Part shown: positions 1 through 32,221 of the stretch, piece by piece | How positions within the stretch are numbered: position 1 is the stretch's first letter | How the letters are laid out: every line of letters begins with the position of its first letter | DNA from: Clostridiales bacterium | GTDB taxonomy: Bacteria; Bacillota; Clostridia; Lachnospirales; Lachnospiraceae | DNA length: 32,221 bases | Direction: 5' to 3' | NCBI GenBank assembly: GCA_021202175.1 | Contig: JAJQDO010000334.1 | Span: 1-32,221, forward strand | The notes under the pieces: generated by a model | Database searches by the model: none | Told to the model about the DNA's origin: nothing | What the model saw: the letters and a program-made list of their open reading frames with translations, nothing else | Made by a program: the position numbers and the translations under genes

Positions 1-1274
1 GCGAACCGACGGCTGCGGCGGTTGCTTACGGTTTGTATCAGAGGAATGAAAACAGTCAGTTCCTCGTGTTTGATCTGGGAGGAGGGACGTTTGACGTTTC
101 TGTTCTGGAATTGGACGATGATATTATGGAAGTTCATGCCGTGGCCGGAGATAATTATCTGGGCGGTGAGGATTTCACCAATGTCATCCTGGATACCTTC
201 CTGGAGGAACACGACATCGATAAAAATACTCTGACCGAAAAAGAGAGAATCTATCTTCGCAATCAGGCGGAGAAATGTAAATGCCAGAATAATATGGATT
301 CCTTCTATCGGATGCAGGCCGTTCGAAACGGAACGCATCTGGAGACGATCATCACAAAAAAAGAGTATGAAAAGAAGACGGCTATGCTGTTTGACCGCAT
401 CAAACAACCAGTACGCAGGAGCCTGTCCGATGCCGGCGTGCGTATTCGCGATATTGATGAAATCGTGCTCGTGGGAGGAACGACCCGTATGCCAACGGTG
501 CGAAAATTTGTCGGCAAGCTGTTTGGACGCATGCCGGATACCAGTGTGAATCCTGACGAGGCAGTGGCCCTTGGCGCCGCTATTCAGGGAGCGATGAAGG
601 AAAGGAAACGTTCTATACGGGAAGTGATTCTGACCGACGTCTGTCCCTTTACTCTGGGAACGGAAGTTTCTGTAAAGACAGAAGAAGGACGCCTGGAGAA
701 CAACCATTTCTGCCCGATTCTTGAACGTAACACGGTCATTCCCGCCAGCCGCACGGAGCGTTTTTATACGGTGTATGATCATCAGACCGAGGTGGAGATT
801 CATGTCCTGCAGGGAGAGAGCCGTTTCGCTTCGAATAATGTCTCGCTGGGCACGATTCGCCTGGATGTGCCGGACAATAAGGCGGGAGAGGAAGAGATTT
901 CCGTCACCTATACTTATGACGTCAATGCTTTGCTGGAAGTGGAGGCGAAAGTAAAATCGACGGGAGAGACGGTGACAAAGCTGATTCAAAATCAGGATTC
1001 GGATATGACTTTGGAGGAAATGCAGGCCAGGATGAAGGAACTTGCTCATCTGAAGATTCATCCGCGAGACCAGGAGGCCAACAAGGTACTTCTGCTCCGG
1101 GGTGAGCGGCTTTATGAAGAGACGACCGGGGAACTGCGGGAGCAGCTGGAAATGGTGACCAGGCAGTTTGAACATATTCTGGACAAACAGGACCCTGATA
1201 AGATCAGGGAGGCTAGAGAGGATTATGAGGATGCTTTGGACTGGATCGAGGAGGAAATGTGGACCGGCCAGTGA
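1..1274 (+). CDS. hscC: Hsp70-family chaperone, HscC-type (5' end outside window)
   Basis: This is the C-terminal part of a DnaK/HscC-like Hsp70 chaperone, an ATP-dependent cytosolic protein that binds unfolded or client peptides. The reading frame is already open at base 3, where it reads EPTAAAVAYGLYQRN, the conserved ATPase-domain motif, so the ORF-track Met at base 33 is internal. Next come the phosphate-binding loop (FDLGGGTFDVSVLEL), GDNYLGGEDF, the adenosine motif (VLVGGTTRMP) and NPDEAVALGAAIQGA. After these lie the beta-sandwich substrate domain (DVCPFTLGTEVS) and a short charged helical tail ending in DWIEEEMW. The GDNYLGGEDF and DVCPFTLG sequences and the short tail fit HscC better than DnaK. 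Roughly the first 150 residues are missing because the window begins inside the gene. No dnaJ or grpE neighbour is visible. Confidence 0.9.
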   Translation, partial: EPTAAAVAYGLYQRNENSQFLVFDLGGGTFDVSVLELDDDIMEVHAVAGDNYLGGEDFTNVILDTFLEEHDIDKNTLTEKERIYLRNQAEKCKCQNNMDSFYRMQAVRNGTHLETIITKKEYEKKTAMLFDRIKQPVRRSLSDAGVRIRDIDEIVLVGGTTRMPTVRKFVGKLFGRMPDTSVNPDEAVALGAAIQGAMKERKRSIREVILTDVCPFTLGTEVSVKTEEGRLENNHFCPILERNTVIPASRTERFYTVYDHQTEVEIHVLQGESRFASNNVSLGTIRLDVPDNKAGEEEISVTYTYDVNALLEVEAKVKSTGETVTKLIQNQDSDMTLEEMQARMKELAHLKIHPRDQEANKVLLLRGERLYEETTGELREQLEMVTRQFEHILDKQDPDKIREAREDYEDALDWIEEEMWTGQ

Positions 1275-1344
1275 CCGCAGGAACTGAGAACCTGTCGGGA
1301 CTGGCTGGTGATTGTAGGAATTGGGAACCTGTCGGAGAAGGCTG
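1272..1344 (+). repeat. Two diverged 36-bp tandem repeats after hscC
   Basis: The hscC stop codon opens a 36-base unit (TGACCGCAGGAACTGAGAAC...) that recurs at 1309-1344 (TGATTGTAGGAATTGGGAAC...). I count about 27 of 36 matches, with the core AACCTGTCGG identical. The unit has no evident function and looks like a decayed local duplication between hscC and the NUDIX gene. Confidence 0.55.
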
Positions 1345-1430
1345 ACACAGAGTATGGAAACTGACAGGCGATGGATATACGATATACCGGAAGAAACTGA
1401 CGCGCGAAAAGGAAATGAGGAAGGGGTATC

Positions 1431-1904
1431 ATGATTCCGACGACTTTATGCTACATAGAAAAAGAGGACAGCTATCTGATGTTGCATCGGATCGCGAAAA
1501 AGGTAGATATCAATAAAGATAAGTGGATTGGCGTAGGCGGGAAGTTCGAGGACAAAGAAAGCCCCGAAGAATGTCTGCTGCGGGAGGTCAAGGAGGAAAC
1601 GGGTGTGACGCTCACCTCCTATCGGCTGCGGGGCATCGTGACTTTCGTCTCTGATCGCTGGGTCACCGAGTACATGTTTTTGTATACGGCGAATGCCTAT
1701 GAGGGAGAGATTCAGGCCTGTAATGAGGGCACGCTGGAGTGGGTGCCGAAAAAGGACTTGTACCGCTTGCGTCTGTGGGAAGGAGATAAGATTTTTTTGA
1801 AATTGATCGCGGAAAATGCGCCATTCTTTTCTCTAAAGCTGTCGTATGAGGGAGATGAACTGGTCTACGCCGCGCTGGACGGAAAAACGCTGCCGTTGCA
1901 TTAA
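1431..1904 (+). CDS. NUDIX hydrolase, MutT-like
   Basis: A 157-residue NUDIX hydrolase, probably a cytosolic nucleoside-diphosphate-X pyrophosphatase such as an oxidised-dNTP cleaner. The NUDIX box lies at residues 37-59 and fits Gx5Ex7REUxEExGU exactly: G37, E43 and REVKEETGV are all present, so the Mg2+-binding glutamates are intact. The N-terminus (MIPTTLCYIEKEDSYLMLHR) and the GVGGKFE lead-in match the 8-oxo-dGTP diphosphatase subgroup. The start is supported by GGAAGGGG about 6 bases upstream. It lies 156 bp after hscC on the same strand and ends in a bidirectional terminator facing the aldehyde dehydrogenase. The substrate cannot be fixed from sequence. Confidence 0.88.
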   Translation: MIPTTLCYIEKEDSYLMLHRIAKKVDINKDKWIGVGGKFEDKESPEECLLREVKEETGVTLTSYRLRGIVTFVSDRWVTEYMFLYTANAYEGEIQACNEGTLEWVPKKDLYRLRLWEGDKIFLKLIAENAPFFSLKLSYEGDELVYAALDGKTLPLH

Positions 1905-1952
1905 ATTGCAGGAGCGAGAGATTGGACGGTATGAGGTATGAATTTGAAACAG

Positions 1953-1995
1953 AAAAACGCTGCCATGGCATTCAATTGCAGGGGCAGCGTTTTTT
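1953..1995. terminator. Bidirectional rho-independent terminator
   Basis: AAAAACGCTGCC (1953-1964) pairs with GGCAGCGTTTTT (1983-1994). A T run follows on the plus strand and A's precede the stem, so the hairpin can end both the plus-strand NUDIX transcript and the minus-strand aldehyde dehydrogenase transcript. Its left arm and loop nearly duplicate the last codons of the NUDIX gene (1882-1914). Confidence 0.85.
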
Positions 1996-2033
1996 AATTA
2001 ATAACAAATGAAAATCAGTAACAGATGAAAGAT

Positions 2034-3422
2034 TTATCGCAAAAACAGATGAATCATCTTATCGTACACAGAACGATATGGCTGGTAGCGCATGGGGAGA
2101 TCGAGCCATGTTTTTTTGTCGACGATGCTCTTAGTATGAGAGAAGGTGTTAAATCCATCTTTTCCATGATAGGAACCCATGCCGCTGGTACCGAATCCGC
2201 CAAATCCCATCTCACTGGTGGCAAGATGAATGATGGTATCGTTGATACAGCCACCGCCGAAACCACATTCGGTTGTCACTCGTTTTGCAGCGGCCTTATC
2301 ACTGGTGAACAGATAGAGAGCCAGCGGATGTAGCAGGCTGTTGACCTTCTGTATCGCCTGATCCAGACTGCTGTAGGTAAGAACCGGCAATATCGGTCCA
2401 AACATCTCCTCCTGCATCACGGCATCATGAAACGTGATAACATCCAGAACAGTCGGCTCTATCTTTAAAGTGTCGCTGTCAGATTTTCCACCACAGATGA
2501 TTCTTTGGCTGCCTGTTGCTTTGATGAGAGAGCAAAGCCTTGTAAAGTGCTTTTCATTGATAATTTTGCCGTAATCAGGATTCGTCAATGGCTCTTTGCT
2601 ATATTGTTTTCGGATCTGTTTTTTGATTTCAGTAACCAGATCATCCTTTATCATGGCGTCGCAGTAAATGTAGTCCGGCGCCACGCAGGTCTGTCCGCAG
2701 TTCAGGTACTTTCCGAACACGATGCGCTTCGCCGCCAGCTTGAGGTTGGCGGTCTTGTCCACGATGCAAGGGCTCTTTCCGCCCAGCTCCAATGTGATCG
2801 GTGTCAGATGCGCGGAAGCCTTCCGCATCACTTCTTTGCCTACCGTTTGACTGCCGGTGAAGAAAATGTAATCAAAGTCCTGTTCTAACAGGCAGGTATT
2901 TTCTGCCCTTCCTCCGGTGACAACGGTGACATATTCCGGTGAGAAGCATTTTTTAATGATTTTGACGATGACATCACTGGTGTGCGGCGAGTAGGCGCTT
3001 GGTTTCAGGACGACTGTGTTGCCGGCGGCGATGGCGTCCACCAGGGGGTCTATGGTCAGCAGGAATGGATAGTTCCAGGGACTCATGATCAGGACCGCGC
3101 CATAAGGGGAAGGCTTTTTGAAACTCCTGGAGTGAAACTGGGCCAGTGGCGTGAGCACCGTTTTTTCTCTGGCAAAAGCGGGAGTGTGCCGGATCATGTA
3201 ACTGATCTCACTGTAGACAAGACCCGTTTCGCACATATAGCTCTCAAAGGCGCTTTTGCCCAGGTCGACACGGATGGCGTCATGAATCTCTGTTTCATAT
3301 TTTTTGATACATTTTCTTAATCTTTCCAGAGCATGGATGCGGTATTCAATATCCAGGGTAGCGTTTTTGTGGAAAAAGGACCGCTGTTTGCGGATAATCT
3401 GCTGAATCTGTTGTTCGTTCAT
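2034..3422 (-). CDS. Aldehyde dehydrogenase, class 3-like
   Basis: A 462-residue NAD(P)+-dependent aldehyde dehydrogenase that oxidises an aldehyde to its acid in the cytosol. The motifs are PWNYPF (about 116), the cofactor-loop glycine motif FTGSQTVG (188-195), the general-base glutamate in LELGGKSP (E212) and the catalytic cysteine in NCGQTCVAPDY (C246). The length and the lack of an N-terminal extension fit class 3 (fatty or aromatic aldehyde) enzymes. GAGGAGGAAC sits just upstream of the ATG. It lies 130 bp downstream of the Fe-alcohol dehydrogenase on the same strand with no terminator between, so the two probably form an alcohol-aldehyde-acid conversion operon. The physiological substrate is unknown. 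Confidence 0.92.
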   Translation of the reverse strand: MNEQQIQQIIRKQRSFFHKNATLDIEYRIHALERLRKCIKKYETEIHDAIRVDLGKSAFESYMCETGLVYSEISYMIRHTPAFAREKTVLTPLAQFHSRSFKKPSPYGAVLIMSPWNYPFLLTIDPLVDAIAAGNTVVLKPSAYSPHTSDVIVKIIKKCFSPEYVTVVTGGRAENTCLLEQDFDYIFFTGSQTVGKEVMRKASAHLTPITLELGGKSPCIVDKTANLKLAAKRIVFGKYLNCGQTCVAPDYIYCDAMIKDDLVTEIKKQIRKQYSKEPLTNPDYGKIINEKHFTRLCSLIKATGSQRIICGGKSDSDTLKIEPTVLDVITFHDAVMQEEMFGPILPVLTYSSLDQAIQKVNSLLHPLALYLFTSDKAAAKRVTTECGFGGGCINDTIIHLATSEMGFGGFGTSGMGSYHGKDGFNTFSHTKSIVDKKTWLDLPMRYQPYRSVYDKMIHLFLR

Positions 3423-3552
3423 GTTGTTCCTCCTCGAACCTAGTCTGCTGAATCATTGGAAAGTAGCAAAATCTGCTTGTCTATTTGTCCAGCTACTGTA
3501 TCATTTTGTTCATTATATTCTATCTGAAAACTTATGTCTGGAAGCGAAAATT

Positions 3553-4755
3553 CTATTTTTTCATTACCATATAATAAAACTGTTCCAATTCTTTGGCATC
3601 CATTAATACCGGAACCGGATACAGGGGATTCGCCTCTTTATCCGCGTAGCGGGAAAGCTTGGGAATGTCCTTTTCCCGGATTTCTTTGATCGTCTCTCCG
3701 ATACCATAGCGCGTATTCATATCTTTAATGGCCTGGATGAAGATGGATGCACCCTCCGCGTCAGACATATCCTTGTTTGCGATTCCGGCGGCAATTGCCA
3801 GTTCATGAAGCTTTTTGTGAATACAGACTCCATAGGATTCCAGGACGAAAGGCAGCAAAACCGCATTCGCAAACCCGTGGGGTACATTGTAAGCACCTCC
3901 CAGAGAATGGGCTACCGCATGCACGTAGCCGACATAGGATTTGGAAAAAGCGCAGCCGGCATAATAAGCAGCTTCCAGCATCTTTCTTCTGGCTTTTAAG
4001 TCTTCCCCATGTTCTACAACCGTATCCAGATTTTCAAAAATCAGGCGTACCGCGATACGCGCGTCTTCCCGTGCTCCGGGTGTAGTAGAATTCCCGATGT
4101 AGGCTTCTACTGCATGTGTCAGAGCATCCATTCCGGTACAGGCGGTGATGAATGGTGGCAGACTTTTCGTTACCTTGGGATCGAGAACCGCATATCGTAG
4201 AATGTTAGGGAAATCATTGATGGCATATTTGTGCCGTGTTTTTGCATCGGTAATAACAGCGGCGATGGTCGTCTCACTTCCGGTTCCGGCGGTGGTCGGA
4301 ACCGCGATCAACGTCGGCAGCTTCGCGTGGACTTTCAAAATCCCTTCCATATGTGACAGGGAAGTATGTGGCCTGGCCACCTTGATGCCCACGCCCTTCG
4401 CACAATCGATGCTCGAGCCACCGCCAAAGCCAATGATAGCAGAGCAGTTATGCGCATGGTATACTTTGACTGCCGCGTAGACATTAGCTGTCGTTGGATT
4501 CGGCACGGTCCTGTCATAAATGGCATAGGAAATATTTTCTTCGTCCAGAGCACGTTCCAGTCGCTTAAGCAGTCCCAGATGGACGATGCTGCGATCCGTG
4601 ACAATGAGGACAGAGCGACATTTTTTCTTTTTCAAAACCTTTGGAATACCCGTCACGCTGCCGACAATCTTCGGATTACGGTAGGGGAGAATCGGGATGG
4701 CCATTTTCAGAACGGTTTGAAATGAGCGGCAGTATACTTTTTTGATTGTATTCAT
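3553..4755 (-). CDS. Iron-containing alcohol dehydrogenase
   Basis: A 400-residue group III (Fe2+-dependent) alcohol dehydrogenase that interconverts alcohols and aldehydes with NAD(P)H. The nucleotide-binding GFGGGSSIDCAKG lies at about 109-121 and GTGSETT at 158-163. The four metal ligands of the family are recognisable as D210 and H214 (MDALTH), H283 (VAHSLGG) and H293 (VPHGFAN). The start is supported by GAAAGGAACT about 6 bases upstream. It is the first gene of a minus-strand pair with the aldehyde dehydrogenase. It is too short to be bifunctional AdhE. The upstream 255 bp is AT-rich and contains palindromes and one copy of a dispersed hairpin repeat. Confidence 0.92.
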   Translation of the reverse strand: MNTIKKVYCRSFQTVLKMAIPILPYRNPKIVGSVTGIPKVLKKKKCRSVLIVTDRSIVHLGLLKRLERALDEENISYAIYDRTVPNPTTANVYAAVKVYHAHNCSAIIGFGGGSSIDCAKGVGIKVARPHTSLSHMEGILKVHAKLPTLIAVPTTAGTGSETTIAAVITDAKTRHKYAINDFPNILRYAVLDPKVTKSLPPFITACTGMDALTHAVEAYIGNSTTPGAREDARIAVRLIFENLDTVVEHGEDLKARRKMLEAAYYAGCAFSKSYVGYVHAVAHSLGGAYNVPHGFANAVLLPFVLESYGVCIHKKLHELAIAAGIANKDMSDAEGASIFIQAIKDMNTRYGIGETIKEIREKDIPKLSRYADKEANPLYPVPVLMDAKELEQFYYMVMKK

Positions 4756-4784
4756 AGTGTAGTTCCTTTCGTGATGTCAAATAT

Positions 4785-4825
4785 GATTAGGGAATCAAAA
4801 TGCATGGCTTTTGACATTTTGATTA
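4785..4825 (+). repeat. 41-bp dispersed hairpin repeat, copy 1
   Basis: This 41-base element begins GATTAGGGAATCAAAATG and ends CATTTTGATTA. It contains a perfect 10-bp inverted repeat (AATCAAAATG / CATTTTGATT) around a 12-base loop. It matches 13159-13199 at 38 of 41 positions. Here it lies about 30 bp upstream of the alcohol dehydrogenase start, in the opposite orientation to that gene. Confidence 0.8.
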
Positions 4826-4915
4826 AATGTGTTATTACGTTGCGAGGCATAGTATCATGTCGTTATGCATGTTAGACAATATGTTGTCATAATGTTATTG
4901 TGTATTTATGTGTAT

Positions 4916-4925
4916 TGTTATAACA
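4916..4925. promoter_or_regulatory. Palindrome in adh upstream region
   Basis: TGTTATAACA is a perfect 10-bp palindrome within a stretch rich in TGTTAT/ATAACA words (about 4875-4930), upstream of the alcohol dehydrogenase. It could be an operator. It lacks the 18-bp spacing of a canonical Rex site, so I do not assign a regulator. Confidence 0.25.
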
Positions 4926-5010
4926 TTGTGTCTGTTGTAGATGCGAGATGGCAATCTATTTAAAACAATTTTGATGTTTATTATTTTTCTACGCTCATTT
5001 GATGAAATAT

Positions 5011-5724
5011 TCAGGCGACAAAAGCCTGTTTTCCAAAATTTGAGCACAGTATATGGTACTGTTTGAACTCGATTATATACAAAATATGGTGCTCAACAAC
5101 TATAGATAGGGCTTTTATCGGCCAAATCATGAAATGTATCTTTTTTTCGGATTTACGGTACATACTCGGCGTCATATGTGTCTCCCTTTTAAAAGCCCGG
5201 ATAAAGGTTTCTGTATTTTCATAGCCGAGAGACAGGGCGATATCATTGACGGTCTGGCTGGTGTTAATCAACATATGTTCTGCGCATCGAATGCGAAAAA
5301 TCCGTTTCCAGCTGTTGAAACCCATCCCTGTTGTAGATTTGATCAGCTTCGAACAATGCGACACGGAGAATCCGAAATGATCGGCAACCTCTGTCAGGGT
5401 AATATCGGCAATATGATCCTGGATATAGTTTATCACCATAAAGTTCTCCTGATGCGAATTTTGAATCGTAGAATAAGAAGATTCCAGTGTATCCCCATCG
5501 CCTTCTTTAAAATACTCGTCATCATTCATTTCATAGGAAATAATTTCCGGGAGAAGCTCCGGAATTACCAGATGACGGCGAATAGCATCCTCACGGTCTA
5601 CCTGTGCCAGAAATTGTTTTAGCGTAGCTTGGTTTTTGCTGGCATAATAATAATCTTTATAAAACTGTTCATCGTCATTTAATGAGATGAGTTGCTTGTG
5701 TATATCATGTTCCTGAGAATTCAT
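5011..5724 (-). CDS. AraC-family transcriptional regulator
   Basis: A 237-residue DNA-binding regulator. Residues about 95-191 form the double helix-turn-helix of the AraC/XylS family: ITLTEVADHFGFSVSHCSKL is the first HTH, and VNDIALSLGYENTETFIRAF followed by HMTPSMYRK is the second. The N-terminal 94 residues are acidic and much shorter than the usual cupin sensor domain. About 42 hydrophobic residues after the HTH (IHFMIWPIKALSIVVEHH...) are not typical, so the end may have drifted. The ATG has AGAGGAG about 10 bases upstream. It is divergent from the broken transporter/glycosidase locus and was probably its sugar-responsive activator, which is inferred from position. With its target locus broken, it may be an orphan. 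Confidence 0.85.
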   Translation of the reverse strand: MNSQEHDIHKQLISLNDDEQFYKDYYYASKNQATLKQFLAQVDREDAIRRHLVIPELLPEIISYEMNDDEYFKEGDGDTLESSYSTIQNSHQENFMVINYIQDHIADITLTEVADHFGFSVSHCSKLIKSTTGMGFNSWKRIFRIRCAEHMLINTSQTVNDIALSLGYENTETFIRAFKRETHMTPSMYRKSEKKIHFMIWPIKALSIVVEHHILYIIEFKQYHILCSNFGKQAFVA

Positions 5725-5986
5725 CAGATTCGGCTCCTCTTAAAATAATCCTGTGTGATTTTTGACCATCTGTCTTTTATCATACCATGTTTTTATAAAA
5801 ATGGATTTGGATAATCATGTATGATGTTTGAACTTTTATAAGGGAAAAACTGAATATATTTTCTCATACATATCAAAAAATGTCAATCATATGAGCAATT
5901 TTCCCAATTAAAAAACAAATATAATTAATCTATAATGCATTTACAACAAAACAAACAACGATACAAAAGAAAGAAAGGTGGAAAAC

Positions 5987-7302
5987 ATGAATCAATCACA
6001 AAACGCGCAACCATTAACAAAAAGTTTTATCTACAGGCAGAGATTCGGCTACGGCCTCGGTGATTTTGCCTGCAACCTGATCTGGCAGGTCATTTCCCTG
6101 TATCTGCTGTATTTTTATACGGACATTATGCAGCTGAATGCCGCTTCTATCACTGCGATGTTTGTCGTATGTCGTTTCATCGATGCCGTTACAGATGTTT
6201 TAGTAGGATTTGCTATTGACAAGACGAAAACGAAATGGGGCAAAAGCAGGCCTTGGTTCTTATTTGGGGCGGTTCCGTTTGCGTTAGCTGCTTTTCTTGC
6301 GTTCAGCGTTCCGAACATTTCTCCGAGTGGAAAACTGGCTTATGCTTACGTAACTTATATCTTTTTATCCTTTATGTACACGGTAGTAAACATTCCGTTG
6401 GCTTCCATTTTACCGGCATTGACGGATGATATGAATGAAAGAACCGTGCTGGCAACCTGGAGAAAATTCCTTGCCTTCCTGGGTTCCACGATCGTATCTG
6501 CTACCGCTCTCACTCTCGTAGGATTGATCGGAAAAGGCAATGAAGCATTAGGTTTCCGTGTTGTTATGGGAATGTTCGGTATCATCGGCTGCCTTTGCTT
6601 CTTCCTGACGTTTGCTTTAGTTCGGGAAAATAATCTTCAGGAAAATGTAAAGAGTGCTTCTCTGAAAGAAACGATTGCTTCTCTGGCAAGCAACACACCA
6701 TGGAAATTATTCGCGCTGAATATTCTTTTATGTGGACCGGTTATTTTATGCAGTCTTCTGCGCTAGTGTATTATTACAAGTATTATATTGGAAGCACGGC
6801 CATGAGTTCTCTGGTGGCAACCATCATGACTATGGTGCCGATGGTAGCAAATCTGACAGTTCCGTTCCTGGCAAAACGATTAGGCAAGAGGAATCTGTAT
6901 TCGACAGCAGCCACGGTTCAGCTGGTTGGACTTGTAATCATCTTTATCGGAAATCTGAATACGACGATTATTATTGTAGGCGCTTTCATCTCCGCTTGTG
7001 GATATGGCGTGAAAGAAAGCATATACTTCTCCATGCAGGCCGACCCGGTAGATTATGGTGAATGGAAAACAGGCATTCAGGCGGCTGGCACCCTGTCTTC
7101 CGTAAATGGATTTCTGGGGAAAGTAGCACAGGCGGCAGCGGGTGGAATCTCTGGATTGTTGCTCGCATGGGGCGCTTACAGTTCCACAGCAACGGTGCAG
7201 ACCGCAGAAGCTCTTTTAGCCATCAAAGCGATGTATCTGTACATTCCGATGATTCTGTTGGTATGCTCGATTGTTACCATGTCATTTTATAAATTGGATA
7301 AA
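5987..7302 (+). pseudogene. GPH-type sugar:cation symporter, frameshifted and 3'-truncated
   Basis: This is the remnant of a 12-helix major-facilitator transporter of the glycoside-pentoside-hexuronide (GPH) family. The start is ATG 5987 after AAAGGTGG; the ORF-track GTG at 5978 is less likely. The N-terminal half has YGLGDFACNL, DAVTDVLVGFAIDKT and KWGKSRPW, typical of GPH symporters. The frame breaks at the T run near 6726-6730: translation leaves frame 2 as ILLCGPV, while the correct continuation FMWTGYFMQSSALVYYYKYY is in frame 1, which equals one missing T. Frame 1 continues through DPVDYGEWKTG and the last helices to SFYKLDK, where it joins a glycosidase sequence in frame. The natural C-terminus is gone. 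It is very probably nonfunctional as a full transporter. Confidence 0.85.
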
Positions 7303-8200
7303 CTAAGGCTGCAGGCATTGGCCAATTACGCGACGTTTGATAATGTCGAGTTAGTCAAACGCTGCCTCTACCTTTTTGCCGGCATGACGACGGAAGAAGG
7401 GAAGATTTCGTCGAATGTTTTCGTCAAACCGGAGAATATTCCGGATGATACTTTTCTTTATGAATACAGTCTGTTTTTTTATCTCCGTTCTCTATGATCT
7501 ACACCAGGCGCACCCGGATTTGGAGCTGGTGAAGGAACTGTATCCTACCTGCAAAAAACAGATGGATATTACCATGAGGATGTTCGATCAGGAAGGAAGA
7601 TTTCTGCCGGATGAGGAGTATCCCATATTTGTGGACTGGTCGAATGATTTTAACAAAGATACAGCCGGTCATGCAGAAACCATTTATGTAATGAAGCAAT
7701 TTATCAGCCTGGCAGAGTTGGCAGAAGAGAAGGAAAATGATAAATACAGGACATTTCTACAACGAATCGTAATATATGCTCGGGAAAGTCTATATGATTC
7801 GGAGAAAAAGTTATTTGTTACCGGAGATCAGGAATATAATATTGCCAGTCAGGTTTGGATGGTGCTGGCACATGTAATGTCTGAAGAAGAAAATCGAGAG
7901 ATTATGACTTCTATGGTGGATAATCTTTTTCCGGTGAAAAATATAGCGACACCTTATATGTATCATTGCATTGTAGAAGCTTTATATGAGGGTGGATTAC
8001 ATGAAGAGGCGACAAAACTCATGAGAGATTATTGGGGCAAAATGATTGATCTGGGAGCGGATACCTTTTGGGAAGCTTTTGACCCGGATGAGCCGGAATA
8101 TTCCCCTTACGGCAGCCCGATTGTGAACAGCTATTGCCATGCATGGAGCTGTACGCCTGTATATCTGATCAGTAAATATGGTACATGTCCACAAGTATAA
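7303..8200 (+). pseudogene. GH78-like (alpha-L-rhamnosidase-type) glycosidase, C-terminal remnant
   Basis: The back part of a six-hairpin (alpha/alpha)6 glycosidase resembling family 78. It begins abruptly at LRLQALANYATFDNVELVKR, which in complete relatives follows a KRDxRLWIGD motif (recalled from the family). The upstream half, including that catalytic-acid region, is absent. A second frame break lies in the seven-T run at about 7474-7480: frame 1 ends YSLFFYLRSL-stop, while frame 2 continues FFISVLYDLHQAHPDLELVK. Deleting one T restores a single frame. The end is well preserved (GADTFWEAFDP..., SYCHAWSCTPVYLISKY). It was probably the neighbour of the transporter in a rhamnoside-utilisation locus. 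The remnant could make a 261-aa fragment from an internal ATG but no complete enzyme. Confidence 0.75.
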
Positions 8201-8241
8201 AGAATGACACGAAAAATGCCAAAAAATGTAAAAAACAAGGA

Positions 8242-8269
8242 TTGAAAGATGTTAAATTTCTGGTATAAT
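8242..8269 (+). promoter_or_regulatory. Sigma-A promoter, extended -10
   Basis: TTGAAA (8242-8247), a 16-bp spacer and TATAAT (8264-8269) preceded by TGG as an extended -10. It lies 27 bases before the start of the 90-aa ORF and probably drives the two small genes. Confidence 0.7.
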
Positions 8270-8295
8270 AAAAACAAAAAGGAAGTAGACTAGAA

Positions 8296-8568
8296 ATGAA
8301 TCTTCAATTCTTTGCGGAAAAGGACATCGGAAAACAAAGTTCCAGTTCCATAAAACGAGTGATTAGAAAGTGTGAGTCACGTATTGCAGAGCATGAAGAT
8401 AAAATTATCAATCCGGATGCATGGTATCCTGAATGGAATACATTTGATGAAAGATATCAAGAAGGACTGAAGCGACATTGGAAGAAGGAAATAATAGTAT
8501 TCCGTCAATCTGTTCAGGATAGACTTGACGAACTGGAGAGGAGAGGTGATTATGATGGGCAGGATTAG
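8296..8568 (+). CDS. Small hypothetical protein (MNLQFFAEKDI- type)
   Basis: A 90-residue charged protein of unknown function. The N-terminus MNLQFFAEKDI resembles the opening of many Firmicute phage head or scaffold proteins. The rest is predicted alpha-helical and rich in Lys, Glu and Arg (SSSIKRVIRKCESRIAEHED, HWKKEIIVFRQSVQDRLDEL), with the conserved-looking pattern W..E...F...YQEGLKRHWKKEI. It has no signal peptide or membrane segment. AAAGGAAG lies about 11 bases upstream, and a good promoter precedes it. The stop overlaps the next small gene, so the two are probably co-translated. I remember similar small proteins near Lachnospiraceae phage-like or toxin cassettes, but cannot name the family. 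Confidence 0.65.
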   Translation: MNLQFFAEKDIGKQSSSSIKRVIRKCESRIAEHEDKIINPDAWYPEWNTFDERYQEGLKRHWKKEIIVFRQSVQDRLDELERRGDYDGQD

Positions 8569-8779
8569 TGAAGAATCATTGAAATACATCATCGCGAGGT
8601 TGGTCGAAAATGCAAACGAAGCTGTGGAGGAATGTGAGAAAGACAAAAATGACGCTTTTATTCAGGTTCGCAGACTCGCTTATTCTGAGGTGTTGGACAT
8701 TTTGAAAAATGAGCTGGATGTAAGAGATGCTGATTTAAAAGAACTCGGATTAGATATCGATGTTGATAAGATTGCATAA
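8552..8779 (+). CDS. Small hypothetical acidic protein
   Basis: A roughly 75-residue acidic helical protein of unknown function (ISEESLKYIIARLVENANEA, LAYSEVLDILKNELDVRDAD). The ORF track starts at a TTG (8525), but AGGAGAGGTGATT directly before ATG 8552 makes 8552 (MMGRISEES) the better start. It overlaps the upstream 90-aa gene by 17 bases and is followed at once by a strong terminator, so the two genes form a self-contained two-gene transcription unit. The size, the overlap and the acidic/basic contrast between partners resemble a toxin-antitoxin or phage-derived pair, but no known fold is recognised. Confidence 0.65.
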   Translation: MMGRISEESLKYIIARLVENANEAVEECEKDKNDAFIQVRRLAYSEVLDILKNELDVRDADLKELGLDIDVDKIA

Positions 8780-8783
8780 TTGT

Positions 8784-8824
8784 AAAAGCCCCGTCTGTCA
8801 GTAAGGGTAGACAGACGGGGTTTT
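8784..8824 (+). terminator. Rho-independent terminator
   Basis: CCCCGTCTGTC (8789-8799) pairs perfectly with GACAGACGGGG (8810-8820), preceded by AAAA and followed by TTTT. It ends the small-gene pair. Confidence 0.9.
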
Positions 8825-9195
8825 ACAATATTTGGCATATTGATATATATTTTCATGCCTTATTTCAATGTGAAGTCGACTAAAATAATAAAAAGTCGAT
8901 TAAAACAATAACCAGAGGAGAGGGTAATTTTTTGCCTAAGGTAAATTGTTAGTTTGTCTGATAATTTCGTCATTTCGACGGCATAGTAATGTAAATGTTA
9001 CATAAATGTTTCAAAAAAATTGAGCAAAAAGCTGATTTTGTACTGTTAAAAACAAGATTAATCTGTTATAATAAATAAAAATAAGCGGCGCTGATAATTT
9101 CGATGGAATATTAAGCATGTGCGGGAATATCGCGAGGAAGATGATTTCTGTGCTTTTCCGCTTGTTGTTTTCTAATTTTTAAGGAGGATTGAAAA
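8825..9195 (+). promoter_or_regulatory. glgC upstream region with promoter and structured leader
   Basis: No gene is seen in this stretch. It contains an 18-bp direct repeat (AAGTCGACTAAAATAATA at 8873 and AAGTCGATTAAAACAATA at 8893, 16/18 identical, 20-bp period). An extended -10 TGTTATAAT follows (TATAAT 9067-9072) with a weak -35. The predicted leader of about 115 bases carries two mutually exclusive pairings. One is AAGCGG (9083-9088) with CCGCTT (9158-9163). The other is GCGGGAA (9121-9127) with TTTCCGC (9155-9161), followed by a T-rich tract. The second resembles a terminator or attenuator. AAGGAGG lies just before glgC. Confidence 0.45.
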
Positions 9196-10404
9196 ATGGG
9201 CAAAGAAATGATTGCAATGCTTCTTGCCGGAGGACAGGGATCCCGTCTTTACGCGCTTACTGAGAAGTTAGCAAAACCAGCAGTACCATTTGGAGGAAAG
9301 TATCGTATTATCGATTTCCCCATTTCTAACTGCGTGAACTCAGGAATTGACACGGTAGGTATTCTGACACAGTATCAGCCACTGGTGCTGAATGAATTCA
9401 TCGGCAATGGACAGCCGTGGGAGCTGGACCGTCTTTACGGGGGAGTTCACGTACTGCCGCCATACCAGAAGGCATCCGGTTCTGACTGGTACAAGGGTAC
9501 TGCCAATGCGATTTACCAGAATATCTCTTTTATCGAGAGATATGATCCGGAATATGTCATCATCCTTTCCGGCGACCAGATCTGCAAACAGGACTACAGT
9601 GATTTCCTTCGCTTCCACAAAGAGAAGGGTGCGGAATTCAGCGTAGCCGTTATGGAAGTTCCGTGGGAAGAGGCTCCGCGTTTTGGCCTCATGGTAACAG
9701 ACGAGAACGACAAGATTACAGAGTTCCAGGAGAAACCGAAGAATCCGAAGTCCAACCTGGCTTCCATGGGTATCTACATATTTAACTGGGATGTTCTGAA
9801 AAAATATCTGGAAGAAGATGAAGCAGATCCAGAGTCTGAGAACGACTTTGGTAACAACATCATCCCGAACCTGTTAAGAGACAAGCGCGATATGTACGCA
9901 TATCATTTCAGCGGATACTGGAAAGATGTTGGAACGATTTCCTCTCTGTGGGAAGCAAACATGGAAGTGCTTGATCCGGAACACAGCGGCATCAATCTGT
10001 TTGATGATGACTGGAAGATTTACAGCCGAAACAGTGGTATGACCGGTCACAGAATCAACCCTGGCGCTACGGTGGAGAACTCCATGATTACCGATGGTTG
10101 CCGTGTATCGGGCAACGTGAAGCATTCGATTCTTTTTGCTGGTGTTAAGGTAGAAGAAGGCGCTGACGTAGAGGATGCAGTTATTATGGGTGGCTCGATT
10201 ATCAAGAAGGGTGCCGTTGTCAAACATTGTATCGTAGCGGAGAATGTTGTTATAGGCGAAGGCGCACAGGTTGGTGCGATGCCGACAGAAGACGAGAAGG
10301 GCGTTGCCACGGTTGGCGCTGGCGTTTATGTTGGTGATAATGCGAAGGCTGGCCCGAATGCCATGGTTAGAAATAATGTAAAGGATGGTGAAGAACAATG
10401 GTAG
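9196..10404 (+). CDS. glgC: Glucose-1-phosphate adenylyltransferase
   Basis: A 402-residue ADP-glucose pyrophosphorylase catalytic subunit: ATP + glucose-1-phosphate gives ADP-glucose + PPi, the committed step of bacterial glycogen synthesis. The N-terminal nucleotidyltransferase domain has LAGGQGSRL (about 11-19), [20 protein letters not shown], the metal-binding SGDQ near 120, [10 protein letters not shown] and GYWKDVGTI. The C-terminal quarter is a left-handed beta-helix of hexapeptide repeats ([20 protein letters not shown]). AAGGAGGATTGAAAA ATG is a strong ribosome site. The last bases overlap the glgD start by 7 nt, indicating translational coupling. The long leader may be regulated. 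No glgA, glgB or glgP is in the window. Confidence 0.96.
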
Positions 10405-11540
10405 GATCCAATGCAACTGCTCTGGGAATCGTTTTCCCGAATATGTATGATAAACTGGTACCAGATCTGACAAGTGAGCGTTTGATGGCATCTATTCCGT
10501 TCGGAAGCCGTTATCGTCTGATTGACTTTGTACTTTCCAGCATGGTGAATTCCGGTATCAATAACATTTCTATTCTTGTGCGTGAGAATTATTATTCCCT
10601 GCTCGATCATCTGGGATCTGGCGGAGAGTGGGATCTGGCCCGCAAGAATGGTGGTATCAATATTGTTCCTCCTTTTGCACAGAAAAACGCGGGTATGTAC
10701 AGTGGTCGGATTGAGGCACTCGAAAACATTCTTGGCTATTTGAAATCTCAGAAAGAGAAATATGTCGTAATGTCCGACTGCAATATCGTTGCGAACTTTG
10801 ATTATAACGCATTGATTGATGCACATATCGCTTCCGGCGCGGATGTAACCGTGGCCTACACGAAGACAGAACTGCCACAGAATGCAAGGGAAGCGGATGA
10901 TGCCAGCAAGGGTATGTACTATACTTTTGATCTTGATGGCGACAGAGTTACAAAGATTTATATAAACTCTCAGACGTCCGGCGAGAAGAATTTCGGCATT
11001 AATATCTATGTGATGGATCGTGAATTCCTGATTGATACCGTGAAGACTTCCTTCGTTAACGGCGGCGTTTACTTTGAGAGAGATGTTCTCCTCAATCGCC
11101 TGGATGAATTGAAAGTTTGCGGATATGAATTTACAGGATACGTATCCCGCATCGACAGCCTGAAGGGATATTTCGATGAGAATATGAGACTTCTCGAAGA
11201 GGATAACCTTGATAAGTTATTTGACCCGGCTCCTGTTTATACGAAGATTCGTGATGACAACCCGACAAGATATGTCAGCGATGCCAAAGCTTCTAACGTG
11301 ATGGTAGCTGACGGCTGTGTCATTGAAGGTACCGTGGAAGACAGTATTTTGTTCAGAGGTGTTAAGGTTGGCAAGGGTGCAGTTGTAAAGAACTGTATCC
11401 TCATGCAGGACACCGTAATCGAAGATGGCGCTGATGTGGAATATGTTATCTCTGATAAGAGTGTTACGGTTACAGAAGACAAAGAACTGAAAGGAACGGA
11501 TAGCTTCCCTGTTTTCGTGGCGAAGAGACAGACAGTATAA
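10398..11540 (+). CDS. glgD: ADP-glucose pyrophosphorylase regulatory subunit GlgD
   Basis: A 380-residue GlgD, the non-catalytic partner that forms a hetero-oligomer with GlgC in Firmicutes and raises its activity. It keeps the family fold ([45 protein letters not shown]) and the C-terminal beta-helix ([20 protein letters not shown]). It lacks the catalytic GGxGxRL loop at the N-terminus (here [12 protein letters not shown]), as expected for GlgD. The ATG overlaps the end of glgC, with GGATGGTGAAGAACA providing a modest ribosome site, so expression is probably coupled to glgC. A strong terminator follows 30 bp after the stop. Confidence 0.95.
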
Positions 11541-11570
11541 GAGATAGAATATTCTATTAAGTAATAATAA

Positions 11571-11626
11571 AAAACAGGTTGCCTGCAATATCGAAATTCT
11601 TCGATGATTGCGGGCAACCTGTTTTT
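11571..11626. terminator. Strong rho-independent terminator after glgD
   Basis: AAAACAGGTTGCC (11571-11583) pairs with GGCAACCTGTTTT (11613-11625), with further pairing inside (TGCAAT / ATTG and ATCGAA / TTCGAT). T's on the right and A's on the left mean it could act in both directions. Confidence 0.9.
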
Positions 11627-11640
11627 ATAACATTTTTTAT

Positions 11641-11896
11641 ATTTGGGTAGAATTGAGATAATATAATTAATTTTGTACTTTACGAAAAAATAAAGTCAGA
11701 TTATAATAAAAAACAGTCCTGTCCCTATTATCCAGGACAGAAATCAATATAGTAAACGACGTCACGTTGTTTACTATATTTTATGGAGATTTTGATATGA
11801 GGATGAAAAGTTTCATTTCCAGTAAAGGGAATATATGATTTTTTATACTTATATCATTTTTTGACGGGCTAGAAAGATGAATACCAGGAGGAGAAT
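11641..11896. promoter_or_regulatory. Intergenic region with 12-bp inverted repeat
   Basis: No gene is seen. CTGTCC/GGACAG (11719-11740) forms a small hairpin. Beside it lies a perfect 12-bp inverted repeat, AATATAGTAAAC (11746-11757) and GTTTACTATATT (11769-11780), with an 11-base spacer GACGTCACGTT. It is AT-rich and not followed by a T run, so an operator upstream of the aldo/keto reductase is more likely than a terminator. Confidence 0.5.
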
Positions 11897-13015
11897 ATGA
11901 GCGCAAAAAAATTAGGATTTGGATTGATGAGACTTCCATCTCTGGACAAAAATGATTCTTCAAAAATTGATATTGAACTGACCAAAAAGATGGTCGATGT
12001 TTTTATAGAAAGAGGATTTACCTATTTTGATACCGCATGGATGTATTGTCAGTTCCAGAGTGAACCGGCGACGAAAGAGGTGCTGGTTGACCGATATCCG
12101 CGAGACAGTTACACGCTGGCGACGAAATTACATGCTGATTTTATCAAAACAGAAGAAGACCGGGATAAAATATTTAATCAGCAGCTGGAAAAAACCGGTG
12201 TGGAATATTTTGATTACTATCTACTCCATGATGTTGGAGTCAGCCATTATGAAGTTTATGGAAAACTGGACTGCTTTACCTGGTTGAAAGAGAAGAAGGA
12301 ACAGGGTCTGGTGAAGAAGATGGGCTTTTCTTTCCATGACACCGCAGAGTTTCTGGATAAAGTATTGACGGAACATCCGGAGATGGAGTTTGTGCAGTTA
12401 CAGATTAATTATCTGGACTGGGAGAGTGAAAAGGTGCAGTCACGGAAATGCTATGAGGTTGCGGTAAAACATGGAGTGCCAGTTATTGTTATGGAACCGG
12501 TGAAGGGCGGCACACTGGCCAATGTACCGGCGGAGGCAGAGCAGTTGTTTAAAGATTGTCATTCAGACTGGTCGGCTTCTTCCTGGGCGGTTCGTTTTGT
12601 GGCGAGTCTTGACAACGTGATGATGATTTTGAGTGGAATGAGCAGTCTGGAGCAGATGTTCGACAACACAGCATATATGGCAGATGTCTGTCCGCTGAAT
12701 GAGGAAGAACAAAGCATCATCCAAAAGGCTACGGACATTATTAAGAATTATGTAGCGATTCCCTGCACGCAATGTGAATACTGTATTGATGGCTGTCCGC
12801 AGAATATCTGTATCCCGAAATATTTCTCGCTTTACAATAAGGAGCAGCAGAAGACAGAAAATATTTTTGCATTAAAAGAGAATTATAATGAATTGACAAA
12901 GGAATTTGGCAAGGCCAGTGATTGTGTTGCCTGTGGTCAATGTGAGGCGATTTGTCCGCAACATCTGCCGATTATTGAGAATCTGAAAAAAGTGGCGGAA
13001 GATTTTGAGGGATAA
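11897..13015 (+). CDS. Aldo/keto reductase with C-terminal 4Fe-4S domain
   Basis: A 372-residue fusion of an aldo/keto reductase barrel and a ferredoxin-like tail. The catalytic tetrad is visible as D45 and Y50 (YFDTAWMY), K77 (LATKLH) and H111 (YLLHDV). The phosphate-binding region includes MEPVKGGTLA. After about residue 290 there are two cysteine clusters, CTQCEYCIDGCPQ and CVACGQCEAICPQ, which can bind two 4Fe-4S clusters. Such proteins are common in anaerobes as oxidoreductases that may exchange electrons with ferredoxin, but substrates are mostly unknown. AGGAGGAGAAT precedes the ATG. It stands alone, with a putative operator upstream and larC 267 bp downstream. Confidence 0.93.
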   Translation: MSAKKLGFGLMRLPSLDKNDSSKIDIELTKKMVDVFIERGFTYFDTAWMYCQFQSEPATKEVLVDRYPRDSYTLATKLHADFIKTEEDRDKIFNQQLEKTGVEYFDYYLLHDVGVSHYEVYGKLDCFTWLKEKKEQGLVKKMGFSFHDTAEFLDKVLTEHPEMEFVQLQINYLDWESEKVQSRKCYEVAVKHGVPVIVMEPVKGGTLANVPAEAEQLFKDCHSDWSASSWAVRFVASLDNVMMILSGMSSLEQMFDNTAYMADVCPLNEEEQSIIQKATDIIKNYVAIPCTQCEYCIDGCPQNICIPKYFSLYNKEQQKTENIFALKENYNELTKEFGKASDCVACGQCEAICPQHLPIIENLKKVAEDFEG

Positions 13016-13158
13016 TATGAAATATAATTTGGCATCATTGTTTGTTTAGGTATTTAGAAGTCGACGGAATGGATGATAAGAGTGGAAATATGTTCCGATA
13101 GCATTTGCATTGTTGACTGAAACATGGTGACATAGATTGGCAGACAGGTTGGATTATT

Positions 13159-13199
13159 GATTAGGGAGTCAAAATGTATGGATTTTGACATTTTGATTA
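13159..13199 (+). repeat. 41-bp dispersed hairpin repeat, copy 2
   Basis: GATTAGGGAGTCAAAATG...CATTTTGATTA matches copy 1 (4785-4825) at 38 of 41 positions. The stem TCAAAATG / CATTTTGA is kept and most differences fall outside the stem core. It lies about 85 bp before larC, in the same orientation as that gene. Confidence 0.8.
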
Positions 13200-13219
13200 T
13201 TATTTTGAAAATGTAAAGA

Positions 13220-13260
13220 TGGCAGGCATTAGGCGAGAAAAACTAGTCTGATGCCTGCCA
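13220..13260 (+). promoter_or_regulatory. Perfect 10-bp hairpin just upstream of larC
   Basis: TGGCAGGCAT (13220-13229) pairs with ATGCCTGCCA (13251-13260) around a 21-base loop. It ends only 9 bases before the GAGGAG ribosome site of larC. No U tract follows, so it is a weak terminator for the reductase gene or a leader structure affecting larC translation. Confidence 0.5.
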
Positions 13261-13282
13261 GGTATTGTTGAGGAGTGGATTT

Positions 13283-14731
13283 ATGTCAAACACGTTATAT
13301 CTGGAATGTAATGCAGGAATCAGCGGAGATATGACAGTGGCAGCGCTGCTTGATCTAGGCGCCAGTCAGGAAGTCCTGATGAAAGCGTTAGACAGTATTC
13401 CTGTACAGGGATTTTCTGTAGCAATCAGTCGAGTAAAGAAATCTGGGATTGATTGCTGTGATTTTAATGTCATTTTGGACGCAGATTATGAGAATCATGA
13501 TCACGATATGGAATATCTACATGATTGTGATTACGTACATCACGGTCATGAACATCACCATCATGGGGATGCAGGCCATGATCACGAGCATCATGAAAAT
13601 AATCATCATCATGAAGGTGAGGAACATGACCGTGACCATAGCCACCATCGTGAAGATGAGGAACAAGAGCATAGTCACCATCATCACAAAGGGGAAGAAC
13701 ATGAACACAGCCATCATCACGGAGATGAGGGACATACGCATATCCATCGCGGAATGAAAGAAGTTACGGAAATTATCCAGGGGACGACAATGACAGAGAG
13801 CGCAAGAAAGATTGCCTTGCATATTTTTAACATCATTGCCCGAGCAGAGGCAAAGGCCCATGGGTTGCCGGTCGATCAGGTTCATTTCCATGAAGTGGGA
13901 GCGATTGATTCGATTGTGGATGTGTTGGCTGTTGCTGTTTGTCTGGATGATTTGCAACTGGATGGGGTGATTGTGCCAAAACTCTGTGAAGGAACAGGAA
14001 CGGTTCGCTGTCAGCATGGAATATTACCAATACCGGTTCCGGCTGTGGCCAATATTGTGCAGGAAAATGGGTTGAATCTTGAGATTCTTCCTGTACAGGG
14101 AGAATTTGTGACACCAACGGGGGCGGCTATCGTTGCGGCGGTGAAGACCTCAGACTGCCTTCCGAAATCCTTCCGAATCAAAAAGATTGGTATTGGAGCA
14201 GGAAAACGTTCCTATGAAAGACCAAGTATGCTTCGTGCCATGTTGATTGAACCAGTGAAGAGGACCGTGGAGGAGATATCTGCAGATAGCCCGGAGGATT
14301 GTGTGTATCGACTGGAAACCAACATTGATGATTGCTCTGGAGAAATCTTGGGATATACGATGGAACTGTTGTTTGCTGCAGGAGCCAGAGATGTGCATTA
14401 CCATCCTGTCTATATGAAAAAGAACCGTCCGGCCTGGCAGTTGAATGTACTTTGTGATGAGAAGGATATTTCCCGGATGGAAGAAATTATCTTTCGAGAA
14501 ACGACGACGATCGGTATCCGGCGAGTTTGCATGGAACGAACGGTGCTTTCCAGAGAGAGCCGACAGGTGGAGATTCCTTACGGTACAGCGAAAGTAAAAG
14601 TTTGCCGTTATGGCAGTAATATAAAATACTATCCGGAATATGAGTCAGTGAAAGTGCTTTGTCAGGAAACGGGACGCTCGTATCAGGAAGTGTATCGGGA
14701 TATTGTTTGTGTTTGCGAGAAACAGAGTTAA
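13283..14731 (+). CDS. larC: Nickel-pincer cofactor synthesis protein LarC, single ORF, His-rich
   Basis: A LarC-family protein of about 482 residues. In characterised systems LarC inserts nickel into the pyridinium bis-thiocarboxylate to finish the nickel-pincer cofactor of lactate racemase and relatives. The start at ATG 13283 follows GAGGAG; the ORF-track TTG at 13265 lies upstream of it. Motifs: ECNAGISGDM at the N-terminus, VHFHEVGAIDSIVDVL, CQHGILPIPVPA, EFVTPTGAAI, KIGIGAGKRSYERPSMLRAM, ETNIDDCSGEILGYTMELLF, MKKNRPAWQLNVL. Between about residues 70 and 158 lies an insert with 34 histidines, a likely Ni2+ store or buffer. The LarC1 and LarC2 parts are in one frame, unlike Lactiplantibacillus plantarum, where a frameshift joins them. 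No larA, larB or larE is in the window. Confidence 0.93.
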   Translation: MSNTLYLECNAGISGDMTVAALLDLGASQEVLMKALDSIPVQGFSVAISRVKKSGIDCCDFNVILDADYENHDHDMEYLHDCDYVHHGHEHHHHGDAGHDHEHHENNHHHEGEEHDRDHSHHREDEEQEHSHHHHKGEEHEHSHHHGDEGHTHIHRGMKEVTEIIQGTTMTESARKIALHIFNIIARAEAKAHGLPVDQVHFHEVGAIDSIVDVLAVAVCLDDLQLDGVIVPKLCEGTGTVRCQHGILPIPVPAVANIVQENGLNLEILPVQGEFVTPTGAAIVAAVKTSDCLPKSFRIKKIGIGAGKRSYERPSMLRAMLIEPVKRTVEEISADSPEDCVYRLETNIDDCSGEILGYTMELLFAAGARDVHYHPVYMKKNRPAWQLNVLCDEKDISRMEEIIFRETTTIGIRRVCMERTVLSRESRQVEIPYGTAKVKVCRYGSNIKYYPEYESVKVLCQETGRSYQEVYRDIVCVCEKQS

Positions 14732-14801
14732 ATTATGAAAAGAATTATTATCATTAGCTTTTGATTTATTTTTACTTTATATAGAAAAGAAGGTATCAGA
14801 G

Positions 14802-16202
14802 ATGAGTGGAGAAAATAAAGAAATGCAAAAGAAAGGAAATCCCCTTGGAGTAGAACCGATTCCCAGCCTGTTGGTTCAGTTCGCGATACCTAGCATTATC
14901 GCAATGCTGGTCAGCGCTCTTTACAATATCGTGGACCAGCTGTTCATCGGACAGGCTGTCGGGACACTGGGAAATGCGGCGACCAATGTGGCGTTCCCTC
15001 TTTCGACATCTTGTGTCGCTCTGGCTTTGATGTTTGGTATCGGTGGCGCGTCCTGTTTTAATCTTGATATGGGACGAGGTGAAAAAGAAAAGGCAGTCTA
15101 TTATATTGGAAATGCCATCACCTGTCTGTTTGGTGCTGGATTGATTTTGTGTATTTTTGCACAAATTTTCCTGACGCCGATGCTGAAAGTTTTCGGAGCA
15201 CCGGACGATGTTCTGCCTTATGCACAGGCTTATGTGCGAGTGACATCGATAGGATTTCCTTTTTTGATTCTTACCACAGGAGGGGGACATCTGATTCGTG
15301 CGGATGGGAGTCCGCGCATGGCGATGATCTGTAATCTGACTGGAGCAATTATCAACACGATTTTGGACGCATTGTTTGTGTTAGTTTTTGGATGGGGGAT
15401 GACCGGCGCGGCGCTGGCGACGATTATCGGCCAGATTATCTCGGCTTTTATTGTGATCCGTTACCTCCTTCATTTTAAAACATTGCCTCTGGGAGCGAAA
15501 CATCTTCGCCCACAGGGAAAATATGTGATAGAGGTTGCACAAATTGGCATGGCTTCCTTCTGCAATCAGATTGCCATGATGGTCGTACAGATTGTGATGA
15601 ATAATTCACTTACTTATTATGGAGCTTTATCTGTCTATGGAGAGTCGATTCCTTTGGCTTGCGCCGGTATCGTCGTCAAAGTGAATCAGGTATTTTTCTC
15701 GATTGTCATCGGAATTTCTCAAGGAAACCAGCCGGTGGTGAGTTTTAACTATGGTGCAAGAAATTATGATCGAGTGAGGAAGGCATATCGTCTGGCTATT
15801 ATTGCCGGGTCTGTCATTTCTATTATTTCCTTCATAGTGTTTCAGACATTCCCGCGGCAGATTCTTGCATTGTTTGGCACAGGGACACCGGAATATTTTG
15901 AATTCGGAACACGCTTTTTCCGTATTTATCTCTTTTTTGTATGGGTGGATGCTCTGCAGCCGATTACGTCTACGTTTTTTACGTCCATCGGTAAGCCGGC
16001 AAAGGGTGTATTTCTGTCTTTGACCAGACAGATTATTTTTTTCCTTCCGTTACTGTTGATTCTCCCGTACTTTATGGGCGTAGAAGGATGCACGTATGTG
16101 GCGCCGATTGCGGATTGCCTGGCAGCAATTGTCACGGTGATTATGGCGTTTCTGGAATTCAGGAGCATGCCGAAAGGAAATCTGTCCGTGTCGGAATCGT
16201 AG
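14802..16202 (+). CDS. MATE-family efflux transporter (first)
   Basis: A 466-residue multidrug and toxic compound extrusion (MATE) type membrane protein with 12 predicted helices that would export cationic compounds using an ion gradient. The N-terminal signature IPSLLVQFAIPSIIAMLVSA followed by LYNIVDQLFIGQ is typical, and it repeats in the second half (ISQGNQPVVSFNYGA). The start ATG 14802 follows AAGAAGG about 8 bases upstream. It lies 70 bp after larC on the same strand, with no clear terminator between, so read-through is possible, though a functional link is not evident. It resembles a second MATE gene at 28926 in general architecture. The substrate is unknown. Confidence 0.92.
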   Translation: MSGENKEMQKKGNPLGVEPIPSLLVQFAIPSIIAMLVSALYNIVDQLFIGQAVGTLGNAATNVAFPLSTSCVALALMFGIGGASCFNLDMGRGEKEKAVYYIGNAITCLFGAGLILCIFAQIFLTPMLKVFGAPDDVLPYAQAYVRVTSIGFPFLILTTGGGHLIRADGSPRMAMICNLTGAIINTILDALFVLVFGWGMTGAALATIIGQIISAFIVIRYLLHFKTLPLGAKHLRPQGKYVIEVAQIGMASFCNQIAMMVVQIVMNNSLTYYGALSVYGESIPLACAGIVVKVNQVFFSIVIGISQGNQPVVSFNYGARNYDRVRKAYRLAIIAGSVISIISFIVFQTFPRQILALFGTGTPEYFEFGTRFFRIYLFFVWVDALQPITSTFFTSIGKPAKGVFLSLTRQIIFFLPLLLILPYFMGVEGCTYVAPIADCLAAIVTVIMAFLEFRSMPKGNLSVSES

Positions 16203-16360
16203 GGCGATGAGGATTTTGGCATGCACCGAATTTGTTGGTTTACATTTTAAAAAGTGGTTTTGAATAATTTGACATGTATAGTCCGGCTTATTTTAATGCC
16301 GTGTATGTAGTTCCCTGTGAATAATGATAACCAGAGAAATCTTATAAAACAATTTATTGA

Positions 16361-16388
16361 TTGCAATATGATAAAAATGCGTTATAAT
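16361..16388 (+). promoter_or_regulatory. Sigma-A promoter of the thi operon
   Basis: TTGCAA (16361-16366), a 16-bp spacer and TATAAT (16383-16388). The TPP riboswitch begins about 15 bases downstream, so the whole aptamer lies in the 5' leader. A second possible promoter, TTGACA-17-TTTAAT, lies at about 16269-16297. Confidence 0.75.
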
Positions 16389-16403
16389 ACTTATAATAAT
16401 AAA

Positions 16404-16496
16404 AAGGGGAGCTTGTGGAAAGCAGGCTGAGAGGAGACTGTATCGTCTCGACCCGGAAACCTGATGTGGATAATGCCAACGTAGGGATGCATCTTG
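16404..16496 (+). ncRNA. TPP (thi-box) riboswitch aptamer
   Basis: The region carries the conserved thi-box elements in order: GGGGAGCTTG, GCTGAGAGGAGA, CTCGACCC, then ACCTGATGTGGATAATGCCA and ACGTAGGGA. CTGAGA (16427-16432) and the GGATAATGCC block form the pyrimidine and pyrophosphate binding arms in known TPP riboswitches. It lies directly upstream of thiM-thiE and is followed by a terminator, so TPP should switch transcription off. Confidence 0.96.
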
Positions 16497-16507
16497 ATGA
16501 ATTTAAG

Positions 16508-16540
16508 CGGATATGTCCTCGGACATATCCGTTTTCTATT
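16508..16540 (+). terminator. Riboswitch expression-platform terminator
   Basis: CGGATATGTCC (16508-16518) and GGACATATCCG (16521-16531) form a perfect stem followed by TTTTCTATT. It lies 12 bases after the TPP aptamer and 25 bases before thiM, the usual arrangement for transcriptional OFF control. Confidence 0.92.
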
Positions 16541-16565
16541 GTAAGAATATAAAGGAGAAAAGAAA

Positions 16566-17387
16566 ATGCTTGGTAATTGTATCGATAATGTAAGAAAAAC
16601 CGTGCCGCTCGTGCATAATATTACGAATTATGTGACGGTAAATGATGTGGCAAATGTGTTGCTGGCCTGTGGCGGCAGCCCGATTATGTCGGATGAACCG
16701 AAGGATGTGGAAGATATCACTTCCATCTGTGGTGGATTGAACATCAATATTGGAACTTTGAGCGAGAGAAGTATCCAGGGCATGTTTGCTGCTGGAAAAA
16801 AAGCCAACGAACTGAATCATGTGGTTCTTCTTGATCCGGTGGGAGCCGGTGCCAGTGCGCTCCGGACGCAGACAGCGGTGGAATTGATGGAGACGTTGAA
16901 GTTAACTGTAGTGTGGGGAAATATTTCCGAGATAAAGACGTTAGCGCTTGGTAGTGGCACGACAAAGGGCGTAGATGCTGACGTAGCGGATGCGGTGACA
17001 GAAGACAGTCTGGACAGTGCAGTGGCATTTGTGAAAGATTTCGCCAAAAAAGTCGGATGTATCGTCGCAATCACTGGAGCCATCGATTTGGTCAGTGATG
17101 GGGAGAAATGTTATGTGATCCGTAACGGTCGCCCGGAGATGGGGAAGATTACAGGAACAGGCTGCCAGCTTTCCGGCATGATGACCGCTTTTGTGGTGGC
17201 GAATCCAGAGCAGAAGCTTCTGGCAGCGGCAGCGGCTGTAGCTACTATGGGCCTGGCCGGAGAGATTGGCTGGAGCCGTATGCGGGAAGGCGACGGCAAT
17301 GCTACCTACCGCAATCGGATTATAGACGCTATTTACAACATGGATGGCGTGACCTTGGATCAGGGAGCGAAATATGAAGTGCGATGA
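16566..17387 (+). CDS. thiM: Hydroxyethylthiazole kinase
   Basis: A 273-residue ThiM, which phosphorylates 4-methyl-5-(2-hydroxyethyl)thiazole (THZ) so that salvaged thiazole can enter thiamine synthesis. The family sequence runs throughout: PLVHNITNYVTVNDVANVLL at the N-terminus, SPIMSDEPKDVEDI, NINIGTL, VLLDPVGAGAS, WGNISEIKTL and the ATP/anion-hole GKITGTGCQLSG with the catalytic Cys. The ATG follows AAAGGAGA. It is first in the operon behind the TPP riboswitch, and thiE starts 24 bp after its stop. The presence of ThiM points to thiazole salvage. Confidence 0.96.
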   Translation: MLGNCIDNVRKTVPLVHNITNYVTVNDVANVLLACGGSPIMSDEPKDVEDITSICGGLNINIGTLSERSIQGMFAAGKKANELNHVVLLDPVGAGASALRTQTAVELMETLKLTVVWGNISEIKTLALGSGTTKGVDADVADAVTEDSLDSAVAFVKDFAKKVGCIVAITGAIDLVSDGEKCYVIRNGRPEMGKITGTGCQLSGMMTAFVVANPEQKLLAAAAAVATMGLAGEIGWSRMREGDGNATYRNRIIDAIYNMDGVTLDQGAKYEVR

Positions 17388-17411
17388 AGTTCGATAAGGA
17401 AGGGACAAAGT

Positions 17412-18053
17412 ATGAGATGCGATAAGAAAGATTTACTGCTTTATGCGGTGACGGACCGGAGCTGGTTAAACGGGGCTACTCTTTACAGTCAGGTGGAAGC
17501 AGCCTTAAAAGGCGGGGCTACTTTTGTGCAGCTGCGGGAAAAGGAATTGGACAGTGAGCATTTTCTGGAAGAAGCGAAGGAGATACAGAAGCTTTGCAGG
17601 GCGTATCATGTTCCTTTTGTCATCAATGATAATGTGGATATCGCTCTGGCAATTGACGCCGATGGTGTTCACGTAGGGCAAAGCGATATGGAAGCCGGTG
17701 ATGTGCGAGCGAAGCTGGGACCGGATAAGATTATCGGCATTTCGGCTCAGACTGTGGAACAGGCCGTTCTGGCAGAAAAGAGGGGCGCTGATTATCTTGG
17801 CGTGGGCGCTGTTTTCCCTACCGGGTCCAAGGACGATGCTGTGGAAGTAGACCATGACACCGTAGAGGCCATCTGTGAAGCGGTGCATATCCCGGCCATC
17901 GCGATTGGCGGTATCAGCCGCGCAAATGTGTTGGAACTTTCTGGTAAAGGGTTGAGCGGCATTGCGGTTATCAGCGCGATTTTTGCACAGCCGAATATCG
18001 AGGAGGCTACCAGAGAACTGAAAAGCCTGACGAAAAAGATGGTAGAAGCGTAA
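17412..18053 (+). CDS. thiE: Thiamine-phosphate synthase
   Basis: A 213-residue TIM-barrel enzyme that couples HMP-PP with thiazole phosphate to give thiamine monophosphate and PPi. Key motifs are FVQLREKELD (about 36-45), PFVINDNVDIAL, DGVHVGQSDME, the phosphate-binding GVGAVFPTGSKDDA and AIGGISRANV near the C-terminus. The start is supported by AAGGAAGGG upstream. It lies 24 bp after thiM and is co-transcribed under TPP control. A ThiL-type kinase or a TMP phosphatase is needed next; no thiL is present, but a HAD phosphatase follows. Confidence 0.96.
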   Translation: MRCDKKDLLLYAVTDRSWLNGATLYSQVEAALKGGATFVQLREKELDSEHFLEEAKEIQKLCRAYHVPFVINDNVDIALAIDADGVHVGQSDMEAGDVRAKLGPDKIIGISAQTVEQAVLAEKRGADYLGVGAVFPTGSKDDAVEVDHDTVEAICEAVHIPAIAIGGISRANVLELSGKGLSGIAVISAIFAQPNIEEATRELKSLTKKMVEA

Positions 18054-18176
18054 TGTGGGACAGGATTCATAGGGATGGATCTGCAGTATGCAAAGTTAAG
18101 GAACTGTTACGATTTAGACTAGGCAGATGTACAGATTAATTCATTAACACTTCCTAATTTGGAGTGAGAACAAAAC

Positions 18177-18896
18177 ATGCATCATAATAGATATGAAAAT
18201 CATGACAAGAATGTGGTAAAAGTTATGAATTGTAAAAATGGGGAAATAAGAATACGAGGAGCCATCTTTGATGTGGATGGAACCCTGCTGGATTCCATGA
18301 GCATTTGGGATGATCTGGGCGCCCGCTATCTGCGAAGCTTGCAGGTGGAGCCGGAATCAGATTTGCAAAATATCTTAAATACGATGACAGTGGAAGAGGG
18401 TGCGGCCTATATGAAAGAACGGTATCATCTCGAAACTTCTGAAGAAGAAATCGGTCGAGCTACCCTTCAGGTTGTCGAAAGCTTTTATTATGAGGAGGCA
18501 CCTCTGAAATCGGGCGTTCGGGAATTGCTGGAAGATTTCCGGCAAAGAGGAATACCGATGGTAGTGGCTTCTTCCAGCGCAAGAGATCATATTGAAGCAG
18601 CCTTTCGCCGTCTGGGAATTCTTGAATATTTTGAACGCATTTTTACATGTACGGAAATCGGTGTGGGAAAAACCAGACCGGACATCTTCCTGACAGCGGC
18701 TGAGTTTCTGAAAGCGAAACCGGAAGAAGTTTATGTATTTGAGGATGCCATTCATGCGGTGGAAACGGCAAAAAATGCTGGTTTTCCAGTTGTTGCGGTT
18801 TACGATGAAGCCAGTAAGATGGAATGGTCGCAGATTTGCGAGATGGCGGATGTGGCTGTGGTAGATCTGGGAGAGTTTTGTGTAGATAAACTGTGA
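18177..18896 (+). CDS. HAD-superfamily hydrolase, subfamily IA
   Basis: A 239-residue HAD phosphatase/phosphomutase-like protein. Motif I is FDVDGTLLDS (nucleophile Asp and acid/base Asp at the DxDGT), followed by a helical C1 cap, motif II VVASSSARDHIEA, motif III lysine in the GVGKTRPDIFL segment and motif IV VFEDAIHAVETAKNAG. The closest general types are beta-phosphoglucomutase and small-phosphate phosphatases. The first ATG (18177) has GGAGTGAG upstream; ATG 18225 is a possible alternative, since the domain begins about residue 27. It lies 123 bp after thiE on the same strand. A role in thiamine phosphate dephosphorylation is an inference from position only. Confidence 0.88.
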   Translation: MHHNRYENHDKNVVKVMNCKNGEIRIRGAIFDVDGTLLDSMSIWDDLGARYLRSLQVEPESDLQNILNTMTVEEGAAYMKERYHLETSEEEIGRATLQVVESFYYEEAPLKSGVRELLEDFRQRGIPMVVASSSARDHIEAAFRRLGILEYFERIFTCTEIGVGKTRPDIFLTAAEFLKAKPEEVYVFEDAIHAVETAKNAGFPVVAVYDEASKMEWSQICEMADVAVVDLGEFCVDKL

Positions 18897-19242
18897 TTTT
18901 TATCGCAAAAATCATGTTATGGCAGAGGGTGTTTAAAATCTGGTGTGGTTTACTTAAAAACGTCATAAATTTACAAGGATGTGAACAATGATGATTTAGT
19001 ATTCTTGAGAGTCAGATACTGGGAAACTAAAAATTAACTGTGACAAAACTTATATGTAAATTATAAACAAGGCGTAAACGATAACTTGACTGGATAAAAC
19101 CAAATTCATAAAAACTTTATAACATTTAATAAAACATTATTAAAAATATTATTTCAATATAATATCAATAGAAAAACCGCGGTACATTGGGGGCACCACC
19201 TTGTATCGCGTAACAAAATTAATGCAGAAAGAAGGAATATGT
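18897..19242 (+). promoter_or_regulatory. thiD-cytX upstream region with compact hairpin leader
   Basis: No gene is seen. Most of it is AT-rich. A -10 TATAAT lies at 19158-19163 with a poor -35. The predicted transcript begins about 19170 and soon forms CGCGGTACA (19178-19186) paired with TGTATCGCG (19202-19210), nine pairs including one G-U, around the 15-base loop TTGGGGGCACCACCT. CCTT at the loop edge (19199-19202) is complementary to AAGG of the thiD ribosome site (19232-19235). There is no thi-box here. The structure may be a small regulatory RNA element. Confidence 0.45.
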
Positions 19243-20106
19243 ATGAGAACAGCATTAACAATCGCTGGGAGTGATTCCAGCGGAGGCGCCGGCATCCAGG
19301 CAGATATCAAGACAATGATCAGCAATGGCGTATATGCCATGAGCGCGATCACTGCTCTGACTGCGCAGAATACGACCGGTGTAACAGGCATCATGGAGGT
19401 ATCTCCAGAATTTCTCGGAGAGCAGATTGACAACATTTTTACCGATATTCGCCCGGATGCAGTAAAAATCGGCATGGTTTCCTCCGGCAACCTCATCGTA
19501 GAGATTGCCAAAAAACTGAAAGAGTATGATGCCAAAAATATTGTAGTGGACCCGGTAATGGTCGCTACCAGCGGAGCAAAACTGATCAGCGATGATGCCA
19601 TCGCCACTTTAAAAGAGTATTTGCTGCCGATGGCTACCGTTTTGACACCGAATATTCCCGAGGCGGAGGTTCTGTCCGGCATGTCCATCAAATCAGAAGA
19701 AGACATGATCGCAGCAGCTCGCGTCATCAGCGAGAAATATCATTGTGCTGTACTGTGCAAAGGAGGCCATCAGCTAAACGATGCCAATGACCTGTTATAC
19801 CGGGATGGTTCATTCCGATGGTTCCACGGCAAGAGAATCGACAACCCCAATACGCATGGAACCGGCTGCACCCTTTCTAGTGCGATCGCTTCCAATCTGG
19901 CCAAAGGTTTTGATCTGGATGCTTCTGTGGAACGGGCAAAAAGGTACATTTCCGGAGCATTAGCTGCCATGCTTGACCTTGGGAAAGGCAGCGGGCCGAT
20001 GAATCATGGCTTCGCCATCGTGGGGGAATTCATGAAAGAATATGGTCAGGAGGCATTTGCACAAGACTCTGAAGAAAATGCCTCTGAAAATAGTGGGGAG
20101 GTGTGA
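19243..20106 (+). CDS. thiD: Hydroxymethylpyrimidine/phosphomethylpyrimidine kinase
   Basis: A ThiD of about 287 residues that phosphorylates HMP to HMP-P and then HMP-PP, the pyrimidine half of thiamine. The start at ATG 19243 (MRTALTIAGSDSSGGAGIQA) follows AAGAAGGAA; the ORF-track TTG at 19201 lies inside the leader hairpin and is rejected. Other motifs: AITALTAQNTTGV, AVKIGMVSS, VVDPVMVATSG, LTPNIPEAEVLSG and the ATP-site NTHGTGCTLSSAIA. It overlaps or abuts cytX, forming an import-and-activate unit for HMP. The acidic tail (SEENASENSGEV) is longer than usual. Confidence 0.95.
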   Translation: MRTALTIAGSDSSGGAGIQADIKTMISNGVYAMSAITALTAQNTTGVTGIMEVSPEFLGEQIDNIFTDIRPDAVKIGMVSSGNLIVEIAKKLKEYDAKNIVVDPVMVATSGAKLISDDAIATLKEYLLPMATVLTPNIPEAEVLSGMSIKSEEDMIAAARVISEKYHCAVLCKGGHQLNDANDLLYRDGSFRWFHGKRIDNPNTHGTGCTLSSAIASNLAKGFDLDASVERAKRYISGALAAMLDLGKGSGPMNHGFAIVGEFMKEYGQEAFAQDSEENASENSGEV

Positions 20107-20108
20107 TT

Positions 20109-21281
20109 ATGATGGAGGAAAGACGCACCGGTATATTTGAAAATGGCCTCATCTGGTTTGGAGCCGGCGTTTCCATCGCCGAGATTCTGACGGGAACATA
20201 TTTCGCACCACTTGGCTTTCAAAAAGGCCTTCTGGCGATTCTTGTGGGCCATGTCATCGGTTGTTTGATGTTATTTTTCGCTGGCGTCATTGGCGGCAAG
20301 GCCAGAAAAAGTGCCATGGAAACGGTGAAGATGAGCTTCGGTCAGAAAGGCAGTCTGTTATTTTCCATCTTGAATGTAGCACAGCTCGTTGGCTGGACAG
20401 CCATCATGATTTATGACGGCGCTTTGGCTGCAGACGGCATCACGAATACCGGGCGGCTGATCTGGTGCCTGGTGATCGGAGCCCTGATTATCGCCTGGAT
20501 TTTTGTGGGGATCACCAACCTGGGTAAGATTAACACCGTTGCTATGGCAGCCCTTTTCCTCCTTACACTGGTTTTGTGTAAGGTCATTTTCTTTGACAAC
20601 AGTCCGATGGGGATTGTCGATGACGGTAGCTTGACCTTTGGCGCGGCAGTAGAGTTGTCCGTAGCGATGCCATTATCCTGGCTTCCGCTGATCAGTGATT
20701 ACACCAGGGAAGCCAAAGAACCGGTGAAAGCCACGGCGGTCAGTGCCGTTGCCTACGGTCTGGTCAGCTGCTGGATGTACATCATTGGTATGGGTGCGGC
20801 CATCTATACGGGAGAATACGACATTGCTAGCATTATGTTAAAAGCTGGTCTGGGTATTGTCGGCCTGTTGATTATCGTATTTTCCACAGTGACCACCACT
20901 TTTTTGGACGCCTACTCCGCAGGAGTATCCAGTGAATCTATCTGGTCCGGTTTCAAGGGAAAATATGCAGCCATCGTGGTAGCTGTCATCGGAACCATTG
21001 CGGCCATCGTATATCCGATGGATAATATCACGGACTTCCTGTATCTGATTGGTTCGGTTTTCGCGCCGATGATCGCTGTTCAGATTGCAGATTTCTTCTT
21101 CCTGAAAAAAGATGCAGAAGATAAAGACTTTGACGTGGCGAATCTGATCATCTGGGTGATTGGATTTATTGCCTACCGTATTCTGATGAACATTGATATG
21201 CCTCTGGGTAACACCTTGCCAGATATGGTCATTACTATCGTGATCTGCCTGATCGTGGGGAAGATTCGCGGGAAAGAGTGA
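20109..21281 (+). CDS. cytX: CytX, putative hydroxymethylpyrimidine permease
   Basis: A roughly 390-residue, 12-helix integral membrane transporter of the NCS1 (cytosine/purine permease) family. The CytX branch is recognised by WFGAGVSIAEILTGTYFAPL, GWTAIMIYDGALAADGI and LSVAMPLSWLPLISDYTREA. CytX genes usually occur with thiamine genes and are thought to import HMP. GGGGAGG precedes ATG 20109; the annotated GTG at 20103 would overlap the thiD stop. Its position directly after thiD supports an HMP role. No terminator follows closely; a hairpin at 21396-21440 faces the other strand better. Confidence 0.92.
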   Translation: MMEERRTGIFENGLIWFGAGVSIAEILTGTYFAPLGFQKGLLAILVGHVIGCLMLFFAGVIGGKARKSAMETVKMSFGQKGSLLFSILNVAQLVGWTAIMIYDGALAADGITNTGRLIWCLVIGALIIAWIFVGITNLGKINTVAMAALFLLTLVLCKVIFFDNSPMGIVDDGSLTFGAAVELSVAMPLSWLPLISDYTREAKEPVKATAVSAVAYGLVSCWMYIIGMGAAIYTGEYDIASIMLKAGLGIVGLLIIVFSTVTTTFLDAYSAGVSSESIWSGFKGKYAAIVVAVIGTIAAIVYPMDNITDFLYLIGSVFAPMIAVQIADFFFLKKDAEDKDFDVANLIIWVIGFIAYRILMNIDMPLGNTLPDMVITIVICLIVGKIRGKE

Positions 21282-21395
21282 AGTGATAAGCAGATTTTAT
21301 TAAGGAGATTCCTGTCTGCGTCACAAGATTAAAAATGGCATCAGAAAATATAATAGAAAGAATTGAAATAGCAGGAATAAATCATATGGGATGAA

Positions 21396-21440
21396 AAGAG
21401 CTTTCCTTCTGGCAACTTGATTGTCGGAAAGAAAGCTCTT
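21396..21440 (-). terminator. Hairpin, probable minus-strand terminator
   Basis: AAGAGCTTTC (21396-21405) and GAAAGCTCTT (21431-21440) are a perfect 10-bp inverted repeat, with TTCC/GGAA also nearby inside. Read on the minus strand, the stem ends in CTCTTTTCAT, a short U run. On the plus strand no T run follows. It could end the 46-aa minus-strand gene and weakly cytX. Confidence 0.5.
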
Positions 21441-21674
21441 AGTGCAGTGTATGACGATGGGTCATATTATTTCGTTGTTCAGTTTATCCTGCTATTTTTA
21501 ATTCATTTGGTTTATCTTGTTATTTACATTACAATACAGTTCGCTGTGTTTCAGTTGAAGGAATAAAAATAAATCGTGATATAAATGTATTTTCACAGTA
21601 TTCACTCATATCGCTTCTTTTCGATTGGCGTTAAAAATAGTTAAGAAAATACATTTTACACACTATAGTTTTGA
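21441..21674. other. AT-rich intergenic DNA
   Basis: With 21282-21395 this makes a 393-bp gap between cytX and the small minus-strand gene. Apart from the hairpin at 21396-21440 I see no ORF with a ribosome site, promoter or RNA motif that I can support. Confidence 0.4.
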
Positions 21675-21815
21675 TTATTTGTTAAGTAATGCCTCTACTT
21701 TTTCTTTTGCTTCTTCCAAATTCTTATATTCATTTAATAGAGCGAGGATTTTTCTGGTCTGGTTCTCTTCGGTGATTTGAATGAGAAGCTCACCGATATT
21801 TATTTCTTCTTCCAT
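21675..21815 (-). CDS. Small 46-aa acidic helical protein, unlisted
   Basis: This gene is too short for the ORF track. Read on the minus strand it encodes MEEEINIGELLIQITEENQT and on to ...EEAKEKVEALLNK-stop, 46 residues. AAAAGGAGTTATAT lies directly before the ATG, a near-ideal ribosome site, and the sequence has a regular amphipathic heptad-like pattern rich in Glu, Leu, Ile and Lys. A TATAAT-like sequence lies in the AT-rich region upstream, and a hairpin with a short U run lies downstream at 21396-21440. I do not recognise the family. It may be a small coiled-coil adaptor, an antitoxin or a leftover of a mobile module. Confidence 0.65.
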   Translation of the reverse strand: MEEEINIGELLIQITEENQTRKILALLNEYKNLEEAKEKVEALLNK

Positions 21816-22010
21816 ATATAACTCCTTTTAGCCTTTTTATCTTTACATGTTATGAATACTCTGAAATATATTAATAATATAATATATATTAAATTATAAT
21901 GCAAGAATAAATCGGAAAAAGAGTTATGATTTGTTAATCAACAATTTTTTTGATGTGAGAATCAAAGATCCGAAACATTAGTAAGCAAAAGGAATGTATA
22001 GCTTTGGTTC

Positions 22011-22562
22011 TTATATCATTTTATCAATCAGAACTTCCAGATCGTTATAAATGCCAAATCGTGCAGATTCTGCAAAAGGCACAATCATGGGTGCCTCATC
22101 CTTTTCATAATAATAAATGGTGGTGCGTTTTCTGGCAGGATCGACAATCCAATATTCACGAACTCCGGCTAAGGAATAAAGATTATTTTTGACTTGATAG
22201 TCCATTCGTCTGCTGGAAGGAGAAACAATCTCTATGATCAAATCTGGAGCACCATAGCAACCGTTGTCAGTTATTTTATTTTTATTGCAAATGACGCTGA
22301 TATCTGGTTCTACGTAAGTGGCATCATCGCCGTTCAAAAATACAGCAAAGGGAGAGGGGAGTACTTCACATGGACCATTCTGTGCTTTTATATGATTTCG
22401 CAGAGTGGCAGAAAGTTCCATCACCAGTTTCTGGTGAATATATCCGGGAGGTGCCATATTATATAATGTGCCATCAATGAGTTCGGCTCGCTGTCCGTCG
22501 GGCAGATTATAGATATCATCGACAGTATAATGTTGCTTTTCAGGTAATGGCAATGCATACAC
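22011..22562 (-). CDS. Uma2-family (DUF820) nuclease-fold protein
   Basis: A 183-residue Uma2/DUF820 protein with a PD-(D/E)XK-like restriction-endonuclease fold. The sequence shows the standard order: YTVDDIYNLPDGQRAELIDG near the N-terminus, a middle HQKLVMELSATLRNHI, the probable metal-site segment VEPDISVICNKN, then APDLIIEIVSPSS with the catalytic Glu, and YSLAGVREYWIVDPARKRTT. GAAAGGATGTGT lies before the ATG. Families of this kind are widespread, often in many copies, and their biological role is not established. It sits alone on the minus strand in an accessory region, next to a pseudogene. Confidence 0.9.
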   Translation of the reverse strand: MYALPLPEKQHYTVDDIYNLPDGQRAELIDGTLYNMAPPGYIHQKLVMELSATLRNHIKAQNGPCEVLPSPFAVFLNGDDATYVEPDISVICNKNKITDNGCYGAPDLIIEIVSPSSRRMDYQVKNNLYSLAGVREYWIVDPARKRTTIYYYEKDEAPMIVPFAESARFGIYNDLEVLIDKMI

Positions 22563-22659
22563 ATCCTTTCGCGCAGTGATACAATCGTAAATGAGGAAAT
22601 AGGAAAGTTTGGTCTGTTATATTAATTCGAGTGTCCACTGTTATGGGTATATTATATTG

Positions 22660-23139
22660 TTAAAACATCAGTGTTTTTGTTGGTGATAGTATAGTATAAA
22701 AAGGAATTCCTTGCAAGATATAATAATCATCCAGAAATAATTCCCTGGCCACTTTCACCGCCAACGGAGTCACAATAGACATTTCATGATATCGAAACAA
22801 AATAGCAGTATTATAGCAGACAATCATTTCCTTCGTTTCTTTCCATGTTGGAGTGTTTGGCGGACACCTGTGACTTCTTCCGTATATACTGCATCCATAG
22901 CGACATTTATATACCATCCATGCAGCAGTAACAATTGTTTTAGGGTCAATCACCATTGCTCCATCCTCCCTACAATCAGTTATCGCTCGGCGGTATTCAC
23001 CCTCTGTTTCTCTTGCTTTTGTGTTTCTGGCTGGATAACACGGTTCACAGTCCTTATGCCGGACAGGGAATGTAGGCGGGAAAGAGGGTGAGCATCGCAG
23101 ATCGCACAGAATATCCGCAAAGATATAGAAAGTGTGCCC
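22660..23139 (-). pseudogene. DUF2284 metal-binding protein remnant
   Basis: The ORF track gives a 98-aa ORF from ATG 22956, but the same frame stays open 61 more codons upstream, to an in-frame TAA at 23140-23142, and reads as protein: RHKDCEPCYPARNTKARETE, EYRRAITDCREDGAMVIDPK. There is no good start codon in that extension. The core (KCRYGCSIYGRSHRCPPNTP, TWKETKEMIVCYNTAILF) matches DUF2284, a cysteine-rich presumed metal-binding domain. After VARELFLDDYY the sequence departs from the family (ILQGIPFYTIL) and stops, so the C-terminal Cys cluster is missing. Both ends are therefore lost. The apparent GGGAGG before ATG 22956 is part of the coding sequence. Confidence 0.65.
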
Positions 23140-23371
23140 TTACAAGTAAGGGATTAAATGAGTTACAGTTGGGAGGCTTTTTGTCCAATATTCATAGTAT
23201 AGTCACACATTTTTCGTTTTCGAGTGCTATAATATATAGCCAAATGAAGCAGACGAGGTTTGAGCTTTTTATTTTTTGTCATATATTCCTACTAAATAGA
23301 TAGGTAATTATGGTTTTAGCAAAGTATATATTTCCCGTCTGTCTGCAAACAGAAAGTCGAGGTATAAAATT

Positions 23372-23941
23372 ATGCGAAAGAAAGCTATCTGTGTGATTGC
23401 GGGAGTTGTTATAGTAATCGCGGCAGGTGTTGTAATTGCAACATCAAACCGAACGGACAATACAACTGATACAGTCCTGAGCGAAAGTGCTTCAACTGAA
23501 GTATCAGAAAATACACAAAATGCTGCAAACGGCACGGAAGATACAGAGGATGAGCAATCTTCTTCCACATCAGATGGCGGTATTGAAATTTCTATAGCTG
23601 AAGTAGGAACACAGGCAAGTTATTATGATACTGAAATTGACGGAACCACGGTCGAAATCCTCGCTGTCCTCGCTTCTGACGGAACGGTACATTTGGCGAT
23701 GAACACTTGCCAGGTGTGCAACGGTTCTCCATATGCGTACTTTGAGCAGGATGGGGATTATTTTGTCTGCCAGAACTGTGGAAACAAGTTTTCCTCCGAC
23801 GAAATCGGGCTTGTAAGCGGCGGTTGTAATCCCGTTCCGGTTATTGAGGATGATTACACGGAAAGTGATGGCATTATAACTGTTTCCGAGTCTTTCCTTG
23901 AGGAAAACGCCTACCGTTTTTCTAAGTGGAAACAGTTTTAA
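23372..23941 (+). CDS. DUF2318 Fe-S/metal-binding membrane-anchored protein
   Basis: A 189-residue exported protein. Residues 1-25 form a signal anchor (KKAICVIAGVVIVIAAGVVIA), followed by an acidic Ser/Thr/Asn-rich linker of about 45 residues, then a DUF2318 domain as in FtrD. That domain shows TCQVCNGSPYAYFEQDGDYF, VCQNCGNKF and the closing SGGCNPVPV, giving cysteines suited to bind a metal or Fe-S cluster outside the membrane. GAGG lies upstream of the ATG. The next gene starts 12 bases after the stop with its own AAGGAGG, so they are an operon. In known FtrABCD systems the DUF2318 protein takes part in iron uptake; here the partner differs, so a role in copper, iron or thiol redox transfer is inferred. 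Confidence 0.88.
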   Translation: MRKKAICVIAGVVIVIAAGVVIATSNRTDNTTDTVLSESASTEVSENTQNAANGTEDTEDEQSSSTSDGGIEISIAEVGTQASYYDTEIDGTTVEILAVLASDGTVHLAMNTCQVCNGSPYAYFEQDGDYFVCQNCGNKFSSDEIGLVSGGCNPVPVIEDDYTESDGIITVSESFLEENAYRFSKWKQF

Positions 23942-23953
23942 AGGAGGCAGTAT

Positions 23954-25237
23954 TTGAGCAGAACAGTTATTCATGTCACAGGCATGACCTGCGTGAGCTG
24001 CGAACGTAGGCTTATAGGCGCTGTCTCAGCTTTGGACGGGGTTCAGTCAGTGACGGCAAATTATGGAAAAGGAGAGCTTTGCGCCGAATTTTCCTCTCCC
24101 TGTACGGAAGACATTATCATTGAAACAATAAAAAAGACCGGCTATGGTGTTTCAAAGGATGCAAAAAATACCGGGAATGCCATTGCTATACTCATTATTA
24201 TTCTTGGTTTGTACGTTATTGCAAGACAACTGGGATGGACGGAAGTGTTTCAGAATATCCCGACAATAAGTGCAGAACGGATGAGTTACCTTGCATTGTT
24301 TTCGATAGGCCTGCTTACATCCGTCCACTGCATTGCCATGTGTGGGGGCTTAAATCTTGTGCAGAGCATTTCGGCAGGAAACACAAAACCCCTGCGCCGC
24401 AGTATTTTATACAATCTTGGCAGACTGACAAGCTATACTCTGATAGGCGGCATCTTGGGCCTCATCGGGGAAAAAGCCTCCATCACCCTGCAGGTAAGGG
24501 GAATTATTGGCCTGATAGCCGGTGGCTTCATGCTCCTTATGGGCATAAATATGCTCGGAGGTTTTTCTTTTTCACTGCGTTTGTTTCCTAAACTGTCCGG
24601 CAAATTGTCGTCCGGAATACAGAGCATTGGAAAACACAGCTCTTTTGCTGTTGGTCTTGCAAACGGTCTGATGCCCTGCGGTCCACTGCAATCCATGCAG
24701 ATATGCGCAATCGCCAGTGGGAGTATGTTAGCAGGCGCACTTTCCATGTTCTCTTTCTGTCTAGGCACAATCCCGCTCGTTTTTGCATTCGGTATCGCCG
24801 CCGGTGCGCTTAAAAACCGCTGGCGCCAGCTTATGCTCCAGGTCGGATCTGTCCTTTTGATTATTATGGGTGTCTATATGGTTCAGAACAACCTTGTTCT
24901 TACAGGTTTTATGAACCAGACTGCAGGTTCAGATTTTGAAAATATGGTTGTGTCTACAGTAGAAGGTAATGTACAATATATCACAACAACGCTTCACTCC
25001 AACGGATATGATGATATCCAGGTTACGGCTGGTATCCCTGTTGTGTGGACAATTGAGGCAGATGAAGATAGTTTGAATGGCTGCAACAATCAGATTGTAC
25101 TGTCAGCATTTAATCAGCAGGTGACGCTTAGTGAAGGAGAAACGGTCATCGAGTTTACGCCGGAGCAGACGGGCACATACACCTATTCCTGCTGGATGGG
25201 TATGCTAAAAAATACAATTACAGTTGTTGATGACTAG
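23954..25237 (+). CDS. HMA - TauE/SafE membrane - cupredoxin fusion protein
   Basis: A 427-residue three-part protein starting at TTG 23954 after AAGGAGG (6-base spacing). Residues 1-67 are a heavy-metal-associated domain with the CxxC site GMTCVSCERR. Residues about 75-310 are a polytopic membrane domain of the SafE/DsbD-like class (LLTSVHCIAMCGGLNLVQSI, YNLGRLTSYTLIGG, ANGLMPCGPLQSMQI), with conserved Cys residues as in CcdA/DsbD-type redox transporters. The last roughly 95 residues are a cupredoxin-like domain (IPVVWTIEADEDSLNGCNNQ, YSCWMGM) whose Cys and Met could bind copper. It is coupled to the DUF2318 gene. The likely role is moving metal or electrons across the membrane; the exact substrate is unknown. 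Confidence 0.88.
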   Translation: MSRTVIHVTGMTCVSCERRLIGAVSALDGVQSVTANYGKGELCAEFSSPCTEDIIIETIKKTGYGVSKDAKNTGNAIAILIIILGLYVIARQLGWTEVFQNIPTISAERMSYLALFSIGLLTSVHCIAMCGGLNLVQSISAGNTKPLRRSILYNLGRLTSYTLIGGILGLIGEKASITLQVRGIIGLIAGGFMLLMGINMLGGFSFSLRLFPKLSGKLSSGIQSIGKHSSFAVGLANGLMPCGPLQSMQICAIASGSMLAGALSMFSFCLGTIPLVFAFGIAAGALKNRWRQLMLQVGSVLLIIMGVYMVQNNLVLTGFMNQTAGSDFENMVVSTVEGNVQYITTTLHSNGYDDIQVTAGIPVVWTIEADEDSLNGCNNQIVLSAFNQQVTLSEGETVIEFTPEQTGTYTYSCWMGMLKNTITVVDD

Positions 25238-25305
25238 TATGATTTATCAACAGACAGTATTGCGTCTGCGATTAAAATAAACTTTTTCAGAGGAGTGCAA
25301 AAATC

Positions 25306-25335
25306 ATGGAATTAGTAGAAGGTATATTAAACTGA
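25306..25335 (+). other. Nine-codon ORF with ribosome site
   Basis: AGAGGAGTGCAAAAATC is followed by ATG and MELVEGILN-stop. The ribosome site is good but the peptide is only 9 residues. It may be the stub of a deleted gene or a leader peptide. It lies 68 bp after the SafE fusion gene and before its terminator. Confidence 0.25.
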
Positions 25336-25396
25336 CTACGAAGAAAGTCAGGTGCATTTCGAGAAATGGTAATGTGTCGGTAATAATCATCATTTG

Positions 25397-25433
25397 AAAA
25401 GAGTGGTCTTGAGAATCAGGGCCACTCTTTTTT
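25397..25433 (+). terminator. Rho-independent terminator
   Basis: AAAAGAGTGG (25397-25406) pairs with CCACTCTTTT (25422-25431), followed by more T's. It ends the DUF2318/SafE operon. The rest of 25238-25597 shows no gene apart from the nine-codon ORF. Confidence 0.88.
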
Positions 25434-25597
25434 CCAACATCAAATCAATTCTATTTGAGCTAATATACTGTACCCGGCAGGAGGGATTTCTGCAGGCAGC
25501 GGGATTCCATTTTTATGAAACTGTGATTATCTGCTGCGTCTGCGTTTTGTGGTATAAATGGCTATAGCTTCATATTGGAAGCCGCTGTACAACATTT

Positions 25598-26149
25598 CTA
25601 TCCTTTGTGTGCTGCCCTGTAATACTTCCAGAACGACACCGCAAACGATACAAATAAGACAAGATAAACGATAAACAATACACAGAAAATTACAAATAAA
25701 AGCCTCTCAACTGCCGCATTTTCCATGCCCAGGTTAAAAATATTCGGAATGATGATTAAGAGAAAAATTATTATAAGCGGAATTATTCGCCCCTTAAAGA
25801 CGCGTTTCACCATCTCCAGTCTCGAATCATCGTCGCAGAATATCTCTTCCTCTGTGCCGTCCATCTGTGAGTTAGATTTGCGAAAATAACTGTATCCCGC
25901 GTAGTTCTGCAAATATTCCCAGCCGCAGTCTTCAAATATCTGAATATATTCATCCTTCCGGGTTTTGCTGTCGGGATGGTAATCCAGCTGATAGATCACA
26001 TCCTCCGGCTTACACTTCCTGAAATGGTACACAGCCCCTCTGATCTTTTCGAATTCCCAGCCGTTTTTATGCTGCCATCTTAAGTACTGCTCTTCCTTTT
26101 TCCACTGTAAAACAGAAAAAAACTTAAGTTCTCTTTTCGTCTCCTTCAT
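25598..26149 (-). CDS. DUF2812 membrane protein
   Basis: A 183-residue protein whose first 115 residues match DUF2812 (FFSVLQWKKEEQYLRWQHKN, GWEFEKIRGAVYHFRKC, YQLDYHPDSKTRKDEYIQIF, DCGWEYLQNYAGYSYFRK). Two hydrophobic helices follow (IIPLIIIFLLIIIPNIF and LLFVIFCVLFIVYLVLFVSF), ending in a basic tail. The family is found next to PadR regulators in Firmicutes; its biochemical function is unknown, though a membrane-stress or anti-regulator role has been guessed. It starts one base after the padR stop, so it is translationally linked to it. No other gene follows in the operon; it converges on the SafE-operon terminator. Confidence 0.88.
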   Translation of the reverse strand: MKETKRELKFFSVLQWKKEEQYLRWQHKNGWEFEKIRGAVYHFRKCKPEDVIYQLDYHPDSKTRKDEYIQIFEDCGWEYLQNYAGYSYFRKSNSQMDGTEEEIFCDDDSRLEMVKRVFKGRIIPLIIIFLLIIIPNIFNLGMENAAVERLLFVIFCVLFIVYLVLFVSFAVSFWKYYRAAHKG

Positions 26150-26150
26150 A

Positions 26151-26465
26151 CTATCTGGCCTCCATCATACTTTTATACAGACGTTCTATCCTTTTCATTT
26201 CCAGTTCGAGCACCTGCGTTCCAAGCTCAGTAATGCAATAAATTTTACGCTTTTCTTCCTCTCTCACAAACCTTATCAGACCGTCTTTCTCCATCTTTGA
26301 CAGGCTCCCATAGAGTGTCCCCGGACTGATTTTTATTTCCCCGTCTGTCAGCTGTTCCGTTTTTTTTACAATACTGTAGCCGTGGGACTCCTCTCTTAGA
26401 AAGAGCAAAATATAGAAGCCAGTCTCTGTCATCGGTACATACACTTTTTTAATATGATTATCCAT
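26151..26465 (-). CDS. PadR-family transcriptional regulator
   Basis: A 104-residue winged-helix repressor of the short PadR subfamily. It shows MTETGFYILLFLREESHGYS, the recognition region ISPGTLYGSLSKMEKDGLIR and a C-terminal dimerisation helix (LELEMKRIERLYKSMM). PadR proteins usually repress their own operon and are released by small phenolic or drug-like molecules. Here three CGATATAT repeats overlap the operon promoter, supporting autorepression. The ribosome site is weak (GTGAGGTTCAAAG before ATG). The gene is one base from DUF2812. Confidence 0.92.
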   Translation of the reverse strand: MDNHIKKVYVPMTETGFYILLFLREESHGYSIVKKTEQLTDGEIKISPGTLYGSLSKMEKDGLIRFVREEEKRKIYCITELGTQVLELEMKRIERLYKSMMEAR

Positions 26466-26487
26466 CTTTGAACCTCACTGTGCGCTG

Positions 26488-26541
26488 CGATATATCGTGC
26501 TTCGATATATAGAGCATAGCACTGCGATATATACTTGTCAA
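26488..26541 (-). promoter_or_regulatory. padR promoter with three CGATATAT operator-like repeats
   Basis: Read on the minus strand, TTGACA (26536-26541), a 17-bp spacer and TATGCT (26513-26518) make a near-consensus promoter. CGATATAT occurs three times on the plus strand, at 26488-26495 (within the palindrome CGATATATCG), 26503-26510 and 26525-26532. One copy lies in the spacer and two just downstream of the -10, as expected for a repressor site. Confidence 0.7.
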
Positions 26542-26590
26542 GAGCTTTATAAACTATTTTCAATTTTAGATTCATACTGGATACTCACAA

Positions 26591-26656
26591 ATTAGCAATC
26601 CCGCTTGAAACACGGTACATTTTTCTATACGCTTACTTTCAAACGGGATTGCTAAT
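26591..26656. repeat. 20-bp inverted repeat
   Basis: ATTAGCAATCCCGCTTGAAA (26591-26610) and TTTCAAACGGGATTGCTAAT (26637-26656) are complementary at 19 of 20 positions around a 26-base spacer. No T run follows on either side, so it is not a good terminator. It could be a small mobile repeat or a stable RNA hairpin. It lies in the 461-bp gap between padR and the AAA-ATPase-like gene. Confidence 0.7.
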
Positions 26657-26822
26657 GTAATATAAACGGAATAGTGGCGATGGCTGTCTCTGTCTGTGTT
26701 ATTGTTCCCTGCTTCTTTATTAACCATGAGCATTTGCGCATGAGTGAAAACACAAAAATAGGATTGAGAAAAAAGGGGTTGGAAGGTATAATAGTATAAG
26801 TAGTGTCAAGTAGATTATGTGA

Positions 26823-26924
26823 AAAATTAAGCTAAAAAGCAAGAGGTTATTTCATGAAGATGGTGGGGCAAATGATTTGCATGTAGGCGATAGAGCAGTT
26901 ATGGATATGAGAAGAGGTGGTTGA
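26823..26924 (+). other. Short protein-like open frame before AAA-ATPase-like gene
   Basis: An open frame of 33 codons without a start reads KSKRLFHEDGGANDLHVGDR and continues AVMDMRRGG-stop, ending two bases before the AAA-ATPase-like ATG. The sequence looks protein-like, but it has no ATG near its beginning and I do not recognise it. It may be the tail of a lost gene. The rest of 26657-26822 shows nothing further except AT-rich promoter-like words (TATAATAGTATAAG). Confidence 0.25.
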
Positions 26925-26926
26925 GC

Positions 26927-28528
26927 ATGGGATTATATTTCAATCCGGGATATGGTGGATTCGAGGAGATCAGAAGAGATATTTATGTAGATAAAACAGG
27001 CTTGATTACTCATATGAACAGCTTAATTGGAAAACCGAAACCCCTGGTCTGTTTTAGCAGACCCCGGAGGTTTGGAAAGACATTTGCCGCCGATATGCTG
27101 TGTGCGTATTACGATAAAAGCTGTGATTCCAGGTTTTTGTTTAAAGACCTGGAAGTGGGCAAATCAGATAGTTTTGATACGTATATCAATCGTTTTAATG
27201 TCCTTTCTTTTGATATGACGGGTTTTATAGCGGATGCAAAAGAACATGAGACCAACGTACTCGCAGAGATGCAGACTGCTCTTCTGGAAGAAATCAGGGA
27301 GGCGTTTCTCGGTTGCGTGGATGAGAAGGAAAAAAGTCTGGGAAGCGCTTTGTATGATGCTGTTTCCAGGGGAAATTCGAAATTTGTGTTTGTGATTGAT
27401 GAGTGGGATGCCCTGTTTCGAGAGTTTAAGGATGACCACAAGCTGCAAGAAGATTATATTTTGTTTTTAAGAGGACTTTTTAAGAATAAGGACCGAACAA
27501 AAAAGACGATTGCGGCAGCATATATGACAGGCATTCTCCCGGTAAAAAAATATGGAACGGAATCGGCATTATCTGATTTTAAGGAATATACGATGACAAA
27601 TCCTGGAAAGCTAGCGGAATATGTGGGATTTACAGAGACAGAAGTGAGACGGTTGTGCAAGGAGTATCATGTGGACTTTGAAGAACTGCAGGCTTGGTAT
27701 GATGGATATTCTTTCAGCCGAATCAGTCACGTGTACAGTCCAAACTCAGTGATGAATGCCATAACGGAAGGAGAGATCCATAATTATTGGGCACAGACAG
27801 GTTCTTTTGAAAGTCTGAAGAGATATATCTGCATGAACTATGATGGCCTGAAGGATATCGTTGTCTCCATGCTTGGCGGTGAGTCTGTTAGAATGAAGAT
27901 CAGCACCTTTCAGAATGATATTACTTCATTTAAAAGCGCCGATGATGTTTTGACTTTGCTTATTCATTTTGGTTATATCGCTTATGATCAGAAAAAACGA
28001 ATGGTAATTATTCCTAATCTGGAAGTTTCGGAAGTGTTTGAAGATGCAGTAAGCGGAGATTACTGGGGATCGGTAGGCGATGCTATTGCGGATTCAGAGA
28101 ATCTGCTGGATGCCACGATTCGCCGCGATGAAAATGCAGTGGCAGATGCTCTGGAAAAAATCCATGATTCTGTTTCTTCCGTATTACAATATAATAATGA
28201 AGCCTCCTTGAGATGTGCGATTACGATTGCTTATTATACTGCAAAAAGATTTTACAATGTTGTCCGGGAACTTCCGGAAGGAAAAGGATTTGCGGATTTG
28301 GCGTTTATTCCCAGAAGAGATACGGATAAGCCGGCTATGATTGTCGAATTAAAATATGATAAAGATGCAGACACTGCCATCAAACAGATTCATGATAATC
28401 GTTATGACGGAGCTCTGAAGGATTACTATGGAAATCTGCTCCTGGTTGGTATTAATTATGATAAAGAGAAGAAGAGCGGCAGCAATAAAAAGCATAGTTG
28501 CGTGATTGAACAGGTAGAGAAAGGTTGA
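26927..28528 (+). CDS. AAA-ATPase-like / PD-(D/E)XK nuclease-domain protein
   Basis: A 533-residue protein of the AAA-ATPase-like plus PDDEXK_9 (DUF1703) type. Start at ATG 26927 (MGLYFNPGYGGFEEI) after AGAGGTGG; the track's TTG is two codons upstream. IYVDKTGLI opens the domain, SRPRRFGKTF (about 44-53) is the P-loop-like nucleotide site, FVFVIDEWD near residue 150 the Walker B, YDGYSF and YSPNSVMNAI family landmarks, and ADLAFIPRR...MIVELKY the C-terminal PD-(D/E)XK nuclease site. Such genes are common and often multi-copy in gut Clostridia and Bacteroidetes. A defence or mobile-DNA role is suspected but unproven. It stands alone, in an accessory region. Confidence 0.9.
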   Translation: MGLYFNPGYGGFEEIRRDIYVDKTGLITHMNSLIGKPKPLVCFSRPRRFGKTFAADMLCAYYDKSCDSRFLFKDLEVGKSDSFDTYINRFNVLSFDMTGFIADAKEHETNVLAEMQTALLEEIREAFLGCVDEKEKSLGSALYDAVSRGNSKFVFVIDEWDALFREFKDDHKLQEDYILFLRGLFKNKDRTKKTIAAAYMTGILPVKKYGTESALSDFKEYTMTNPGKLAEYVGFTETEVRRLCKEYHVDFEELQAWYDGYSFSRISHVYSPNSVMNAITEGEIHNYWAQTGSFESLKRYICMNYDGLKDIVVSMLGGESVRMKISTFQNDITSFKSADDVLTLLIHFGYIAYDQKKRMVIIPNLEVSEVFEDAVSGDYWGSVGDAIADSENLLDATIRRDENAVADALEKIHDSVSSVLQYNNEASLRCAITIAYYTAKRFYNVVRELPEGKGFADLAFIPRRDTDKPAMIVELKYDKDADTAIKQIHDNRYDGALKDYYGNLLLVGINYDKEKKSGSNKKHSCVIEQVEKG

Positions 28529-28624
28529 TTTTCCGCTATTTTTAAAAATGATACCAGATGGTTTTCAACTACCCCATGAACAGTAACATTTCTTCTGGCT
28601 AAATACCGTGCCGGTACAAATTTC

Positions 28625-28654
28625 TTGACGGCAGACGTTGGTCTGTATTATAAT
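28625..28654 (+). promoter_or_regulatory. Sigma-A promoter-like sequence
   Basis: TTGACG (28625-28630), an 18-bp spacer and TATAAT (28649-28654). It lies about 270 bp before the second MATE gene and 60 bp before the hairpin at 28715-28747, so a transcript from here would contain that hairpin in its leader. Confidence 0.55.
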
Positions 28655-28714
28655 CGGATTGTCAAAGATATATATCTAAAATGAGATGTGGATTTTTCTG
28701 GATTTACCATTTTC

Positions 28715-28747
28715 GCCACACAATCACTGAGAGAGTGATTGTGTGGC
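28715..28747 (+). terminator. Perfect 14-bp hairpin, possible terminator/attenuator
   Basis: GCCACACAATCACT (28715-28728) and AGTGATTGTGTGGC (28734-28747) pair perfectly around GAGAG, followed by ATTTCTTTT. It may end the AAA-ATPase-like transcript or act as an attenuator between the upstream promoter-like sequence and the MATE gene. The U tract is interrupted, so efficiency is uncertain. Confidence 0.6.
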
Positions 28748-28765
28748 ATTTCTTTTGTGAGGAGT

Positions 28766-28781
28766 TTTTGACTCCGTTATC
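28766..28781 (-). repeat. Partial third copy of the dispersed repeat motif
   Basis: On the minus strand, GATAACGGAGTCAAAA matches the 5' part of the 41-bp repeat (GATTAGGGAGTCAAAA) at 14 of 16 positions. The remainder diverges, so this is either a decayed copy or chance similarity. Confidence 0.35.
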
Positions 28782-28925
28782 CATTTTGTTTTTTGTAAAA
28801 AATGAAAATATTTCGTTAGTATTGTTTATCTGCTCATTTGCAAAGTGATATAGCATAATATGGGGTAGCCTGAAATATATAAAATATTTAGGGATTTCAC
28901 AAATCAAATAGGAGGATTTTTACAT

Positions 28926-30257
28926 ATGAACGAAACATTTATGAAAGACAAACCGGTGTTGCCGCTCATTTTTTCTATGGCGATGCCCATGGTTCTGTCA
29001 ATGTTGGTGAATTCGTTGTATAATATTATCGACAGCTATTTTTTCGCGAAAATCAGCGAAGACGCCATGACGGCATTCTCTTTGGTTTATCCGGTGCAGA
29101 ATATCATCAATGCTATTGCTATCGGTTTTGGCGTGGGCATCAGCGCAACAATTGCTATTTATCTTGGGGCTGGAGAACAGCAAAAGGCAAATGCTGCGGC
29201 AACGCATGGCTTTGCCTTATCTCTGCTTCACGGAGTGGTCATGATGGTAATTACCATTGCGATTATCCCGACTTTTCTGAAAATGTTTACCATATCGGAT
29301 TATGTGTTGGATTACGGAATCCGTTACGCCCGCATCGTATTTGCGTTTGCGATTGTGATGGCAACCAGTCTGGCATTTGAAAAGATTTTCCAGGCTGTGG
29401 GGCGGATGAAGGTCACCATGGTTGCTTTACTGGTGGGATGTATTACGAATATTATACTGGACCTGATATTGATTTTTGGATTAGGGTCTTTTCCGGCGTT
29501 AAACATTGAAGGTGCGGCAATCGCTACCGGAATCGGACAGTCCGCTACGGTAGTTGTTTATCTCGTTGTTTATGCGCGTCGTCCAACCGTAGCCAGACTT
29601 GGACGGCGATATCTTGCGCCGGTAGAAGGACTGGAAAGACAACTGTATTCTGTTGGAATACCCGCTACGCTGAATCTCGCTCTGCCATCCTTGTTAGTTT
29701 CTGCGTTGAATGCGATTCTGGCACAATATGGACAGATGTACGTGGTGATTCTTGGCATCTATTATAAGCTGCAGACATTTCTTTATCTGACAGCGAATGG
29801 ACTGGTGCAGGGGATGCGCCCGATCATCGGATATAATTATGGAGCGAAAGAATATAAACGAGTGGGACAGATTTATACATATACGCTTGTTATGAATGCG
29901 ATGATTATGTTTGTGGGAACATTGATTTGCCTCCTTGTTCCAGACCGTCTAATGGGACTATATGCGACGAATCCGGAAACCATATCCGCAGGAGCGACGG
30001 CATTACGAATCATCAGCGGTGGATTTATTATTTCTTCTATGTCGGTTACTACTTCCGGAGCATTGGAAGGTCTGGGAAAAGGGACACCTTCTTTTGTCAT
30101 CTCTTTATTTCGTTATGTGGTGATTATTATCCCGGTGGCCTTCGTTCTGGGGTGTATCTGGGGGCCGGTTGGCGTGTGGAATGCATTTTGGATAGCAGAA
30201 GGAGTGACGGCGGTGGTTGCGGTTGTGATATATCGGCGGGTGAATAGGAGAGAGTGA
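28926..30257 (+). CDS. MATE-family efflux transporter (second)
   Basis: A 443-residue, 12-helix MATE/DinF-like membrane exporter. It begins FMKDKPVLPLIFSMAMPMVL and continues LVNSLYNIIDSYFFAKISED, the MATE signature, with a mirrored second half (LVQGMRPIIGYNYGAKEYKR). AGGAGGATTTTTACAT precedes the ATG. It lies 50 bp before the dhaL-like gene on the same strand and may be co-transcribed with it. The substrate is unknown; drug or metabolite export driven by Na+ or H+ is the family role. It resembles the first MATE gene in plan but not closely in sequence, so it is not a recent duplication. Confidence 0.93.
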   Translation: MNETFMKDKPVLPLIFSMAMPMVLSMLVNSLYNIIDSYFFAKISEDAMTAFSLVYPVQNIINAIAIGFGVGISATIAIYLGAGEQQKANAAATHGFALSLLHGVVMMVITIAIIPTFLKMFTISDYVLDYGIRYARIVFAFAIVMATSLAFEKIFQAVGRMKVTMVALLVGCITNIILDLILIFGLGSFPALNIEGAAIATGIGQSATVVVYLVVYARRPTVARLGRRYLAPVEGLERQLYSVGIPATLNLALPSLLVSALNAILAQYGQMYVVILGIYYKLQTFLYLTANGLVQGMRPIIGYNYGAKEYKRVGQIYTYTLVMNAMIMFVGTLICLLVPDRLMGLYATNPETISAGATALRIISGGFIISSMSVTTSGALEGLGKGTPSFVISLFRYVVIIIPVAFVLGCIWGPVGVWNAFWIAEGVTAVVAVVIYRRVNRRE

Positions 30258-30307
30258 GTTGAGTTCTGGATGGATTCCTATGTGTGATGCAAAAGAGGAG
30301 ATTAAAA

Positions 30308-30940
30308 ATGGATAAATTATCATTAAATCAGGTGCAAACAGCAGTTAGAACAATGTGCAGAGTAGCAGAGGAGAAAAAAGAATATTTTTCTGATTTGGAT
30401 GGCGTGATGGGGGATGCGGATTTTGGCGTTTCTCTGGCGATGGGATTTCGCAGTGTGATGAAAAGATGGGATACGTATGACGTGTCGTCTATTGGAAGCT
30501 TTCTACTCGGTGTGGCAAATCAGATTTTAAATAATACCGGTGGATGTTCCGGCCCAGTATGGGGGACTCTTTTTGAAAGGCTGGGACAAACATTTGTTGG
30601 AAAACAGGAGTTGAATCTTTCAGATATTATGGAAGGCTTTGAAAATGCTGTAGAGGGAATCAGAAAGAGGGGTGGAGCACAGCTTGGCGATAAAACAGTT
30701 GTGGATGCTCTGCAGGCCATCGTAGATTCTCTCAAAGATTCGGCTGGAAAAAACATTTGCTTAAACGAAGCGCTTGATTTGGCGGCCAGGGATGCATATG
30801 AGATGAGGGAAGTATCAAAAGATTGGATGGCCCGGAGAGGGCGACAGAGATTCACGGGAGAAAGAAGTATCGGCACCTATGATCCGGGTATCGTTGCCGT
30901 TGGTGAGATGGCTGTCGCTATTGCTGCAACGTTGAAATAA
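30308..30940 (+). CDS. Dihydroxyacetone kinase L-type (DhaL/DAK2) protein
   Basis: A 210-residue DAK2-domain protein starting at ATG 30308 after AGAGGAG; the track's upstream ATGs lack that spacing. DhaL binds ATP/ADP-Mg and, with DhaK and the PTS protein DhaM, phosphorylates dihydroxyacetone. The Mg-binding aspartates are present in DLDGVMGDADFGVSLAMGF (D31, D36, D38), and TGGCSGPVWGTLF, AQLGDKTVVDAL and a C-terminal SIGTYDPGIVAVGEM are family motifs. No dhaK or dhaM is in the window, so it may work with distant partners or on another substrate. Confidence 0.88.
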   Translation: MDKLSLNQVQTAVRTMCRVAEEKKEYFSDLDGVMGDADFGVSLAMGFRSVMKRWDTYDVSSIGSFLLGVANQILNNTGGCSGPVWGTLFERLGQTFVGKQELNLSDIMEGFENAVEGIRKRGGAQLGDKTVVDALQAIVDSLKDSAGKNICLNEALDLAARDAYEMREVSKDWMARRGRQRFTGERSIGTYDPGIVAVGEMAVAIAATLK

Positions 30941-30969
30941 TTAGTTCTTACCATAAAAGTTCAAAGGGG

Positions 30970-31015
30970 AAAATCCGTTTGGCCGTAATTTTGAGATCAG
31001 ACGGATTTTACTTTG
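30970..31015 (+). terminator. Rho-independent terminator after dhaL-like gene
   Basis: AAAATCCGT (30970-30978) pairs with ACGGATTTT (31001-31009), followed by ACTTTG. The stem is perfect, the loop 22 bases, and the T tract moderate. Confidence 0.7.
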
Positions 31016-31066
31016 TCAGGAAGAGTCGTTCTGGTAAAATATAAATGATTTATGTCAATGTAAACA

Positions 31067-31153
31067 TTAGCTAAAAACTCTGCGTAACTTTAATTAAAAA
31101 ATGTATTGACAAATGCCCCAAAATAGTGAATTATAATTAAAGTGTTAGCTTAA
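31067..31153 (+). promoter_or_regulatory. Promoter and operator-like repeats before GH36 gene
   Basis: TTGACA (31106-31111) is followed by TATAAT (31132-31137) at 20 bp, or by AATTAT at 17 bp. It is flanked by TTAGCTAA (31067-31074, palindromic) and TTAGCTTAA (31145-31153), a related pair that could bind a sugar-responsive regulator. No regulator gene is adjacent in the window. Confidence 0.45.
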
Positions 31154-31178
31154 AATGAATTAAATCAGGGAGAATATA

Positions 31179-32213
31179 ATGAACATTGTTTTTGATAAAG
31201 AAAAAGAAGTCTTTCTGTTGCAAACAGAACGCACAACTTATGGCATTACCATTGTAGATGATAGATATGTAGAACATTTATATTATGGAAGAAAGATAGA
31301 GGATACGGATATCCGCTATCTGTTGCGGGAAGAGGAATATCCTACACCGCCTTCCTCGAATCGGAGAGAAGAGGTTTCTTTCCTGAACTGTGCGCAGATG
31401 GAGTATTCCGAGACAGGGATGGGAGATTTCCGGGAGTCCGCGTTTTGTGTGCGTAGTACTGATGGTTTTCGGGCCGGTGAGCTTGCTTATGAGGGTTACG
31501 AGATTCAGAAAGGGAAACCGGAGATTCCGGGACTTCCGGCGACCTGGGGCTCGGAAGAGGATGTGATGACACTGAAGATTTTCTGTCAGGATGCTTTGCT
31601 CAGGATACGGGTGACCCTGCTGTATTCGGTATTTGCCGGGACGGATGCAATCGCTCGTTCTGTAATCGTGGAAAATGGAGGGACGGAAGCTTTTTATCTG
31701 GAAAAGGTCTTGAGTGCCTGTCTGGATATGGATGACCGTGGTTTTGAGGTGATGGGATTGTTCGGCTCCTGGGCGAGAGAACGCCATATACAGAGATTGC
31801 CATTGGGATACGGACGCCAGAATATCGCTTCCTTCCGAGGCGAGTCCAGTCACCAGGAGAGCCCCTTTATGGCGCTGGCGACGCCGGAGACCAATCAGGA
31901 GGTTGGAGAGGTTTATGCGATGAATTTCGTATATTCCGGGAACTTTATCGCGCAGGCAGAGAAGAGCCAGCATGATTCGGTGCGCATGACGATGGGGATT
32001 CATCCGGAAGGATTTACCTGGAAGTTAGAGCCCGACGAGACATTTTTTGCGCCGGAAGTGGTGATGGTTTACTCTGGAGAGGGTTTGGGAAGGATGACGT
32101 CGAGTTTCCATGATTTGTACCGGGAACATTTGATGCGTGGCCCGTGGGTGCATCGCAAGAGACCAGGAGTGGTGTACAAGTTGGAAGCGCCGTTTATTGA
32201 TTTCGTTGAATAG
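31179..32213 (+). pseudogene. GH36 alpha-galactosidase, N-terminal half, stops before catalytic domain
   Basis: A 344-residue ORF matching the N-terminal beta-supersandwich of family 36 alpha-galactosidases, which release alpha-galactose from raffinose-type sugars. Recognisable parts are YVEHLYYGRKI, SNRREEVSFLNCAQMEYSET, TLLYSVFAGTDAIARSVIVE, GSWARERHIQRLPLGYGRQN, SSHQESPFMAL and LYREHLMRGPWVH. Family members continue through (V/L)xxWEATYFDFNE into a TIM barrel of about 380 more residues holding the KWD nucleophile. Here the corresponding stretch reads VVYKLEAPFIDFVE and then TAG, so the conserved Trp is replaced and the ORF stops before the barrel. Only 8 bases of the window remain, so a true nonsense mutation cannot be separated from an end-of-sequence error. 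GGGAGAATATA precedes the ATG. Confidence 0.7.
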
Positions 32214-32221
32214 AGGGTTTT

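Follow-up and report, generated by a model that had tools for sequence, protein, structure and literature searches.

Architecture of the gene pair

The window, i.e., the whole analysed stretch of 32,221 nt, comes from an uncultured gut-type Bacillota bacterium whose genome comprises 3.85 Mb in 357 contigs. In it, a gene encoding an exported DUF2318 protein and a gene encoding an HMA–DsbD_2–cupredoxin fusion form an adjoining pair at 23372-25237, with a gap of 12 nt between them and an AGGAGG placed 6 nt before the TTG start of the fusion gene (Table 1). Both genes and their domains had been proposed in a sequence-only reading of this DNA, and are confirmed here by Pfam (PF10080, PF00403 and PF13386) and, for the cupredoxin, by its match to CupA. 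The same genome holds a second copy of the pair (contig C26), 77%/66% identical to the window pair. That the metal/thiol residues are kept in 45–46 of 46 homologues, and that DUF2318 adjoins the fusion in 41 of 44 loci of the window clade, argues against a chance pairing.

Table 1. Positions of the gene pair, its predicted control elements and other features of the window
Feature	Position	Strand	Basis or remark
TPP riboswitch	16395..16504		upstream of a thiM-thiE-HAD-thiD-cytX-like run (16566-21281)
LarC (nickel pincer cofactor) gene	13265..14731		long His-rich insert
Short Cys-rich reading frame	22660..22956	-	presumably resembles a piece of a DUF2284-type metal-binding protein
Putative promoter TTGAGC-16-TATATT	23260..23287	+	abuts the operator; consensus scan only, 9/12 matches, weak
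Palindrome CCTACTAAATAGATAGG, predicted Rrf2/CymR-like thiol-regulon operator	23288..23304	+	67 nt before DUF2318 start
DUF2318 (FtrD-like) protein, 189 aa, exported/membrane-anchored	23372..23941	+	PF10080 E 2.9e-24; N-terminal hydrophobic anchor
DUF2318 domain, predicted Rieske-like fold	23612..23920	+	CxxC-x16-CxxC-x15-C invariant
AGGAGG ribosome-binding site of fusion gene, strong	23942..23947	+	sequence
HMA–DsbD_2–cupredoxin fusion, 427 aa	23954..25237	+	TTG start
HMA domain, CopZ-like, C13/C16	23966..24145	+	PF00403 E 1.1e-9; CopZ 2qif TM 0.95; 45/46 rows
7 predicted transmembrane helices (1 linker helix + DsbD_2)	24170..24904	+	AlphaFold2 model (pLDDT 75), hydropathy, DsbD alignment
H125-C126-x2-M129-C130, DsbD_2 helix 1	24326..24343	+	invariant, 46/46 rows
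P241-C242-G243, helix 4	24674..24682	+	invariant; C242 aligned with second membrane Cys of E. coli DsbD
CupA-like domain	24941..25234	+	C377, C413, M415, M417 = CupA C74, C111, M113, M115

The fusion protein joins CopZ-like, DsbD-like and CupA-like domains

The N-terminal domain of the fusion scores over the Pfam cut-off as HMA, and it shows likeness to CopZ, also in fold, and to the metal-binding domains of Cu-ATPases; both the ferredoxin-like HMA fold and the MxCxxC motif are present. The membrane domain matches PF13386 (DsbD_2) with an E-value of 1.3e-47 (162.7 bits) and PF02683, also over cut-off, with 34.1 bits. At the C-terminus, the Pfam cupredoxin match (PF13473, 0.0044) falls below cut-off, yet this weak call is settled by CupA of Streptococcus pneumoniae, which is the best match both in sequence (phmmer E 6.2e-6) and in fold (4f2e by Foldseek, TM 0.86, rmsd 1.4). 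The Cu(I) ligands of CupA are C74, C111, M113 and M115 (PMC5646241), and the cupredoxin fold with these four ligands is common to the fusion, to CupA and to the metal-binding domain of pneumococcal CopA (4f2f). CupA itself, however, is a small anchored chaperone encoded in a cop operon, whereas here the domain is the outward end of a fusion with HMA and membrane parts, whose gene lies behind a thiol-type operator.

In the alignment of 46 homologues, H125, C126, M129, C130, C242, C413, M415 and M417 never vary, and C13, C16 and C377 each vary in one row. One near-clade copy (locus L009, 10001-11287) has a tyrosine in place of C377, the first CupA cysteine. In three distant fusions (L077, L084 and L086), the CupA-like domain is present twice in tandem, with two CxMGM motifs.

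The AlphaFold2 model (mean pLDDT 75) contains seven membrane helices, which places the CopZ-like and CupA-like ends on opposite sides of the membrane; in the model, whose membrane part is of moderate confidence, the CopZ-like domain would lie inside and the CupA-like domain outside. Against E. coli DsbD, the membrane domain gives an hhalign match of 93% (E 2.7e-7), with C242 falling on the helix-4 cysteine of DsbD and helix 1 of the fusion lying outside the aligned part. The domain is related to the thiol-electron relays DsbD and ScsB, the latter tied to copper tolerance, but the fusion differs from them in lacking a thioredoxin-like domain, in bearing HMA inside and cupredoxin outside, and in having HCxxMC in helix 1.

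The DUF2318 protein has a predicted Rieske-like fold

DUF2318 proteins share five invariant cysteines, and relatives of the window protein carry lipoboxes. The structure model is good (pLDDT 87.8), and the listed top 50 PDB fold matches are all Rieske-type, with E-values of only 4e-3 to 4e-2 and TM scores of about 0.5. In its spacing, CxxC ... CxxCG..F....G...GGCNP.P follows the Rieske motifs but has Cys where these have His; the Rieske ligand set of two Cys and two His is absent from DUF2318, which has CxxC ... CxxC and no His. A profile search of PDB ranks zinc fingers first and reaches a Rieske subunit of cytochrome b6f (E 0.14) with the motifs in the same register; a single-sequence search of PDB returned nothing useful, and a viral fold library gave no match. 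Judging from the model and its fold matches, DUF2318 likely adopts a Rieske-like fold.

The iron-uptake protein FetA, from the Campylobacter cluster, contains DUF2318 as well (PMC10783030, PMC6083913), and a 2018 paper maps DUF2318 genes almost always to FetMP-type clusters (PMC6083913); the fusion-linked loci plainly add a second setting. In C. jejuni, FetA (fetMP-fetABCDEF) has a DUF2318 domain with five cysteines, as here, but there the domain sits on a protein of eight helices that has YHS, and the partners are FTR1/P19. That the window pair belongs to an FtrABCD/FetMP-type iron-uptake system is a reading to which the shared DUF2318 domain lends some support, and we regard it as extremely improbable: FTR1 (PF03239) was not found in the whole genome, and no P19, ABC or thioredoxin partner was seen near the window pair. 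Iron uptake was rejected on the missing FTR1, and the likeness to FtrB and FtrD drawn in the sequence-only reading fails here on the same ground, as well as on the match of the cupredoxin to CupA.

Relatives of the pair lie among sulfur genes or beside CopA

Neighbouring genes were named by inspection and by BLAST against clusters already labelled; NCBIfam or Pfam served to check representatives. Cys/Met PLP enzymes, CysK, SsuA/C, MetE/F, NifS and MalY within 5 kb were counted as strict sulfur genes. Most of the relatives' loci come from metagenome-assembled genomes, many of which bear isolate names that differ little, and the first survey favours near relatives. In the window clade, the pair belongs to cysteine, methionine or sulfonate operons in 35 of 44 loci, each with a strict sulfur gene no more than 5 kb away, and one locus has CopA at that range; as a scale for chance, the five Cys/Met PLP genes over cut-off in the organism's own 3.85-Mb genome would put a neighbour of that family within 5 kb in about 1–2% of cases. 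Of 21 loci from distant Bacillota, 11 have CopA within 5 kb, 6 have sulfur genes and 4 have both. In some loci, reading frames overlap: the stop of a PLP enzyme gene overlaps the DUF2318 start in L034 and L041, and the fusion reading frame overlaps CopA in L078 and L086. The tree makes L017 the sister of the window copy, and L017 is divergent from csoR-copA. No strict sulfur gene was found within 5 kb of the window pair, whose link to sulfur comes from its operator and its clade; CopA is found near neither the window pair nor the second copy. The latter (L057, 3313-9324) lies beside a sulfopropanediol dehydratase, an activase and SsuABC, genes of sulfonate use.

In sulfur islands of six loci (L005, L018, L028, L007, L045 and L010), a cluster recurs that comprises CN-hydrolase, LarE, ThiF/TcdA-like, GshA, class II glutamine amidotransferase, a second GshA-like and ATP-grasp genes, a putative thiol pathway.

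The sequence-only reading had called for a neighbourhood comparison in search of a P-type ATPase or FTR1; CopA turned up in the distant loci, and FTR1 was not found in the genome. A consistent link to another pathway, which that reading held to speak against it, emerged in part, as window clade and operator both point to sulfur/thiol metabolism; this changes the regulation and leaves the conserved copper ligands in place.

Sulfur operons and operator, together with a second copy beside sulfopropanediol dehydratase and SsuABC, would also suit a module for the transport of sulfite, thiosulfate or sulfur derived from cyst(e)ine, the kind of function that the name SafE suggests; the module's likeness to copper proteins would then be ancestral only. 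We consider this improbable: Pfam gives DsbD_2 and DsbD_TM but no TauE family (PF01925, no match in the fusion at E 0.1), the sulfur-context copies keep all copper ligands except one residue in L009, and relatives have a CopA context. A TauE sulfite exporter was rejected for want of Pfam support.

A predicted thiol-type operator precedes the pair

The palindrome upstream of the window pair has the form CCTAC-N7-ATAGG, found in exactly this form at the same place in the closest relative (L021), and promoters of several relatives share CCTAT-N7-ATAGG. In the 3.85-Mb genome, the CCTAY palindrome occurs at seven sites, six by sulfur/thiol genes and one before the window pair. The three exact CCTAT sites lie in the sulfonate island between the operon of the second copy and sulfopropanediol dehydratase, before an O-acetylhomoserine-sulfhydrylase-type gene, and before an arylsulfotransferase-like/Cys-Met PLP/sulfite-reductase-like run. 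Besides the one before the window pair, the four CCTAC sites comprise two before an Rrf2 regulator with glutamate-cysteine ligase and one before a second glutamate-cysteine-ligase-like gene, which has no Pfam match and is named by similarity to an L007 protein (TIGR01436). Since a reversed-palindrome control gave 14–16 genomic sites, the operator claim draws on the location of the seven sites, not on their excess. The Rrf2 protein of contig C233 resembles CymR (105 bits, against a CymR model cut-off of 195) and may be the repressor that binds the palindrome.

A CsoR box with fewer than three mismatches is absent before the window pair; the only two 3-mismatch matches, of one spacing, both lie at least 140 nt upstream of the predicted promoter, and none occurs before the second copy at up to 3 mismatches. 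By comparison, the organism's own CopA has a CsoR box with 1 mismatch and L017 has two exact ones. CsoR control of the window copy was rejected for lack of a good box. RNA regulation was likewise rejected, since Rfam gave a single match in the window, the TPP riboswitch at the thiamin genes. Taken together, the 35 of 44 near loci and the six of seven operator sites by sulfur/thiol genes suggest that the proposed copper module of the window is wired to sulfur/thiol supply.

In a computational study of 2016, COG2836 (HMA, DsbD_2) and DUF2318 genes of gut Firmicutes were assigned to a CsoR meta-regulon with predicted CsoR sites (PMC4938975). The proteins described there likewise have HMA, DsbD_2 and DUF2318; the CupA-like end is undescribed in that study, and here a sulfur/thiol operator stands where no CsoR site is found. 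Copper regulation of genes of this kind was thus predicted in 2016, and the additions made here are the thiol-regulon wiring and the DUF2318 Rieske-like fold. An experimental study of the fusion was not found in the literature.

Proposed mechanism

On the computed domains, conserved ligands, model orientation, operon conservation, sulfur-gene context and operator set, we propose, with a roughly even chance of being right, that the pair is a Cu(I)-handling membrane module with DUF2318 as redox partner, under thiol-type control. The cytosolic CopZ-like HMA domain would receive Cu(I), which would cross the membrane via an intramembrane site formed by H125, C126, M129 and C130 together with C242, and be presented by the extracytoplasmic CupA-like domain through C377, C413, M415 and M417. 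DUF2318 alongside would serve as redox partner or as acceptor, and would hold copper and the CupA thiols in the reduced state. In this lineage, through an Rrf2/CymR-like repressor at the palindrome, the module would be switched on together with sulfur assimilation and glutamate-cysteine ligase, so that copper would be controlled while thiol pools are built or short. A role in copper handling is supported by the CupA match with its four ligands, the CopZ-like N-terminus, helices that set the two ends on opposite sides, CopA in 11 of 21 distant loci, the divergent csoR-copA of L017 and the CsoR control predicted for HMA/DsbD_2/DUF2318 genes in gut Firmicutes (PMC4938975). The domain order and the copper idea of the sequence-only reading therefore hold. 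In line with thiol wiring, a cymR mutant of S. aureus is copper sensitive with copA up-regulated (PMC2869319), a cross-talk of copper and cysteine.

Against Cu(I) hand-off stand the window pair without a CsoR box and the absence of CopA near either of the organism's own copies; moreover, a passive outward path for Cu(I) would have to run against the membrane potential, and electrons are the usual cargo of DsbD-type domains. Electrons rather than copper may cross: the DsbD-like domain would export reducing equivalents from cytosolic thiols, taking them by way of the HMA CxxC or of thioredoxin and delivering them to the cysteines of the CupA-like domain and to DUF2318, and would so make an extracytoplasmic cupric or disulfide reductase. 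C242 on the DsbD redox cysteine and the Rieske-like fold of DUF2318 favour such a relay, as do the CupA cysteines, which reduce Cu(II) with electrons from an unknown source (PMC5646241), and the DsbD relative ScsB, which serves copper tolerance and keeps ScsC reduced (PMC8900818); it suits thiol and copper contexts alike. However, thiol exchange needs no invariant His/Met of HCxxMC and CxMxM, and an HMA domain would be an unusual electron donor. The electron relay is nearly as attractive as Cu(I) hand-off, because the DsbD-like domain and the Rieske-like partner fit electron traffic and the electron source of CupA is unknown; with the conserved His and Met ligands favouring metal, we judge it somewhat unlikely. 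A one-polypeptide relay from cytosolic thiols to the outer CupA-like copper site, in which DUF2318 would carry electrons on cysteines alone in a Rieske fold, the whole being expressed within a cysteine/glutathione regulon, is a tentative and, taken as a whole, unlikely proposal; if true, it would couple copper (or electron) export directly to thiol supply.

If the Cu(I)-handling module is borne out, copper handling would be tied to sulfur supply in anaerobic gut bacteria, and CupA-type sites would gain a candidate source of electrons or copper, a source reported as unknown for pneumococcal CupA. DUF2318, present also in the Campylobacter iron system, would gain a testable fold and role.
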